NCBI RefSeq assembly: GCF_021922925.1
Contig: NZ_CP040786.1
Coordinates: forward strand, 2,046,001 to 2,110,000
Length of the DNA: 64,000 bases
Origin: Clavibacter phaseoli
GTDB lineage: Bacteria > Actinomycetota > Actinomycetes > Actinomycetales > Microbacteriaceae
Direction of reading: 5' to 3'
Part shown: positions 1 through 64,000 of the stretch, in pieces
How the letters are laid out: each line of letters starts with the position of its first letter
Numbering within the stretch: the first letter of the stretch is position 1
The notes under the pieces: model-generated
The model's input: the letters and a program-made list of their open reading frames with translations, nothing else
What the model was told of the DNA's origin: nothing
Databases searched by the model: none
Program-made: the position numbers and the translations under genes

Positions 1-1700
1 TCGAGGGATCCGACCTCGCCGTCGAAGGAGTAGGTGCGCTCGCCGGGCGCCTTCGCCGCGACGAGGTCGACGAAGCCGGCGTCGCGGAGGACCTGGATCG
101 GGTCCTCCTCGGAGTAGGCGTTGAAGTCGCCGAGCAGGTAGATGAGGTCGGATCCGCTCGACGCCTGCAGCTCGGACGCGAAGCGCGCGACGGCCTTCGC
201 CTGCGCCACGCGGTCGGCGTTGAAGAAGCCCTGGCCGTCGGCCGGCTGCGTCCCCGAGCCGGACTTCGACTTGAGGTGGTTCGCGACCACCGTGAAGGTC
301 CGGTCGCCGCCGCGGAACGACTGCGCGACGGGCTCGCGGGCGTTGCCCCAGACCGTCTCGTCGATCTGCGTGGCGGCCGCGCCCACGGGGGTGACGGCGT
401 CGGTGCGGTAGACGATCGCGTTCTGGATCTCGTCGGTCGGCGTGGACTGCAGCGCGACCGGGGTGCGCACGTAGTCCCAGACGCGGGATCCGGCGGCGTC
501 GTTGAGGCCGCGCACGAGGTCGGCCGTCGCGGTGTCGGCGGGCTCGCCGAACCTCGTGGAGTTCTCGATCTCCATGAGGGTCACGACCTGCGCGTCGAGC
601 CCGGTGATCGCCGTGACGATCTTGGCGCGCTGCCTCTGGAGCTCGTCCGCGGTCTGCGCGCCGCGCTCCCCGAGGGTCGTGAAGTAGTTGAGGACGTTGA
701 AGCCGGCGATGCGGACGTCGCCGCCGACCTCGGGCGAGGACGCGGGGCGCGGGTCCGCGCTCGCGAAGGTCGGCACGCGGCCGGCCGCGTCGAGCGAGGT
801 GACGGGCGTCGTGGGCTGGAGGCGCCAGTCGTCGAAGCCGTAGGCCAGCACGTAGGGCGTGGCCGGGAAGACCGGGACGTCGCCGTTCCGCACCACGCGG
901 TCGGCCGTGTAGTACGGCTGCGTCGCGCCCGCGGGGTACGCGGCGTTCGTCAGCTGGATGTTGTAGCCGTCGTCGAGGAGGAGACGGCGCGCGCGGTTGT
1001 CGGCGGCGATCCGGTCGGCCTCGGCGCCCGGGCGCACGACGTCGGTGGCCTTGACGGGCAGGTCCGCGCCGGCGCTCAGCCAGAGCGTGCCGAAGGTGTC
1101 GAGCTGGTGCGCGGATCCGACGCGGTAGTCGCCCGTGGGCGTCACGAGCATGCTCTCGAGCGACTCGCGGTCGGCGCCGCGCAGGGTGTCGGGCAGCGGG
1201 GTGGCGGCGGGCACGCCGACAACGGCCTCGACGAGGTCGGTCGCGGTCGCGGCGAGCTGGGTCTGGCCCTGGCGCTCGGACGCGGTGCCCGTGACGCGCA
1301 CGAGGTCGCCGATGGCGACGGCCGGGTCCGCGCTCGCCAGGTAGACGAAGATCCCGTCGGAGGCGCCGGGCGTCGCGTCGATCGCGCCGCCCGAGCCCCG
1401 GGTCTGGATCACGATCCCCGCGTAGCCGCTCGCCCCGCGGTAGTCGGCGGTGACGACGCCCTCGACCGTGACGACGCGGCCGGCGAACGGGGTCGCGCTG
1501 CCGGTGCCCTGCACGTCGGCGATCGCGACGGTCGCGGTCGCGGCCTCGGCGGGCGACGCGACGAGCGCGCAGAGGCCGAGGGCCAGCGCGCTCGCGACGG
1601 CGAGCGGGCGGGCGACGCGGCGGGCTCCCGCGGGACGACGGGCCGGCCAGGCGGCCCCCGATCCGGATGCGGTGGCGGGTGCGGTCTCGGTGTCGTGCAT
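1..1700 (-). CDS. secreted ExeM/NucH-type endonuclease/exonuclease/phosphatase protein (3' part outside the window)
   Basis: An open frame of 566 codons runs from an ATG at 1700 to the left edge without a stop, so the C-terminus is missing. Residues ~1-55 are a signal peptide: Arg-rich start, then a long Ala/Leu stretch ending at SPAEA. An OB-fold-like segment (about residues 60-140, with TVEGVVTADYRG) precedes the endonuclease/exonuclease/phosphatase domain, which starts near GGDVRIAGFNVLNYF. That domain contains the metal-binding LMEIEN motif, VVANHLKSKSGS and LLGDFNAYSEEDP. This order is that of extracellular ExeM/NucH nucleases, which degrade extracellular DNA, probably for phosphate or nucleotide scavenging. 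A purine-rich AGGGGGAC lies just before the ATG. Confidence 0.88.
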   Translation of the reverse strand, partial: MHDTETAPATASGSGAAWPARRPAGARRVARPLAVASALALGLCALVASPAEAATATVAIADVQGTGSATPFAGRVVTVEGVVTADYRGASGYAGIVIQTRGSGGAIDATPGASDGIFVYLASADPAVAIGDLVRVTGTASERQGQTQLAATATDLVEAVVGVPAATPLPDTLRGADRESLESMLVTPTGDYRVGSAHQLDTFGTLWLSAGADLPVKATDVVRPGAEADRIAADNRARRLLLDDGYNIQLTNAAYPAGATQPYYTADRVVRNGDVPVFPATPYVLAYGFDDWRLQPTTPVTSLDAAGRVPTFASADPRPASSPEVGGDVRIAGFNVLNYFTTLGERGAQTADELQRQRAKIVTAITGLDAQVVTLMEIENSTRFGEPADTATADLVRGLNDAAGSRVWDYVRTPVALQSTPTDEIQNAIVYRTDAVTPVGAAATQIDETVWGNAREPVAQSFRGGDRTFTVVANHLKSKSGSGTQPADGQGFFNADRVAQAKAVARFASELQASSGSDLIYLLGDFNAYSEEDPIQVLRDAGFVDLVAAKAPGERTYSFDGEVGSL

Positions 1701-1870
1701 GGCGTCGTCCCCCTCGGCGTCGCGGGTTCCCCCGCATGGGGGATCACCCGTCGAGCGTAGGCCGGGGGCGACGCCGGGCGGCGGGCCGCAACCGGATCGT
1801 CATCGGCTCGTCATGCGATCGTCGCGGCAGGGCTCGCCGCGCGGCCGAGGCGATGGCGGACCACCTCCTC

Positions 1871-1890
1871 CACGTACTATCGTCAGGACA
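1871..1890. promoter_or_regulatory. iolE promoter region with IolR-like box
   Basis: A -10-like TACTAT at 1875-1880 is followed by a box at 1881-1890 that reads TGTCCTGACG on the minus strand. Boxes of the same form lie before the ABC operon (4136-4145) and before iolC (26209-26218). They match the Corynebacterium IolR consensus KGWCHTRACA, as I remember it, at 9 of 10 positions. A repressor here would cover the transcription start. The transcript would have a leader of about 110 bases. Confidence 0.45.
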
Positions 1891-1997
1891 AACATTCGCC
1901 CGCCGGCCCGAGGAGCAGTGCGACGACGCATGGTCCAGACCCGCACCACCCCCGCATCCCGCGCCGCCGTGACGGCCCGCCCGAGCGGATCCGCCGC

Positions 1998-2915
1998 GTG
2001 AGGGCCACCGTCGCCGGCGCGCCCGTGAGCTTCGGCGTGTTCGAGCTGACGCCCGAGGGCGCCGAGGTCGTCACGCCCGACGACATGGTCGAGGCGCTGG
2101 CCGAGACCGGGTACGCGGGAATCGACCTCGGGCCCGTGGGCTACCTCGGCCGCGGCCGCGAGCTGCGCGACCGGCTCGCCGGCGCGGGCCTCGAGCTCGC
2201 GGGCGGCTGGATCCAGCTCCCCCTCTCCGACGACGACGCGTTCCAGGCGTCCCTCCCCGAGCTCGAGGCGTCGCTGCGCGTGTTCCAGGAGGCCGCCGAG
2301 GCCGGCCCCGCGCGCCTGCCGCTGCCGACGCTCGCCGACGCCGGATCCGCGACCCGCGCCGCCGCCCCCGGCCGCGGCGCCGAGGCCGACCCGCTCGACG
2401 ACGCCGCGTGGTCGCGCCTCGTCCGCAACACCGCGCGCGCCGCGGAGATCACGCGCGCCGCGGGCTTCGAGCCGACCTTCCACCACCACGCGGGCACGTT
2501 CGTGGAGTCGCCCGCGGAGATCGACCGGTTCCTCGACCAGGTCGACGTGGGGCTCACGCTCGACACCGGCCACCTCGTCATCGCGGGCGGCGACCCGCTC
2601 GCGGCGATCTCCCGCTGGGGCGCGCGGATCACGCACCTGCACCTCAAAGACGTCGACGGCGCGGAGCTCCGCCGCGTGCTCGCGGCGGGCGGCGGCATGC
2701 GCGAGGTCTGGTCCTCCGGCGCGTTCGTGGCGTTCGGCCGCGGCGACGTCGACCTCGCGAGCGTGATGACGGCGATCGAGGCGCAGGGCTACGACGGCTG
2801 GGTGGTCGTGGAGCAGGACGTGCTCAACGCGCCCGACGCCGACATCCGCCGCTTCCGGGCCGAGCGCACGGAGGACCAGCGCGTCAACCGCGAGGCGCTC
2901 CGCACCTGGGCCTGA
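1998..2915 (+). CDS. iolE: inosose dehydratase-like TIM-barrel protein (IolE family)
   Basis: A 305-residue xylose-isomerase-like TIM barrel. IolE removes water from 2-keto-myo-inositol to give 3D-trihydroxycyclohexane-1,2-dione. Family landmarks are visible: APVSFGVFE at the N-terminus, FHHHAGTFVES, TLDTGHLVIAGGDP, HLHLKDVD and YDGWVVVEQD, which supply the His, Asp and Glu metal ligands of the barrel. The GTG at 1998 is the first good start. It is followed 59 bases after its stop by iolG. Nothing else in the window fills the IolE step, which supports the role. A related sugar isomerase/epimerase remains possible because this fold is used for many polyols. Confidence 0.75.
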   Translation: MRATVAGAPVSFGVFELTPEGAEVVTPDDMVEALAETGYAGIDLGPVGYLGRGRELRDRLAGAGLELAGGWIQLPLSDDDAFQASLPELEASLRVFQEAAEAGPARLPLPTLADAGSATRAAAPGRGAEADPLDDAAWSRLVRNTARAAEITRAAGFEPTFHHHAGTFVESPAEIDRFLDQVDVGLTLDTGHLVIAGGDPLAAISRWGARITHLHLKDVDGAELRRVLAAGGGMREVWSSGAFVAFGRGDVDLASVMTAIEAQGYDGWVVVEQDVLNAPDADIRRFRAERTEDQRVNREALRTWA

Positions 2916-2974
2916 TCCGGAGCGCGACCCGCCGCGCACCGGCACCACCACCACGACGAACGAGGACCGACGAC

Positions 2975-3982
2975 ATGACCACGACCCCCCTGCGCTTCGG
3001 ACTGATCGGCACCGGCCGCATCGGCCAGGTCCACGCCGCGAACATCGCCGCGGATCCCGACGCCGAGCTGGCCTGGATCTGCGACCCGTTCGTCGACGGC
3101 GCCCGCGCCCTCTCCGCGCGGCTCGGCGGCACGGTCACGGAGGACGCCGCGGAGATGATGGCGTCCGGCGGCGTCGACGCCGTGCTCATCGCGTCGCCCA
3201 CGCCGACGCACGTCGACCTCATCGCCGCCGCGATCGACCACGGCCTGCCCGTGCTGTGCGAGAAGCCCATCGACCTCGACATCGCGCGCGTCGACGCGCT
3301 CCTCCCCCGCGTGCTCGCGTCCGGCGTGCCCGTGGCGCTCGGCTTCAACCGCCGCTTCGACCCGGCGTTCGCGGAGGCGCGCGCCCGCGTGGCCGCCGGC
3401 GAGATCGGCCAGCTCGAGCAGCTGTCGATCGTCAGCCGCGACCCGGCGGCGCCGCCCGCCGCGTACGTGGCGGTGTCCGGCGGGATCTTCCGCGACATGA
3501 CCATCCACGACCTCGACATGGCGCGCGCGTTCCTGCCCGACATCGTCGAGGTGCAGGCGACCGGGTCCACGACCTTCGACCCCGGCGCCCGCGAGCACGG
3601 CGACTTCGACACCGCGGTCGTGACGCTCCGCGCGTCCACCGGCGCGCTCGTCGTCATCACGAACTCACGGCACAGCGCCGTGGGCTACGACCAGCGCATC
3701 GAGGCGTTCGGCTCCCTCGGATCGCTGCAGGTGTCGAACGCGCTCACGAGCCTCGTCAGCGTCTCGACCGCCACGAGCGTCGAGGGCAAGCCGCCGTACC
3801 AGGACTTCTTCCTCGAGCGCTACGCCGCCGCGTACGTCGCGGAGCTGCGCGCCTTCATCCGCCTGGCGCGCGGCGAGGCCTCGGACAGCCCGACGTTCGC
3901 CGACGGCCGCGCGGCGCTCGTGCTCGCCGACGCGGCGCAGCGCTCCGCCGAGGAGCGCGTGGCGGTGCCCGTCTCGCTCTGA
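2975..3982 (+). CDS. iolG: myo-inositol 2-dehydrogenase-like Gfo/Idh/MocA oxidoreductase
   Basis: A 335-residue Gfo/Idh/MocA dehydrogenase that would oxidise myo-inositol to 2-keto-myo-inositol with NAD. The Rossmann glycine motif GLIGTGRIGQVHAANI is at residues ~8-23. The conserved CEKPID (catalytic Lys of the EKP motif) lies near residue 93, and the second-domain FNRRFDP and DMTIHDLDMARAF motifs follow. The ATG at 2975 is chosen because the family's Rossmann strand begins eight residues later. It forms an operon with the IolE-like gene and ends at a strong hairpin, separating it from the ABC operon. Substrate assignment rests on context; close relatives act on other polyols. Confidence 0.8.
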   Translation: MTTTPLRFGLIGTGRIGQVHAANIAADPDAELAWICDPFVDGARALSARLGGTVTEDAAEMMASGGVDAVLIASPTPTHVDLIAAAIDHGLPVLCEKPIDLDIARVDALLPRVLASGVPVALGFNRRFDPAFAEARARVAAGEIGQLEQLSIVSRDPAAPPAAYVAVSGGIFRDMTIHDLDMARAFLPDIVEVQATGSTTFDPGAREHGDFDTAVVTLRASTGALVVITNSRHSAVGYDQRIEAFGSLGSLQVSNALTSLVSVSTATSVEGKPPYQDFFLERYAAAYVAELRAFIRLARGEASDSPTFADGRAALVLADAAQRSAEERVAVPVSL

Positions 3983-3998
3983 TCCCGGCCGAGGGACC

Positions 3999-4027
3999 CG
4001 CCCGACCGCGCGCGCCGCGGTCGGGCG
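3999..4027 (+). terminator. hairpin terminator after iolG
   Basis: A perfect 12-base inverted repeat, CGCCCGACCGCG (3999-4010) and CGCGGTCGGGCG (4016-4027), has a 5-base loop and starts 17 bases after the iolG stop. There is no T-run, which is common for terminators in high-GC actinobacteria. Confidence 0.7.
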
Positions 4028-4126
4028 CCCTCGCGCGCGCAGGAGGGGCCGGGGAGGCGCCACACTGGAGGGTCGGACCGGTCGGGGAGCCCGCCGGACG
4101 ACGTCGGATCACGACGAGGATCCGTC

Positions 4127-4169
4127 TTGTCAGCATGTGTTGACAAAGCACGTCGGGCGGAGCCATGAT
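4127..4169 (+). promoter_or_regulatory. promoter and operator of the sugar ABC operon
   Basis: TTGTCAGCATGTGTTGACAA at 4127-4146 is an imperfect palindrome (arms TTGTCA/TGACAA). Its right arm is a consensus -35, TTGACA (4140-4145), with CATGAT 18 bases downstream (4164-4169) as a -10. TGTGTTGACA at 4136-4145 matches the remembered IolR consensus KGWCHTRACA at 9 of 10 positions. Repressor binding over the -35 would block transcription of the binding-protein gene 60 bases downstream. The likely ligand is the UTRA-GntR protein encoded at 7334-8095. Confidence 0.6.
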
Positions 4170-4229
4170 CGCCCCGACGACGACGTCCAGGACCCCGCGC
4201 GCGGGCGTCCGCCCGACAAGGAGCATTCG

Positions 4230-5210
4230 ATGAAGAACAGATTCCTCGCCCCCCTCGGCCTCGCGGTCGCCGCCGGGCTCCTCCTCACCTCGTGCGCGGG
4301 CACCGGCCAGGAGGCCGCGCCCACCGCGGGCGGCGCGAACGGCGGCGGCGGCGACCTCACCTTCGCGGTGGTCACGCACTCCGGCCCGGGCGACGCCTTC
4401 TGGGACCGCGTGAAGTCGGGCGCCGAGACCGCCGGCGGCCAGTACGGCGCGACCGTCACGTACAACGCGGACCCGGATCCCGCCAAGCAGTCCCAGCTCA
4501 TCGACAACGCGGTGGCGCAGAAGGTGAATGGGATCGTGGTCTCGATGGCGAACCCCGACGGCGTGAAGGACAGCGTCGAGAAGGCCGTGGCCGCGGGCAT
4601 CCCCGTCGTCACCATCAACTCCGGGATCGAGCGCTCGGCCGAGTTCGGCGCCCTCACCCACATCGGCCAGAGCGAGACGGTCGCGGGCGAGGCCGTCGGC
4701 AAGCGCCTCGGCGACGCGGGGCTCAAGAACGCGCTCTGCGTGATCCAGGAGGCCGGCAACGTCGGCCTCGAGGAGCGCTGCTCCTCCGCGGCGAGCGCCT
4801 TCTCCGGCCAGATGGCGAACCTGCAGGTCGACGGCACGAACGACGCCGACGTGAAGGCGACCATCAAGTCGAAGCTGCAGGCGGATCCCTCCATCGACGG
4901 CGTGCTCACGCTCGGCGGCCAGTACGCCATCGACGCGGTCGGCGCGGTCGAGGAGTCGGGCAGCTCGGCGAAGATCGGCACGTTCGACCTCTCGGAGGAC
5001 GTCGTGAGCGCGGTCGAGGCCGGCACGATCCTGTTCGCGGTCGACCAGCAGCCGTACGTGCAGGGCTTCCTCGGGATCACCGCGCTCGACCTCTACGCCA
5101 CCAACGGCAACGTGATCGGCGGCGGCCAGCCCGTGTACTCCGGCCCCGCGTTCGTGACGGAGGACAACGCGGCGCAGGTCGCCGAGTTCGCGAAGAACGG
5201 CACCCGGTAG
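4230..5210 (+). CDS. sugar ABC transporter substrate-binding lipoprotein
   Basis: A 326-residue periplasmic-binding-protein type 1 (ribose/galactose class) lipoprotein. The signal peptide ends at a lipobox, LLLTSC, with the lipidated Cys near residue 21, followed by a Gly/Ala linker. The body has FAVVTHSGPGDAFWDRVKSG, SQLIDNAVAQKVNGIVVS and VDQQPYVQGFLG, all typical of this class. The start ATG at 4230 has AAGGAG just upstream. It is first in an operon with permease, ATPase and a GntR regulator. The neighbourhood makes myo-inositol or a related cyclitol the likely ligand, but the sequence does not prove it. Confidence 0.87.
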   Translation: MKNRFLAPLGLAVAAGLLLTSCAGTGQEAAPTAGGANGGGGDLTFAVVTHSGPGDAFWDRVKSGAETAGGQYGATVTYNADPDPAKQSQLIDNAVAQKVNGIVVSMANPDGVKDSVEKAVAAGIPVVTINSGIERSAEFGALTHIGQSETVAGEAVGKRLGDAGLKNALCVIQEAGNVGLEERCSSAASAFSGQMANLQVDGTNDADVKATIKSKLQADPSIDGVLTLGGQYAIDAVGAVEESGSSAKIGTFDLSEDVVSAVEAGTILFAVDQQPYVQGFLGITALDLYATNGNVIGGGQPVYSGPAFVTEDNAAQVAEFAKNGTR

Positions 5211-5216
5211 GCGGTG

Positions 5217-5245
5217 GGGCCGGGCGCGCACGACGCGCCCGGCCC
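5217..5245 (+). other. intercistronic hairpin between binding protein and permease genes
   Basis: GGGCCGGGCGCG (5217-5228) and CGCGCCCGGCCC (5234-5245) form a 12-base perfect stem with a 5-base loop, directly after the binding-protein stop. Since the next genes lack an obvious promoter, this is more likely a partial terminator or 3'-end stabiliser that keeps binding-protein mRNA in excess than a full operon end. Confidence 0.6.
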
Positions 5246-5307
5246 GCCGCCTCCCCATCACCCCCGCACCGCACCGCTTTCCCCGACGCTCATCGAAGGA
5301 GCCCGCG

Positions 5308-6351
5308 TTGACCACGACGGACATCGTGACGATCGCCACGAGGCCGCGCCTCGAGAACAGGCCGATCCGCAAGATCCTCGCCCGCCCGGAGATCGGCGCC
5401 CTCGTGGCCGCCCTCGCCGTGCTGCTGTTCTTCTCCCTCTACACGCCGCAGTTCCTCACCCTCGCCGGCGCGGGCGTGTGGCTCGAGTCGGCCTCGACCT
5501 TCGGGATCATGGCGGTCGCCGTGGCGATGCTCATGATCGGCGGCGAGTTCGACCTCTCCGCCGGGGTCATGACGGGCTTCTCGGCCCTCGTGGTCGGCAT
5601 CCTCACGTCGCACTACGGCCTCAGCATCTGGGTCGCGGTGCTCGTCTCGCTCGCGGCGGCCCTCGCGGTCGGCGCGCTCAACGGCTTCCTCGTGATGAAG
5701 ACGGGACTGCCGAGCTTCATCGTCACGCTCGGCACGTTCTTCGCGCTCGCGGGCGTCGACCTCGCCGTCACGAAGCTCATCACCGGCCAGGTCGCGATCC
5801 AGGGCATGACGAAGGTGCCGTCCTACGACCAGATCCAGCCGATCTTCGGCTCGTCGCTCCAGATCGGCGGCGGCAACTTCTACGTCTCGGTGCTGTGGTG
5901 GTTCCTCGTCGCGGCCGTCGCCACCTGGATCCTGCTGCGCACCCGCGCCGGCAACTGGATCTTCGCGGTCGGCGGCGCCAAGGAGTCCGCCCGCCAGGTG
6001 GGCGTGCCCGTCTTCAAGACGAAGGTCGGCCTCTTCATGGGGACGGCGGGCGCCGCGTGGCTCGTCGGCATGATCTCGCTGTTCCGCACCTCCACGGTGC
6101 AGGCGAACACGGGCGTCGGCCAGGAGTTCATCTACATCATCTGCGCGGTCGTCGGCGGGTGCCTGCTCACGGGCGGCTTCGGCTCGGCCATCGGCGCGGC
6201 GCTCGGCGCCCTGATCTACGGCATGGTCTTCCAGGGCATCACGTTCGCCCAGTGGGACACGAACTGGCTGCGCACGGTGCTCGGAGGCATGCTCCTCGCG
6301 GCCGTGCTCCTCAACAACCTGGTGCGCACGCGGGCGGGAGGCGGACGATGA
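5308..6351 (+). CDS. sugar ABC transporter permease (RbsC-like)
   Basis: A 347-residue integral membrane permease of the ribose/xylose ABC class. About eight to ten hydrophobic helices begin after residue 25, and the family motifs [31 protein letters not shown] and [15 protein letters not shown] (coupling-helix loop to the ATPase) are present. The start is a TTG at 5308 preceded by GAAGGAG, seven bases upstream. Its stop overlaps the ATPase start (ATGA), so the two are translationally coupled. It forms the channel for the sugar bound by the lipoprotein encoded upstream. Confidence 0.88.
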
Positions 6352-7265
6352 CCACCGAGACGAGCGCCAGCGCCGCGTCCGAGCCCCTCGCGGGCGCGAT
6401 CCCGGGAGCCGCGGAGGAGGCCGGCGGCCGCCCCACTCCCCCGCTGCCGCCCGCCGGCACGACCATCCTCGAGGTCCGCGACATCGGCAAGAGCTACGGC
6501 GCCGTCAACGCGCTCACGGGCGTCTCGACCGTGGTCGCGGCCGGCCAGGTCACGTGCGTGCTCGGCGACAACGGCGCCGGCAAGTCGACCTTCATCAAGA
6601 TGCTCGCGGGCGTGCACGCGCCGAGCGAGGGCACGATGCTGCTCGACGGCGAGCCCGTGACGCTCGGATCCCCCCGCGCCGCGCTCCAGGCCGGCATCGC
6701 GACCGTGTACCAGGACCTCGCGGTCGTGCCGCTCATGCCCGTGTGGCGGAACTTCTTCCTCGGCTCCGAGATCACGAAGGGGAAGGGGCCGTTCCGCCGG
6801 CTCGACGTGGCGGCCATGAAGGCCATCACGCACGAGCAGCTCGCGCAGATGGGCATCGACCTCCGCGACGTCGACCAGCCCATCGGCACGCTGTCCGGCG
6901 GCGAGCGCCAGTGCGTCGCCATCGCGCGGGCCGTGCACTTCGGCGCCCGCGTGCTGATCCTCGACGAGCCGACCGCCGCCCTCGGCGTCAAGCAGTCCGG
7001 CGTCGTGCTCCGGTACATCGCCCGGTCGCGCGACCGGGGGCTGGGCGTGGTCTTCATCACGCACAACCCGCACCACGCGTTCCCGGTGGGCGACCGGTTC
7101 CTGCTGCTCAACCGCGGATCCAGCCTCGGCACGTTCGAGAAGGACGAGATCACCCTCGGCGAGCTGACGAGCCTCATGGCCGGCGGCGCCGAGCTCGACT
7201 CGCTCGCGCACGAGCTCGCGCGCGACCCGGGGGCGGAGGCACCGGACCCGGACGGGGGCCGCTGA
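6348..7265 (+). CDS. sugar ABC transporter ATP-binding protein
   Basis: A 305-residue ATPase with a single nucleotide-binding domain, not the double-domain RbsA form. The Ala/Pro-rich N-terminal ~35 residues are unusual. Walker [10 protein letters not shown], the signature LSGGERQ and Walker [12 protein letters not shown] are intact, followed by a switch His in [10 protein letters not shown]. It begins inside the permease stop codon (ATGA). Single-domain ATPases of this group pair with RbsC-like permeases and act as homodimers on the cytoplasmic face. Confidence 0.88.
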
Positions 7266-7333
7266 CCGGCCGACGCCGGATGCGCCCCATGCCAGGATGA
7301 GGCGTTGACCTGACCTACGAGGGAGCGATCCAC

Positions 7334-8095
7334 GTGACGCAACCGGAGCAGATCCTGCCCCCCGACCTGTTCCTCGCGCTCGACCGCTCGGGTCCGGTCC
7401 CCCTCTACTACCAGGTGGCCAACCTGCTCGAGACGGCGATCCACGACGGCACGCTGCCGGCCGGCGCGCGGCTCGAGAACGAGATCGCGCTCGGCGCCCG
7501 CCTCGGGCTCTCCCGGCCCACGATCCGCCGGGCGATCCAGGACCTCGTCGACAAGGGCCTGCTCGTGCGCCGCCGCGGCATCGGCACGCAGGTCGTGCAC
7601 GGCCGGGTCACCCGCAACGTCGAGCTCACGAGCCTCTACGAGGACCTCGAGCGGCAGGGCCAGACGCCGCGCACGGAGATGCTGTCGTCGTCGCGCGGCG
7701 AGGCCGACGAGAGGGTCGCGGAGTCGCTCGGCGTCGCGGTCGGCAGCCCCGTGCTGCACCTCACCCGGCTCCGGACGGCCGACGGGGTGCCGCTCGCGAT
7801 CCTCGACAACGTGCTCCCCGAGCCGTTCGTCGACCTGGATCCCGAGGAGCTCGCCACCCACGGCCTGTACCAGCTGCTGCGCGGCCGCGGCGTGATCATG
7901 CGGGTCGCCAAGCAGCGCATCGGCGCCCGCGCGGCCACCGCGTCCGAGGCGCGCCTGCTCGACTTGCCGCGCGGCGGGGCCGTGCTCACGATGTCGCGCA
8001 CGGCGTTCGACAGCTCGGGCCGCGCCGTGGAGCACGGCCAGCACTGCTACCGCCCGGACCTGTACTCGTTCGAGATCACGCTCGTCGACCGGTAG
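7334..8095 (+). CDS. GntR/HutC (UTRA) transcriptional regulator, candidate IolR
   Basis: A 253-residue GntR regulator of the HutC subfamily. The winged helix-turn-helix covers residues ~15-90 (LYYQVANLLETAI, LGLSRPTIRRAIQDL, RRRGIGTQV) and the ligand-binding UTRA domain follows from ~95 (NVELTSLYEDL to SFEITLV). It lies 68 bases after the ATPase gene, likely in the same operon. Known inositol repressors of Corynebacterium are GntR-type, and the three TGTNNTGAC(A/G) boxes in the window fit such a protein. The effector is probably an inositol-pathway intermediate; that is inference. GTG start with GGGAGCG upstream. Confidence 0.85.
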   Translation: MTQPEQILPPDLFLALDRSGPVPLYYQVANLLETAIHDGTLPAGARLENEIALGARLGLSRPTIRRAIQDLVDKGLLVRRRGIGTQVVHGRVTRNVELTSLYEDLERQGQTPRTEMLSSSRGEADERVAESLGVAVGSPVLHLTRLRTADGVPLAILDNVLPEPFVDLDPEELATHGLYQLLRGRGVIMRVAKQRIGARAATASEARLLDLPRGGAVLTMSRTAFDSSGRAVEHGQHCYRPDLYSFEITLVDR

Positions 8096-8147
8096 CGCGG
8101 CGGGTCGCCCGGACCGCGTCGCGCGCGGGCGCTGCCACGATGGGCGG

Positions 8148-8741
8148 ATGACCCCCGACGACGACCCGACCGCCGCCGCGCCGCTCGACCGCGTCGCGTG
8201 GCCCGTCCGCACCGAGCGGCTGCTCCTCCGCCGCATGACCACGGCCGACGCGCCCGCGATGTGGGCGTACCGGCGGCTCGACGACGTCACCCGCTGGGTC
8301 ACGTCCCGGCCCGTCGACGAGGCCGCGTGGATCGCGGGGAGCGCCGCCATGCTCCGCGACCAGCTCGTGCTCGAGCTCGACGGCCGCGTGGTCGGCGACG
8401 TCATGGTGCGGGTCGAGGACGCGTGGGCGCAGCGCGAGGTCGCGCACCTCGCGGTCGGCACGCAGGCGGAGCTCGGCTGGACCCTCGATCCGGCCGTCGG
8501 CGGGCGCGGCCTCGCGACCGAGGCGGTCCGGGCGGCGCTGCGGATCGCGTTCGAGGGGCTCGGCGTCCGCCGGGTCGTCGCGAGCGCCTTCGCCGACAAC
8601 GCGCCGTCGCTCCGGCTGGCCGAGCGCGTCGGCATGCGGCGGGAGTCGTACGCGGTCGCCGACTCGCTGCACCGCGACCTCGGCTGGATCGACGGGGTCG
8701 GCTACGCGCTGCTCGCCGAGGAGTGGGCGGCGCGCGGCTGA
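8148..8741 (+). CDS. GNAT acetyltransferase, RimJ/RimL type
   Basis: A 197-residue RimJ/RimL-like GNAT enzyme that moves acetyl from acetyl-CoA to an amine, possibly a protein N-terminus or small molecule. The N-terminal TERLLLRRMTTADAPAMWAY is the family opening. The acetyl-CoA loop VGGRGLATEAVRAAL and the C-terminal LAERVGMRRES are intact. Although it sits between the two sugar loci, nothing links it to either. It stands alone between the GntR gene and the tetrulose operator. Confidence 0.85.
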   Translation: MTPDDDPTAAAPLDRVAWPVRTERLLLRRMTTADAPAMWAYRRLDDVTRWVTSRPVDEAAWIAGSAAMLRDQLVLELDGRVVGDVMVRVEDAWAQREVAHLAVGTQAELGWTLDPAVGGRGLATEAVRAALRIAFEGLGVRRVVASAFADNAPSLRLAERVGMRRESYAVADSLHRDLGWIDGVGYALLAEEWAARG

Positions 8742-8775
8742 GCCGCGTCCCACGACCCGCCCCACGGGATCCAAT

Positions 8776-8787
8776 ATCCTATAGGAT
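8776..8787. promoter_or_regulatory. 12-base palindromic operator of the tetrulose kinase operon
   Basis: ATCCTATAGGAT is a perfect palindrome 34 bases before the kinase start. Its core TCCTATAGGA recurs at 19696-19705 in front of the TIM-barrel/dehydrogenase operon and I noticed no other copy in the window. It is unusually AT-rich for this DNA and includes a -10-like TATAGG. The FCD-GntR protein encoded at the end of this operon is the natural candidate binder. Confidence 0.65.
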
Positions 8788-8820
8788 CTCCTCACGTGCT
8801 CGATGAGGAGGACACCACGG

Positions 8821-10557
8821 ATGACCCGGCTCTGGAACGACCCCGCTGACTTCGCCGACGACATGACGGCGGGCTTCGTCCGCGCCAACGCCCGGTGGGT
8901 CCGGCGCGTGCACGGCGGCGTCTCCCGCTCCACCCGCGCGGCCGAGCCCGAGGTGGCGGTCGTCATCGGCGGCGGCTCGGGCCACTACCCCGCGTTCGGC
9001 GGGCTCGTCGGCCCCGGCCTCGCGCACGGCGCCGCGATGGGCAACCTCTTCGCGTCGCCCTCCGCGCACCAGGTGGAGTCGGTGATCCGCTCCAGCGAGC
9101 AAGGGCGCGGCGCGCTCCTCCTCTACGGCAACTACGCGGGCGACGTGCTGCACTTCGACGACGCGCAGGAGCGCGTGCGCGGCGACGGGATCGACTGCCG
9201 CACGGTCGTCGTGACGGACGACATCTTCAGCGCCTCGCCCGACGAGCAGGCCAAGCGCCGCGGCATCGCGGGCGACCTCACCGTATTCAAGGTCGCGGGC
9301 GGCGCGTCCGCCGCGGGCTACGACCTCGACGGCACCGAGCGCGTCGCCCGGCTCGCGAACGCGCGCACGCGCTCGATGGGCGTCGCCTTCACGGGCTGCA
9401 CGCTGCCGGGCGCCGACGAGCCGCTGTTCTCGGTGCCGGAGGGGCGCATGGCGATCGGGCTCGGGATCCACGGCGAGCCCGGCATCGACGAGACCGACAT
9501 CCCGTCCGCCGACGGCCTGGCCGAGCTCTTCGTGCGGCAGCTGCTCGCCGACGCCGAGATCCCGGACGGCGTGACGGTGCGCGGCGCCCGCGTCGTGCCC
9601 GTGCTCAACGGCCTCGGTTCCGTGAAGAGCGAGGAGCTGTTCGTCGTGTTCACGCGCGTCGCGGACCTGCTCGAGGAGGCCGGGATCACGCTCGTGGATC
9701 CGCAGGTCGGCGAGTTCTGCACCAGCTTCGACATGGCGGGCGCGTCGCTCACGCTGCTCTGGCTCGACGAGGAGCTGGAGCGGCTGTGGACCGCGCCGGC
9801 CGACACCCCCGCCTTCCGCAGCGGCGCGTTCGACGGATCCGCGCTCCAGCCGGTCGACGCGCGCGAGGACGACGAGGTCGACGCCGCGATCCCGGACGCG
9901 AGCGACGCGTCGCGGGAGGCCGCCGGGCGCATCGCCGCCGCGCTCGACGCCGTGCACGCGGTCGTCGCGGAGCACGCCGACGAGCTCGGCCGCCTCGACG
10001 CGGTCGCGGGCGACGGCGACCACGGCATCGGCATGCTGCGGGGATCCCGCGCCGCCTCCGAGCGGGCGACCGCCGCGGTGGAGCAGGGCGCCGGCGCGCG
10101 CACCGCGCTCCGGCTCGCGGGCGACGCGTGGTCGGACAAGGGCGGCGGCACGTCGGGCGCGCTGTGGGGGCTCATCCTGCAGGCGGTCGGCGACGCGCTC
10201 GACGACGAGGGCGCGGATCCGGTGACCGCCGACCGGGTGGCCCGGGGCGTGGGCGCCGCGCGCGACGCGGTCATTGGCCACGGCAAGGCCGCGCTCGGCG
10301 ACAAGACCATGGTCGACGCGCTCGTGCCGTTCGCCGACGTCCTCGCCGAGCGGGTCGGATCCGGCGCGCCGCTCGCCGAGGCCTGGGCCGTCGCGAGCGA
10401 CGCCGCCCACGAGGCCGCCGACGCGACCGCCGCCATGACGCCCGGCATCGGACGCGCCCGCTCCCACGGCGAGCGCTCCGTGGGCACCGCCGACCCGGGC
10501 GCGATATCGCTCGCGCTCATCACCGCGGCCGTCGGCCGCGCCATCGCCGACCGGTGA
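8821..10557 (+). CDS. DhaK-DhaL fusion kinase, probable erythrulose (tetrulose) kinase
   Basis: A 578-residue ATP-dependent dihydroxyacetone-kinase-family protein. The DhaK half (~1-325) has [18 protein letters not shown] and the substrate-binding His217 in IHGEPG, which forms a hemiaminal with ketoses. The DhaL ATP-binding half (~360-578) has [11 protein letters not shown] (Asp398, Asp400) and [11 protein letters not shown]. With the following RpiB- and TPI-like genes this is the Mycobacterium smegmatis LerK-DerI-LerI arrangement, where the kinase phosphorylates L-erythrulose. Dihydroxyacetone as substrate remains possible but would not need the isomerases. The ATG at 8821 has GAGGAGGA upstream. 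Confidence 0.85.
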
Positions 10558-10606
10558 GGTCCGGCGACCCCATCAGCACGATCAGCACCACCATGAGGAG
10601 GACCGG

Positions 10607-11068
10607 ATGACCAGGACCTGGCGCATCGTCGTCGGCGCGGACGACGCGGGATACGAGCACAAGGAGGCGATCAAGGCCGACCTCGAGGCGAGCGGCCTGG
10701 TCGCCTCGGTGGTGGACGTGGGCGTCGACGCTGACGGCCACACGAACTACCCGACCGTCGCGACCACCGCGGCCGAGATGGTCGCGCGCGGCGAGGCCGA
10801 CCGGGCCGTGCTGATCTGCGGCACGGGACTCGGCATGGCGATCGCGGCGAACAAGGTGGCCGGCGTCCGCGCCGTCACCGCGCACGACGGCTTCTCGGTG
10901 GAGCGCAGCGTGCTCTCCAACGACGCGCAGGTGCTCTGCATGGGGCAGCGCGTGGTGGGCCTGGAGCTCGCGCGGCGGAACGTGCGCGAGTGGCTGACGT
11001 ACGAGTTCGACACGTCGAGCGCGTCGAACGACAAGGTCGACGAGATCCGCGCGTACGAGGCGAAGTAG
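10607..11068 (+). CDS. RpiB/LacAB-family sugar-phosphate isomerase, probable D-erythrulose-4-phosphate isomerase
   Basis: A 153-residue RpiB/LacAB isomerase of normal family length. It has [13 protein letters not shown] at the N-terminus, the active-site Cys in [15 protein letters not shown] and [19 protein letters not shown], where RpiB usually has CHDTYSAERARLSNNAQVL. In erythritol pathways of Brucella and mycobacteria such proteins convert D-erythrulose-4-phosphate to D-erythrose-4-phosphate, an intermediate of the pentose phosphate pathway. Gene order kinase-RpiB-TPI supports that job over ribose-5-phosphate isomerisation. It is followed four bases later by the TPI-like gene. Confidence 0.82.
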
Positions 11069-11072
11069 GGCC

Positions 11073-11882
11073 GTGCCCCCGCAGCCGACCGCGCGGCCGA
11101 CGTTCGTCGGCGTGAGCCTGAAGATGTACCTCGGGCACGCCGACACGGTCGCGTGGTGCCGGGCGGTCGCGGGCATCGCGCGCGCCCACCCGGCGACCGC
11201 GGGCGGCGAGGCCGAGATCGTGGTGCTGCCGTCGTACCTGTCGGTGCCGGCCGCCGTCGGGATCCTCGACGGGGTCGCCGCCGTCGGCGCGCAGGACCTC
11301 GCGACCGAGCACGCGGGCGCCTTCACGGGCGAGGTGTCGGGCGGGCAGATCCGGGAGCTGGGCGGCGCGTTCGTCGAGGTCGGGCACGCCGAGCGGCGGC
11401 GCCTCTTCGGCGAGACGGACGCGGTCGTGCGGCGGAAGGCGGACGCGGCCCTGCGGGCCGGGCTCGTGCCGATGATCTGCCTCGGCGAGGAGGCGGAGGG
11501 GGATCCCGCCGACGCCGCCCGGGAGTGCGTCCGGCAGCTCGACGACGCGCTCGCCCTCGCGTCCGAGCGCGGGCACGGCGGGCGGATCGTGGTCGCGTAC
11601 GAGCCGCGGTGGGCGATCGGCGCAGCCGAGCCCGCCTCGGACGCGCACATCCGCGGCGTCTGCCGGGAGCTGCGCGCGCACGTCGGGGCGCTCGACGCGC
11701 ACCCGGGGTCCGCCGTCGTCTACGGCGGCAGCGCGGGGCCGGGCCTCCTCACCCGCATCGGGGACGACGTCGACGGCCTGTTCCTCGGCCGCTTCGCGCA
11801 CGATCCGCGGGCGGTCGCCGCGATCCTCGACGAGGTGCACGCGCGCGCCGCGGCCCCGCCGGCGCCCGACGCCTCCCGCTGA
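11073..11882 (+). CDS. triosephosphate-isomerase-like enzyme, probable L-erythrulose-1-phosphate isomerase
   Basis: A 269-residue TPI-fold protein. The catalytic Lys is in GVSLKMY (canonical TPI: GNWKMN), the His in VGHAERRRLFGE (canonical GHSERR, Ser to Ala here) and the Glu in VAYEPRWAIGA. The phosphate-gripping YGGSAGPGLL and DGLFLGR are present. Retained catalytic residues with altered surroundings fit the LerI/EryH group, which turns L-erythrulose-1-phosphate into D-erythrulose-4-phosphate, rather than glycolytic TpiA. It has a GTG start four bases after the RpiB-like gene. Operon position supports a dedicated catabolic role. Confidence 0.8.
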   Translation: MPPQPTARPTFVGVSLKMYLGHADTVAWCRAVAGIARAHPATAGGEAEIVVLPSYLSVPAAVGILDGVAAVGAQDLATEHAGAFTGEVSGGQIRELGGAFVEVGHAERRRLFGETDAVVRRKADAALRAGLVPMICLGEEAEGDPADAARECVRQLDDALALASERGHGGRIVVAYEPRWAIGAAEPASDAHIRGVCRELRAHVGALDAHPGSAVVYGGSAGPGLLTRIGDDVDGLFLGRFAHDPRAVAAILDEVHARAAAPPAPDASR

Positions 11883-11897
11883 CGGCAGACTGTCCTG

Positions 11898-12617
11898 GTG
11901 ACCACCGGCCTCCCGTTCGACGCGACCTCGATGCCCGCGCGGCAGGGCCTGCGCGACCGCGTCTACGACCTCGTGCTCGACATGCTCATGGGATCCGCGA
12001 TGGAGCCGGGCTCGCGCCTCGCCATCGACCAGATCGCGCGCGACCTGCACGTATCGCCCACGCCCGTCCGCGAGGCGCTCGTGCAGCTGGAGCGCACCGG
12101 ACTCGTCGCGCGCGAGGCGCACAAGGGCTACCGGGTGGCCCCGCCCATCGCCGGCGAGCAGCTCGAGGCGCTGTTCGACGCGCGGATCGTGCTCGAGGGC
12201 GGCGCGACGGCCCTGGCCGCGGCGGATCCCGCGCGCCTCGTGCCCGCGCTCGAGGACGCCCTCGCGGCGCACGAGGAGACGACCCGCCGGATCCGCGCGT
12301 CCGCCGACGGCGCCGAGATGCCCGTGGGCCTCATCCGCGAGTACTTCGTCGTGGACTGGGACTTCCACCACCGCATCTTCGCGGCCACCGGCAACCCGTT
12401 CCTCCTCGACATGTCCGAGGCGATCTCCACCCGCGTGCACCGCATGCGCCAGACGATGCGCACGGGCGTGCACGACGCCGACGACGCCGTGCACGAGCAC
12501 CGGGCGATCATCGACGCCGTCGCCGAGGGACCTGAGGCGGCCGCCGCCGCCATGCGCGCGCACATCGAGCGCGTGCGCGAGCGGTCGCGCGATGACGCGG
12601 CCGGATCCCCCGCCTAG
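11898..12617 (+). CDS. GntR/FCD transcriptional regulator of the tetrulose regulon
   Basis: A 239-residue FadR-type regulator. The winged HTH at residues ~15-80 contains LAIDQIARDLHVSPTPVREALVQLERTGLV, and the all-helical FCD domain at ~90-225 has the metal/effector residues DWDFHHRIFAATGN and EHRAIIDAVAEG. It has a GTG start 15 bases after the TPI-like gene and closes the operon. It probably represses this operon and the distant minus-strand pair through the shared TCCTATAGGA palindrome, released by a pathway metabolite. The effector is not visible. Confidence 0.87.
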   Translation: MTTGLPFDATSMPARQGLRDRVYDLVLDMLMGSAMEPGSRLAIDQIARDLHVSPTPVREALVQLERTGLVAREAHKGYRVAPPIAGEQLEALFDARIVLEGGATALAAADPARLVPALEDALAAHEETTRRIRASADGAEMPVGLIREYFVVDWDFHHRIFAATGNPFLLDMSEAISTRVHRMRQTMRTGVHDADDAVHEHRAIIDAVAEGPEAAAAAMRAHIERVRERSRDDAAGSPA

Positions 12618-13118
12618 GGCGCGTCCGCGGCCGGGCGACGGGGAGCCGGCGCGATGAGCCGCCGAGATGGGGCCGGGGGATCTTGGCTAGCGGATTGGGG
12701 CTGGCGCGCACCCAGGCCCCCGCAATACATCGCGAGTGCACGAAGGCATCGCGTACCAGCCCAGTCCCCGCAGCGCACACCGGAGCCCGATCCCGCATCG
12801 AGCCCGTCCTGCCCCGGGTCCGACTCGGCCTCGGGGGTCCATCGCGCACCACCTCGACGGACCGCGTCCGTCGCGGGTGGCCCGCCGCCCGGAAGGCGAT
12901 CCCCTGAGCACCTCACGCCGCGGGCCCGCGCGCCCGCGCTGTCCCACGACCGCGCCACGCTTCCTCCGGCCGTCTGACCCGGCGTCCTCGGGCGTCACCC
13001 GACCTCCCTCCTCCGGACCCGAGGCGGAGCAGGGAGAGGGACGCGGCACGCGACATCCCCCACCCCCGCGCGTGCCGGGTCCTGTCCCCTCGCGCTCCGG
13101 CGCGACGGCCGGCCCGCC
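12618..13118. other. 500-base non-coding gap, nothing recognised
   Basis: No frame here has both a credible start and the third-position G/C bias of neighbouring genes. The longest frames read as Arg/Pro/Ser-rich noise on both strands and overlap each other. I see no strong hairpin, tRNA or insertion sequence. It separates the tetrulose operon from the convergent aldo/keto reductase gene and may be a decayed gene. Confidence 0.5.
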
Positions 13119-14531
<1,413 letters not shown>

Positions 14532-14535
<4 letters not shown>

Positions 14536-15446
14536 GGGGCTCCTCCGGGGGTCGGGTCGTGGCGGGTCAGGGAGGCGGGGGCCGAGCGGTCGCCGGCGTC
14601 CGTCGCGGCCCAGGTCGCGAGGAGGCGCAGCTGGTCCTCGGCGGGGCTGCCGGGCGCGGCCGCGTAGATCATGAGCGACAGGCCGGGGTCGGCGAGCAGC
14701 TCGGTGCCGACGAGCTGCAGCGAGATGTCGCCGACGACCGGGTGGTGCGCGTCCTTCCGGACGCCGTCGTGCCGGCGGACGTCCGCGTTGGCCCAGCGGT
14801 CGCGGAAGGCCGCGCTCCGCGTCGACAGCGCGCCGATGACCGCGGTGATGCGCTCGTCGAAGGGGTCGCGGCCGGCCTCCAGCCGCAGCACGGCGACGGT
14901 CGCGTCGACCGCGGCCATCCAGTCCGGGTAGAAGGCGCGCGCGGCGGGATCGAAGACGTTGAACTCCGCGAGGTTCGGCACGCCGTCCCCGGCGCCGTCG
15001 AAGACGGGCGCGTAGAAGGCGCGGCCCAGGGCGTTGGCCGCGAGGATGTCCATCGCGCCGTTGCGGACGAACGCGGGGGCTCCCGTGATGGCGGCGAGCG
15101 CGGTGTGGACCCCCGGCCGGACCCCGGGGGACGGGCGGCGGCGCGGGCGCGACCGCTCCGACGCCTGCGCGCCGCGCGCCAGGTCGGCGAGGTGCGCGCG
15201 CTCGGCGGCGTCGAGCCGGAGGACCCCCGCGAGCGACTCGAGGACCTGCGTGGACACCCCCGCGATCCGCCCGCGCTCCATCCGCGCGTAGTACTCGGGC
15301 GAGACGCCCGTGAGCATGGCGACCTCCTCGCGGCGGAGCCCCTGCACGCGGCGCCGGCCGCCGAGGTCGGGCAGGCCGACCTCGGTGGGACGGAGCCGCG
15401 CGCGCCGGGACGTGAGGAAGGCGCGCACCTCGTCGCTGTTGTCCAT
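14532..15446 (-). CDS. XRE-family regulator with MmyB-type ligand-binding domain
   Basis: A 304-residue regulator. The HTH_XRE domain (~10-90) has LRREEVAMLTGVSPEYYARMERG, and the MmyB ligand-binding domain (~105-280) has the typical DILAANALGRAFYAP and ALSTRSAAFRDRWANADVRRH. The start at 15446 is chosen over one 24 codons upstream because a TAGCGT -10 box (15454-15459) lies seven bases before it, which implies a leaderless message. It heads the operon with cupin and aldo/keto reductase and faces the decarboxylase gene. It probably regulates both directions; the ligand is unknown. Confidence 0.87.
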
Positions 15447-15571
15447 GCGCCTCACGCTAGGCCCGGTCCGCCGCCGGTGACAGGCACGGGGAGTACGTGC
15501 ATCGCCGGTGCCTCCCACCCGGCCGCGCCGGGGTGTGGGCTGGATCCATGACCCACGACGGAGGAGACCCC

Positions 15572-15916
15572 ATGACCGAGCGCCCCGAGCGGGATCCCCG
15601 GCCGAGGCAGGCGGGCGGCGGCCGGCGGACGCTGGGCGGATTCGCCCCGAAGCTCGCCGCCCTGACGGACGACGTGCTCTTCGACGACGTCTGGAACCGC
15701 CCCGAGCTGTCGCCGCGCGACCGCAGCCTCGTCACCGTGGCGGTGCTCGCCGCGGGCGGGGACCTCGACCAGCTCGCGTTCCACCTCGGCCGCGGCGTGG
15801 AGAACGGCCTGACCCGCGAGGAGCTGGTCGAGGCGATCACCCACGTCGCCTTCTACGCCGGCTGGCCGAAGGGCATGGGCGCCATGGGCGTCGCGCAGCG
15901 CGTGCTCGGCGGGTAG
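15572..15916 (+). CDS. carboxymuconolactone decarboxylase family protein
   Basis: A 114-residue CMD/AhpD-fold protein. The core LSPRDRSLVTVAVLAAGGDLDQLAFHLGRGVENGLTREEL keeps the His of the CMD subgroup and lacks the CxxC of AhpD peroxidase partners. The ATG at 15572 is preferred because GGAGGAG lies just before it. The gene is divergent from the XRE regulator and convergent with the next one. It probably works with the cupin and aldo/keto reductase, but no reaction can be assigned. Confidence 0.85.
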   Translation: MTERPERDPRPRQAGGGRRTLGGFAPKLAALTDDVLFDDVWNRPELSPRDRSLVTVAVLAAGGDLDQLAFHLGRGVENGLTREELVEAITHVAFYAGWPKGMGAMGVAQRVLGG

Positions 15917-15935
15917 GGCGTCCGGCGCGGACCGC

Positions 15936-16778
15936 TCACGACCCGGTGAACCGCTGCTCCCCCACGACGCCGAGCAGCGCGAGCGCCTCCGCGGCCCCGG
16001 ATCCCGGCACCGGGGTCAGGACGAGCAGCACCTGCGACTGGTCCTCCGTGAAGAGCGCCTGGCAGTGGACCTCGATCTCGCCCACCTCGGGATGCACCAG
16101 GGTCTTCCGCTCGTCGAACCTGCTCCCCACCTCCTGGAGCTCCCAGTAGCGACGGAACTCCGCGCTCGTCGCGAGCAGGCTCGCGAGCACCTCGGCGGCG
16201 AGCGGATCCGGGTCGGCCTGGGACGCGGCGACCCGCAGCTGGGCGACCTGGAGGCGCCCCTGCCGCTCGTGGTCGCGCTCGGGGTAGTGCCCGCGCTCCT
16301 CGGGATGGGCGAACCAGCGGTGCACGCCGCTGCGGTCGAGGCCGCTCCAGGTGGTGTCGTCGCCGAACAGGGCGGAGGCGAGGCGGTTCTGGACGAGCGT
16401 CTCGCCGAGCTCGGTGATGACGAGGGCGGGGGCGTCGTCGAGGCGGTCGAGCACGCGCATCAGGCCGGGGCTCACGTGCGGCGACCGCCGGGCCCGCCGG
16501 GGCGTCCCCTGGCCGGCCAGGCGGAAGAGGTGGTCGCGCTCGTCGAGGCCGAGCCGGAGCCCGCGGGCGATGGCGGTGAGCATCTGGTCGGAGGGCTGCG
16601 GGCCCCGGCGCTGCTCGAGCCGCGCCCAGTAGTCGGCCGACATGCCGACCACGGCCGCGATCTCCTCGCGGCGGAGACCCGCGGTGCGGCGACGGGCGCC
16701 CGGGGGCAGGCCCACGTCGGAGGGCTGCAGCGCCTCCCGGCGCGCACGGAGGAAGTCGGCGAGTCCGGGACGGTCCAT
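15936..16778 (-). CDS. second XRE-family regulator with MmyB-type domain
   Basis: A 280-residue paralogue-like regulator: HTH with LRREEIAAVVGMSADYWARLEQRRG at ~35-60, then an MmyB domain with PALVITELGETLVQNRLASALFGD and SAEFRRYWELQEVGSRF. The start at 16778 gives the normal MDRPGLADFLRARREAL opening. It is transcribed away from the SDR gene at 16912, the usual layout of an MmyB regulator and its target dehydrogenase. Confidence 0.87.
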   Translation of the reverse strand: MDRPGLADFLRARREALQPSDVGLPPGARRRTAGLRREEIAAVVGMSADYWARLEQRRGPQPSDQMLTAIARGLRLGLDERDHLFRLAGQGTPRRARRSPHVSPGLMRVLDRLDDAPALVITELGETLVQNRLASALFGDDTTWSGLDRSGVHRWFAHPEERGHYPERDHERQGRLQVAQLRVAASQADPDPLAAEVLASLLATSAEFRRYWELQEVGSRFDERKTLVHPEVGEIEVHCQALFTEDQSQVLLVLTPVPGSGAAEALALLGVVGEQRFTGS

Positions 16779-16911
16779 GGCCCCATCCTCGCCCCCGCCG
16801 GGCCGCGCATCCAGGGACCGCCGCTCCCCCGATGCGCGCTCCCTTCCCGGCCGGTCGGGCGCGACGCAGGCTGGACGACGACGGGGCGCACGGCCCCGCG
16901 GAGGAGGCACC

Positions 16912-17661
16912 ATGAAGACCACCGGCAGCACCGTCCTGATCACGGGAGCGACGTCGGGCATCGGCCTCGGCCTCGCCGAGCGCCTGCGGGCCCGCGGCGA
17001 CACCGTCATCGTCGCCGGCCGCCGACGCGCGCTGCTCGACGAGATCGTCGAGGCGCACCCCGGCATGCACGCGCTCGAGCTCGACGTCACGGATCCCGCG
17101 TCGATCGCCGCGGCCGCCGAGCGGGTCACCCGCGAGCACCCGGGCCTCGACGCGGTCGTCACGATGGCCGGCATCATGCTCCCCGAGGACCTGCGCGACC
17201 CGGCGCACCTCGAGGTCGCGGAGTCGACCATCACGACGAACCTGCTCGGCACCATCCGCACGGCCGCGGCCTTCGGGCCCTGGCTCGCGGCGAAGCCCGA
17301 CGGCGTGCTCATGACCGTGTCCTCGGGCCTGGCCTCCGTGCCGCTGCCCGCGACGCCGACCTACTCGGCGACGAAGGCCGCCGTGCACTCGTTCACGCAG
17401 AGCCTGCGCGTGCAGTGGGCCGCCACGCCCCTCCAGGTGATCGAGCTGGTCCCGCCGGCCGTGCGCACGACGCTCATGGGCCAGCAGGACGAGGAGTCGG
17501 CGATGCCGTTGGACGAGTTCCTCGACGAGGTGATGCGGATCCTCGAGGGGCAGCCCGAGGTGGAGGAGGTGCTGGTGCAGCGCGTGCGGTTCCTCCGCGA
17601 CGCCGAGGCCGAGGGGCGCCACGCGGACGTCCTCGCGCTGCTCGCGCAGCGGAGCCACTGA
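16912..17661 (+). CDS. short-chain dehydrogenase/reductase
   Basis: A 249-residue classical SDR. The cofactor motif TGATSGIGLGLAERL is near residues 10-24. The active site has Ser in LMTVSSGLASV and Tyr-x-x-x-Lys in YSATKAA, followed by LQVIELVPPAVRTTLMG. It resembles DltE-type oxidoreductases. GAGGAGG precedes the ATG. It is divergent from an XRE/MmyB regulator that probably controls it. The substrate is unknown. Confidence 0.9.
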   Translation: MKTTGSTVLITGATSGIGLGLAERLRARGDTVIVAGRRRALLDEIVEAHPGMHALELDVTDPASIAAAAERVTREHPGLDAVVTMAGIMLPEDLRDPAHLEVAESTITTNLLGTIRTAAAFGPWLAAKPDGVLMTVSSGLASVPLPATPTYSATKAAVHSFTQSLRVQWAATPLQVIELVPPAVRTTLMGQQDEESAMPLDEFLDEVMRILEGQPEVEEVLVQRVRFLRDAEAEGRHADVLALLAQRSH

Positions 17662-17682
17662 GGCCGCTGGATGACGCGCGGC

Positions 17683-17704
17683 CGCACGGCATCGCCTCCG
17701 TGCG
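17683..17704. terminator. hairpin between convergent SDR and dehydrogenase genes
   Basis: CGCACGG (17683-17689) and CCGTGCG (17698-17704) form a 7-base stem with an 8-base loop in the 61-base gap between two convergent genes, so it may terminate both. Confidence 0.45.
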
Positions 17705-17722
17705 ACCCGGCGGGTCCGGCGC

Positions 17723-18676
17723 CTACCCGATCGGCGCCGGCCCCAGCTCGTCCATCAGCTGCTTGATCGCCACGTACGCCTTGTTGCGGTACGCGACGAG
17801 CGCCTCGGTGCGCTCGGCGGGCACGTCGAGGTAGCCGGATCCGGTCTTCGTGCCGTACTCGCCCGCGTCGACGTGCTCCTGGAGCGACGCCGGGGTCGCG
17901 AAGCGCTCGGGCCAGCGGGTCTGGAGCGACGCGTAGCAGAACGCGTAGACGTCGAGGCCGGCCATGTCGGCGATCGCGAACGGGCCGAACACCGGCAGGC
18001 GGAAGCCGAAGGTCGTGCGGACGATCGTGTCGATGTCCTCGGGGGTCGCGATGCCCTCCTCGACGATCTGCGTCGCCTCGTGGAAGAGCGCGTACTGCAG
18101 GCGGTTGAGCACGAAGCCCGTCGAGTCGGTGACGCGCGCGGTCTCCTTGCCGGTCTCCGCCACGATGGCCTCGGCCATCGCGACGGCGCTCTCGTCGGTC
18201 GTCGCGTGCGGGATCAGCTCGACGCCCGGGATGAAGGGCGCCGGGTTCGAGAAGTGCACGCCCAGGAAGCGCTCCGGGTGGGTGACCGCCTCCGCGAGCG
18301 AGCCGATGAGGATGGTGGAGGTGTTGGATCCGATGACCGCGTCCGGCCGGGCCGCGGCGCAGATGCGGGCCAGCGTGGCGTGCTTGATCTCGATCTTCTC
18401 GGGGACGGCCTCCTCGATGAAGTCGGCGTCGGCGACCGCCTCCTCGATGGACGCGGCCGGGGCGACGTTCGCGCGGATCCGCTCCACGGCGTCGGCGGGG
18501 AACAGCCCGTCGGCGACGAACCGCTCGGCCTCCGCGATGAGGCGCGCGTGGTTCGCGACGGCGATCTCCTCGGAGATGTCGGCGATGAGCACCCGGTGCC
18601 CGGCGAGCGCGAGGACCTGCGCGATCCCGCCGCCCATGTACCCGGACCCGACGATGGCGATGCTGCGTGCGGTCAT
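17723..18676 (-). CDS. 3-hydroxyacyl-CoA dehydrogenase-fold oxidoreductase
   Basis: A 317-residue NAD-dependent enzyme. The Rossmann motif IVGSGYMGGGIAQVLALAGH is at residues ~7-26. The family Ser/Asn/His/Asn catalytic region is visible in GSNTSTI, LGVHFSNPAPFIPGVELIPH and TGFVLNRLQYALFHEA. Relatives oxidise 3-hydroxy groups of acyl-CoAs but also of sugar acids (L-gulonate 3-dehydrogenase) and carnitine. No fatty-acid genes are nearby. It overlaps the TIM-barrel gene by ATGA and shares the TCCTATAGGA operator with the tetrulose kinase operon, so I infer a free sugar-acid substrate oxidised at C3. Confidence 0.85.
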   Translation of the reverse strand: MTARSIAIVGSGYMGGGIAQVLALAGHRVLIADISEEIAVANHARLIAEAERFVADGLFPADAVERIRANVAPAASIEEAVADADFIEEAVPEKIEIKHATLARICAAARPDAVIGSNTSTILIGSLAEAVTHPERFLGVHFSNPAPFIPGVELIPHATTDESAVAMAEAIVAETGKETARVTDSTGFVLNRLQYALFHEATQIVEEGIATPEDIDTIVRTTFGFRLPVFGPFAIADMAGLDVYAFCYASLQTRWPERFATPASLQEHVDAGEYGTKTGSGYLDVPAERTEALVAYRNKAYVAIKQLMDELGPAPIG

Positions 18677-19650
18677 GATGCCTCTCCCTGTGCGTCGCGC
18701 GTCTGCGGCAGCAGCGTGCGGATGTAGTCGCGGTTCTCCGCGCAGACGCCGAGGCTGTCGCCGCCGTACTGCTCGGTGAGGATGATCCCGTCGAAGCCGA
18801 GCTCGACCCCGTCGCGGATCACCTGCCGGTAGTCGATGAGGCCGGCCTTCATGGTCGTGGGCACGCTGGTCGCCCAGCTGCCGTCGGCCGCCTCGTCGCG
18901 CATGTAGTTCTTCACGTGCCAGTAGTTGGCGTACGGCAGCGTCTTCGCGTACAGCTCGCGCCAGCTCTCGACCGGGCGGTGCAGGCGGATGAGGTTCGCG
19001 ACGTCGGGGTTGAGCCCCACGTTGTCGAGGCCGATCTCCTCCACGAGCCGCACCGCGCTGTCGGCGGTGCCGAGGTACGTGTCCTCGTACATCTCCAGCG
19101 CCATGCGGAGGCCCAGCTGCGCCGCGTGCCGGCCGAGCTCGCGGAGGCGCGTGACGGCGGCGTCCCACACCTCGGGGTCGTCGGGGTCCTTCGGGCCCTC
19201 GGCGGTCCAGAACCACAGGGCCTTCCGCTGCGCGTCGCTGAACGGCTGGTGCAGTCCGGTCGAGAAGACCTCCATGCCCATCTCGGCGATCGCGTCGATG
19301 GTGCGGTGCGCGTAGGCGAGGTTCTTCTCCTCGTGGCCCGGCATGATGACGCTCTGCCGCTGCAGGTGCACCGACGGGATGCCGACGCCGTGCGCCCGCG
19401 CGACGGAGACGAGCTCGTCGCGCCGGGAGGGCTCGAGGTCGGCGGGGCGGACGTGGCTGTCGGCGAGCTCGGCGAGCGTGAAGCCCTCGCGCGCGATGTC
19501 GGCGAACATGCGATCCCAGACCGCGGCGTCCGCGTCGTGGAGGGCGGTGCCGTCGCGGCCCACGGTGGCGAAGGAGTGCAGGCAGGTGGCGATGGGCCAG
19601 TCCGCGGCGCGGAACGCCGGCTCGGGTGTCGTCGCGGGTGTGTCCGGCAT
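18673..19650 (-). CDS. TIM-barrel sugar isomerase/epimerase-like protein, possible 3-oxo-acid decarboxylase
   Basis: A 325-residue xylose-isomerase-like TIM barrel, distinct from the IolE-like protein at 1998. Metal-ligand positions are suggested by LRMALEMYEDTYLG (Glu), VGLNPDVANLIRLH (Asp), YWHVKNYM (His) and IILTEQYGGD (Glu). The ATG at 19650 has GGAG five bases upstream. It is the first gene of a two-gene operon with the 3-hydroxyacyl-CoA-dehydrogenase-fold enzyme and has the tetrulose-type operator 46 bases before it. Some proteins of this fold decarboxylate 3-oxo sugar acids to tetruloses or pentuloses, which fits this partner; isomerase or epimerase activity is the alternative. Confidence 0.78.
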   Translation of the reverse strand: MPDTPATTPEPAFRAADWPIATCLHSFATVGRDGTALHDADAAVWDRMFADIAREGFTLAELADSHVRPADLEPSRRDELVSVARAHGVGIPSVHLQRQSVIMPGHEEKNLAYAHRTIDAIAEMGMEVFSTGLHQPFSDAQRKALWFWTAEGPKDPDDPEVWDAAVTRLRELGRHAAQLGLRMALEMYEDTYLGTADSAVRLVEEIGLDNVGLNPDVANLIRLHRPVESWRELYAKTLPYANYWHVKNYMRDEAADGSWATSVPTTMKAGLIDYRQVIRDGVELGFDGIILTEQYGGDSLGVCAENRDYIRTLLPQTRDAQGEAS

Positions 19651-19695
19651 GCTGCTCCATCGCGGTCGTCGGGTCCCGGATGCCCGGGGTCAAGA

Positions 19696-19705
19696 TCCTA
19701 TAGGA
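19696..19705. promoter_or_regulatory. TCCTATAGGA operator of the TIM-barrel/dehydrogenase operon
   Basis: The perfect 10-base palindrome TCCTATAGGA lies 46 bases before the TIM-barrel start, with an AT-rich flank (CTATTT on the minus strand). It is identical to the core of the 8776-8787 palindrome before the tetrulose kinase. It falls after the iolD stop, so this operon has its own promoter and is not simply the tail of the inositol operon. Confidence 0.62.
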
Positions 19706-19748
19706 AATAGCATCCTGACGCCCGGGTCGCTCCGGAGCCGATCCCGCG

Positions 19749-21665
19749 TCAGCCGAGCAGCGGCCGCTGCGCCCTCTTGCGCTCCACGTACTCCGCGTGC
19801 GCCGCCTGCGTCGACGGCATCTCGGAGACGCCGGGGACGGGCACGTCCCACCAGCCCTCGCCGTCGGGGCCGTAGACGAGCGGGTCGGACTCGACGTGGA
19901 TCACGGTGGTGCGGTCGGAGGCCTTCGCGCGCCGCACCGCCTCGCCGAGCGCGGTCGTCGCGCCGGGGCCGGGGGCGACCTCGATCACGTCCACGCCGTA
20001 GCTGCGCGCGTTCGCCGCGAGGTCCACGGGCAGCGGCTCGCGGCCCTCGAAGGCCCGCGTCGCCGGGTCGAGCTGGCGGTAGCGGGTGCCGAAGCGCTCG
20101 GTGCCGACGGTCTCGGAGAGGTGGCCGATGGACGCGTAGCCGTGGTTCTGGATCACCACGACGATGATCTTGATCCCCTCGGCCACCGCCGTCACGAGCT
20201 CGGTGTGCAGCATGAGGTAGGAGCCGTCGCCGACCATGACGATCACGTCGCGGTCGTCGCCGTACGCCTCCGCGCCGCGCTTCACGCCCAGCCCGCCGGG
20301 GATCTCGTAGCCCATGCACGAGAAGGCGTACTCGACGTGGTAGCCGAGCGCGTCGCGCACGCGCCAGAGCTTGTGGAGGTCGCCCGGCAGGGATCCGGCC
20401 GCCTGCACGACGACGTCGCGCGGGTCGCTCGCGGCCTGCACGGCGCCGATGATCTCGGGCTGCCCGGGCAGCGCGCCGCCCATGGGGGCGAGGGCGCGGT
20501 CGACGGCGGCGTCCCACTCGCGCTTCTCGCGGGCGATGCGGTCGGCGTAGGCGGCGTCGACGCGCGTGCCGGCGAGCGCCTCGATGAGCGCCTCCAGGGT
20601 CTCGCGCGCGTCGGCGACCACGGGCAGCTGCGTGCCGTGCTTGTACGCGTCGAAGGCCGCGACGTTGACGTTCACGAAGGTCACGTCAGGGCGCTGGAAG
20701 GCCGTGCGGCTCGCGGTGGTGAAGTCGGAGTAGCGCGTGCCGATGCCGATCACGACGTCGGCCTCGGCGGCCAGGCGGTTCGCGGCGGTGGATCCGGTCG
20801 CGCCGATGCCGCCGACGTGCTGCGGGTGGTCCCAGGCCAGGGATCCGCCGCCGGCCTGCGTGGTGCCGACCGGGATCCCGGTGGCCGCGGCGAAGCGCAG
20901 CAGCGCCTCCTCCGCCGCGGAGTAGATGACGCCGCCGCCCGCGACGACGAGCGGCGTGCGCGCGTCGCGGATCGCCTGGACCGCGCGGGCGAGCGGCCCG
21001 CGCTCCGGCAGCGGACGGCGCAGGTGCCACTCGCGCGGCGCGAGGAACGCGAGCGGCACGTCGAGCGCCTCCGCCTGCACGTCCTCGGGCAGCGCGATGG
21101 TCACGGCGCCCGTCTCGGCCGGATCGGTGAGCACGCGCATGGCCGCGAGCGCGATCGAGTAGAGCTGCTCGGGCCGCTGCACGCGGTCGAAGAAGCGCGA
21201 GAGCGGGCGGAACGCGTCGTTCACCGAGATGCCGGTGTCGTGCGGGTGCTCGAGCTGCTGCAGCACCGGATCCGCCACCCGGGTCGCGAACGTGTCGCTC
21301 GGCAGGAGCAGCGCCGGCAGCCGGTTGGCCGTCGCGAGGGCCGCGCCCGTGAGCATGTTCGCGGCGCCGGGCCCGACCGACGCGGCGCTCGCGTAGGTCG
21401 CGAGGCGCCGGTGCATGCGCGCGAAGCCGACGGACTGGTGCACCATCGCCTGCTCGTTGCGGGCCTGGTGGTACGGCATGAGGTCGGGATCCTGCGCGTT
21501 CGCCTGCATGAGCGCCTGGCCGATGCCGGCCACGTTGCCGTGGCCGAAGATCCCGAAGACGCCGGGGATGGTGCGCTCGCGGTGGTCGCCGTCGACCGTC
21601 CACTGGTTGGCGAGGAACGCGACGAGCGCCTGGCTGACGGTCATGCGGACGGTGGGCTCGGTCAT
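19749..21665 (-). CDS. iolD: 3D-(3,5/4)-trihydroxycyclohexane-1,2-dione hydrolase
   Basis: A 638-residue thiamine-diphosphate enzyme that opens the cyclitol dione to 5-deoxy-glucuronate. The N-terminal MTVSQALVAFLANQWTVDG and IPGVFGIFGHGNVAGIGQAL are diagnostic of IolD. The central domain has IGTRYSDFTT, and the cofactor motif runs from VGDGSYLMLHTE to QNHGYASIGHL. Its start overlaps the iolB stop (ATGA). It is the last gene of the iolC-barrel-iolA-iolB-iolD operon. Confidence 0.95.
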   Translation of the reverse strand: MTEPTVRMTVSQALVAFLANQWTVDGDHRERTIPGVFGIFGHGNVAGIGQALMQANAQDPDLMPYHQARNEQAMVHQSVGFARMHRRLATYASAASVGPGAANMLTGAALATANRLPALLLPSDTFATRVADPVLQQLEHPHDTGISVNDAFRPLSRFFDRVQRPEQLYSIALAAMRVLTDPAETGAVTIALPEDVQAEALDVPLAFLAPREWHLRRPLPERGPLARAVQAIRDARTPLVVAGGGVIYSAAEEALLRFAAATGIPVGTTQAGGGSLAWDHPQHVGGIGATGSTAANRLAAEADVVIGIGTRYSDFTTASRTAFQRPDVTFVNVNVAAFDAYKHGTQLPVVADARETLEALIEALAGTRVDAAYADRIAREKREWDAAVDRALAPMGGALPGQPEIIGAVQAASDPRDVVVQAAGSLPGDLHKLWRVRDALGYHVEYAFSCMGYEIPGGLGVKRGAEAYGDDRDVIVMVGDGSYLMLHTELVTAVAEGIKIIVVVIQNHGYASIGHLSETVGTERFGTRYRQLDPATRAFEGREPLPVDLAANARSYGVDVIEVAPGPGATTALGEAVRRAKASDRTTVIHVESDPLVYGPDGEGWWDVPVPGVSEMPSTQAAHAEYVERKRAQRPLLG

Positions 21666-22627
21666 CGGGCGGGTGCTTCCTGGTCGGGGGCGGATGCGGG
21701 GGCGGCGTCATCGGTCGCGGCGTCGGGGGCGAACGGCAGGCGCGGGTCGATGGCCTGCCCGGCCCACGTGCCGCGGATCCAGCCGTGCGCGGGGTGGTCG
21801 CTGATGAGCCAGGCGCGGTCGGCGCCCGGTCCCGCCATGACGTTGAGGTAGTAGAGGTCGTAGCCGGGCGCCGCGACGGCGGGCCCGTGGTAGCCGTACG
21901 GCACGAGCGCGACGTCGCCCGTGCGCACGACGGCGTCGATCGCGATCTCGCCCGCGGGCGACGACGAGGTGTGGAACAGGCCGAACGGATCCGCGCCCGC
22001 GGGCGCGTCGAGACCGCGGCCGACGGCGGTCTCGAAGTAGTAGATCTCCTCGAGCCGCGACTCCTCCCCCGGCCTCTCCTCGTCGTGCTTGTGCGCGGGG
22101 TAGCTCGACCAGTTCTCGGCGGGCGTCAGCACCTCGCAGACGATGAGGCGCTCGGCGTCGAGGGATCCGGGCGTGCCGGGCGTCCCGAAGTTGTGCACCT
22201 GGCGGCTCGAGCGGCCGGCGCCGCGCAGCTCGACGGGGACCTCCTCGCGGGCGATCCTGCGGCTCGGCACGTGCCGCGTGGCGGGCGACTCGGCGACGGC
22301 CACGCGGCCGGATCCGGTGAGCACCGCGCTCGACACGCACGACAGGTACAGCACGTCGGTGGGGCCGGCGAAGACCGACGCGCGGCCCGCGAGGTCGGTC
22401 ACGCGCTCGTCGCCGTCGCCCTCGCGGTGCCGCACGGCGAAGGATCCCGCGAGCGGCACCACCATGCGCTCGACGCCCGCGGCGGGCAGCTCGAGCGCGT
22501 CGCCGTCGCCGAGCACCGCGACCCGGAGGCCTGTGTGCTCCCAGCCGGGGAGGGATCCGTCGACCACGCTCTCCCAGCCGTCGCGGCCGATGCTGCCGCG
22601 GGGGTGCAGCCACTCGTTCGTCGTCAT
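21662..22627 (-). CDS. iolB: 5-deoxy-glucuronate isomerase
   Basis: A 321-residue IolB, a bicupin that isomerises 5-deoxy-glucuronate to 2-deoxy-5-ke-to-gluconate. Recognisable are SSRQVHNFGTPGTP, the metal-binding WSSYPAHKHDE followed by LEEIYYFET, and the second-cupin PYGYHGPAVAAPGYDLYYLNVMAGP. The Asp/Ala/Pro-rich C-terminal ~20 residues are extra. The start at 22627 gives MTTNEWLHP, the normal family opening. It is translationally coupled to iolD. Confidence 0.95.
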   Translation of the reverse strand: MTTNEWLHPRGSIGRDGWESVVDGSLPGWEHTGLRVAVLGDGDALELPAAGVERMVVPLAGSFAVRHREGDGDERVTDLAGRASVFAGPTDVLYLSCVSSAVLTGSGRVAVAESPATRHVPSRRIAREEVPVELRGAGRSSRQVHNFGTPGTPGSLDAERLIVCEVLTPAENWSSYPAHKHDEERPGEESRLEEIYYFETAVGRGLDAPAGADPFGLFHTSSSPAGEIAIDAVVRTGDVALVPYGYHGPAVAAPGYDLYYLNVMAGPGADRAWLISDHPAHGWIRGTWAGQAIDPRLPFAPDAATDDAAPASAPDQEAPAR

Positions 22628-22674
22628 GCGCGTCTCCGTCGTCGTCGTCGGGTGCCCGGCCGGGCGGGGGTGGA

Positions 22675-24180
<1,506 letters not shown>

Positions 24181-24226
24181 GGTGTCCTCAGGCGGTGGCG
24201 GGTGGTGGACGGGTCGGTCTTCGGGG

Positions 24227-25165
24227 TCAGGGGCGGGCGCGGCCGTGCACGAGGTCGACGGCCTGGTCGACCGCGCGCGCGACGTCGCCGTCGGCGGGGT
24301 GGATCAGCGTGCGGCCGACGACCAGGCCGCGGACGCCGGGGAGGCCGAGCGCATGCTCCCAGCCGGCCCAGGTGTCCTCGCTCGCGCCCTGCGGATCCCC
24401 GCCGAGCAGCAGCGTGGGCAGGGTGGTCGCGGCCATGACGCGGGCCATGTCGTCGACGACGGGCAGCTTCATCCACGTGCGCGCGGAGGAGGAGCCGAGG
24501 CCGGAGGCGATGGCGATGGACGTGATGACGGCGTCGGGCGTGAGGTCGTTGACGATCCGGCCGTCTTGCCACGCGCTCATGAACGGCTCGAGCATGATCG
24601 GGAGGCCCGCCCGCACCGCGTCGTCGACCGCGCGGGCGTTGGCCTCGAGGGTGGCGGCCGTGCCGGCGTCGCCGAGGGCGATCCGCACGAGCGTCTTCGC
24701 GAAGTCGAGGCCGTCGCGCACGATCCCCGGGACGTCGTAGGCGGTGAAGCGGTCGTCCATCTCGAAGGCGGCGCCGCGGAGGCCGCCGCGGTTCATGGAT
24801 CCGACGACCACCTTGTGGTCGAGGAGGCCGAGGAGCGCGAGGTCGTCGACGATGTCCGGGGTGCCGAGCACGCCGTCGACCCCGTCGCGCGTGAGGGCGG
24901 TCGCGAGTCCGGCGAGCAGCTCGTAGCGGTCGGCGAGGGCCATCGGGTCGTCGCCGACGCCGAGCGCGCCGCGGGCGGGGTGGTCGGCGGCGACGATGAG
25001 GAGGCGGCCGTCGTCGCGGATCAGCGGGCGGCGGACCCGGCGGGCGAGCGCGCGGGCGACGGCGGCGGGATCCGTGGCGCGCAGGTCGCGAAGGGCCTGG
25101 AACGCACCGGGCAGGTCGCCCGCGCGGACGAGCTCGGCGGGCGACGTCTCGTCGACGGCGGTCAT
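24227..25165 (-). CDS. (beta/alpha)8-barrel aldolase-like protein of inositol clusters (Cgl0158 type)
   Basis: A 312-residue DeoC-like barrel. LLIVAADHPARGALG, KVVVGSMNRGGL, KTLVRIALGD and GLPIMLEPFMS give candidate Schiff-base and phosphate residues. Proteins of this type sit between iolC and iolA in actinobacterial inositol clusters, as in Corynebacterium glutamicum. They probably do the IolJ step, splitting 2-deoxy-5-keto-gluconate-6-phosphate into dihydroxyacetone phosphate and malonate semialdehyde. It overlaps iolC by ATGA. The aldolase role is inferred from position, since no classical iolJ is present. Confidence 0.82.
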   Translation of the reverse strand: MTAVDETSPAELVRAGDLPGAFQALRDLRATDPAAVARALARRVRRPLIRDDGRLLIVAADHPARGALGVGDDPMALADRYELLAGLATALTRDGVDGVLGTPDIVDDLALLGLLDHKVVVGSMNRGGLRGAAFEMDDRFTAYDVPGIVRDGLDFAKTLVRIALGDAGTAATLEANARAVDDAVRAGLPIMLEPFMSAWQDGRIVNDLTPDAVITSIAIASGLGSSSARTWMKLPVVDDMARVMAATTLPTLLLGGDPQGASEDTWAGWEHALGLPGVRGLVVGRTLIHPADGDVARAVDQAVDLVHGRARP

Positions 25166-26139
25166 CGGATCCCCTCCAGCACGGCCTCGACCTCGGCGGT
25201 CGTCGGCATGGCGGTCGAGCACTCGCGGCGGGACGCGACGATGGCGCCCGCGACGTTGGCGAAGCGCAGGATCCGCTCGAGGTCCCACCCGGCGAGCAGC
25301 CCGTGCACGAGCGCGCCGCCGAAGCCGTCGCCCGCGCCGAGCCCGTTGACGACCTCGACCGGATACGGCGGCACCTCCACGGTCTCGTCGCGCGTCTTCG
25401 CGAGCACGCCCTTCGGGCCCTGCTTGACGATCGCGAGCTCGACGCCGCGGTCGAGCAGGGCGTCGGCGGCCCGCAGCGGATCCGTCTCCCCCACCGCGAT
25501 CTCGCACTCCTCGCGGTTGCCGACCGCGACGGTCACGTGCTCGAGCGCGCGGCCGACCTCGCGGGTCGCGTCCGCGGGCGACGACCAGAACATCGGCCGG
25601 TAGTCGAGGTCGAGCACGGTCAGCGGGCGGCGCGCGCGGGCGGCCCACGCGGCGTGGTGGGCGGTGCGGCTCGGGTCCTCGCTGAGACCCGTGACGGTCG
25701 ACCAGTGGACGCGCGCGTCCTGGATCGCCGTCGTGTCGAGCGCGTCGGCCTCGATGCAGAGGTCGGGCGCCTTCGGGCGGCGGTAGAAGTAGAGGGGGAA
25801 GTCGTCGGGCGGGAAGATCTCGCAGAAGGTGACGGGCGTCGGCAGGTCGTCGACCGGCGTCACGAACTCCGCGGAGACGCCGAGCCGCTCGAGCTCCCGC
25901 GTGACGTACCGGCCGAACGGGTCGTCGCCGACGCGCGAGACGAGGGCGGCGGATCTGCCGTGGCGGGCGGCCGCGACCGCGACGTTGGCCGCGCTCCCGC
26001 CGAGGTACTTGCCGAAGGTCTCGACGTCCTCGAGGCCCACGCCGTCCTGGAGCGGGTAGAGGTCGACGCCGACGCGGCCGATGGTGATCACGTCGTGGAT
26101 CGGGGTCGAGGCGGGGACTGCGTTCATGGCAGGGCTCAT
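25162..26139 (-). CDS. iolC: 5-dehydro-2-deoxygluconokinase
   Basis: A 325-residue PfkB-family kinase that phosphorylates 2-deoxy-5-keto-gluconate. ITIGRVGVDLYPLQ opens the fold, KYLGGSAANVAVA is the substrate Gly-Gly switch and NGLGAGDGFGGALVHG carries the catalytic Asp near residue 271. The ATG at 26139 is preferred over others because GAGAGGAAG lies ten bases upstream. It is first in the iol operon and has an IolR-like box about 70 bases before the start. Confidence 0.93.
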   Translation of the reverse strand: MSPAMNAVPASTPIHDVITIGRVGVDLYPLQDGVGLEDVETFGKYLGGSAANVAVAAARHGRSAALVSRVGDDPFGRYVTRELERLGVSAEFVTPVDDLPTPVTFCEIFPPDDFPLYFYRRPKAPDLCIEADALDTTAIQDARVHWSTVTGLSEDPSRTAHHAAWAARARRPLTVLDLDYRPMFWSSPADATREVGRALEHVTVAVGNREECEIAVGETDPLRAADALLDRGVELAIVKQGPKGVLAKTRDETVEVPPYPVEVVNGLGAGDGFGGALVHGLLAGWDLERILRFANVAGAIVASRRECSTAMPTTAEVEAVLEGIR

Positions 26140-26205
26140 GGCGGCGCTGCTTCCTCTCCGGCGATGGAGGGCGGTGGGCGGGTGCTGCTGTCCGTCCAAC
26201 GTAGC

Positions 26206-26229
26206 GCATGTTCTGACATAGGCACATGC
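26206..26229. promoter_or_regulatory. IolR-like operator before iolC
   Basis: GCATGT (26206-26211) and ACATGC (26224-26229) form an inverted repeat with a 12-base spacer. Inside it lies TGTTCTGACA (26209-26218), matching the remembered KGWCHTRACA consensus at 9 of 10 positions. A TACGTT -10-like box follows on the minus strand near 26200. The same kind of box precedes iolE and the ABC operon. Confidence 0.55.
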
Positions 26230-26256
26230 CTTATCGGGGGCAGGGTCGCGACCCGC

Positions 26257-26748
26257 TCAGTCGAGCGGCAGGTGCATCACTTGCAGGCCGACGAGCCCGT
26301 CCTCCGCGTGGTCGAAGGCCTCGGGGACGGTGCCGATGATCCGGAACCCCAGCGACCGCCACAGATGCACGGCCGCGTGGTTGGTCTCGACGACGGCGTT
26401 GAACTGGATCGCCCGGTAGCCCTCCGCGCGCGCCCACGCCAACACGAACTCGCCGAGCGCCCGGCCGACGCCGCGACCGCCGTGCGCGGGATCCACGAGG
26501 AAGGAGCCCGTGGCGACGTGCGCGCCGCGACCCGGGCGGTTCGGGCCGGCCTTGGCGGATCCGAGCACGGTGCCGTCGTCATCCACGGCCACGAAGGTGC
26601 GGGCCGGCGCCTCCGCCATCCAGTTCGGCCGCGCCTCCTCGAGCGACTGCCCAGCCGGGAGCGCGTAGGTGCGGCCGGCATCGACGATCGCGCGATAGAA
26701 GGGGTGGATCAGGGGCCAGTCGGCGTCCGTGGCGGGGCGGATCTGCAT
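26257..26748 (-). CDS. GNAT acetyltransferase
   Basis: A 163-residue single-domain GNAT. RPATDADWPLI opens the fold, the acetyl-CoA loop is GGRGVGRALGEFVL and the closing strand motif NHAAVHLWRSLGFRIIGTVPEAF is typical of phosphinothricin-acetyltransferase-like members. A TAGCCT -10 box (26756-26761) is seven bases from the ATG, so the message is probably leaderless. It reads toward iolC but iolC has its own promoter. Confidence 0.88.
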   Translation of the reverse strand: MQIRPATDADWPLIHPFYRAIVDAGRTYALPAGQSLEEARPNWMAEAPARTFVAVDDDGTVLGSAKAGPNRPGRGAHVATGSFLVDPAHGGRGVGRALGEFVLAWARAEGYRAIQFNAVVETNHAAVHLWRSLGFRIIGTVPEAFDHAEDGLVGLQVMHLPLD

Positions 26749-26758
26749 GCGGTCGAGG

Positions 26759-27385
26759 CTATCCGGCGGCGCCCGCGACGCCGAGCGCCGGCAGCAGCAC
26801 CTCGTCGATCACGGTGACGAAGAACGCGCGCGACACCGGCCCGCGGCCGGCCGCGAGGCGCTGCGTGCTCATCGCCGGGACGACCTCGGCGAGCACGGCG
26901 AGGGCGGCGTCCGAGCGCGCGGGCGCCTCGCCACGCTCGACGGCGCGGCGCAGGAGCCGGCCGTAGACGTCGACGTAGGGGTCCGTGACCTCGGAGCGGA
27001 TCGCCCGCGCCAGTCGCTCGGAGCCGCGCATCGCGGGCGCGAGGCCGGCGAACACGGCGGCGCGGCGGTCGGGCCCGCCGAGCCAGCCCGAGTCGACGAC
27101 GGCCAGGAGGTCGTCGCGCAGGGATCCGGTGTCGGGCAGGGCCTCGGCCTCCGGCGGGCGGCCGACGCTGCGGACGGCGGCGAGCACCAGGTCCTCCTTC
27201 GTCGCCCAGCGCCGGTAGATCGTGGTCTTCGCGCGTCCGGTGCGGGCGGCGACCTCGTCGAGTGCCATGCCGTCGTAGTCCCGCTCGGCGACGAGGTCGA
27301 GGGCGGCGGCGAGGATCGCGGCGTCCCCCGAGCGGTCGACGGGGCGGCCGACGCGGGGCCGCGGGGCGTCGGTCGGCATGTCCAT
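26759..27385 (-). CDS. TetR-family regulator
   Basis: A 208-residue TetR protein. The HTH (~20-65) reads AALDLVAERDYDGMALDEVAARTGRAKTTIYRRW, and the C-terminal ligand domain contains DDLLAVVDSGWLGGPDRR. It is divergent from the SDR gene at 27476, which it probably represses. A TATCCT -10 box at 27393-27398 lies seven bases from the ATG, implying a leaderless transcript. The inducer is unknown. Confidence 0.87.
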   Translation of the reverse strand: MDMPTDAPRPRVGRPVDRSGDAAILAAALDLVAERDYDGMALDEVAARTGRAKTTIYRRWATKEDLVLAAVRSVGRPPEAEALPDTGSLRDDLLAVVDSGWLGGPDRRAAVFAGLAPAMRGSERLARAIRSEVTDPYVDVYGRLLRRAVERGEAPARSDAALAVLAEVVPAMSTQRLAAGRGPVSRAFFVTVIDEVLLPALGVAGAAG

Positions 27386-27475
27386 CCCGTCCAGGATAGG
27401 CCCGTCGCGGTATTCCGCTACTCAGGAACAGCGTTACTCCTCGCAGGCCGCGTCGCGGCCGCAGGAGGAGGAGCC

Positions 27476-28198
27476 ATGCAGATCCAGGACGCGGTCGTCG
27501 TCGTCACGGGAGCGTCGTCGGGCATCGGCGCGGCCACCGCCCGGGCGGCGGCGCGGGCGGGTGCGCGGGTCGTGCTCGCGGCTCGACGGGAGGGGCGGAT
27601 CCGCGCGCTGGCGATGGAGATCGGCGGCGGCGCGATCGCCGTGCGCTGCGACGTCACGGACGCGGCCGACGTCGCCGCGCTCGCGCAGGCCGCCCTGGAC
27701 GCCTTCGGCCGCATCGACGTGCTCGTGAACAACGCGGGCCAGGGCCTCCAGTCGACGATCGAGGACCTGGCGCTCGACGACCTCCGCGCCGTCCTCGAGC
27801 TGAACCTCGTCGCGCCCCTCGCCGCGATGCAGGCGGTCCTGCCGGCGATGCGCGCCCAGGGCGCGGGCGCGATCGTGAACGTCAGCTCGGGCACCACCTT
27901 CGCCGACGTGCCGGGCACGGGCGGCTACGTCGCGTCGAAGATCGCGCTGGAGCGCCTGTCGGCGATCGCGCGCGCGGAGCTGGAGGGCACGGGCGTCGTC
28001 GTCTCGACCCTGATCCCCTTCGCCACGGAGACGGAGTTCATGGCCTCGATCCGCGCGGGCCGCGCCGAGGCGGAGGCGATGACGGCGGGCGCGGCCTTCG
28101 ACACCCCGGAGACGGTCGCCGACGCGGTCCTCGCGCTCATCGCGAGCGGCGACGCGCGGATGGACCTCGTGCCGGCGGCGTACGGCGGGTCGCGCTGA
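27476..28198 (+). CDS. short-chain dehydrogenase/reductase
   Basis: A 240-residue classical SDR with TGASSGIGAATARAA near residue 10, NNAGQG, the Ser in IVNVSSGTTFAD and the Tyr/Lys pair in YVASKIALERL. GGAGGAGGAG precedes the ATG. It is divergent from the TetR regulator across a 90-base gap that contains two near repeats, GCTACTC and CGTTACTC, possibly part of the regulator's site. The substrate is unknown. Confidence 0.9.
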   Translation: MQIQDAVVVVTGASSGIGAATARAAARAGARVVLAARREGRIRALAMEIGGGAIAVRCDVTDAADVAALAQAALDAFGRIDVLVNNAGQGLQSTIEDLALDDLRAVLELNLVAPLAAMQAVLPAMRAQGAGAIVNVSSGTTFADVPGTGGYVASKIALERLSAIARAELEGTGVVVSTLIPFATETEFMASIRAGRAEAEAMTAGAAFDTPETVADAVLALIASGDARMDLVPAAYGGSR

Positions 28199-28205
28199 TC
28201 CCGGA

Positions 28206-28439
28206 TCAGGCGGGCGGGTCGTCCGCCAGCCGCTGGAAGAGCACGTGGTCCTGCCACTCCCCCGCGATGCGGAGGTAGCGCGGCGCGAGCCCGTACCGCG
28301 TGAAGCCCGCCCGCGCGAGCACGGCCTGCGACGCGCGGTTGCCGAGGAGCGTGCCGGCGTCGACCCGGTGCAGCCCGAGCTCGCCGAACGCGAGGGCGAC
28401 CGCGGCCTCGGCGGCGGAGGTCGCGAGCCAGTACCCCAT
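28206..28439 (-). pseudogene. truncated GNAT acetyltransferase remnant
   Basis: A 77-codon frame matching only the C-terminal half of a RimJ-type GNAT (MGYWLATSAAEAA, FGELGLHRVDAGTLLGNRAS, VLARAGFTRYG, EWQDHVLFQRL). Strands 1-3 are absent, and the acetyl-CoA-binding R-G-x-G/A loop that should follow GYWL is deleted. Going upstream the frame runs straight into the large hairpin at 28476-28533. It is almost certainly a gene fragment left by a deletion. Confidence 0.7.
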
Positions 28440-28475
28440 CGCGCACGACTCGAGGATGCCCGACCGCCCGGCCCG

Positions 28476-28533
28476 CGCACGACGACGGCCGCCCCACCCC
28501 TCTGAGGGATGGGACGGCCGTCGTGGTCGTGCG
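28476..28533 (-). terminator. long hairpin terminator after the DEAD-box helicase gene
   Basis: CGCACGAC-GACGGCCG on the left pairs with CGGCCGTCGTGGTCGTGCG on the right with one 3-base bulge, and the inner CCACCCCTC/GAGGGATGGG continues the stem. The 58-base element begins six bases after the helicase stop on the minus strand. Confidence 0.7.
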
Positions 28534-28539
28534 TGGGCG

Positions 28540-30783
28540 CTAGGCGCGCGCGAGGTCCGCGATGATGCGGTCCCCGGCGGCGGCCATGACCGTCGTCGCC
28601 GTGATCTCGGCGCGACCCAGGAGGTCGTCCATGCGACGGCGGCGGGCCTTCGTGATCAGCGTCACGACGGTGCCCTGCTTGCCCGCGCGGCCCGTGCGGC
28701 CGGCGCGGTGGAGGTAGCTCTTGTACTCGTCCGGTGCGTCGGCCTGGATGACCAGCCCGATGTCGTCGACGTGGATGCCGCGGGCGGCCACGTCGGTCGC
28801 CACGAGCACGCGGACCTTGCCGCTCGTGAGGAGCTGCAGGTTGCGCGTGCGGCGCGCCTGGTTGAGGTCGCCGTGGAGCGACGTGGCCGGGATGCCGGCG
28901 TCCTCGAGCTGGTCGGCGAGCTGCTCGGCGAACGCGCGGGTGCGGGCGAAGATCAGCGTCTTGCCCTCGCCCGAGCTGAGCTGCTCGATGATCGCGGCCT
29001 TGTCGCGCTGCTCGATGAGGAGCACGCGGTGGTCGATGGTCGACGACGCCTGGTCCTCGCCCGCGACCTCGTGGACGCTGGGCGACGGCAGGAACTCGTT
29101 GACGAGCGTCGCGACGCCCTTGTCGAGCGTGGCCGAGAAGAGCAGGCGCTGGCCGTCGGGCTTCACCTGGCGGAGGATCCGCTGGACGGGCTCGAGGAAG
29201 CCGAGGTCGCACATGTGGTCGGCCTCGTCGAGGACCGTGACGACGATCTCCGAGAGGTCGAGGCGGCCCTGGTCGATGAGGTCCTCGAGGCGGCCGGGGG
29301 TCGCGATGAGGATGTCGACGCCGCGCTGCAGCGCACCGACCTGCTTGAACTGCGGCACGCCGCCGAAGATCGTGGTGGTGAACAGGCCCACCGAGCGGGC
29401 GATGGGCTGCACGGTGCGGTCGATCTGCATGGCGAGCTCGCGCGTCGGGGCGAGGATCAGCGCGCGGGGCTTGCGGCCCATCTTGCGGTTCTTCGCGCCG
29501 TCGTTCTCGAGCAGGCGCTCCACGAGGGGCGCGCCGAACGCGATGGTCTTGCCGGATCCGGTGCGGCCGCGGCCGAGCACGTCGCGACCCGCGAGCACGT
29601 CGGGGATCGTGGCGGCCTGGATCGGGAACGGGCTCGCCGCGCCCAGCTCCTCGAGCACCCGGACGATGTTCTGGCCGAGGCCGAGGGCCGCGAAGGTCAC
29701 GCCGTCGACGTCCTTGGCCGTGGTGGCCTGGGCCTCGAGGCGCTCGAGCACGACGTCCTCGGCGGGAGCGTGACGCGGGGCGCCCTCCTTGCTCGGGTAG
29801 AAGTCGCTGTCGCGCTTGGGGCGGGCATCGTCGTAGGACGGGCGCTCGCTCCGGTGGGGGCGGTCACCGTAAGACGGGCGCTCGGACCGCTGCGGGCGGT
29901 CATCGTAGGACGGACGCTCGGACCGCTGCGGGCGGTCATCGTAGGACGGACGCTCGGACCGCTGCGGGCGGTCGTTGTACGAAGGACGCTCGGTGCGGGC
30001 CGGGCGATCGTTGTACGACGGACGGTCGGCGCGGTCGCCGTACGACGGGCGCTCGGTGCGAGCCGGGCGGGAGTCGTCGTAGGACGGACGCTCGGTGCGA
30101 GCGGGACGGTCGTTGTACGAGGGGCGCTCGGCGCGGTCGCCGTACGACGGACGCTCCGTGCGAGCCGCGCGGTCGTTGTACGCGGGACGCTCGGACCGCT
30201 GGGCGCGGTTGCCGTACGAGGGGCGCTCGTTCCGCTCGTTGTACGCGGGACGCTCCGAACGCTGCGGCCGGTCGTTCCCGTACGACGGGCGGTCGTTGCG
30301 CGGCGCGCGGTCGTTGTACGCGGGACGCTCGGATCGCTCGCCGCCACGCTCGGGACGCGAGTTCCCGTACGACGGACGCTCGGAGCGCTGTCCGCGCTCG
30401 GCGCCGTAGGAGGGACGCTCGCTGCGCTGGCCGCGGTCGTTGCCGCCGCCGTAGGAGGGGCGCTCGCCGCGCTGCGGGCGGGCGTCGCCGCGCTCGGGGC
30501 GCTGGCCGGCGCGGTTGGGGCGGTCGCCGTACGCGGGACGCTCGCCGCGACCGGCGGGGCGCTCGGCGCGGGGCTCCCAGTTGGGGCGGTCGCCGCCGCG
30601 CGCGGGGCGGGCTGCGCCGCCGCGCTGGGGGCGGTCGTCCTGGCCGGAGCGCTGCGCGCGCTCGTCGGCGTTCCAGCGCTGCTTCTTGGGCGCGGGATCG
30701 GAGTTGTAGCCGCGGTGGTTCGGGCTGCGGGATCCCGCGGGGGCGCGCTTGGCGCCGCGCGGGGAGTCGTTGTTGTAGGGCAT
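28540..30783 (-). CDS. DEAD-box RNA helicase with long repetitive N-terminus
   Basis: A 747-residue ATP-dependent RNA helicase. The core begins near residue 355 with the Q motif region FAALGLGQNIVRVLEEL. It then has GRTGSGKT (motif I), PTRELAMQ, TPGRLEDL, VLDEADHMCDLGF (DEAD), LLFSATLD and HRAGRTGRAGKQG (motif VI). Unusually, residues ~82-320 are about nineteen R-P-(S/A)-Y repeats, a disordered Arg/Tyr-rich tail placed before the core rather than after it. Such helicases act in cold adaptation, ribosome assembly and RNA decay. The ATG at 30783 follows GAGGAA. A leader of about 200 bases with hairpins precedes it. Confidence 0.9.
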   Translation of the reverse strand: MPYNNDSPRGAKRAPAGSRSPNHRGYNSDPAPKKQRWNADERAQRSGQDDRPQRGGAARPARGGDRPNWEPRAERPAGRGERPAYGDRPNRAGQRPERGDARPQRGERPSYGGGNDRGQRSERPSYGAERGQRSERPSYGNSRPERGGERSERPAYNDRAPRNDRPSYGNDRPQRSERPAYNERNERPSYGNRAQRSERPAYNDRAARTERPSYGDRAERPSYNDRPARTERPSYDDSRPARTERPSYGDRADRPSYNDRPARTERPSYNDRPQRSERPSYDDRPQRSERPSYDDRPQRSERPSYGDRPHRSERPSYDDARPKRDSDFYPSKEGAPRHAPAEDVVLERLEAQATTAKDVDGVTFAALGLGQNIVRVLEELGAASPFPIQAATIPDVLAGRDVLGRGRTGSGKTIAFGAPLVERLLENDGAKNRKMGRKPRALILAPTRELAMQIDRTVQPIARSVGLFTTTIFGGVPQFKQVGALQRGVDILIATPGRLEDLIDQGRLDLSEIVVTVLDEADHMCDLGFLEPVQRILRQVKPDGQRLLFSATLDKGVATLVNEFLPSPSVHEVAGEDQASSTIDHRVLLIEQRDKAAIIEQLSSGEGKTLIFARTRAFAEQLADQLEDAGIPATSLHGDLNQARRTRNLQLLTSGKVRVLVATDVAARGIHVDDIGLVIQADAPDEYKSYLHRAGRTGRAGKQGTVVTLITKARRRRMDDLLGRAEITATTVMAAAGDRIIADLARA
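29824..30540 (-). repeat. tandem RPSY-repeat region in the helicase gene
   Basis: About nineteen imperfect units of 8-15 codons encode patterns such as SERPSYDDRPQR and TERPSYNDRPAR. At 29880-29990 three 36-base units are almost identical at DNA level, so the array is likely to vary in length between strains by slippage or recombination. Confidence 0.85.
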
Positions 30784-31102
30784 GAGGGATTCCTCGTTCT
30801 GCTCGGATGCATGACAATGCGCATGTGCGAAGCAGCGCGCTACAGGATCAGGGTGCGCAGAGCTGCTCTCAACCCGGGCAGTCGTCGACCGGGGGCCGTG
30901 TCATCGCGTGACGTACCCCTCTGCGGAACGAGAGGGGGAAACCGGCCCACCTGACTGACAAATCCGATCCGCCCGGATGGATGGTCCGGTAGCGGTGTCA
31001 AGAGCCGACTGGAGAACACTACCGGACGAGGGCCCCGCGCACCAGGGCGGCGCTCCGCCCGGGCGCGCCCCGCGGCGCCCCCGGGCGGGGTCGGGACCGG
31101 GA
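30784..31102 (-). promoter_or_regulatory. structured leader/promoter region of the DEAD-box helicase
   Basis: No gene is visible in these 319 bases. On the minus strand a TTGACA (-35-like) lies at 31001-30996 inside an inverted repeat, GTCCGGTAG (30984-30992) with CTACCGGAC (31019-31027). Further down is a perfect 7-base hairpin, CCCCTCT (30916-30922) with AGAGGGG (30931-30937). No good -10 follows the TTGACA at standard spacing, so the start site is uncertain. A long hairpin-containing leader would suit control by RNA structure, common for cold-induced helicases. Confidence 0.45.
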
Positions 31103-34100
31103 TCAGCCGGCGACGCCGGCCTCGGTCGTCGTCGCGGATCCGCCCGTGGGCAGCCCGCGCTCGGCCCGACGCCGTTCGCCGCGCGCCCGGATCCGCAGGC
31201 CCGCGCGCTCGACGATCGAGTACAGCGACGGCAGCACCAGCAGGGTCAGCACGGTGGACGACAGCAGGCCGCCGATCACGACGATCGCGAGCGGCTGCGA
31301 GATGAACCCGCCGTGCCCGGTGAGCCCGATCGCGAGCGGCAGCAGCGCGAAGATCGTCGCGAGCGCCGTCATGAGGATGGGCCGGAGCCGTCGTCCGGCG
31401 CCCTGCAGGATCGCCTCGCGGAGCTCGAGCCCGCGCGTCCGGTACTGGTTCACGAGGTCGATGAGCACGATCGCGTTGGTCACCACGATGCCCACGAGCA
31501 TGAGCAGGCCGATGATCGACGCGACGCCCAGCGGGATCCCCGTCACGACCTGCAGCAGCACCGCGCCGGTCGCCGCGAACGGCACCGAGACGAGCAGCAC
31601 GAGCGGCTGGATGAGGCTCCGGAACGTCGCGACCATGATGATGTAGACGATCAGGATCGCCGCCAGCACCGCGAGCCCCAGCTGCCCGAACGCGTCGGAC
31701 TGCTGCGACGCGACGCCGCCGAGCGAGGCCTGCGCGCCGGCCGGCAGCTGCACGTCCGCGACGGCCTGCGACACCTCGGACGAGGCGAAGCCCACGTCGT
31801 CGCTGCCGGGCGTCGCGCTCACGGTCGCGCTGCGGAAGCCGCCCGTGGTCGTGACGGTCGCCGGGCCGTCGGCCACCTCGACGGTCGCGAGGTCGCTGAG
31901 CGGCACGGAGCCGCGCGCGGTGGGGATCCGGAAGTCGCGCAGCCCCTGCAGGCTCTGCGCGGCGTCGGGGTCCTGGATGTAGACGGACAGCGTCTTCTCG
32001 TCGATCACGACCTGCCCGACCGCGGCCGGCAGCCGGCTCGCGGTGACGATGCCGCCGACGGCCTGCTCGCTGAGCCCGGCGGCCGCGGCCTTCGCTCGGT
32101 CGACGGTCACGGCGATGTACGGCTGCGTCTCGGAGAGGTTGCTCGTGGCCTGCTCGATGGACGGGATGTCCTGCACGGCCGCGAGGATCGCGTCGGCCGA
32201 CGCCTTGAGGTCGTCGGCGTCGTTCGCGGTGATCTGCACCTCGATGTCGCTCGAGGAGAACCCGCCCGACGCCGCCGCGAGCGACACGTCGCCCACGTCG
32301 GTGAGGCCGTCGACCGCGGAGCGCACGCCCTCGCGGATGGCGTCCTGGTCGGCGTCCGGGTCGGTCGTCAGCGCGAACGTGATGCCGCCGCCGCCCCCGA
32401 AGGCGGACGTGAGCGAGGTGCTGTCCGCGCCGATCGAGGTTTGCACGGTCTCGACGCCCGTGACGCCGATGAGCGCCTGCTCCACCTCCGTCGCCGCGGT
32501 GTCCTGCGCCTCGAGGCTCGTGTCGCTCGGCAGCTCCTGCGAGACGGTCAGCGTGTTCTGCCCGCTGTCGCCGAGGAAGTTGGTCTTCATGCTGGGGATG
32601 AGCGCCACGGTGCCGCCGAGCACGAGGATCGCGAGCACGAGCGTGACCGCCGAGTGCTTGAGGGTCCACGCGAGGATCGGCAGGTAGCCGCGCTGGAGGC
32701 GCGTGGGCGCGTCGCCGCCCTCGCGGTCGCCCTCGGCGGGGGCGGCGCCGGCGGCGGCGTGCGATCCGCGCGCCCGGCGGCCGGATCCCCCGCGGGCGTC
32801 GACCGATCCGCGGACGGCGACGTGCGCGCCCGTGCGCGCGGTCTCGGCCGCCGCGGCGGCGGCTGCCTTCCGGAGCGCCCGTCGCGACTCCCCCTCGGGC
32901 CGCAGGAACCAGTACGCGAGCACCGGCACGATCGTCAGCGCGACGAATAGGGACGCGGCGAGCGCGATGGTCACCGTGAGGGCGAACGGCCGGAACAGCT
33001 CGCCCGTGATGTCGCCCACGAGCGCGATCGGCAGGAACACCGCGACGGTCGTGGCGGTGGACGCCGTGACCGCGCCCGCGACCTCGCGCACGGCCGCGCG
33101 GATCGCCTCGAGCCGGTCGGGCGTGAAGGAGAGGTGCCGCTTGATGTTCTCGATCACCACGATCGAGTCGTCCACCACGCGCCCGACCGCGATCGTGAGC
33201 GCGCCGAGCGTGATGATGTTGAGCGTGTAGCCCGAGGCGAGCATCCCGATGAAGGTGATGAGCACGGACGCCGGGATGGAGATCGCGGTGACGATGGTCG
33301 ACCGGATCGACAGCAGGAACACCAGGATCACGAGCACGGCGAACACGAGGCCGAGCAGGCCCTCGGTGGTCAGGCTCGAGATCGACTGCTCGATGAAGGG
33401 CGCCTGGTCGAACACGACCGTGAACTTCGTATTGCTGCCCAGGTCGTCCGAGAGCTGCGGCAGGAGCTCCGTCACGAGGTGGGAGACGTCCACGGTGTTG
33501 CCCGCGGGCGTCTTCGTCACGGCGATGGTGAGCGACGGCTGGCCGTCGACGCGCGAGATGCCGGTGGTCGGGTCCTGGCCGAGCTCCACGGTGGCGACGT
33601 CGCCGATCGTGAGCTGCCGCCCGCCCGCGGCACCGAGCAGCGGCAGCGACGCGAGGTCCTGGGTGGATCCGAGGCGCGTGCCCGACTGGACCGACAGCGT
33701 GGTGCCGTCCTCCGTCACCGATCCCGCGGGCAGGAGCGACCCGTTCGCGTCGAGCGCGTCGCGGATCGCCTGGTTGGAGAGGCCCGCGGCCTGCACCTCC
33801 GCGGGATCCGGCGTGATGACCACGCGCTGCCCGACCGTGCCGAGCAGGCTCGCGTCGCGCACGCCCGCGAGCTTGCGGATGTCGGCGAGGGTCGAGCGCT
33901 CGAGCGCGGCCGTGAGGTCCTGCGGGCTGAGGTCGCTGGTCACCGCGATCTGGATCACCGGCAGGTCGTCGATGCTGCCCGCGATGACCACGGGGTCGAT
34001 GCCGTCGGGGAGCGTGGTGCGGATCCGGTTGATGGCCTGGTCGATCTTCTGCTCGGCCGTCGCGAGGTCGGTGCCGTATGTGAAGGAGGCGGAGATGACG

Positions 34101-34369
34101 GACGAGTCGGTGCGCGAGGTCGCCGTGGAGGACTCCAGGCCCGGCACCGCCTGGATCGCGCGCTCGATGGGCGTTGACACGTCCGAGTCGACGACCGCGG
34201 GCGAGGCGCCCGGGTACGCCGTGACGACCGCGAGCTGCGGGAACGTCACCGACGGGATGAGCTCCTGCTTGAGCGTCGTCAGCGCGATGCCGCCGAACAC
34301 CCCGATGACGATCGTGATGAGCGCGATCAGGGCCCGGTTGCGGAGGCTGAAGACGGAGAGGAGATGCAG
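31103..34369 (-). CDS. RND-family efflux transporter (HAE1/AcrB-like permease)
   Basis: A protein of about 1088 residues with two sets of six membrane helices separated by large porter loops. SLRNRALIALITIVIGVFGG begins helix 1, TFPQLAVVTAYPGASPAVV follows, VGRVVDDSIVVIENIKRHL carries the Asp-Asp proton relay, and the second half has GIPLGVASIIGLLMLVGIVVTNAIVLIDL. An Ala-rich insert between the halves contains Arg/Gly stretches. No ATG, GTG or TTG lies near the expected start. A CTG at 34369 has AAGGAG five bases upstream and gives LHLLSVFSLRN, the normal opening. No membrane-fusion partner gene is present. Confidence 0.88.
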   Translation of the reverse strand: MHLLSVFSLRNRALIALITIVIGVFGGIALTTLKQELIPSVTFPQLAVVTAYPGASPAVVDSDVSTPIERAIQAVPGLESSTATSRTDSSVISASFTYGTDLATAEQKIDQAINRIRTTLPDGIDPVVIAGSIDDLPVIQIAVTSDLSPQDLTAALERSTLADIRKLAGVRDASLLGTVGQRVVITPDPAEVQAAGLSNQAIRDALDANGSLLPAGSVTEDGTTLSVQSGTRLGSTQDLASLPLLGAAGGRQLTIGDVATVELGQDPTTGISRVDGQPSLTIAVTKTPAGNTVDVSHLVTELLPQLSDDLGSNTKFTVVFDQAPFIEQSISSLTTEGLLGLVFAVLVILVFLLSIRSTIVTAISIPASVLITFIGMLASGYTLNIITLGALTIAVGRVVDDSIVVIENIKRHLSFTPDRLEAIRAAVREVAGAVTASTATTVAVFLPIALVGDITGELFRPFALTVTIALAASLFVALTIVPVLAYWFLRPEGESRRALRKAAAAAAAETARTGAHVAVRGSVDARGGSGRRARGSHAAAGAAPAEGDREGGDAPTRLQRGYLPILAWTLKHSAVTLVLAILVLGGTVALIPSMKTNFLGDSGQNTLTVSQELPSDTSLEAQDTAATEVEQALIGVTGVETVQTSIGADSTSLTSAFGGGGGITFALTTDPDADQDAIREGVRSAVDGLTDVGDVSLAAASGGFSSSDIEVQITANDADDLKASADAILAAVQDIPSIEQATSNLSETQPYIAVTVDRAKAAAAGLSEQAVGGIVTASRLPAAVGQVVIDEKTLSVYIQDPDAAQSLQGLRDFRIPTARGSVPLSDLATVEVADGPATVTTTGGFRSATVSATPGSDDVGFASSEVSQAVADVQLPAGAQASLGGVASQQSDAFGQLGLAVLAAILIVYIIMVATFRSLIQPLVLLVSVPFAATGAVLLQVVTGIPLGVASIIGLLMLVGIVVTNAIVLIDLVNQYRTRGLELREAILQGAGRRLRPILMTALATIFALLPLAIGLTGHGGFISQPLAIVVIGGLLSSTVLTLLVLPSLYSIVERAGLRIRARGERRRAERGLPTGGSATTTEAGVAG

Positions 34370-34557
34370 GGGGTGCTCCTTGTGGGACGCGGGCCGCGGG
34401 TGCGGCGGTCGCGCGGGCCGCTGATCGCCCGCACCGGGAACCCGCCCCGTGGGGGAAGTATCGCACCCGGGGTCGGGAAATCCCCGCTCGCGAAGGGTTT
34501 TCGGCAATGCGTCACCGCATCCAGCCGACGCCCCTCTCCACGGAGCATGCTGGAGGG

Positions 34558-34956
34558 ATGGCGCACCGGGCATCGAGCACGAAGGACCGCGTCCCCGAGC
34601 CCAAGACCTGCGTCTCGTGCGGCCGCACCATCGAGTGGCGGAGGAAGTGGGAGCGCGACTGGGACGAGGTGCGCTACTGCAGCGACGCGTGCCGACGTCG
34701 TGGGGTGACCGACGTCGACGAGCGGCTCGAGCGACGGATCCTCGACCTCCTCGCGCACCGCGCCGGCGGCGCCACCATCTGCCCGTCGGAGGTCGCCCGC
34801 GCGGAGTCGCCCGAGGACTGGCGCGACCTCATGGAGCCGGCCCGCCGTGCGGCCCGGCGGCTCGTCGAGGCGGGCGAGGTGGAGATCACCCAGAAGGGCT
34901 CGGTCGTCGATCCCTCCACGGCCAAGGGGCCCATCCGCATCCGCCGCCGTCGCTGA
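34558..34956 (+). CDS. DUF2256/DUF3253 fusion protein
   Basis: A 132-residue protein. The N-terminal ~50 residues contain a four-Cys zinc motif, CVSCGRTIEWRRKW ... VRYCSDACRRRG, typical of DUF2256. The rest, LERRILDLLAHRAGGATICPSEVAR ... WRDLMEPARRAARRLVEAGEVEITQKG, is a winged-helix-like DUF3253. The combination suggests nucleic-acid binding, but no function is established. The ATG at 34558 follows GGAGGG. It is divergent from the RND gene. Confidence 0.82.
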   Translation: MAHRASSTKDRVPEPKTCVSCGRTIEWRRKWERDWDEVRYCSDACRRRGVTDVDERLERRILDLLAHRAGGATICPSEVARAESPEDWRDLMEPARRAARRLVEAGEVEITQKGSVVDPSTAKGPIRIRRRR

Positions 34957-34973
34957 CGAGGCACACTAGGGGG

Positions 34974-35372
34974 ATGCATCGACCGACCCTGACCGTCCTG
35001 GCCGCCATCGCGAGCGCGGTGCTCCTGTCCGGATGCGGGGTCCAGTCGCAGTTCCAGACGCCCACGACCGAGATCTACGCCACCACCGCGGAGGCCCAGA
35101 CGGCGCTCGGCGCGTCCGCGCCGACGTGGATCCCGGAGGACGGCACGCTCATCCGCATCAAGTCGGAGTCGAAGGCGGGCACCATCGTCGCCGTCCAGAC
35201 CGCGACGGCCGCTCCTGCCCCGGGCGGCTGCACCGACCTGCAGATGACCACCATCCAGGACACCTGGTGGCCGCCGGAGATCGACCCCGCGAGCGTCACG
35301 TGCGCCGACGGCTGGAACCTCTTCGGCGCGAACGGCCGCATCTACGGCTGGAGCTCCACGGTCGTCGGCTAG
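34974..35372 (+). CDS. small secreted lipoprotein of unknown function
   Basis: A 132-residue protein with a signal peptide and the lipobox VLLSGC (Cys near residue 21). The mature part has four further elements of note: PTWIPEDGTLIRIK, a Cys in GGCTDLQMTTIQDTWWPPEI, a Cys in VTCADGW and a closing IYGWSSTVVG, suggesting one disulfide. It follows the DUF2256/3253 gene by 17 bases. Its stop codon shares the CTAG with the convergent FUSC gene. I do not recognise a family. Confidence 0.78.
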   Translation: MHRPTLTVLAAIASAVLLSGCGVQSQFQTPTTEIYATTAEAQTALGASAPTWIPEDGTLIRIKSESKAGTIVAVQTATAAPAPGGCTDLQMTTIQDTWWPPEIDPASVTCADGWNLFGANGRIYGWSSTVVG

Positions 35373-36445
35373 GCCGGGCTCGTCTCGCCAGCCTCTCCCG
35401 CGTCCCGCCGACGCCGCGCCGCCAGCGCCCGCAGCACGAGGATCACGACCACGCCGACCGCCGCACCCACGACCGTGTCGACCACCCGGTCGGCCACGAG
35501 CGGGAGCACCGGCAGCGTCCGGCCCAGGCCGCCCATCACGAGCGCGAGCGGCGTGATGAAGACGAGCGCCACCCCGTAGTGCCGGCCGACCGCGAGCTCG
35601 GCGGCGAACTGGCACGCGACGGCGACGGCGATGACGGCGGGCGCCGGGAGGTGCAGCGCGAGGATCCCCGCGGCCACGACCGACCCGGCGAGCGTCCCGA
35701 GCACCCGGTGCGCCACGCGCGTGAACGACAGCGGCCCGCGCACGACCGGCAGCACGGCGACGAGCGTCACGACCGCCCAGTAGTGGTGCCCGAGCCCGAG
35801 CGCCACCGCGATCGCGCCCGCCACGAGGGCGCCGACGACGTTCGCCACCACCGCGGTCCACGCGGCCGGGTCGCGGTGCACGGCGGCGTCGCGCACGGGG
35901 ATCCGGGGCAGCGCGCGGAACCGGTGCGCGTGCGCGTCGGGCACCCAGCGGCGGAGCAGCCAGCCGGACATGCAGACGCCGGCGGAGAAGAGGATCGCGG
36001 CGACCGCCGTCACGAGCGCGTCGCGCGCCTGCGCGCCGTCCACCGGCACGGCCGCGCACACGACCAGACCGAACACGGGGAAGAGCGGATGCGGCGGCAC
36101 CAGGCTCATCGCGGTGGACACGAGCGACGCCCCGCCCAGCACGATCGCGAGGCCCACGGCACCGAGCGCGAGCGGCGCGTCGGCGAGCGACAGCAGCACG
36201 CCCGTCGTGATCGCGACGAGCATCATCGCGGCCCCGGCTCCCACGCTCGCGAGCCGCAGCCGGTACCGCTCGTTCCGCCCGTAGAGCCCGGTGAAGGCCC
36301 CGAACGACGCGTACAGCGCGAGGTCGAGCCGGTCGATCGCGAGCAGCACGACGAGCGGCACGAGGAGCCCGACGCTCGCGCGCACCGCGGCCTCGAGGTC
36401 GAGCGTGCGGGTCGACGGCGGCCGGGGGGCGGGCGATGACGTCAC
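35369..36445 (-). CDS. FUSC-family membrane protein
   Basis: A 358-residue integral membrane protein with about nine or ten hydrophobic helices in two groups. ALYASFGAFTGLYGRNERYRLRLASVGAGAA and HHYWAVVTLVAVLPVVRGPLSFTRVAHRVLGTLAGSVVAAGI are hallmarks of fusaric-acid-resistance/YccS-like proteins. The large cytoplasmic domain of longer relatives is missing. A role in efflux of aromatic acids is possible but unproven. It has a GTG start; no partner transport genes are adjacent. Confidence 0.8.
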   Translation of the reverse strand: MTSSPAPRPPSTRTLDLEAAVRASVGLLVPLVVLLAIDRLDLALYASFGAFTGLYGRNERYRLRLASVGAGAAMMLVAITTGVLLSLADAPLALGAVGLAIVLGGASLVSTAMSLVPPHPLFPVFGLVVCAAVPVDGAQARDALVTAVAAILFSAGVCMSGWLLRRWVPDAHAHRFRALPRIPVRDAAVHRDPAAWTAVVANVVGALVAGAIAVALGLGHHYWAVVTLVAVLPVVRGPLSFTRVAHRVLGTLAGSVVAAGILALHLPAPAVIAVAVACQFAAELAVGRHYGVALVFITPLALVMGGLGRTLPVLPLVADRVVDTVVGAAVGVVVILVLRALAARRRRDAGEAGETSPA

Positions 36446-36572
36446 ACGGGGTCCGATCTCCCCGGGAGCGGAAACGGGGCCTCCCCACGCTACGCCCGCC
36501 CGGCGCCGCCCCCGGACGCGCCGACGCGCCCCCGGTCTCCCGAGGGCGCGTCGATGGATCCCGCGGGTGCGG

Positions 36573-38654
36573 CTAGGAGCGCGCGGCCCGCAGGACGGTG
36601 AACGAGCGGTCGCGCACGAGGATGCTCGTCGCGTCCTCGTCCGTGTTCTGCTCGGAGTCCGACGAGATGGCGAGGTGCCACGAGACGCCGAGGCCCTCGG
36701 GCAGCTGGAACTCGACGGGACCCTCGGCCGCGTTGAACGCGACGAAGAACGCGTCGCTGTCCTTGCCCTTCATGATCACGCCGATGCTGAACGCGTTCGG
36801 GTCCGTCCAGTCCTCGGGCTCCAGCGTCGCGCCGTCGGCCCGGATGAAGCGCACGGCCTCCTCCTGGCCCTCGACGTCGTCGCCGCGGAACCAGATGGGA
36901 CGCAGCGCCCGGTTGCCGCGACGCAGGCGGATCAGCTTCCGCGTGAAGTCCTGCAGCTCGCGGTCCGCGTTCGCCCAGTCGAACCACGAGATCTCGTCGT
37001 CCTGGCAGTACGCGTTGTTGTTGCCACCCTGCGTGCGCGCGATCTCGTCGCCGCCGAGCAGCATCGGGACGCCCGAGGACAGCAGCAGCGTGCCGAGGAG
37101 GTTGCGGCGCTGGCGGTCGCGGATCGCGTTGACCTCGGGGTCGTCCGTCGGGCCCTCGACGCCGGCGTTGGAGGAGCGGTTGTCGCTCTCGCCGTCGTTG
37201 TTGTCCTCGCCGTTGGCCTCGTTGTGCTTCTCGTCGTAGGCCGTGAGGTCCGCGAGCGTGAAGCCGTCGTGCGCCGTGATGAAGTTCACGCTGCACAGCG
37301 GCGAGCGGCGGTCGGACTCGTACACGTCCGGGCTGCCGGTGATCCGCTGGGCGAGCGCGCCGAGCACGTTCTGCCCGCTGTGCCAGAAGTCGCGCACGTC
37401 GTCGCGGAACTTCCCGTTCCACTCCGACCAGTCCGCGGGGAAGCCGCCGACCTGGTAGCCGGCGGTGTCCCAGGGCTCCGCGATCATCTTCACGGGCGCG
37501 AGCACCGGGTCCTGGTGGATGAGGGTCAGGAACGCGCTGTGGATCTCGGCGTCGCCGTCCTGGCGCGTGAGCGTGGTGGCGAGGTCGAAGCGGAAGCCGT
37601 CGACGTGCATCTCCTCGACCCAGTAGCGGAGCGAGTCCATGATCAGCGCGAGCGCGGCCGGGTGGCCGACGTTGAGGCTGTTGCCGGTGCCGGTGGTGTC
37701 GAAGTACGACGCCTCGTCGCCCTCCACGAGCCGGTAGTAGGAGGCGTTGTCGATGCCCTTGAGCGACAGCGACGGACCCATGTGGTTGCCCTCTGCGGTG
37801 TGGTTGTAGACCACGTCGAGGATCACCTCGAGGCCGGCGGCGTGCAGCGCCTTCACCATCTCCTTGAACTCGGCGACCTGCTGGCCGCCGTCACCCGCGG
37901 AGCTGTAATCGGAGTAGGGCGCGAGGAAGCCGATGGAGTTGTAGCCCCAGTAGTTGCGGAGGCCCTTCTCCTCGAGGTGCGAGTCCTGCATGAAGTGGTG
38001 CACCGGCAGGAGCTCGACGCTCGTGACGCCGAGGTCGGTGAGGTACTCGATGGCGCTCGGGTGCGCGAGGCCCTTGTAGGTGCCGCGGATCTCCTCGGGC
38101 ACCGACTCGAGCTGCTGCGTGAAGCCCTTCACGTGCACCTCGTAGACGACGGTCTCGTCGAGCGGGGTGCGCGGGGCCTCGTCGTCCTCCCAGTCGAAGC
38201 GGCGGTCGGCCACGACGGAGCGGGGCATGGACGCGGCGGAGTCGGCCTCGTTGATCGCGTCCGGGTCGTCGAAGGTGTGCGCGAAGACGTCCTCGCCCCA
38301 GGTGGGGTGGCCCTCGATCGCGATGGCGTAGGGGTCGAGCAGGAGCTTGGCCGGGTTGTGGCGGAGGCCGCGGGACGGGTCCCACTCGCCGTGGACGCGG
38401 AGGCCGTAGCGGGTGCCGATGCCGGCGCCCTCGACGAGGCCGTGGAACACGTGGCCGGTGCGCTCGGAGAGGCGCGTGCGGGTCTCGGTGCCGTCGTCGT
38501 CGAAGACGCACACCTCCACCGCCTCGGCGGTCTCGGAGTACACGGCGACGTTGAGGCCGCTGGGCAGCCCTCCGTCACGCGCGACGACGGTCGCGCCGAG
38601 CGGGTACGGGCGGCTGATGTAGGAACGGCTGATGGGAGGGAGGTCGATGGTCAC
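36573..38654 (-). CDS. glgX: glycogen debranching enzyme (isoamylase type)
   Basis: A 693-residue GH13 enzyme that hydrolyses alpha-1,6 branches in glycogen. The N-terminal CBM48-like domain is at ~20-110 (GLNVAVYSETAEAVEVCVFD). The catalytic barrel has VILDVVYNHTAEGNHMGPS, the nucleophile Asp357 in DGFRFDLATTL, the acid in MIAEPWD and the stabiliser in ITAHDGFTLADL. NNAYCQDDEISWFDW is typical of GlgX. The length is normal for the family. The GTG start at 38654 is chosen because MTIDLPP is about where relatives begin; the ribosome site is weak. Confidence 0.94.
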   Translation of the reverse strand: MTIDLPPISRSYISRPYPLGATVVARDGGLPSGLNVAVYSETAEAVEVCVFDDDGTETRTRLSERTGHVFHGLVEGAGIGTRYGLRVHGEWDPSRGLRHNPAKLLLDPYAIAIEGHPTWGEDVFAHTFDDPDAINEADSAASMPRSVVADRRFDWEDDEAPRTPLDETVVYEVHVKGFTQQLESVPEEIRGTYKGLAHPSAIEYLTDLGVTSVELLPVHHFMQDSHLEEKGLRNYWGYNSIGFLAPYSDYSSAGDGGQQVAEFKEMVKALHAAGLEVILDVVYNHTAEGNHMGPSLSLKGIDNASYYRLVEGDEASYFDTTGTGNSLNVGHPAALALIMDSLRYWVEEMHVDGFRFDLATTLTRQDGDAEIHSAFLTLIHQDPVLAPVKMIAEPWDTAGYQVGGFPADWSEWNGKFRDDVRDFWHSGQNVLGALAQRITGSPDVYESDRRSPLCSVNFITAHDGFTLADLTAYDEKHNEANGEDNNDGESDNRSSNAGVEGPTDDPEVNAIRDRQRRNLLGTLLLSSGVPMLLGGDEIARTQGGNNNAYCQDDEISWFDWANADRELQDFTRKLIRLRRGNRALRPIWFRGDDVEGQEEAVRFIRADGATLEPEDWTDPNAFSIGVIMKGKDSDAFFVAFNAAEGPVEFQLPEGLGVSWHLAISSDSEQNTDEDATSILVRDRSFTVLRAARS

Positions 38655-38764
38655 GGGTTCAGTATGCTCGCGCTCGCCCAACTCCTTCGTGCACGAAGGG
38701 CGATCCCCAGGCAGCGGTCCGAAGCCGGCGCTGGCCGGACACCGGGCCGCCGCCCAGGCGGTCG

Positions 38765-39760
38765 CTACCGTCCGCGCAGCGAGGCCAGCGCCCGCTCGGC
38801 GCCGGCGCCCCAGGTCGCGAGGAGCACGCCGCGCCCCGCGGAGGGACGCGCGACGACCGCGCGCTGCTCGCCCGCGGCCGTGACCACCGGAGATCCGGCG
38901 GCGCCCGTGCCCAGCGCGCACGGCAGGGAGGTCTGGCCGCCGGCGTCGCGCTGCGGGCGTCCCGCGCAGGCCTCGAGCGCCGCGGTCGGGGATCCCGCGC
39001 TCGGGTAGCCGAGGATCGCGAGTCGCGGCGCTAGCCCGGTCGCCGGCACGAGCGTGGATCCGAACACGGGCTTCGCGGCGCCGACCTCGGCCCCGAGGAC
39101 CTCGCCTGCCGGGCCGCTCACGCGCGCGAAGCCCGCGTCGTCCGCGGCACGGCCGGTGGTCGTCCACGCGGAGGACACCGCGGCGATCCGCACCGGCCAG
39201 ATGCCGTGCGGCGCCGTGGCGCCCTGGGCGCCGGGCACGAAGGTCGCGAGCGCGGAGGCGGCGTGCGTCCGGCGGTCGACCAGGCAGTGGGCGGCCGTCG
39301 CGATGGCGTCGCCGTCGGGCGTGGCCACCACGCTCGCGGTGCAGGCGCGATCTCGTCCGCCGTCGACGTAGAAGAGGACGCCGACGAACGGCTGGTCCGG
39401 GTGGGGCACGGGCGTGGAGTCGGAGGCGGCGTCGGACGCGGACTCCGTGTATGCGGTCGCGGGGGCGGACGACACGGAGCCCCCGGCGACCGCGGGGCTG
39501 GCGGCGAGGGCGGCGGCGCGACGCTCGGGCGTCCAGTGCGCGGCGGCGGCGACCCGGTCGGCGGAGGCCGGGGCGACGACGACGGACGCCTCCTCGGCCG
39601 ACGCCGCGACGGGCGCGGCGAGGACGGCCGACGAGGTGAGGCCGCCGGCGAGCGCCAGCGCGACGCCGGCGGCGGCCCGGCGTCGGGATAGGGATCGGGG
39701 GCGGGAGGCGGCCGAGGCCGCCGGGGTAGATGCGGTGGTGGATCGCGGACGGATGCGCAT
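38765..39760 (-). CDS. secreted trypsin-fold (S1) protein with missing nucleophile
   Basis: A 331-residue exported protein: Arg-rich signal peptide to about residue 55 (AAPVAASAEE), a Ser/Ala-rich propeptide-like stretch, then a chymotrypsin fold. His158 in ATAAHCLVD and a candidate Asp in DDAGFARV are present. The nucleophile motif, normally G-x-S-G-(G/S)-P, reads GAAGSPVV, so Ala288 stands where Ser is required. Four Cys could form disulfides. It resembles the Pat-1/Chp-like secreted serine proteases of Clavibacter. As read it would be a binder or decoy rather than a protease, unless the fold places Ser290 differently. Confidence 0.78.
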   Translation of the reverse strand: MRIRPRSTTASTPAASAASRPRSLSRRRAAAGVALALAGGLTSSAVLAAPVAASAEEASVVVAPASADRVAAAAHWTPERRAAALAASPAVAGGSVSSAPATAYTESASDAASDSTPVPHPDQPFVGVLFYVDGGRDRACTASVVATPDGDAIATAAHCLVDRRTHAASALATFVPGAQGATAPHGIWPVRIAAVSSAWTTTGRAADDAGFARVSGPAGEVLGAEVGAAKPVFGSTLVPATGLAPRLAILGYPSAGSPTAALEACAGRPQRDAGGQTSLPCALGTGAAGSPVVTAAGEQRAVVARPSAGRGVLLATWGAGAERALASLRGR

Positions 39761-39920
39761 GTCGTTCCTCCAGGCTCGTGCGGCTCGCGACCCGGCGGGG
39801 ACGTCGCTCGCCGACGCGGACGTCGAGACGGACAGCCCTCGGGGGACGCGCGGACGCCGGCACGGTACCGGGATCGGCCCGCTCGTCGTCGGCCACGTCC
39901 CCAGGGCCGGGGCGCGGCCG

Positions 39921-41384
39921 TCAGACCAGGACCGACCGGTCCACGACGTCGTGCTCGCGGCCCCCGTCGAGCCGGCCGGCCGAGGGCGCGAGCCCGCGCC
40001 AGGAGTCCTCGAGGATGTCGAGCGCGCGGTCGGTGGCGGCGGGCGGCGCCGTGATGGGGATCCGGAGGAACCGCTCGAACGCGCCGTCGTGACCGAAGCG
40101 GCCGCCGCCCGTGATCGCCAGCCCGCGCGACCGGGCGGCCAGCGCGAGCTCCGTGCTCACGGGCGCGCCGATCCCGACCCACACCGCGAGCCCGCCGTCG
40201 ACGTGCGGGACCTCCCAGCCGGGGAACCGCCGCGCGAGCTCGGCCTCCACGTGGTCGCGTGTCTCCCGCAGACGCGCGCGGCGCTCGGCGAGGATCCCGT
40301 CCATCCCACCGAGGACGTCGGCCACCACGAGCTGCTCGAGCACGGGCGTGCCGAGGTCGCGGGACGATCGCGCGCGCGCCAGGTCGCGCAGGAGCGGCCG
40401 GCCGGCCCGGATCCAGCCGACGCGGAGCCCGCCCCACACCGTCTTGCCCACCGACCCGACGAGCACGACCGCGCCGGGGGACCCGTGCACGGCGAGCGGC
40501 GGATGCGCGGTCGGCCGGTCGATGTCGAGCTCGGCCGTCGTCTCGTCCGCGACCACGGTGACGCCGTGCGCCTCGGCGAGCGCCACGATCCGCGCCCGCT
40601 GGTCCTCGGGCATCGTCCGGCCGGTGGGGTTGTGGAAGTCCGGCATGAGGTAGGCGACCGCGGGCCGCGTGCGGCGGATCGTCTGCTCGAGCACGTCCTC
40701 GTCCCAGCCGCCGGCGCCGACGCCCGCCCCGACGAGCCGGGCGCCCGCGTCGCGCAGCGCCTGGATCGCGTGCGGGTAGCTCGGCTGCTCGACGAGCGCG
40801 CGGTCGCCGCGGTGCACGAGGACGGAGGCGAGGAGGCCGATCCCGTGCTGCGCACCGACCGTCACCATGACGTCGTCGGCCTCGGTCGGCAGGCCGCGCG
40901 CGCGGTAGCGGGCCGCGACGGCCTCGCGCAGCTCCGGGAGGCCGTCGACGTCGTAGCCGTGCCCCTCGAGGTTCGCGGGCAGCCGGGCGGCGGCGCGCAT
41001 CGCGGCGTCGGCGAGCGCGGGCGCCGCGGGCACGGCGGCGCGGCTCATGTCCGCCACCTCGCGGCCGTCGCCCTCCGCGCGGAGCGGGCTCCGGGGGATC
41101 CGCGTCACGCTGCCCGAGCCGCGGCGGCTCGCGAGGTGGCCGGTCGCGCGCAGCGCCGCGTAGGCCGCCGCGACCGTGGTGCGGCTGAGGCCGAGCGCGG
41201 CCGCGAGCTCCCGCTCGGCGGGCAGCCGGGCCCCCACGGGCACGCGCCCGTCGAGCACGAGGTGCCGGATCCCGTCGGCGAGCGCCTGGTACGCCGGCGC
41301 CCCGGGTCGCGCCCACTCGCCCAGCAGCGCCGTGAGGGCGGTCGGGCCGAGCACGGCGGAGGGAGCGGATCCAGCGAGGGTCAT
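39921..41384 (-). CDS. MocR-type GntR/aminotransferase regulator
   Basis: A 487-residue fusion of a GntR winged helix (~25-95: AYQALADGIRHLVLDGRVPVG, LGLSRTTVAAAYAALRATGHL) and a PLP aminotransferase fold (~130-470). The PLP Lys314 is in VGSVGKTVWGGLRVGW and the motif MPDFHNPTGRTM binds the cofactor. MocR proteins such as PdxR and GabR sense PLP or amine ligands and control a divergent gene. Here that gene encodes a YczE-like membrane protein, a well-known MocR partner. The start at 41384 is adjacent to a clear inverted repeat. Confidence 0.9.
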   Translation of the reverse strand: MTLAGSAPSAVLGPTALTALLGEWARPGAPAYQALADGIRHLVLDGRVPVGARLPAERELAAALGLSRTTVAAAYAALRATGHLASRRGSGSVTRIPRSPLRAEGDGREVADMSRAAVPAAPALADAAMRAAARLPANLEGHGYDVDGLPELREAVAARYRARGLPTEADDVMVTVGAQHGIGLLASVLVHRGDRALVEQPSYPHAIQALRDAGARLVGAGVGAGGWDEDVLEQTIRRTRPAVAYLMPDFHNPTGRTMPEDQRARIVALAEAHGVTVVADETTAELDIDRPTAHPPLAVHGSPGAVVLVGSVGKTVWGGLRVGWIRAGRPLLRDLARARSSRDLGTPVLEQLVVADVLGGMDGILAERRARLRETRDHVEAELARRFPGWEVPHVDGGLAVWVGIGAPVSTELALAARSRGLAITGGGRFGHDGAFERFLRIPITAPPAATDRALDILEDSWRGLAPSAGRLDGGREHDVVDRSVLV

Positions 41385-41440
41385 GAGGCCACAGCCTGTC
41401 GATTGGCCTCTTGTCCCGCAACCCCCGGGCACGATTGGAT
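41385..41440. promoter_or_regulatory. MocR operator region between divergent genes
   Basis: GAGGCCA (41385-41391) and TGGCCTC (41404-41410) are perfect inverted arms with a 12-base spacer. GATTGG occurs at 41401-41406 and again at 41433-41438, 32 bases apart, about three helical turns. MocR proteins typically bind spaced direct repeats in such divergent gaps, so both elements are plausible contacts. Confidence 0.5.
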
Positions 41441-41447
41441 CTCCCAC

Positions 41448-42113
41448 ATGCTCCGTCGCTCAGTCCAGTTCGCCATCGGCATCTTCCTCTACGGCTTCGC
41501 CATCGGCATGATGCTCCAGGCCGCCATCGGCGTCTCGCCGTGGGACGTCCTGTCCCAGGGCGTCGCCCTGCAGAGCGGCCTGCCGTTCGGCGTCGTCACC
41601 AACATCATCGGCGCGCTCGTGCTGCTGCTCTGGATCCCCATCCGCCAGCGTCCCGGCTGGGGCACCGTGCTCAACGTGCTCTTCGTCGGCTACAGCGCGC
41701 AGGTCGGGCTGGCCGTCATCCCCGCGGTCGACAGCCTCTGGATCCGCGTCCCGCTCTTCGCCGCCGGCCTCGTGCTCCTGGGATTCGCGACGGGCCTCTA
41801 CATCGGCGCGCACTTCGGCCCCGGTCCCCGTGACGGCCTCATGACCGGGATCCACCGCCGCACGGGCTGGCCGGTGTGGCGCGTGCGCGTGGGCATCGAG
41901 CTGGTCGTGCTCGCGATCGGCTGGGCGCTCGGCGGGAACGTGGGCATCGGGACGCTCGCCTTCGCCCTCCTGATCGGCCCCATCGTCCAGCGCACGCTCC
42001 CCCTGTTCGACCTGCCGGTGCCCGCGCGCCGCCCCCGCGGTCGGGGGCGCGGAGCCACCCCGGACGACCCGGCGGGCACGCTCCCCACGGGCCCCGTCGC
42101 GACGGTCCGGTAG
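41448..42113 (+). CDS. YczE/YyaS/YitT-family membrane protein
   Basis: A 221-residue membrane protein with five hydrophobic helices. RSVQFAIGIFLYGFAIGMMLQAAIGVSPWDVLSQG and GPRDGLMTGIHRRTGWPVWRVRVGIELVVLAIGW are the conserved YczE features. The C-terminal ~30 residues are an Arg/Pro-rich tail. The function is not known; an export role for an amino-acid-like or vitamin-B6-related compound has been suggested by MocR partnership. Divergent from the MocR regulator, 63 bases apart. Confidence 0.86.
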   Translation: MLRRSVQFAIGIFLYGFAIGMMLQAAIGVSPWDVLSQGVALQSGLPFGVVTNIIGALVLLLWIPIRQRPGWGTVLNVLFVGYSAQVGLAVIPAVDSLWIRVPLFAAGLVLLGFATGLYIGAHFGPGPRDGLMTGIHRRTGWPVWRVRVGIELVVLAIGWALGGNVGIGTLAFALLIGPIVQRTLPLFDLPVPARRPRGRGRGATPDDPAGTLPTGPVATVR

Positions 42114-42187
42114 TCCGCGGGGCGACGGGGATCCAGCGGGGTCACGGGCCGCGCCCAGCGCCGTCGCGGCCCGGGCGCGTCGCGGGG

Positions 42188-42193
42188 TATCGT
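42188..42193 (+). promoter_or_regulatory. -10 box (TATCGT) of the APC transporter gene
   Basis: TATCGT ends eight bases before the GTG at 42202, consistent with a leaderless or near-leaderless message. The alternative TTG at 42193 overlaps this box and is therefore unlikely to be the start. Confidence 0.5.
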
Positions 42194-42201
42194 TGCCGCT
42201 C

Positions 42202-44259
42202 GTGACTCCGGACCCCCAGGCTCCCGAGAGCAGTCCCGCCAAGCGGCTGCTCATCGGCGAGAAGCTCGCCAGCGACAAGCTCGAGGGCCAGCTGCTCCCC
42301 AAGCACCTCGCGCTCCCCATCTTCGCGAGCGACCCGCTCAGCTCGGTCGCCTACGCGCCGCAGGAGCTGCTCCTCATCCTCACGCTCGGCGGCCTCGCCT
42401 TCCTGAGCTTCGCGCCGTGGGTCGCGGCCTGCGTCGTGATCCTGCTGGTCGTCGTGGTGCTCAGCTACCGCCAGCTCATCAAGGCGTACCCGTCCGGCGG
42501 CGGCGACTACGAGGTCGCCCACAAGAACCTCGGCGAGAAGGCCGGCCTCGTCGTCGCGTCCGCGCTCCTCGTCGACTACATCCTCACGGTGGCGGTGTCG
42601 GTGGCCTCGGGCGTCGACAACATCATCAGCGCGATCCCGGAGATCGCCCCCTTCCGCGTGGAGATCGCGGTCTTCTTCGTGGCGGTCCTCGCGGCCGTGA
42701 ACCTCCGCGGCGTGCGCGAGTCGAGCAAGGCCTTCGCCGTGCCGACCTACCTCTTCATCGCCAGCGTGGGCCTCATGATCGTGGTCGGCCTCGTCCGCAC
42801 GGCGCTCGGCGACCCGCCCGTCGCGGAGTCTGCCGCGTACACGGTCGAGACCCCGAGCCTGTCGCAGGTCGCGTTCATCCTCCTGCTGCTGCGCGCGTTC
42901 TCGAGCGGCTGCTCCGCGCTCACCGGCGTCGAGGCCATCTCCAACGGCGTGCCCGCGTTCCGCACGCCCAAGGTCAAGAACGCGCAGGCGACCCTCGTGA
43001 TCATGGGCGGCACCGCCATCGTGCTGTTCGTCGGCCTCACGGCCCTCGCGCTCATCGCGCAGGTGCACTACGGCGAGAAGCCGTGCGACCTCATCGGCTG
43101 GGCCGGCTGCGCCACCGAGCCGCAGAAGAGCCTCATGGCGCAGGTCGCGGGGGCCACGTTCGGGAACGGCAGCGTGATGTTCTACCTGCTGCAGGCGACC
43201 ACCGCCGCGGTGCTGCTGCTCGCGGCCAACACCGCGTTCAACGGCTTCCCCCTGCTCGGGTCCGTGCTCGCCAAGGACGCCTACGCGCCCAAGTCGCTGC
43301 TCACCCGCGGCGACCGCCTCGTCTACAGCAACGGCATGCTGCTCCTGGCGCTCGGCGCGACGCTCATCCTCGTCGTCTACCAGGCCAACCTCACGCAGCT
43401 CATCCAGCTCTACATCATCGGCGTCTTCGTGTCGTTCACCCTCGGGCAGACCGGCATGGTCGTGCACTGGACCCGCATGCTCCGCGAGGGCTGCGCCAAC
43501 CGCGGGGAGGTGATCCGCGGCCTCGCCATCAACGCGTTCGGCGCGCTGCTCACCGCGCTCGTCCTCATCGTCGTGACCATCACGAAGTTCACGCACGGCG
43601 CCTGGCTGGTGTTCGCGATCATGCCGGTGCTCTTCCTCCTCATGCTCGGCGTGAACCGCTACTACCGCGACGTGGAGAAGGAGATCGAGGTCGATCCCGT
43701 CACCGTCTTCGGCTCCACGGGCGACCACGCGGTCGTCCTCGTCGGCCGGATGCAGAAGCCGGTCCTCAAGGCCCTCGACTACGCCATCGCGGCGAACCAC
43801 GACAGCATCGAGGCGGTGCACGTCTCCGTCGACGACGAGGCGACCCGGCTCCTGGAGCGCCAGTGGGTCGAGATGGGGATCGAGATGCCGCTGCGCATCG
43901 TCGCCTCGCCGTACCGCGACATCAGCTTCCCGCTCATCAAGTACCTGAAGTCCCGGCGGGCGGAGCACGGCAGCGAGATCATCACGGTCTACACCCCCGT
44001 CTACATCGTCGGCCACTGGTGGGAGACGCTGCTGCACAACCACAAGGCCCGCCGGATCCGCCAGAAGCTGCTCCTCGTGCACGGCGTCACGCTGGCGCTG
44101 GTGCCGTGGCTGCTCGACTCGTCCGAGCTCATCTACGGCCGCCGGTCGCGTCCGGTCCCCGGGCAGGACCGCCGCGGCGAGCCCGTGCGCCCCGCCATCC
44201 GCCGGCCCGGCCCGCCGGTCACGCCGGTGAAGCACACGAGCGGCCGCGAGACGCCGTAG
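42202..44259 (+). CDS. APC/KUP-like permease with cytoplasmic C-terminal domain (KimA-like)
   Basis: A 685-residue transporter with about twelve helices between residues 45 and 490, then a ~190-residue soluble domain. LPIFASDPLSSVAYAPQELLLIL and YRQLIKAYPSGGGDYEVA are typical of the YdaO/KimA branch of APC transporters; Bacillus KimA imports potassium and is inhibited by c-di-AMP. The soluble part (DHAVVLVGRMQKPVLKALDYAIAANHDSIEAVHVSVDD) looks like a universal-stress-type fold. I see no ydaO-type riboswitch in the ~80-base upstream gap. Potassium as substrate is inferred from family. Confidence 0.8.
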   Translation: MTPDPQAPESSPAKRLLIGEKLASDKLEGQLLPKHLALPIFASDPLSSVAYAPQELLLILTLGGLAFLSFAPWVAACVVILLVVVVLSYRQLIKAYPSGGGDYEVAHKNLGEKAGLVVASALLVDYILTVAVSVASGVDNIISAIPEIAPFRVEIAVFFVAVLAAVNLRGVRESSKAFAVPTYLFIASVGLMIVVGLVRTALGDPPVAESAAYTVETPSLSQVAFILLLLRAFSSGCSALTGVEAISNGVPAFRTPKVKNAQATLVIMGGTAIVLFVGLTALALIAQVHYGEKPCDLIGWAGCATEPQKSLMAQVAGATFGNGSVMFYLLQATTAAVLLLAANTAFNGFPLLGSVLAKDAYAPKSLLTRGDRLVYSNGMLLLALGATLILVVYQANLTQLIQLYIIGVFVSFTLGQTGMVVHWTRMLREGCANRGEVIRGLAINAFGALLTALVLIVVTITKFTHGAWLVFAIMPVLFLLMLGVNRYYRDVEKEIEVDPVTVFGSTGDHAVVLVGRMQKPVLKALDYAIAANHDSIEAVHVSVDDEATRLLERQWVEMGIEMPLRIVASPYRDISFPLIKYLKSRRAEHGSEIITVYTPVYIVGHWWETLLHNHKARRIRQKLLLVHGVTLALVPWLLDSSELIYGRRSRPVPGQDRRGEPVRPAIRRPGPPVTPVKHTSGRETP

Positions 44260-44283
44260 CCGCGACTCCCCGACGACGGCGGG

Positions 44284-44303
44284 TGTCCTCCGAATGGAGG
44301 ACA
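44284..44303 (+). terminator. hairpin after the APC transporter gene
   Basis: TGTCCTCC (44284-44291) and GGAGGACA (44296-44303) form an 8-base stem with a GAAT loop, 25 bases after the transporter stop. Confidence 0.5.
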
Positions 44304-44520
44304 TGCGGTTAGGGTGGTTAGTGCACGAACTCTTCCCCCGAGAGGTTGTGCCGACCGGCCCGACCCCCTGCGCGCATGCGCCAGGCGGTCGGATCGCGGT
44401 GACCGGGTCGGCCCGAGAGGCCCGTGTCGCGGGGGTCCGCGTCGCGAGTACCCGCGAACGGCGCCGGGCCCCCGCCCCCACCCGCCGAGCTGGTCGTCCG
44501 ACGCAGCCCGCGGCCGGCCC
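44304..44520 (+). other. unassigned 217-base gap with promoter-like box and C-rich hairpins
   Basis: TAGGGT at 44310-44315 resembles the -10 boxes used elsewhere in the window and is followed five bases later by GTG. The next ~60 bases include CTCTTCCCCCGAGAG, a short hairpin with a C5 loop, and CCCGAGAGG recurs 72 bases later. A small RNA (vaguely like the C-loop 6C RNAs) or a short leaderless ORF is possible, but no frame has convincing coding character. Confidence 0.25.
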
Positions 44521-45651
44521 TCAGCCCAGGGCCGCGACGACCTGCCGCGCGACGCGGCGTCCCGCGCGGTTCGCGCCGATCGTCGAGGCCTGCGGACCGT
44601 AGCCCGCGAGGAACACCCGCGGATCCCGCGCCGACACCCCCGACTCGACCCGCACGCCGCCCTCCTTCTCGCGCAGGCCGAGCGGCGCGAGGTGCCGGAT
44701 CTCCGGCCGGAAGCCGGTGGCCCAGATGACGGCGTCGACCTGGTCGCGCCCGCCGTCCGCCCAGACCACCCCGTCCTCCTCGAAGCGCGCGAGGGGACCG
44801 CGGCTGTCGAGCACCCCGCGCCGGATCCCGGCGACGATGCGCCGCGTGCGCGGCACGCCCGTCCCGCTGACGATGCTCGGCAGCGCCTCCCCCGCGCGCG
44901 CGGCCTGGTCCTGCAGGTCCACCGCGCGCACGGCGGCCTCGACGTCGAGCTCGCCCGCCTCGAGGAAGTCGACGGGGCGCCTGGTCGACCACAGGGTGCG
45001 CGCGGCCACGCCCTCCAGCTCCAGGAGGAAGCCGATGGCGGAGGTGCCACCGCCCACGACGAGCACGCGGAGCCCGCGCAGGTCGGCCGCCGCGCGGTAG
45101 CCGGATGTGTGGAGCTGCCGGCCGCGGAAGGTCGCGAGCCCGGGGTACGAGGGGATGAACGGCGCGCCCCATGTCCCCGTGGCGTTGACGACCAGCCGGG
45201 AGACCCGGTCGCCGTCGGTGGCGCGCACGAGGAGGGGGAGGGCGGAGTCCGACGGATGGGCGGCCCGGCGCCGCGACGCGGCCGGCGGCGGCACGTCCGC
45301 GTCCAGCACGGCGCGCACCTCCACGGGGCGGGCGACCCGCAGGTCGAAGTGCCGCTCGTACAGGCCGTAGTGGTCGCGGACGACGTCGCGCGCGGGGAGG
45401 CGCCGGTCGGCCGTGGCGAACGAGATGCCGAGCTCGGACATGCCGGGCAGGTCGGCGACGCGGTGCGCGGATCCGAGGCGCAGCGCCGCCCAGCGGTGCT
45501 GCCAGGCCCCGCCCGTCGTCGGCCCGCGGTCGAGCACGACGGCGTCGGTCCCCATGCGGAGGCCGAGCCGCTGCAGGTGGTACGCGACCGAGAGGCCGGC
45601 CTGTCCGGCGCCGATGACCACGACCTGGGTCTCTGCCGGTTCGGAGCTCAT
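44521..45651 (-). CDS. flavin-dependent NAD(P)H oxidoreductase/monooxygenase-like protein
   Basis: A 376-residue two-dinucleotide-fold flavoprotein. FAD binds at VIGAGQAGLSVAYHLQRLG (residues ~11-29), NAD(P)H at LVVGGGTSAIGFLLELEG, and ATGFRPEIRHL is the C-terminal FAD-contact motif. It resembles CzcO/Trk-type and flavin-containing monooxygenases. The middle has an Ala/Arg-rich insertion (VPPPAASRRRAAHP). A TAGCCT box lies nine bases before the ATG. The substrate is unknown and no partner gene is adjacent. Confidence 0.87.
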   Translation of the reverse strand: MSSEPAETQVVVIGAGQAGLSVAYHLQRLGLRMGTDAVVLDRGPTTGGAWQHRWAALRLGSAHRVADLPGMSELGISFATADRRLPARDVVRDHYGLYERHFDLRVARPVEVRAVLDADVPPPAASRRRAAHPSDSALPLLVRATDGDRVSRLVVNATGTWGAPFIPSYPGLATFRGRQLHTSGYRAAADLRGLRVLVVGGGTSAIGFLLELEGVAARTLWSTRRPVDFLEAGELDVEAAVRAVDLQDQAARAGEALPSIVSGTGVPRTRRIVAGIRRGVLDSRGPLARFEEDGVVWADGGRDQVDAVIWATGFRPEIRHLAPLGLREKEGGVRVESGVSARDPRVFLAGYGPQASTIGANRAGRRVARQVVAALG

Positions 45652-45769
45652 GGGACGACCAGGCTAACGCCCGCTCCCCGGCGGAGGCCGATCACGGGAC
45701 GAGGTCGTACGATGCCCGTGCACGCTCTCGGACGAGGGGGACACGCCCGGGACGACGAGGGCCACATGT

Positions 45770-45775
45770 TAGGGT
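45770..45775 (+). promoter_or_regulatory. -10 box (TAGGGT) upstream of the DUF3073 gene
   Basis: ATGTTAGGGTAG lies about 85 bases before the DUF3073 start, followed by an AT-rich stretch (AGGTTTTCTCCAAT). The resulting leader of ~80 bases would carry the GAGGGGG ribosome site. Confidence 0.45.
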
Positions 45776-45859
45776 AGCCCCTAGGTTTTCTCCAATCCCT
45801 GTCCGCTGCATCCAGCGTTGTCACCGCCCGTCGGGGCCTGAGTCGTGAGGGGGTCTCGC

Positions 45860-46069
45860 ATGGGGCGCGGCCGTCAAAAAGCTAAGCACACCAAGATCGC
45901 GCGAGAGCTGAAGTCGTTCAGTCCCAATGTGGACTACACGCAGCTGGAGCGCGAGCTGACCACCCACGGGGCGGTCGACGAGCAGTACGCGGCCGAGGCC
46001 GCCAAGTGGGACGAGTACGCCGACGAGCCGGACGCCTACGTCCCGGGCGACGAGCAGAAGCGCGCCTGA
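45860..46069 (+). CDS. DUF3073 small actinobacterial protein
   Basis: A 69-residue protein beginning MGRGRQKAKHTKIARELKSFSP, the diagnostic DUF3073 opening: a basic N-terminus followed by an acidic C-terminus rich in Glu, Asp and Tyr. The family is near-universal in actinobacteria and unstudied; charge pattern suggests nucleic-acid or ribosome contact. The ATG at 45860 follows GAGGGGG. A strong hairpin ends the unit. Confidence 0.9.
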   Translation: MGRGRQKAKHTKIARELKSFSPNVDYTQLERELTTHGAVDEQYAAEAAKWDEYADEPDAYVPGDEQKRA

Positions 46070-46098
46070 TCCCGCCTCCGGCCCCGCCGGATGAGCGT

Positions 46099-46127
46099 CG
46101 GACCCGCCTCCTCGCGAGGCGGGTCCG
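46099..46127. terminator. bidirectional terminator between DUF3073 and purM
   Basis: CGGACCCGCCTC (46099-46110) and GAGGCGGGTCCG (46116-46127) make a perfect 12-base stem with a 5-base loop, 30 bases after DUF3073 and 73 bases past the purM stop, so it can end both convergent messages. Confidence 0.75.
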
Positions 46128-46199
46128 CTCATGTGCGTCCGCGTCCGCGTCGTCCCGCGGCGGACCCGCGAGAGCCGACGCACGGGGCGCGACGCGGAT

Positions 46200-47309
46200 C
46201 TAGTCGCGGTAGCGGCCGGTGAGGCGCACGGCCCCGCCGTCGACGCCCTTGGCGCCCTGCTCGAAGCCGGCGCCCGCCGGGGCGTCGCCGATCGTGACGC
46301 GGCCGGCCTCCCACGTCGGGATGCCCGCGGCGGTGAGCGCGTGCGCGATGCCGTCCGCGGCCGCGGCGTCGACCACGGCGATCATGCCGATGCCGAGGTT
46401 CCAGGTGCCCTCCGCGCTCTCGAGCGTGGAGCCCGCGATGCCGGCCAGCGCGCGGAAGACCGCGGGCGGCGACCAGGTGGAGCGCTCGAGCTCGCTGAAC
46501 GACCCGCGCGGCAGCACGCGCGCGAGGTTCGCCGCGATGCCGCCACCGGTGACGTGGCTGATGGAGTGGACGCCGGGGCCGAGCTCCGGCTGCGCGAGCA
46601 CGTCGAGCAGCGGGGTCGTGTAGAGGCGCGTGGGCTCGAGCAGCACCTCGCCGACCACGCCGCCGAGCTCGGCCGAGGTGTCGCCGAAGCCGATGCCGGC
46701 GGTGGCGAGGATGTGGCGCACGAGCGAGAAGCCGTTGCTGTGCAGGCCGCTGGAGGCGAGGGCCAGCACGACGTCGCCGTCGCGGACGCGGTCGGATCCG
46801 AGCACGGAGTCGGCCTCGACCGCGCCGACCGCGGCACCCGCCACGTCGTAGTCGTCCGGGCCGAGGAGGCCCGGGTGCTCGGCGGTCTCGCCGCCGGCGA
46901 GCGCGGTGCCGGTGGCGGAGCAGGCGCGCGCGATGCCGGCGACGATGTCGGCGATGCGCGCGGGCACGACCTTGCCGCAGGCGATGTAGTCGGTCATGAA
47001 GAGGGGACGCGCGCCGACCACGACGATGTCGTCGACGACCATGCCCACGAGGTCCTGGCCGATGGTGTCGTGCTTGTCGATGGCCTGCGCGATGGCGACC
47101 TTGGTGCCGACGCCGTCCGTCGAGGTGGCGAGGAGCGGGTGGCGGAAGCGGGTGAGGGCGCTCGCGTCGAACAGCCCCGCGAAGCCGCCGAATCCGCCGA
47201 TGACCTCGGGGCCGTGCGTGCGGGACACGGCCTCCTTCATCAGCTGGACCGCGAGATCGCCGGCCTCCGTGTCGACGCCGGCCTCTGCATACGAGCTCTT
47301 GGTGGTCAC
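46200..47309 (-). CDS. purM: phosphoribosylformylglycinamidine cyclo-ligase
   Basis: A 369-residue AIR synthetase, step five of purine synthesis. YAEAGVDTEAGD, the ATP/metal motif LLATSTDGVGTKVAIA, DLVGMVVDDIVVVGARPLFMTDY, LAGGETAEHPG and ISHVTGGGIAANLARVLP are all present. The GTG at 47309 has a TACTCT -10 box six bases upstream (47316-47321), implying a leaderless transcript. It is divergent from purF with an 89-base gap that must hold both promoters. Confidence 0.96.
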   Translation of the reverse strand: MTTKSSYAEAGVDTEAGDLAVQLMKEAVSRTHGPEVIGGFGGFAGLFDASALTRFRHPLLATSTDGVGTKVAIAQAIDKHDTIGQDLVGMVVDDIVVVGARPLFMTDYIACGKVVPARIADIVAGIARACSATGTALAGGETAEHPGLLGPDDYDVAGAAVGAVEADSVLGSDRVRDGDVVLALASSGLHSNGFSLVRHILATAGIGFGDTSAELGGVVGEVLLEPTRLYTTPLLDVLAQPELGPGVHSISHVTGGGIAANLARVLPRGSFSELERSTWSPPAVFRALAGIAGSTLESAEGTWNLGIGMIAVVDAAAADGIAHALTAAGIPTWEAGRVTIGDAPAGAGFEQGAKGVDGGAVRLTGRYRD

Positions 47310-47315
47310 CGGGAC

Positions 47316-47321
47316 AGAGTA
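47316..47321 (-). promoter_or_regulatory. -10 box (TACTCT) giving a leaderless purM transcript
   Basis: Read on the minus strand, TACTCT is separated from the purM GTG by six bases. No Shine-Dalgarno sequence fits between them. Confidence 0.55.
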
Positions 47322-47398
47322 GCGGCCGGGCGCGCCGCTCCCGTGTGGGAGACTGGCCGCTCCCCCACCTCTTCTACTCTTCAGGAGTCAGCCGAAGC

Positions 47399-48859
47399 AT
47401 GTGCGGCATCGTCGGCGTCGTATCGTCCGAACCCGTCAACCAACTCGTCTACGACAGCCTCCTGCTCCTGCAGCACCGCGGTCAGGACTCCACCGGCATC
47501 GCCACGGCGGAGGGCAACACCTTCCACGTGAAGAAGCTCAGCGGCCAGGTCCGCGAGGCCTTCCGCACGCGCGACATGCGATCGCTCCTCGGCACCATGG
47601 GCCTCGGCCACGTGCGCTACGCCACCAAGGGCAGCGCGGCCGACGAGGACGAGGCGCAGCCGTTCTACGTGAACGCGCCCTACGGCATCGTCCTGGTGCA
47701 CAACGGCAACCTCACCAACACCCGCGAGCTCGCGCAGGAGCTGTTCCACGTGGATCGCCGCCACACCAACACGAGCTCGGACACCGAGCTGCTCGTCAAC
47801 GTCCTCGCGCACGAGCTGCAGTCGCAGGTGTCGGGCATGGCGCTGGATCCCGACCAGGTGTTCACCGCCGTCGAGCGGGTGCACGAGCGCGTCGAGGGCT
47901 CGTACGCCTCCATCGCGATGATCGCCGGGCACGGGCTGCTCGCGTTCCGCGACCCGTTCGGGATCCGCCCGCTCACCCTCGGCCGGCGCGAGCTCGCCGG
48001 CGGTCGGATGGAGTGGGTCGTGGCGAGCGAGTCGCTCGTCATGGAGTCGCTCGGCTACGAGATCGTGCGCGACGTGGCGCCCGGCGAGGCCGTCTTCATC
48101 ACCATGGACGGCGAGATGCACGCGCGCCAGTGCCACCCGAGGCCGCGCCTGATCCCCTGCGCGTTCGAGTTCGTGTACCTGGCGCGGCCCGACTCGGTCA
48201 TGTCCGGCATCAGCGTCTACGACGCGCGCCTGCGCATGGGCAACCGGCTCGCCGCCACCATCGCGGAGCACAGCCCGGCGGGCGACATCGACGTGGTCAT
48301 GCCGATCCCGGACTCGTCGCGCCCGTCGGCCATGCAGGTCGCGCAGACGCTCGGCATCGAGTACCGCGAGGGCTTCTACAAGAACCGCTACGTCGGCCGG
48401 ACCTTCATCATGCCGGGGCAGGCGCAGCGCAAGAAGTCGGTGCGGCAGAAGCTCAACGCCATGAGCTCGGAGTTCCAGGGCAAGAACATCCTCATCGTCG
48501 ACGACTCCATCGTGCGCGGCACGACCAGCCGCGAGATCGTGGACATGGCCCGGCAGGCCGGCGCCAACAAGGTGACGTTCACGTCCGCGGCGCCCCCCGT
48601 GCGCTACCCGCACGTGTACGGGATCAACATGCCGTCGCGGCAGGAGCTCATCGCGCACGGGCGGAAGATCCCCGAGATCGCGACCGAGCTCGGCGCCGAC
48701 CACCTCATCTACCAGGAGGTCGCGGACATGCGCGACGCCATCCTCGAGGGGTCCACCGGCGTGGAGGACCTCGAGATGAGCTGCTTCACGGGCGAGTACA
48801 TCACCGGCGACGTCACGCCGGAGTACCTGTCCTGGCTGGAGCGCACGCAGCTCAGCTGA
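47399..48859 (+). CDS. purF: amidophosphoribosyltransferase
   Basis: A 486-residue enzyme for the first committed step of purine synthesis. Cys2 in MCGIVGVV becomes the N-terminal nucleophile of the glutaminase after Met removal, and HRGQDSTGIAT follows. The phosphoribosyltransferase half has the PRPP loop ILIVDDSIVRGTTS. Unlike the Bacillus form there is no propeptide. CAGGAGT precedes the ATG. Divergent from purM. Confidence 0.97.
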   Translation: MCGIVGVVSSEPVNQLVYDSLLLLQHRGQDSTGIATAEGNTFHVKKLSGQVREAFRTRDMRSLLGTMGLGHVRYATKGSAADEDEAQPFYVNAPYGIVLVHNGNLTNTRELAQELFHVDRRHTNTSSDTELLVNVLAHELQSQVSGMALDPDQVFTAVERVHERVEGSYASIAMIAGHGLLAFRDPFGIRPLTLGRRELAGGRMEWVVASESLVMESLGYEIVRDVAPGEAVFITMDGEMHARQCHPRPRLIPCAFEFVYLARPDSVMSGISVYDARLRMGNRLAATIAEHSPAGDIDVVMPIPDSSRPSAMQVAQTLGIEYREGFYKNRYVGRTFIMPGQAQRKKSVRQKLNAMSSEFQGKNILIVDDSIVRGTTSREIVDMARQAGANKVTFTSAAPPVRYPHVYGINMPSRQELIAHGRKIPEIATELGADHLIYQEVADMRDAILEGSTGVEDLEMSCFTGEYITGDVTPEYLSWLERTQLS

Positions 48860-48892
48860 TCGGCGCGGCGGGCCCGTGGCTCGGGCGCCGGA

Positions 48893-49201
48893 TCAGGCGC
48901 CCGGCTCGCCCTGCTCGCGCTCGGCCGTGAGCACGCGGGAGCGGCGCGAGGCCGCGCGATCCAGCGCCAGCGCGATGAGCGCGGCGAGCCCGCCGAAGAG
49001 GACGACCGCGAACAGCGCGAGGAACGCCAGCACCTGGGCCTCGGAGAACTCCGGGTTCGGCGGGAACGTCAGCGTGAGGATCATCGCGACGACGATCCCG
49101 AGGACCGCTCCGACGCCCATGAAGCGGAAGTAGCGGGGGGACCGCCGCACGAGGACCTCCGTGCGGCGCTCGTCGTCGGGCTGGGGTCGGGCGTCGGTCA
49201 T
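48893..49201 (-). CDS. small two-helix membrane protein
   Basis: A 102-residue protein with a charged N-terminus (RRTEVLVRRSPRYFRF), two hydrophobic helices (VGAVLGIVVAMILTLTF and VLAFLALFAVVLFGGLAALIAL) and a basic tail. It is convergent with purF. Small proteins of this shape are common beside purF/purM in Microbacteriaceae-like genomes, but I know of no function. Confidence 0.75.
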   Translation of the reverse strand: MTDARPQPDDERRTEVLVRRSPRYFRFMGVGAVLGIVVAMILTLTFPPNPEFSEAQVLAFLALFAVVLFGGLAALIALALDRAASRRSRVLTAEREQGEPGA

Positions 49202-49259
49202 GGGTCCATCATCCCCCGCGCCGCGGACGCGGGGCGAACCGCGGCCGCGCAGGCGACGC

Positions 49260-49640
49260 TCAGCGGTCGGCCGGGAGCTCCCACGGCACGGGGAGGAGGC
49301 CGCGCAGGTCGGCGCGGAGCCCGGACGCGCGCACGGCGCCCGCCTCGACGCCCGCGTCCCAGCTCGTGCCGCCCGTGGCGAGCGCGATCCACGTGGCGGG
49401 GTCCGTCTCGATGACGTTCGGCGGCGTGCCGCGCGTGTGGCCCGGGCCCTCGATGCACTGGACGGCGCCGAAGGGCGGTACGCGCACCTCGACGGTGCCG
49501 CCGGGCGCGAGATCCGCCAGCGACTGCAGCAGGAACCGCACGGCGGTGGCCCGCGTCTCCCGGTCGGCGTCGGCGCCCCGGGCGAGCGCGGCCCGCACGG
49601 CGGGCTGTCCGACGGTGGGGTGGATGCGCGCCTTGGCCAT
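49260..49640 (-). CDS. sterol-carrier-like (SCP2-fold) small protein
   Basis: A 126-residue protein: VRAALARGADADRETRATAVRFLLQSLADLAPGGTVEVRVPPFGAVQCIEG followed by NVIETDPATWIALATG, the SCP2-like core seen in actinobacterial 'sterol carrier family' proteins next to purine genes. It may bind a hydrophobic ligand. The ATG at 49640 is preferred for matching the usual MAKARI start. Confidence 0.78.
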   Translation of the reverse strand: MAKARIHPTVGQPAVRAALARGADADRETRATAVRFLLQSLADLAPGGTVEVRVPPFGAVQCIEGPGHTRGTPPNVIETDPATWIALATGGTSWDAGVEAGAVRASGLRADLRGLLPVPWELPADR

Positions 49641-49743
49641 CGTCCCAGGATGCCAGAGCGGCGCGGCCCCTCGGCCCGCCCGGGGTCGCCGCACCCCTCC
49701 TACTGGGGCGTCGCGTCGTGTCCGTCCTTTGGGGGACATCCAT

Positions 49744-49935
49744 TACCGTGTATGGAAGTGCCCGGCGGTGACACGACCCGCCCGGCACGGCAGGACGTCC
49801 TCCCTCCCGTCGCCTCCCCGGGCGGCGGGAGGGGACGGACGACGTGCCCGCCGGCGGACCCGAAGAACGCCGGCGCGGCAGGGAGCCGACCCCACCCGTT
49901 CCCGCGGAGGGTCGGCTCCCCCTCCCCTGTCCTCC
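49744..49935 (+). ncRNA. candidate small RNA or long leader before purD
   Basis: A TACCGT -10-like box (49744-49749) stands in an unusually AT-containing patch (CATCCATTACCGTGTATGG). About 130 bases on, GGGAGCCGACCC (49881-49892) and GGGTCGGCTCCC (49909-49920) form a perfect 12-base hairpin followed by CTCCCCTGTCC, which looks like a terminator. The 371-base gap holds no recognised gene. purD has its own -10 box at 50000, so the region may be a separate short transcript. Confidence 0.35.
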
Positions 49936-49999
49936 CGACGGGCGGATGCCGTGCGCCCGCCGCCGCCCTCAGGGGCCCGGACCGGCGGGATCCCGTCGA

Positions 50000-50005
50000 T
50001 AGGGT
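50000..50005 (+). promoter_or_regulatory. -10 box (TAGGGT) giving a leaderless purD transcript
   Basis: TAGGGT ends six bases before the purD GTG at 50012. The intervening GGGGGC is too close to act as a ribosome site, so initiation at the 5' end is likely. Confidence 0.55.
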
Positions 50006-50011
50006 GGGGGC

Positions 50012-51262
50012 GTGAAGATCCTGGTACTCGGTTCCGGTGCGCGCGAGCACGCCATCGTCACGGCCCTGCTCCGGGAGGACGCGGGTCATGAGATCGTCGC
50101 GGCGCCCGGCAACGCCGGGATCGCGCGCGTCGTGCCCGTCGTGAAGATGGACATCGACGACCCCGCCATCGTCGCGGAGCACGCGCTCGCGGAGGGCGTC
50201 GAGCTGGTCGTCGTGGGACCGGAGGCGCCGCTCGTCGCCGGGGTCGCGGACGCGCTCCGCACCCGCGGCATCCCCGTCTTCGGGCCGGGCCGGGCGGCCG
50301 CCGCGCTCGAGGGATCCAAGACCTTCGCCAAGCGCATCATGGAGGAGGCGGGCGTGCCCACGGGCCGCGCCGCCCAGGCCGGCACGATCGACGAGGTCGA
50401 GGCCGCGCTCGACGAGTACGGCGCCCCCTACGTCATCAAGGCCGACGGCCTCGCCGCCGGCAAGGGCGTGCTCGTCACCGCCGACCGCACGCTGGCGCTC
50501 GAGCACGCCCGCCACTACCTCGGCCAGGGCACGGTGCTCGTCGAGGAGTTCCTCGCCGGGCAGGAGGTGTCGCTCTTCCTCCTCTCCGACGGGCACGACG
50601 TGGTCCCCCTCTCCCCCGCGCAGGACTACAAGCGACTGGGCGACGGCGACGCGGGACCGAACACGGGCGGCATGGGCGCGTACTCGCCGCTGCCCTGGCT
50701 GCCGGAGGGCTTCGTCGACGAGGTCATCGACACCATCGCGCTGCCCACCGTGCGGACGCTCGCGGCGGAGCAGACGCCGTTCATCGGGCTGCTCTACTGC
50801 GGCCTCATCCTGACCGCGGACGGCATCCGGGTGATCGAGTTCAACGCGCGCTTCGGGGATCCGGAGACGCAGGTCGTGCTGCCCCGCCTCGTCACGCCGC
50901 TCTCGCAGCTGCTCCTCGCGGCGGCCTCGGGCGAGCTCGGCGGGGTCGCGCGTCCGGAGTTCTCCGACGACGTCGCCGTCACCGTGGTCGTCGCGAGCGA
51001 GGGCTACCCGGAGGCGCCGCGGACGGGCCGCGTCATCCGGGGCGTGGAGGAGGCGGAGCGGGTCGAGGGCGTGAGCATCGCGCACGCCGCCACCGCCGAG
51101 TCGGACGCCGGGCTCGTCGCCACCGGCGGGCGCGTGCTCAGCGTCGTCGCGACGGGTCCCTCGTTCGCGGAGGCGCGGTCCCGCGTCTACGAGGCGGTCG
51201 GGCGGTTGTCGCTCGACGGGTCGCAGCACCGCACCGACATCGCCGCGCAGGTGATCCGATGA
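50012..51262 (+). CDS. purD: phosphoribosylamine-glycine ligase
   Basis: A 416-residue ATP-grasp enzyme, step two of purine synthesis. LVLGSGAREHAI opens the protein; VVGPEAPLVAGVADAL, the ATP-grasp LEGSKTFAKRIM and YVIKADGLAAGKGVLV, GGMGAYSP and IEFNARFGDPETQ are family hallmarks. The length is normal. Its stop overlaps the purC start (ATGA), so purD and purC are coupled. Confidence 0.96.
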   Translation: MKILVLGSGAREHAIVTALLREDAGHEIVAAPGNAGIARVVPVVKMDIDDPAIVAEHALAEGVELVVVGPEAPLVAGVADALRTRGIPVFGPGRAAAALEGSKTFAKRIMEEAGVPTGRAAQAGTIDEVEAALDEYGAPYVIKADGLAAGKGVLVTADRTLALEHARHYLGQGTVLVEEFLAGQEVSLFLLSDGHDVVPLSPAQDYKRLGDGDAGPNTGGMGAYSPLPWLPEGFVDEVIDTIALPTVRTLAAEQTPFIGLLYCGLILTADGIRVIEFNARFGDPETQVVLPRLVTPLSQLLLAAASGELGGVARPEFSDDVAVTVVVASEGYPEAPRTGRVIRGVEEAERVEGVSIAHAATAESDAGLVATGGRVLSVVATGPSFAEARSRVYEAVGRLSLDGSQHRTDIAAQVIR

Positions 51263-52179
51263 GCGCCGGGACGCCCGCGGGCCACGCCGCCGAGTGGGAC
51301 CTGCCGGGCTGGGAGCACGCGTACTCGGGCAAGGTCCGCGAGCTGTTCAGCCCCGCGATCGACGACACCGACGACCGCGCGCTCGAGGGCGAGCCGCACG
51401 TGCTCGTGGTCGCGACCGACCGCGTGAGCGCCTACGACTTCGCGCTCGAGCCGGGGATCCCCGGCAAGGGCGAGCTCCTCACGCAGCTCAGCCTCTGGTG
51501 GTTCGACCGGCTCGACGTGCCGAACCACCTGGTCGACGGCGCCACCCTCGACCGCATCGGCATCCCGGACGAGGTGCGCGGGCGCGCGATGCTCTGCCGG
51601 GTGCTCGAGATGCTGCCCATCGAGTGCGTGGTGCGCGGCTACCTCGCGGGATCCGGCTGGGAGGAGTACCGGCAGCACGGCACGGTGTGCGGCATCCCGC
51701 TGCCGGCCGGGCTCGCGCAGGGCGACCGCCTGCCGGAGCCGATCTACACGCCCGCGTGGAAGGCGCCGCAGGGCGAGCACGACGAGAACATCACCTTCGC
51801 GCGCACCGAGGAGCTCGTGGGGCACGAGGAGGCGGCGCGTCTCCGCGACCTGTCCCTCGACGTGTACCGCCGTGCGTCGGCCATCGCCGAGGAGCGCGGC
51901 GTGATCCTCGCGGACACCAAGTTCGAGTTCGGCATCGACCCGCGCACGGGCGTCACCACGCTGGCCGACGAGGTGCTCACGAGCGACTCGTCGCGCTACT
52001 GGGACGCCGAGGCGTACGCGACCGGCAACCGCACCGACAGCTTCGACAAGCAGATCGTGCGCGACTGGCTCGCGGCGAACTGGGATCGCACCGGCACCCC
52101 GCCCGTCCTGCCGCAGGAGATCGTGGAGCGCACGGCCGAGCGGTACCGGGAGCTCATCGCGCGGCTCACCGGGCGCTAG
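51259..52179 (+). CDS. purC: phosphoribosylaminoimidazole-succinocarboxamide synthase
   Basis: A 306-residue SAICAR synthetase, the longer actinobacterial/yeast form. YSGKVRELFS (ATP loop), VATDRVSAYDFAL, GKGELLTQLS, ECVVRGYLAGSGW and LADTKFEFGID are conserved. It begins within the purD stop codon. It ends near a GC-rich inverted repeat (GGGCGC...GCGCCC, 52180-52204) that may serve as a terminator for it and the convergent gene. Confidence 0.96.
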   Translation: MSAGTPAGHAAEWDLPGWEHAYSGKVRELFSPAIDDTDDRALEGEPHVLVVATDRVSAYDFALEPGIPGKGELLTQLSLWWFDRLDVPNHLVDGATLDRIGIPDEVRGRAMLCRVLEMLPIECVVRGYLAGSGWEEYRQHGTVCGIPLPAGLAQGDRLPEPIYTPAWKAPQGEHDENITFARTEELVGHEEAARLRDLSLDVYRRASAIAEERGVILADTKFEFGIDPRTGVTTLADEVLTSDSSRYWDAEAYATGNRTDSFDKQIVRDWLAANWDRTGTPPVLPQEIVERTAERYRELIARLTGR

Positions 52180-52229
52180 GGGCGCGTCGGCCGGGCCGGC
52201 GCCCGGAGCGGACCCGGAGCGGATCCCGC

Positions 52230-52448
52230 CTAGAGGTGGTCGTAGCCGCGGACGACGCGGTCTATGGCGACCTCGGCCACCTCGCGGGCGTCCGCGTCGG
52301 GCAGCTCGTCGAGCGCGCCCTCGATGTCCTGTCCTCCCATGCGGAGGACGGCGAGGCGCTCGAACTCCTCGACGGCCTCGGGCGTGGGCTCGGCGGTCGC
52401 GCCCTCGGGTGCGGCGTCGTCGGCGTGCGGGTCGATGTGCTGGTCCAT
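52230..52448 (-). CDS. small acidic protein of unknown function
   Basis: A 72-residue, strongly acidic protein with an Asp/Ala/Pro-rich N-terminal third and a helical remainder, FERLAVLRMGGQDIEGALDELPDADAREVAEVAIDRVVRGYD. GAGGGGACCC lies upstream of the ATG. It is convergent with purC and divergent from the large fusion gene. I do not recognise a family. Confidence 0.6.
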   Translation of the reverse strand: MDQHIDPHADDAAPEGATAEPTPEAVEEFERLAVLRMGGQDIEGALDELPDADAREVAEVAIDRVVRGYDHL

Positions 52449-52601
52449 GGTGGGTCCCCTCTGTCGTGCGCGGCCGGTGCGGATCGCGCCCCAGCCCTGC
52501 CGTCAGGCTCCCACACCCGCATGGCCGGGGGATCCGAGGCCGCCAGACTGCCACATCCGCGCGGGCCACGCCGCCCGCCGGCAGCCGGGCGCGGACGCTT
52601 G

Positions 52602-52607
52602 TAGGTT
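52602..52607 (+). promoter_or_regulatory. -10 box (TAGGTT) of the fusion-enzyme operon
   Basis: CTTGTAGGTTCGAG stands out in GC-rich DNA 56 bases before the fusion gene start. No clear -35 is visible at standard spacing. Confidence 0.35.
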
Positions 52608-52662
52608 CGAGGGACGACCGGGCCCCGCCCGGACGACCCCTCGACGATTCGGCGCCCCTCTC

Positions 52663-55284
52663 GTGACATCCGCTCCCCTACCCGCATCCGCCCTCGACGC
52701 GAGCGTGCCGCCGCGCGTCCGCCTCGCCTCCGGCGCGGTGCCGCCGAGCGAGGACGCTCCGGGGACCGCGGTCGCCCTCGTGCGCCAGGCGCTCGCGGCG
52801 ACGCCCCCGGGGCCTGGCTGGACGACGGAACGGGCGCTGGCGCTCGCGGTCGCGCTGGGCGAGAGCGGTGCCCGGCCGGGATCCGGCGGCACGGCGGACC
52901 TGTGGGAGGCGCTCGCGACGCTCGCCGCCGCGGATCTGGGCATCGCGCGCACGGTCGAGCCGCACCTGGACGCGCTCGCGATCCTCGACCAGGAGCGGGA
53001 CGCCGCGGGCGGCGGCGGCTCCGGGCTCCCGGCCGACGGGGAGGACGGACCCGAGGCGCGCACGTGGGGCGTCTTCGCGGCCGAGGGCGGCGGGGATCCG
53101 CTGACGGCCGTGGCGGACGCCGACGGGTCCGACGCGGTGCTGCTGTCCGGCACGAAGCCGTGGTGCTCGCTCGCCGGGTCGCTGACGCACGCGCTCATCA
53201 CCGCCGCCGTCGCCGACGGCACGCGCGGGCTCTTCGCGGTGGACCTGCGGCACGCGGGCGTCGAGGTCGTGCCCGGCGCATGGGTCGCCCGCGGGCTGAC
53301 CGAGGTCCCCAGCGGGCCGCTGCGCATGCGCGACGTGCCGGCGCGACGCGTGGGCGCGCCCGGCTGGTACCTCGAGCGGCCCGGGTTCCACTGGGGCGGG
53401 ATCCAGGTCGCGGCCTGCTGGTACGGCGGCGCGGTCGGGCTGGCGCGCACGCTGCTCCGGGCCGCCTCCCGCGAGGGCGCCGACCGCCTGCTCCTCATGC
53501 ACCTGGGCGCGGTCGACGCGACGCTCGACGGCGCGCGCGCGTCCCTCGCCGAGGCGTCCCTGCTGGTCGACCGCGGGCTCGCGGAGGGCGAGGAGGGGCG
53601 CCTTCTCGCCAAGCGCGTGCGCGCCGTCGTCGCCCGGGCGGTGGACGAGACGCTGACGCACGTCGCGCACGCGCTCGGCCCGGCGCCGCTCGCGCAGGAC
53701 GCGGATCACGCCAAGCGCGTGGCCGACCTGGAGCTGTACGTGCGGCAGCACCACGCCGAGCGCGACGACGCCTCGCTCGGCGGCGCGCTCGCGGAGGGGG
53801 CCAGGCGGCGGACGGCGGAGGCGACGGCGGCGGATGCCGGCGCCCCTGCCTCCGGGGCGCCCACGGGCACCGAGCAGGTGTCCGCGCCCGCCCCGAGCCC
53901 CGCGGGCGGCGTCGCCTTCGACGCGCGCGAGCCCGGCACCGACGCGGACGCCTGGGACGCGGATCCGCGCTGGGACGCGCTCGCCGCCCCCGACCTCGCG
54001 GGGATGGCCGCGCTCCTCGTGGTCTCCGCGCACGCCGACGACGAGTCCATCGGCGCCGCGGGCCTCATGGCGACCGCGGCCGCGCGCGGCGTGCCGGTGA
54101 CCCTCGTGATCGTGACGGACGGCGCCGCCTCGCACCCCGGATCCCCCACGCGCACGCCCGACCAGCTCGTCGCCCTCCGCCGCGACGAGGCCCGCGCCGC
54201 CCTCGACGCCGTCGCGCCCGACGCCCGGCTCGTGCTCCTCGGCCACCCGGACGGCGGGATCCGCGAGCGCCGCGACGCCGTGCGCGATGACCTCGCCGCG
54301 CTCCTCGCCGACGCCGCGCCGGGCACCTGGGTCGCGGCGCCGTGGCGCGGCGACGGGCACCGGGACCACCGCGTCACGGGCGAGGTCGTCGCCGAGCTGG
54401 TGGGCGCGCTGCCCGCCGCGCGCGGGATCCGGCTGGTGGAGTACCCGGTCTGGATGTGGCACTGGGCGACGCCCGCCGACCCGCGCGTGCCGTGGGCCGC
54501 GATGCGCGCCCTGCCGCTCGACGAGCCCGCGCGGGAGGCCAAGCGGGCGGCGATCCGCGCGCACGCCAGCCAGGTGGATCCGCTCTCCGACGCCCCCGAG
54601 GACGCGGCCGTGCTGCGGCCCGGCTTCCTCCGGCACGCCGACCGCGACCGGGAGGTGCTGATCGTGGGCGAGGACGCGCCCGCGACCCCGACCGCCGCCG
54701 AGCGCTTCGACGCCGCGTACGCCCGGGCGGAGGATCCGTGGCGCGTCCAGACGCGCTGGTACGAGCGCCGCAAGCGCCTCGCCACCCTCGCGGCGCTGCC
54801 GGACGAGCGGTACGGCCGGGCGCTCGAGATCGGCTGCTCCATCGGCGTGACGACGGCGGGCCTCGCCGAGCGCGTGGACGAGCTGCTCGCGGTGGACGTC
54901 GCGCCGACCGCGGTCGAGCGGGCCCGGGCGCGCCTCGCCGACGCCCCGCACGTGCGCCTCGAGGTGCGCGACGTGGGCGCCGACTGGCCGGACGGAGCCT
55001 TCGACCTCGTCGTGATGAGCGAGGTCGGCTACTACCTCGACGACGCCGCGTTCGACCGCGTGCTCGCCGCCCTGCCCGACGCCCTCGGCGCCACGGGCAC
55101 GCTCGTCGCCTGCCACTGGCGGCACCCGGAGGGCGACTTCCGGCGCACGGGCGACGAGGTGCACGCGCGGCTGGCCGCCGTCCCCGGCCTGCACGTGCTG
55201 GCGCGGCACGAGGAGGACGACTTCCTGCTCGAGGTGCTGTCGGCGGATCCGCGCTCGGTCGCGACCCGCACGGGGCTGCGATGA
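52663..55284 (+). CDS. triple fusion: acyl-CoA dehydrogenase-like, PIG-L deacetylase, NodS-like methyltransferase
   Basis: An 873-residue protein with three enzyme domains. Residues ~10-390 match acyl-CoA dehydrogenase-like flavoproteins (SGTKPWCSLAGSLTHALI, PGFHWGGIQVAACWYGGAVG). An Ala/Pro linker (~390-440) leads to a PIG-L/LmbE zinc deacetylase with AHADDESIGAAG (His457, Asp459, Asp460) and GHRDH (His566, Asp568, His569). From ~685 a class I SAM methyltransferase of NodS type has AEDPWRVQTRWYERRKR and LEIGCSIGVTT (Glu722). These are usually separate neighbouring genes. The last codon overlaps the glycosyltransferase start (ATGA). Together they suggest making an N-modified, possibly lipidated aminosugar; the product is unknown. 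Confidence 0.87.
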   Translation: MTSAPLPASALDASVPPRVRLASGAVPPSEDAPGTAVALVRQALAATPPGPGWTTERALALAVALGESGARPGSGGTADLWEALATLAAADLGIARTVEPHLDALAILDQERDAAGGGGSGLPADGEDGPEARTWGVFAAEGGGDPLTAVADADGSDAVLLSGTKPWCSLAGSLTHALITAAVADGTRGLFAVDLRHAGVEVVPGAWVARGLTEVPSGPLRMRDVPARRVGAPGWYLERPGFHWGGIQVAACWYGGAVGLARTLLRAASREGADRLLLMHLGAVDATLDGARASLAEASLLVDRGLAEGEEGRLLAKRVRAVVARAVDETLTHVAHALGPAPLAQDADHAKRVADLELYVRQHHAERDDASLGGALAEGARRRTAEATAADAGAPASGAPTGTEQVSAPAPSPAGGVAFDAREPGTDADAWDADPRWDALAAPDLAGMAALLVVSAHADDESIGAAGLMATAAARGVPVTLVIVTDGAASHPGSPTRTPDQLVALRRDEARAALDAVAPDARLVLLGHPDGGIRERRDAVRDDLAALLADAAPGTWVAAPWRGDGHRDHRVTGEVVAELVGALPAARGIRLVEYPVWMWHWATPADPRVPWAAMRALPLDEPAREAKRAAIRAHASQVDPLSDAPEDAAVLRPGFLRHADRDREVLIVGEDAPATPTAAERFDAAYARAEDPWRVQTRWYERRKRLATLAALPDERYGRALEIGCSIGVTTAGLAERVDELLAVDVAPTAVERARARLADAPHVRLEVRDVGADWPDGAFDLVVMSEVGYYLDDAAFDRVLAALPDALGATGTLVACHWRHPEGDFRRTGDEVHARLAAVPGLHVLARHEEDDFLLEVLSADPRSVATRTGLR

Positions 55285-56072
55285 CGGGCGGGTCGGCGGC
55301 GGCGGCGGAGCCGGCCGCGCGGATCCGCGCGGTCACGGTCGTCATCCCGGCGCGCGACGAGGAGGAGCTGGTCGGCCGCTGCCTCGCGTCGGTCGAGGTC
55401 GCCGCAGCCCGGGCGCGCGCCGCGGGGGTCCGCGTGCGCGTGATCCTCGTGGCCGACGACTGCCGGGACCGCACCGCCGAGGTGGCGCGCGCCGCCGGCG
55501 TCGAGGTCATCGAGAGCGCTGCCGGGCGCGTGGGCGCCGCGCGCGCCCAGGGCGTCGACGCGGCGCGAGCGGGCTGGGACGGCGACGACGCCGAGCACTG
55601 GATCGCGTGCACCGACGCCGACTCCGCGGTGCCGCCCGCGTGGATCACCAGCCAGCTGGAGCTCGCGGACACCGGGACCGACGTGGTCGTCGGCACCGTC
55701 CGCCCGGAGCTCGACGACCTCAGCCCCGCGCAGGTCGAGGCCTGGCGCGCCACGCGCGTGCCCGGCCACGCCAACGGGCACGTGCACGGCGCGAACCTCG
55801 GCGTGCGCGCCGACGCGTACGTCGCGGCCGGCGGGTTCCCGGCCGTCGCGGAGCACGAGGACGTCGACCTCGTGACGCGGCTGCGGGGCATGGACGCGCG
55901 GATCACGGCGTCGGCGGCCGGCGAGGTGCTCACGTCCAGCCGTCGCGAGGGCCGCACGCCCGGCGGCTACGCGGGGTACCTGCACGTGTCGCTGCTGGAG
56001 CGGGCGCGCGAGCGGGAGCTCGAGCGCCAGCGCGCCGCGGGGTGCGACAGCCCCTGCGTGCCGGCGGGCTGA
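55281..56072 (+). CDS. GT2-family glycosyltransferase coupled to the triple fusion
   Basis: A 263-residue GT-A fold glycosyltransferase. VTVVIPARDEEELVGRCLASV binds the nucleotide, CTDADSAVPPAWI holds the metal-binding DAD, and VAEHEDVDLVTRLRG supplies the catalytic ED. GHVHGANLGVRADAYVAAGGFP is the acceptor-loop region. There are no membrane helices, so it acts in the cytosol. It is translationally coupled to the fusion gene. The Cys/Pro tail after the Arg-rich helix is short. It likely transfers the sugar that the deacetylase and methyltransferase then modify, or adds to it. Confidence 0.87.
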   Translation: MTGGSAAAAEPAARIRAVTVVIPARDEEELVGRCLASVEVAAARARAAGVRVRVILVADDCRDRTAEVARAAGVEVIESAAGRVGAARAQGVDAARAGWDGDDAEHWIACTDADSAVPPAWITSQLELADTGTDVVVGTVRPELDDLSPAQVEAWRATRVPGHANGHVHGANLGVRADAYVAAGGFPAVAEHEDVDLVTRLRGMDARITASAAGEVLTSSRREGRTPGGYAGYLHVSLLERARERELERQRAAGCDSPCVPAG

Positions 56073-56087
56073 CCGGACGTCCGTCCG

Positions 56088-56582
56088 TCAGCTCGTCGTC
56101 GCGGCGTCGTCCGCCATCCTGCGCGTCCCCGCTGCGGTCCCCTCCGCGACGGCCCGCACGACGGCGGCCGCCGTCCGGAACTGCTCGGCGGTGAACCCGT
56201 CGAGCGCGCGGTCGACCTCGGCCTGCGCGCCCTGCAGCACGGCCATCACGCGCGTCCGGGACGCGGCGGTCGGCCGCAGCGTGACCACGCGCCGGTCGGC
56301 GACCTCCCGGCTCCGCCCGATGTGCCCGCCGCCCTCCAGCCGGTTGATGAGCGCGGTCGTGGCCCCCGAGGTCAGGTGCAGCCGCTCCGAGAGTCGCGCC
56401 GGGGACAGAGCCCGGCCGGCGGTCTCCGCCCAGATCACCTCGGCGAGCGCCGTCGTGTCCGTCGTCGGCAGCCCGATGGCCGCGGCCAGCTGCCGCACCG
56501 AGTCGTCGAAGGCGGTCGTGTGGTCCCGCAGCCGCTCGAGCACCTCGGAGCGGTCCCCGGGGACCGCGATGGTGTGGGACAT
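56088..56582 (-). CDS. MarR-family regulator
   Basis: A 164-residue MarR protein. The wHTH is at ~55-115, with LSPARLSERLHLTSGATTALINRLEGGGHIGRSREVADRRVVTL. A GGAGGA site precedes the ATG. It is divergent from the FAD monooxygenase at 56691 and a near-perfect palindrome sits between them, so it is the likely repressor of that gene and itself. The inducer is probably the monooxygenase's phenolic or antibiotic-like substrate. Confidence 0.88.
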   Translation of the reverse strand: MSHTIAVPGDRSEVLERLRDHTTAFDDSVRQLAAAIGLPTTDTTALAEVIWAETAGRALSPARLSERLHLTSGATTALINRLEGGGHIGRSREVADRRVVTLRPTAASRTRVMAVLQGAQAEVDRALDGFTAEQFRTAAAVVRAVAEGTAAGTRRMADDAATTS

Positions 56583-56607
56583 GACGTGATCCTCCGAGAC
56601 GTCGAGA

Positions 56608-56640
56608 ATGCTTCACGGTAAAGCATCTACGCCATAGAGT
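56608..56640. promoter_or_regulatory. MarR operator and monooxygenase promoter
   Basis: ATGCTTCACGGTAAAGCAT (56608-56626) is a palindrome with eight of nine pairs matching around a central G. It contains a -35-like TTCACG (56612-56617), with TAGAGT 17 bases downstream (56635-56640) as the -10 of the plus-strand monooxygenase gene. Binding here would block that promoter. Confidence 0.65.
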
Positions 56641-56690
56641 CTACTCGCGCCCGGGATCCCGGGGCAGCCCGACGATCGAGGAGATCACCC

Positions 56691-57920
56691 ATGGCCGACA
56701 CCGCCCACCACCGCCCGAGGGTCCTCGTGACGGGAGCCAGCATCGCCGGGCCCGCGCTCGCCTGGGGCCTGCATCGCGAGGGCTTCGACGTGACCCTGCT
56801 CGAGCGCTCGGCAGAGCAGCGCCAGGCGGGGCAGAACATCGACGTGCGCGGCCTCGGCCGCGACGTCCTCCGGCGCATGGGCATCGAGGACCTCGTGATG
56901 GCGAACCTCACGGGCGAGGACGGCACGCGCTTCGTCGACGAGGAGGGCCGCGTCCTCGCGACCTTCCCGCGCGCGGAGGGCGAGGACGGGCCGACGGCCG
57001 AGGTAGAGATCCTGCGCGGCCGGTTCGCGGGGATCCTCGTCGACTTCGTGCGGGACGACGTCGAGATCCGCCACGGCGACTTCGTGACCGGGGTGCGGCA
57101 GGACGCGACGGGGGTGGACGTCGAGCTCGCGAGCGGATCCCGCGAGCGCTACGACCTCCTGCTCGTCGCCGAGGGCCGCAGCTCCCGCACGCGTCGGCTG
57201 GCGTTCGCCGAGGAGACCACCCTCCGCGACCACGGCGTGAGCATCGCCTACGGGACGATCGACCGCGTCCCCGGCGACACGGGCTACTGGGACTTCCTCA
57301 CGGGACGCGGCGCGCGGAACGCGACCATCCGGCCCGACGACGAGGGCACCATCCGCGCGAGCCTGTCGTTCGAGTCGGAGCCGTCCGGCTTCGAGCAGCT
57401 GCCGTTCGACGCCCAGATGACCGTGCTCCGCGCGCGCTTCCGCGGCGCGGGCTGGCGGGTCGAGCGGATCCTCGACGGCTTCCAGGCGCGACCGGACGAG
57501 TTCTACACGCAGCGCATGGAGCAGGTGATCGTCTCGACGTGGTCGAAGGGACGCATCGCGCTCCTCGGCGACGCGGCGTGGGGATCCGGCCCCACGGGGA
57601 TGGGCACGACCCTCTCGCTGGTCTCCGCCCACGTGCTCGCGGGCGAGCTGGGACGCGCCCTCGCGGACCCCGCCGACACCTTCGCCGCCGCGTTCGCGCG
57701 CTACGAGGCGCAGCTCCGCCGCTACGCCGACAGCGCGCAGGGGCTGCCGCCGGGCGGGGCGCGCCTCACGCACCCGTCGTCCGCGGTCGGGCAGCGGGTG
57801 CTGCGCGGTGCCGTGCGGGTGGCCGCGTCCCGACCCGTCCGCGAGTTCTCCGACCGGTTCCTCCTGACGAGCGCGCGCCACGCGCCGACGCTCGCCGCCT
57901 ACCCGCGGCTGCGCGGCTGA
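56691..57920 (+). CDS. FAD-dependent monooxygenase (PHBH/TetX type)
   Basis: A 409-residue class A flavin monooxygenase that uses NAD(P)H and O2. FAD binds at VTGASIAGPALAWGLHREGFDVTLLER, the DG-like region is LLLVAEGRSSRTRR and the ribityl motif is IALLGDAAWGSGPTGMGTTLSLVSA. GAGGAG precedes the ATG. It has the TetX/aromatic hydroxylase architecture; detoxification or plant-phenolic oxidation is plausible. Regulated by the divergent MarR. Confidence 0.89.
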   Translation: MADTAHHRPRVLVTGASIAGPALAWGLHREGFDVTLLERSAEQRQAGQNIDVRGLGRDVLRRMGIEDLVMANLTGEDGTRFVDEEGRVLATFPRAEGEDGPTAEVEILRGRFAGILVDFVRDDVEIRHGDFVTGVRQDATGVDVELASGSRERYDLLLVAEGRSSRTRRLAFAEETTLRDHGVSIAYGTIDRVPGDTGYWDFLTGRGARNATIRPDDEGTIRASLSFESEPSGFEQLPFDAQMTVLRARFRGAGWRVERILDGFQARPDEFYTQRMEQVIVSTWSKGRIALLGDAAWGSGPTGMGTTLSLVSAHVLAGELGRALADPADTFAAAFARYEAQLRRYADSAQGLPPGGARLTHPSSAVGQRVLRGAVRVAASRPVREFSDRFLLTSARHAPTLAAYPRLRG

Positions 57921-57931
57921 CGAACGGGACC

Positions 57932-57959
57932 AGGGCGCGGCCGCTCGGCCGGGCGCCCT
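57932..57959 (+). terminator. terminator after the monooxygenase gene
   Basis: AGGGCGC-GGCCG-ct-CGGCC-gg-GCGCCCT folds into a 12-base stem with one bulge and is followed by CTCTT, 12 bases after the stop. Confidence 0.7.
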
Positions 57960-58061
57960 CTTGGCCGGCTCATCGGATCGCCATGGCCGCCGCATCGGAT
58001 CGCCCGGCACGGTGGGCACGTCCCGACCGCCGGGGCACGACGAGACCGAGATGAGACGAAC

Positions 58062-59081
58062 ATGAGCCGCATCCCCGAACCCGACCGCACCCCCGACGGC
58101 CCCGCCTACGAGGGCCGGCTGCTCGCCCGCGCCGACGAGGAGGTGGTCGACCAGGGAGCCGGCTTCGACCTCCGGACGCTGCTGAGCCGGCGGGCCGTGC
58201 TCGCCTACCTCGGGGCGGGCATCGGATCCGTCGCGCTCGCGGCCTGCACGAGCGGCGCCAGCGGATCCACCGCGACCGGCTCCCCGTCCGCGGCCGCGAC
58301 GACCTCCACCGGCGAGATCCCCGACGAGACCGCCGGCCCCTACCCGGGCGACGGATCCAACGGCGCCGACGTGCTCGAGCGCTCCGGCATCGTGCGCAGC
58401 GACATCCGCTCCAGCCTCGACGGGGGCGCCAGCGCCGCGGGCGTGCAGATGGCGCTCACGCTCACGATCCTCGACACCGCGAACGGCGACGTCCCCTTCA
58501 CGGGCGCTGCCGTGTACGTGTGGCACTGCGACGCGGCGGGCGGCTACTCCCTCTACTCCGACGGCATCACGGAGGAGACCTACCTCCGCGGGGTGCAGGT
58601 CGTGGGCGACGACGGCACCGTGTCCTTCAGCTCGATCCTCCCCGCCTGCTACACGGGCCGATGGCCGCACATCCACTTCGAGGTCTACCCGAGCGTGGAC
58701 GACATCACCGACTCCACGAAGGCCATCGCGACCTCGCAGGTCGCGATCCCGCAGGACGCGTGCACGGCCGTCTACGCGCGCTCCGAGTACGCCGGATCCA
58801 GCGCCAACCTCGCGCAGGTCACCCTCGACTCCGACAACGTGTTCGGCGACGACGGCGGCGCCCTGCAGCTGGCGACCGTGACGGGCGACGCGACCGCGGG
58901 CTACTCGGTGGCGCTCACCGCGCGCGTCGACACGGCGACCACCCCGACGGCGGGGACCGCGCCCTCCGGCGGCGGCGCCGGTGGTGCGGGCGGCGGCGCG
59001 GGCGGGACCCCGCCCGCCGGCGCCCCGCCGACCGGCGGGACCGCGCCGACCGTCGCCCCCACGACCGGCGCCGACGGCTGA
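58062..59081 (+). CDS. exported intradiol ring-cleavage dioxygenase-like lipoprotein
   Basis: A 339-residue protein. A long N-region leads to Arg43-Arg44 in LSRRAVLAYLG and a lipobox ending at Cys62, a Tat-type lipoprotein signal. The catechol dioxygenase fold has the iron ligands Tyr162 (GGYSLYS), Tyr197 (ACYTGR), His203 and His205 (PHIHFEV). EETYLRGVQVVGDDGTVSFSSI is family-typical. The C-terminal ~55 residues are a Gly/Ala/Pro/Thr-rich low-complexity tail. Secreted intradiol-like proteins occur in actinobacteria and fungi and may attack aromatic compounds outside the cell. A tatA-like gene follows directly. Confidence 0.86.
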   Translation: MSRIPEPDRTPDGPAYEGRLLARADEEVVDQGAGFDLRTLLSRRAVLAYLGAGIGSVALAACTSGASGSTATGSPSAAATTSTGEIPDETAGPYPGDGSNGADVLERSGIVRSDIRSSLDGGASAAGVQMALTLTILDTANGDVPFTGAAVYVWHCDAAGGYSLYSDGITEETYLRGVQVVGDDGTVSFSSILPACYTGRWPHIHFEVYPSVDDITDSTKAIATSQVAIPQDACTAVYARSEYAGSSANLAQVTLDSDNVFGDDGGALQLATVTGDATAGYSVALTARVDTATTPTAGTAPSGGGAGGAGGGAGGTPPAGAPPTGGTAPTVAPTTGADG

Positions 59082-59113
59082 CGCCGGCTCACCGCGACCC
59101 GACAGGACACCCC

Positions 59114-59338
59114 ATGGGACTGCTGCAGAACCTCTCCGGCTGGCACGCCGTCGTCATCCTCACCGTCGTGCTGCTGCTCTTCGGGGCCGACCGGCTCCCC
59201 GCCCTCGCCCGTGGCGCGGGCGAGTCCATCCGGACCTTCCGGACCGAGGTGCGCGACGACGACGCGGATCCCTCCGCCGAGCCGTCGAACGCACCCGCGC
59301 CCGCGCCGCAGGACGCGGGCACCCGGATGAGGACGTAG
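59114..59338 (+). CDS. tatA: TatA/TatE-like twin-arginine translocase subunit
   Basis: A 74-residue protein with one N-terminal helix (WHAVVILTVVLLLFGADRLP), the F-G-x-x-(K/R)-L-P hinge and an amphipathic helix ALARGAGESIRTFRTEV, then an acidic/Pro tail. This is the TatA pattern. It lies 32 bases after a gene for a twin-arginine lipoprotein, so it may be a substrate-linked extra copy; tatC is not in the window. A duplicate of the main tatA is assumed but not shown. Confidence 0.87.
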   Translation: MGLLQNLSGWHAVVILTVVLLLFGADRLPALARGAGESIRTFRTEVRDDDADPSAEPSNAPAPAPQDAGTRMRT

Positions 59339-59365
59339 GGGCGCGCGCGGGGCGTGCCCGCCGGC

Positions 59366-59770
59366 TCAGGCCGCGGGGGTCCGACCCCGCGCCGCCTGCA
59401 GCGCCGCCCAGCGCCGGTGCGCGAGGACGTGCAGGACCAGGGAGGCCGCCCCGGCGACCGTGAGCGCCGCCGCGAGGATCCAGAGGCCGGTGTCGCCGCC
59501 GATCCCCGCCGCCACGGCGCTGACGACGGCCAGGGCCGCGAGCCCGATGCCCACCGCGAGGAGCCCGTTCGTCGGCGCCTCGAGCGGGCGCGGCGCGGAG
59601 TCCGGCGCAGGCACGCGATCCCACGTCACGATGAAGAGCGTCGCGATCGGACCGAGCACGATCGAGACGAGGAACCAGTTCCACCTCGATCGGCCCTTCT
59701 GCTCCGCGAGCCCCGCGTTCACGAGGGCGAGCGTGACCCACCCGTAGCTGCCGATCCACGTCTGATCCAT
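59366..59770 (-). CDS. four-helix membrane protein of unknown function
   Basis: A 134-residue protein with four hydrophobic segments: WVTLALVNAGLA, WFLVSIVLGPIATLFIV, LLAVGIGLAALAVVSAVAA and LWILAAALTVAGAASLVLHVLA. It starts MDQTWIGSYG at 59770, although an in-frame start six codons upstream is possible. Convergent with tatA. I see no family signature beyond the helices. Confidence 0.7.
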   Translation of the reverse strand: MDQTWIGSYGWVTLALVNAGLAEQKGRSRWNWFLVSIVLGPIATLFIVTWDRVPAPDSAPRPLEAPTNGLLAVGIGLAALAVVSAVAAGIGGDTGLWILAAALTVAGAASLVLHVLAHRRWAALQAARGRTPAA

Positions 59771-59834
59771 GCCCCGACCGTAGGGCACGGCCGCCGCCGG
59801 CCCGCGGCCCGGGCTATTTCCCCACCTGCTCCGC

Positions 59835-59840
59835 TACCCT
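59835..59840 (+). promoter_or_regulatory. -10 box (TACCCT) giving a leaderless short ORF
   Basis: TACCCT is followed by six bases (CCATCC) and then ATG at 59847, the same spacing as before purM and purD. It appears to be the promoter for the short ORF and the CorC-type gene together. Confidence 0.45.
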
Positions 59841-59846
59841 CCATCC

Positions 59847-59960
59847 ATGCACAGAACCGCGCGGGAGCCCGCTCCCGACAGCCACAGTCCCGGCGCCCGG
59901 ACGACCCCGGGCACGCCCCGCGCACTCCGCGCCACCCGCCAGACCGGCGCCCGCTCGTGA
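59847..59960 (+). CDS. 37-residue leaderless upstream ORF coupled to the CorC-type gene
   Basis: ATG at 59847 opens a frame that encodes 37 residues rich in Arg, Pro, Ala and Thr (MHRTAREPAPDSHSPGAR...). Its TGA (59958-59960) overlaps the GTG of the next gene in GTGA. With a -10 box six bases before the ATG it would be translated from the 5' end and deliver ribosomes to the downstream start, which lacks a ribosome site. It may be a leader peptide rather than a functional protein. No homologue is known to me. Confidence 0.45.
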   Translation: MHRTAREPAPDSHSPGARTTPGTPRALRATRQTGARS

Positions 59961-61270
59961 ACGGCGACCTCGTCCTCAACATCGTCCTGGTCGTGGTGTT
60001 CGTCCTCGTCGGCGGCGTGTTCGCCGCCACCGAGATGGCGCTCGTCACCCTCCGCGAGGGCCAGCTCAACGCCCTCGCCGCCCGCGGCCGCCGCGGCGAG
60101 AAGGTCGCCGCGCTCGCCCGGAACCCCAACACCTTCCTCGCGGCGGTGCAGATCGGCGTCACCGTCGCCGGCTTCGCGTCGGCCGCGTACGGCGCCTCGT
60201 CGATCGCGCCGTCCGTGGTGCCGCTGCTCGAGTCGTGGGGCCTCGAGTCCGGCCTCGCGTCCACGATCGCGACCCTCCTGCTGACGCTGATGATCGCCTA
60301 CCTGTCGCTCGTGCTCGGCGAGCTCGCGCCCAAGCGCCTCGCCATCCAGCGCAACGCGGGCTTCGCGTACGGCGTCGCGCCCGTGCTCAACGGCTTCGCG
60401 AACCTCATGCGCCCGGTGATCTGGCTGCTCTCCGTCTCGACGAACGTGGTCGTCCGCCTCCTCGGCGGCGACCCGCACAAGACCGGCGAGGAGATGAGCG
60501 AGGAGGAGCTCCGCGACATCGTCTCCAGCCACGAGGGCCTCCCGGACGACGAGCGCCGGATCCTCGACGACGTGCTGTCGCTCCGCCACCGCCAGCTCAG
60601 CGAGGTCATGAAGCCGCGGCCCGAGATCGCCGCGCTCGACGGCACCGGCACCGTCCGCGACGCGGGCATCGACGTGCAGGACCGGCCGTACTCGCGCTAC
60701 CCGGTGGTCGACAAGACCATCGACGACGTCATCGGGTTCGTGCACGTGCGCGACCTGTACCAGGCGATCGCGGCGGATCCCACGCGGCCCGTGTCCGAGA
60801 TCCTCCGCCCGATCCCCTACCTCCCGGCGACCGCGCGCGTGCTGCCGACGCTGACGATGATGCGCGCCGAGGGCCACCAGATCGCCGTGATCGTGGACGA
60901 GTACGGCGGCACCGACGGCATCGTCACGCTCGAGGACCTCGTGGAGGAGGTCGTCGGCGAGATCTTCGACGAGTACGACACCGACTCGGCCGCGCGCGAC
61001 CTCGCGGAGGACGGCGGCACGATCGACGGCCGCCTCAACTTCCAGGACTTCGAGGAGGCGACGGGCGTCAAGCTGCCCGACTCCGCGTCGGACACGGTCG
61101 CGGGCTTCGTCATCGAGAACCTCGGCCGGCTCGCGCAGGTCGGCGACACGGTCGAGGTCGACGGCGTGACCCTGCAGGTGACGGCGCTCGACCGGCGGCG
61201 GATCTCCGAGATCCTCGTCATCCCGCGGGAGGAGCCGGCGACGGAGGACGCGGCCGCCGCGACCGCCTAG
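59957..61270 (+). CDS. CNNM/CorC-HlyC-family membrane protein (hemolysin family)
   Basis: A 437-residue protein in the usual domain order. A CNNM transmembrane domain (~1-190; [30 protein letters not shown]) precedes two CBS domains (~210-330; [57 protein letters not shown]) and a CorC/HlyC FAD-like domain (~345-425). Such proteins are linked to magnesium or cobalt export and membrane integrity. The GTG at 59957 has no ribosome site but overlaps the stop of the short ORF before it. Confidence 0.9.
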
Positions 61271-61296
61271 CGCGACGGCGGCGGGCGCGTCCCGGC

Positions 61297-62037
61297 TCAG
61301 GGCAGCGGGATCACGCGGTCCGCGACCGTGCGGCCGCCGACCTCGGCAAGCCCGTCGTCGAGCAGCCGCGTGACCAGCTCGCTGCCGCGGCCCTGCGTGA
61401 TGCGGAGGCCGCGGCCGAGGTGGGCCGTGACGCGGAGGGCGGCGGCTCCGGTCGCCTCGTCCTCGGCGATGCCGAGCGCGGGAGCGGCCATGCGGGAGCG
61501 GATCCAGCCAGCCGCCTCGTCGACCCACGCCCACGCGTAGAGGTGGTCGGCGCCCGCCGCGGAGACCGCGGCGGCGAGGTCGAGCGCGGCCAGGTCGGCG
61601 GCGGAGGGCAGCTCGCGCCAGGCGAAGACGGGCGCCCAGGCCGGGTCCGCGGTCACGCGCACGACGTCCCCGTCGCGGGTCACGGCCACGATGCCGGCCG
61701 GCACCCGCAGGTGGTCGACCGGCACGCCGCGCGACGCCAGCCACCAGGCCGTGCCGACGGTGGGGTGCCCGGCGAAGGGCAGCTCGCGCGCGGGCGTGAG
61801 GATGCGGATCGACGCGCCCCGCGGATCCTGGCCGGGCGCGTCCACCGCGTCGACGAAGACCGTCTCGCTGAAGCCGAGCGCCTGCGCGATCGCGAGCTCC
61901 CGGCCCTGCGTGCGCGGCGAGGCGAGCACGATCCCGAGCTCGTTGCCGTAATGCCCGTCCGCGTCCGCGAACACCCGCAGCACGTGCACCTCGTCCGGCC
62001 GCACGCCGTCGAGCGCGACGACCGGACGGTCCGTCAC
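61297..62037 (-). CDS. PhzF-family isomerase/epimerase-like protein
   Basis: A 246-residue PhzF-fold protein. [22 protein letters not shown] is the family opening, with the usual catalytic Glu position near [22 protein letters not shown] and [16 protein letters not shown] are the conserved substrate motifs. The GTG start overlaps the DUF1206 stop (GTGA). It is not part of a phenazine cluster and probably isomerises a small metabolite. The three-gene operon with DUF1206 and an AI-2E-type transporter is tightly coupled. Confidence 0.86.
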
Positions 62038-62834
62038 AGCTTCGCGTAGCGTGCGCGGGCGCCGCAGTACAGGCCGTAGGCGATGAGGCCGAGCCCGGTG
62101 ATCGCGAGCACGGCGACGCCGGCGGGCAGTCCCGCGAGCGCCTGGAGCGCGCCGTCGAGCCCGGTCGCGCGGCTCGGGTCGGCCGTGACCGCGCCCACGA
62201 TGAACAGCACGCCGACCGCGACGAGCGCGACGCCCTTGGCGACGTAGCCCGCGACGCCGAGCGCCGTGATCCCGCGCCCGAGCGATCCCGACGGCACCGA
62301 TATGTCCTCGCGGAAGCGCTTCGTCGCGCCCTTGAACCCGAAGTAGACGCCGACCGCCACGACCGCGAGGCCGAGGATCACGAGCAGCACCACACCGCCG
62401 GGCGCCGCGAGGAGCCGCGCGCTCAGCGACTGGGTCTGCTCGGAGGAGTCGCTGGATCCGCCGGTCGCGAAGCGCAGGGCCGTGAACGCGATCGCGAGGT
62501 AGGCGACGGCCTTGCCGAGCTCCTTCGCGCGCGCCGCCCAGGTGCGCTTCGCGTCCTCGCCGCGCGCGAGCACGGTCTCGACGAGCTGCCAGAGGCCGAG
62601 CCCGAGGAGGCCGACCACGACGACCCACAGCAGCACGCGGCCGCCGGGCGATCCCGCGATGGAGCCGAGCGCGCCGGACTGGTCGGCCTCGCCGCCCCCG
62701 CCGCCGGTCGCGAGGCGGAACGCGATCACGCCGATGAGGAGGTGCAGCAGGCCGTTGACCGCGTGCCCGAGGCGCGCGGCGACAGCGAATCCGCGGGAGC
62801 GCTGGAGGCTCGACGCGGCGCCGGTCGCGCTCAC
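62034..62834 (-). CDS. DUF1206 membrane protein
   Basis: A 266-residue protein with six helices in three internal repeats of two. [45 protein letters not shown] and [21 protein letters not shown] begin the repeats, each with an R/K-G-x-x-Y/H motif typical of DUF1206. The GTG start overlaps the previous stop. The family is unstudied. Confidence 0.88.
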
Positions 62835-63982
62835 GAGGCGGAGGACGCGGAGGGGCGGCCGGTGAGCTTCGCGGTGAGGCCGCGCGCGGCCCTCTTCACC
62901 GGTTCGACGGGCGAGGACGCCGGCGGCTCCGGCTCCTCCTCGTCGGGCTCCATGATGATCTTCCACGCGGTCCAGGCGACGGCCGTGAGCGGCACCGAGA
63001 GGATCGCGCCGACGATGCCGCCGAGGATCGTGCCGGCCGTCAGCGCCAGCAGCACGACGAGGCCGTGCAGCTTGAGCGCGTTGCCGAGCACGACCGGCTG
63101 CAGCAGGTTGCCCTCGAGCTGGTTCACGAGGATCACGATGGCGACGACCCAGATCGCGGTGCCGAGGTCGTTGGTCACGAGCGCGACGAGCGCCGCGAGG
63201 ATGCCCGCGACGGTGGCGCCGACGATCGGCACGAACGCGCCGATGAACACCACGAGCGACAGCGGCAGCGCGAGCGGCACGCCGAGGATGAAGAGGCCGG
63301 CGCCGATGAAAACGGTGTCGACGAGCGCGACGGTCGCCGTGCCGCGGATGTAGCCGCCGAGCACCTTGGCGCCCTCGTGGCCCACGCGCACGGCGCGCTT
63401 GCGGCCGCGACCGCGGAACGGACGGATGAGGAAGGCCCAGATGCGCGGCCCGTCCTTGACGAAGTAGAAGAACACGACGAGCCCGAGCACCGCGCCGGTG
63501 ACGACCTCGGCCGCCGCGGAGACGCCCGCGATGGCGCCGGATCCGAACTGGCTGCTGGTGAGGAAGTCGACGGCCTGCTGGCGGAAGGAGTCGACCTGCG
63601 CCGAGTCGATCGGCAGCCCACCCTCCTCGATGAACGCCTGCAGCTGGTCGACGCCCTCGCTGGTGGCCTTCACGAGCGTCGGCCACTGGCTCTGCACGCC
63701 GAAGACGACGGCCGTGATGGCGCCGCCGAAGAGCACCAGCCCGGTGAGGAGCGCGATGACCGCGGCGAGGGCGTCGGGGACGCCGCGGCGCTCCATCCAC
63801 AGCACCATCGGGCGCACGGCGCACGCGAGGATCAGCGCGATGATCACCGGGATCACGACGAGCTTGAGCGAGATGGCGGCGTACACGATCGCGATGGCGA
63901 CCACGAGGACCGCCAGGATCTGCACGCAGCGGATGGAGAGGCGGCCGAGCTTGTCCTGCCAGACGGACTGCGGGGTGGTCAT
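62831..63982 (-). CDS. AI-2E family transporter (PerM-like)
   Basis: A 383-residue transporter with about seven or eight helices. [98 protein letters not shown] and [28 protein letters not shown] are family motifs. A TAGGGT -10 box (63990-63995) is seven bases before the ATG at 63982, so the message is probably leaderless; this rules out the GTG three codons upstream, which overlaps the box. Known members export AI-2 or exchange Na+ for protons; the substrate here is unknown. Confidence 0.89.
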
Positions 63983-64000
63983 GCGCTCCACCCTACGGGC

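Follow-up and report, generated by a model that had tools for sequence, protein, structure and literature searches.

In Clavibacter phaseoli, a putative flavoprotein of the acyl-CoA dehydrogenase fold (ACAD fold) is fused with a PIG-L deacetylase and with a methyltransferase resembling NodS; this triple fusion derives from a widespread cassette in which the genes are separate. That the fused enzymes share one pathway with the glycosyltransferase (GT) encoded by the next gene is well supported, because this set of four is met again and again in two phyla and several orders; the series of fusions within one bacterial family strengthens this claim. We give an even chance to the two genes being the Clavibacter form of a four-component cassette that makes a modified aminosugar conjugate by the steps set out below. 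On our best reading of the enzyme families, the product would be an N-methylated, oxidized glucosamine conjugate. The papers searched gave no description of the function of the cassette.

The fused chain and its glycosyltransferase neighbor

In the window (the whole stretch of 64,000 nucleotides analyzed), the fusion gene lies on the forward strand at 52663..55284 and encodes 873 amino acids from a GTG start. An alternative in-frame ATG at 52264 would extend the open reading frame to 1006 amino acids; in the alignment of fusion relatives, the GTG (52663) falls at or near the beginning of most of them. The chain contains, all on the forward strand, an ACAD-fold domain (residues 47–385, 52801..53817), a PIG-L deacetylase domain (residues 452–579, 54016..54399; Pfam 87.8 bits vs. 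a cut-off of 28.2) and a NodS-like SAM methyltransferase domain (residues 689–796, 54727..55050; Pfam 58.7 bits vs. 24). The motifs AHADDE (residues 456–461, 54028–54045) and GHRDH (565–569, 54355–54369) in the deacetylase and LEIGCSIG (721–728, 54823–54846) in the methyltransferase are all seen in the translation. The original prediction of three enzymes in one 873-residue chain is borne out. Conservation extends to the whole triple chain: the window protein and 26 of the 41 proteins of the family search align across all three domains (46%–97% identity). Two Clavibacter records are shorter, P0018 (659 amino acids), without a methyltransferase Pfam match, and P0035 (645 amino acids), in which 43% of the ACAD query is covered.

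The acyl-CoA dehydrogenase middle domain (residues 148–225) scores 24.1 bits, under the Pfam cut-off of 33.3. The ACAD part is nevertheless real, since relatives match most of its length and a structure model of the domain gives a full ACAD fold (pLDDT 88.5, pTM 0.90). The linker between the ACAD and PIG-L domains (residues 389–417, 53827..53913, forward strand) is variable among relatives, with a pLDDT below 50. Modeling of the full-length fusion for domain interfaces, as first proposed, gives a pTM of 0.45 and a disordered linker, and we therefore claim no interface.

The GT2 glycosyltransferase gene (55281..56072, forward strand, 263 amino acids) is joined directly to the fusion gene, as had been predicted: its start codon (ATG, from 55281) shares bases with the TGA stop of the fusion at 55282–55284 (ATGA). 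The Pfam match is at 64.2 bits vs. a cut-off of 23.3, and D112 and D114 of the DxD motif (TDAD, 55611–55622) are invariant in 24 aligned sequences. The protein stays below the NCBIfam equivalog cut-offs for the arsenosugar glycosyltransferase TIGR04283 (51.5 vs. 182 bits) and MftF (44.4 vs. 280). Its profile relatives include chondroitin synthase and undecaprenyl-phosphate aminoarabinose transferases, which would fit a GT2 acceptor that is a lipid or polymer at the membrane surface, the cassette then decorating a cell-envelope glycolipid or polymer and not a soluble small molecule. However, none of those matches is strong (the best is 2.4e-9), the domain families are soluble ones, and the clusters examined show no recurrent neighbor gene for an exporter, an acyltransferase or a polymer, so that we consider envelope decoration unlikely.

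A four-gene cassette in two phyla

The triple fusion occurs in all five Clavibacter genomes of the family scan. In other Microbacteriaceae, the same four genes are found in 20/20 fetched loci, with only the PIG-L and methyltransferase parts fused in 16 of the 20. The stages seen in Microbacteriaceae are separate genes, PIG-L~methyltransferase, and ACAD~PIG-L~methyltransferase. More widely, the cassette is present in several orders of Actinomycetota and Pseudomonadota, the commonest row being ACAD–PIG-L–methyltransferase–GT. Of 80 named loci, 52 have the complete set linked. Linkage of all four is seen in 14/21 sampled Pseudomonadota loci and in 9/12 sampled Actinomycetota loci (the window itself left out). 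Where the GT is not linked, an orthologue lies elsewhere in the assembly in 14/14 genomes (262–298 bits vs. at most 94 for their other GTs).

A search for the separate four-gene set thus finds the domains commonly, not rarely, as neighbors elsewhere, and this co-occurrence in two phyla upholds the view that the fusion implies a common pathway. The triple fusion itself stands; what the original prediction missed is that a cassette of unfused genes is widespread and, in Pseudomonadota, associated with stress genes.

Judged by annotation and gene order, the Acinetobacter four-gene row (ACICU_02432–02435; the row beside blsA-type genes) comprises the same four kinds of enzyme, encoded separately, unlike the fused Clavibacter chain. 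Locus L036 is the Acinetobacter row matched by sequence. In the parts of the sources drawn on here, the ACICU row is printed as an operon (PMC5660220) and the row beside blsA-type genes as a gene neighborhood (PMC9020721), with no function given for either.

Deacetylase, methyltransferase and predicted flavoprotein

In the PIG-L domain, the metal-site residues (H and DDE of AHxDDE, and both His of the GHxDH-type motif) are invariant in 11 aligned sequences, in agreement with the prediction of intact deacetylase motifs. The closest solved relatives by profile are diacetylchitobiose deacetylases. The NCBIfam equivalogs for BshB, MshB and Mca are not reached (48.1, 45.2, 22.9 and 23.7 bits vs. 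cut-offs of 195.25, 182.5, 224.35 and 277.15), and the thiol pathways (mycothiol, bacillithiol) are rejected on these scores.

Thirteen of the 80 named loci have no linked PIG-L, and in 11 of these 13 genomes a cassette-like PIG-L is undetected genome-wide; the pathway may therefore do without deacetylation or achieve it by other means. Where no PIG-L is linked, that of the cassette might be replaced by one of a second PIG-L subfamily (query from L039). This subfamily is present in 12 of the 13 genomes, the thirteenth (G253) having a cassette-type PIG-L that is not linked, and at a further locus, L159, it lies inside the gene row itself; among genomes with a linked cassette PIG-L, it occurs in 4/22 (0/2 and 4/20). 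On the other hand, the lineages are confounded, and in 7/14 fetched loci (BLAST clusters, with Pfam on one representative each) the second subfamily sits with a PEP-mutase, TPP-enzyme and aminotransferase set, a neighborhood that looks like phosphonate synthesis.

For the methyltransferase, the closest solved relative by profile is 4isc, a methyltransferase without a name, with NodS in second place. The proposed likeness to Nod-factor tailoring holds in part: the broad Pfam NodS cut-off is passed, as given above, whereas the NCBIfam NodS equivalog is missed (73.1 bits vs. 300). Nod-factor tailoring, with NodC (GT2), NodB (deacetylase) and NodS (N-methyltransferase), likewise combines the transfer of a sugar with its de-N-acetylation and N-methylation. 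NodB is of the NodB-type family, other than PIG-L. The cassette differs by its PIG-L deacetylase, its small soluble GT2 and its ACAD-fold flavoprotein; and no acyltransferase is found among the eight neighboring window ORFs scanned, as the original prediction had it.

The flavoprotein had been read as one that could desaturate an acyl chain; on that view, the product would be a Nod-factor-like lipo-sugar, with which the ACAD fold and the NodS-like methyltransferase would agree. However, in the 40 family members aligned (of 41, P0037 left out), no catalytic Glu occurs at either known position: the MCAD-type column holds S (35), D (2), T (2) or H (1), and the IVD-type column holds G in 40/40. 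In the eight ACAD controls, Glu is at the MCAD-type position in seven and at the IVD-type position in the eighth. The column after the MCAD-type position is His in 40/40. In the Clavibacter protein, the site of the catalytic-Glu loop is occupied by RQHHAERD (residues 361–368, 53743..53766, forward strand), the second His of which is invariant in the family. Acyl-chain desaturation by the flavoprotein is rejected because the catalytic Glu is missing, and, with the NodS equivalog cut-off missed and no acyltransferase nearby, a lipo-sugar product is highly improbable.

The flavoprotein family keeps the whole fold of acyl-CoA dehydrogenases and a weak Pfam match to their middle domain. By sequence comparison, it is placed on a branch apart from these enzymes (a separate long branch in a tree with controls) and, by profile, nearer to the ACAD-fold monooxygenases. 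The global profile E-value is 8.9e-22 to a monooxygenase-type control set (10 proteins, assigned by Pfam score only) vs. 5e-14 to ACADs. Profile matches in the PDB are TdsC/DszC (1.7e-11, 7e-10), MsuC (4.9e-9), KijD3 (8e-7) and DnmZ (5e-6); in the list from fold comparison of the model, the absence of a family carries no weight. With these flavin monooxygenases and nitrososynthases, the family has in common the whole fold, the lack of the catalytic Glu, a GTKxxCSGA-type stretch (shared with TdsC and DszC) and an N-terminal His (present in 10/10 monooxygenase-type controls).

Such resemblances, together with partner enzymes that would make and methylate an amine, would fit an aminosugar N-oxygenase that works in the manner of KijD3 and DnmZ, two nitrososynthases with the ACAD fold, and acts after deacetylation, with or without N-methylation, to give an N-hydroxy, nitrone or nitroso sugar. 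The family differs from those enzymes, however, by its separate long branch, its own invariant RQxH motif and the lack of a PF08028 match in any of 41 members, and we regard N-oxygenation as a rather doubtful specification of the oxidation step.

Genomic context and the putative product

Trehalose/glycogen, catalase or NHEJ genes lie beside the cassette in 10/21 sampled Pseudomonadota loci vs. 2/40 control regions, the markers having been chosen from neighborhoods of the same family and the related lineages not being independent. Such markers are near the cassette in 3/13 Actinomycetota loci (one of the 13 being a false match) and in 3/20 Microbacteriaceae loci; none of the three classes occurs in 39/75 loci of the named set, nor near the Clavibacter copy within the tested 22 kb of the window.

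In A. baumannii, Table 2 of an RNA-seq study marks ACICU_02432–02435 (GT, methyltransferase, LmbE and ACAD) as one operon; in two mutants, these genes drop by factors of 31 to 62, along with otsAB and catalase (PMC5660220); from this table, they are equated with the cassette by annotation and gene order, not by sequence. In the portion considered of another report (PMC11348943), katE, otsA and otsB fall together, as does a DUF2171 gene; the acyl-CoA dehydrogenase tabled there beside an NRPS set is probably another gene than that of the cassette. The parts examined of a Curtobacterium desiccation study do not name the cassette (PMC12029717). In many Pseudomonadota, the cassette is set amid stress or stationary-phase genes, which makes a small glycoconjugate with a part in stress a plausible product. 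The Clavibacter copy adjoins purine genes; there, a stress role would be an extrapolation.

Judging from the families to which the enzymes belong, the GT2, a soluble enzyme, would transfer an N-acetylated sugar, probably GlcNAc, onto an acceptor, the PIG-L domain would take off the acetyl group and the NodS-like domain would methylate the freed amine. The ACAD-fold flavoprotein would oxidize the same aminosugar conjugate, and not a fatty acyl chain. In the fusion, flexible linkers would tie the three soluble enzymes together and fix their ratio. More speculatively, and with low confidence, this would be a pathway that is widespread yet undescribed, is regulated by stress in Pseudomonadota at least, and leads to an N-methylated and N-oxygenated glucosamine conjugate via a third ACAD superfamily branch (neither acyl-CoA dehydrogenase nor a known monooxygenase subfamily), with three of the four enzymes held in one chain in Clavibacter.

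The cassette marks a pathway that is conserved in many genera from soil, plants and the clinic, where its genes are at present annotated one by one as acyl-CoA dehydrogenase, LmbE/PIG-L, SAM methyltransferase and glycosyltransferase. The flavoprotein branch is a warning that such genes should not be taken for fatty-acid oxidation genes, and the repeated place of the cassette beside trehalose, catalase and NHEJ genes makes its product a candidate stress metabolite.

Triple fusion and glycosyltransferase gene in the window

The reading frame at 52663-55284 (873 residues) joins an acyl-CoA-dehydrogenase-fold flavoprotein (ACAD), a PIG-L deacetylase (PIGL) and a NodS-like methyltransferase (MT), and overlaps a GT2 glycosyltransferase gene (GT, 55281-56072), at the positions given in the original prediction. 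Pfam backs the deacetylase, the methyltransferase and the GT2, and the deacetylase and GT motifs are intact. The Pfam match of the ACAD part is below cut-off; a whole ACAD-fold domain is shown by relatives and a confident structure model. The ACAD–PIG-L linker is variable among relatives and disordered in the model, and at a pTM of 0.45 for the full-length fusion the domain arrangement is not reliable.

The nearest named relatives place the window in Clavibacter. Purine genes (purM-, purF-, purD- and purC-type, 46200-52179) lie on one side of the fusion and GT, and MarR, FAD_binding_3, Dioxygenase_C and CNNM/CorC-type genes (56088-61270) on the other. The deacetylase motif (54028-54045) is AHADDE in 25 aligned Clavibacter-type triple fusions, AHPDDE in two further triple fusions, P0036 and P0042, and either AHPDDE or PHPDDE in the remaining 10 relatives aligned. 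The same genome carries two more PIG-L genes (G000:C1:470473-470964 and 405952-406386). A chain named only "Methyltransferase" in PDB 4isc matches the profile of the cassette methyltransferase at 1.9e-60, so one of the cassette enzymes may already have a solved structure.

Distribution, order and fusion of the four genes

Of 41 related proteins, 26 were aligned with the window across the whole fusion, 24 of them at 77-97% identity. Since P0036 and P0042 (ENA sequences) keep all three domains at 46-47% identity, the triple form is, by these alignments, not limited to close relatives. Part of the fusion is missing from two Clavibacter records, P0018 and P0035, which are shorter. In Microbacteriaceae, the ACAD domain occurs in 96 of 249 genomes at E<=0.001 (88 below 1e-40, the remaining 8 weak). 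In all 20 loci fetched outside Clavibacter (7 chosen for a long open frame), the four genes lie on one strand within 5 kb, 17 in the order ACAD-PIGL-MT-GT; PIGL and MT share one stop-free frame in 16, and in none of the 20 are the three domains in one frame. The triple frame is present in all five Clavibacter loci of that scan, the window counted. The family thus displays a fusion series: separate genes, PIGL~MT and ACAD~PIGL~MT.

Spread sampling of 246 Actinomycetota genomes gave 15 matches, one of them the window's own; two were weak, and no cassette was found at either locus. The complete set is present at nine of the remaining 12 loci, arranged in five orders, and the other three have ACAD-PIGL, ACAD alone and MT-ACAD-GT. 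P0037 (Arthrobacter rhombi) has a topoisomerase IB region fused to a cassette-type ACAD, which a frameshift may have caused; in Cupriavidus, too, topoisomerase IB is encoded near the cassette (L039:10889-11908).

Among 299 Pseudomonadota, likewise a spread sample, 98 matched, 22 of them (centre genome included) far above ordinary ACADs; of the 21 loci fetched, 14 contain all four genes, four have no linked GT and three only ACAD and MT. The best 80 of at least 567 confirmed relatives in named genomes, all Beta- or Gammaproteobacteria by name and sharing one genome with that sample, comprise 48 loci with ACAD-PIGL-MT-GT, three with GT-ACAD-PIGL-MT and one with PIGL-GT-ACAD-MT; in one (L080) the other three genes are about 6.5 kb from ACAD. 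A linked GT is absent in 14; each of these genomes has a clear GT orthologue at another place in its assembly, in some cases perhaps because the assembly is fragmented. A linked PIG-L is absent in 13, 11 of which are in genomes with no PIG-L detectably cassette-like. Several Pseudomonas loci (L072, L076, L083, L098, L112, L120 and others) have a second PIG-L gene after the cassette GT, at about 13.1-13.9 kb; in L255-L261 (about 4-13 kb) a second PIG-L subfamily adjoins PEP mutase, TPP-enzyme and aminotransferase genes, a set that looks like a phosphonate pathway. Of 30 plasmid records found by tblastn, six were examined: five hold all four genes together, with the GT of Kitasatospora in an unannotated gap, and one, from Cupriavidus, has no adjacent PIG-L.

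Stress-gene neighbourhoods and published expression

At many Pseudomonas loci a row of GlgA, TreZ-type GH13, MalQ, TreY, DUF2934 and GH13 genes precedes the cassette; at others, ligD and ku stand on either side of it. The cassette is flanked by otsA and otsB in Comamonas antarctica, follows otsB and a GH65 gene in Legionella lytica, and has otsAB, catalase or PA2169-type genes nearby in Acinetobacter, Delftia and others. Some of these gene names rely on BLAST and Pfam matches. The trehalose routes are several, non-homologous and different between loci, which argues against a single inherited neighbourhood.

Within about 10 kb of the cassette, trehalose/glycogen, catalase or NHEJ markers are present at 36 of the 75 best-80 loci that were scored (five under 14 kb excluded). 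The Pseudomonadota sample has them at 10 of its 21 loci, the plasmids at 4 of 6 and the Actinomycetota at 3 of 13, a number that includes one false hit. Control regions, 40 stretches of 20 kb taken from 11 genomes, contained such markers in 2 cases. The Fisher values against controls (7e-7 for the best-80 set, 1.7e-4 for the Pseudomonadota sample) are guides only, the markers having been chosen from the plasmid loci and best-80 set and the lineages being related. Microbacteriaceae show no clear excess (3 of 20), and the window has none of these markers across the 22 kb tested.

In an A. baumannii RNA-seq study, four cassette-like genes (ACICU_02432-02435), marked as one operon, are down 31- to 62-fold in two mutants that depend on colistin, and otsA, otsB and catalase drop as well (PMC5660220). 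Although that study is not about stress, and the genes are equated with the cassette by annotation and order, it gives independent support for a stress context, with joint expression reported by others in one species. The same row is mapped near a blue-light photoreceptor gene (PMC9020721), and the STRING neighbours of blsA include LmbE, a glycosyl transferase and a methyltransferase (PMC9948694). In Acinetobacter ursingii a DUF2171 gene lies ahead of the cassette (L036:6432-6665); such a gene is also drawn in the row of PMC9020721 and, in PMC11348943, falls together with katE and otsAB.

A probable single pathway and its proposed chemistry

From family relationships, the GT would transfer GlcNAc, the PIG-L enzyme, whose closest solved relatives are diacetylchitobiose deacetylases, would deacetylate, the MT would N-methylate, after its relationship to NodS, and the ACAD-fold enzyme would carry out a flavin oxidation. 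The acyl-CoA-dehydrogenase base, the catalytic Glu, is missing in 40 of 40 cassette ACADs. The proposed Nod-factor chemistry, with desaturation of an acyl chain, is not supported. No description of the cassette as a pathway was found in the open literature searched; it appears undescribed as such, although its genes are listed in one table of expression data and drawn on one gene map. The fusion reported in the original prediction is confirmed, and the proposal that its enzymes serve one pathway is strengthened: a gene set that is conserved, reshuffled and fused more than once is strong evidence for this.
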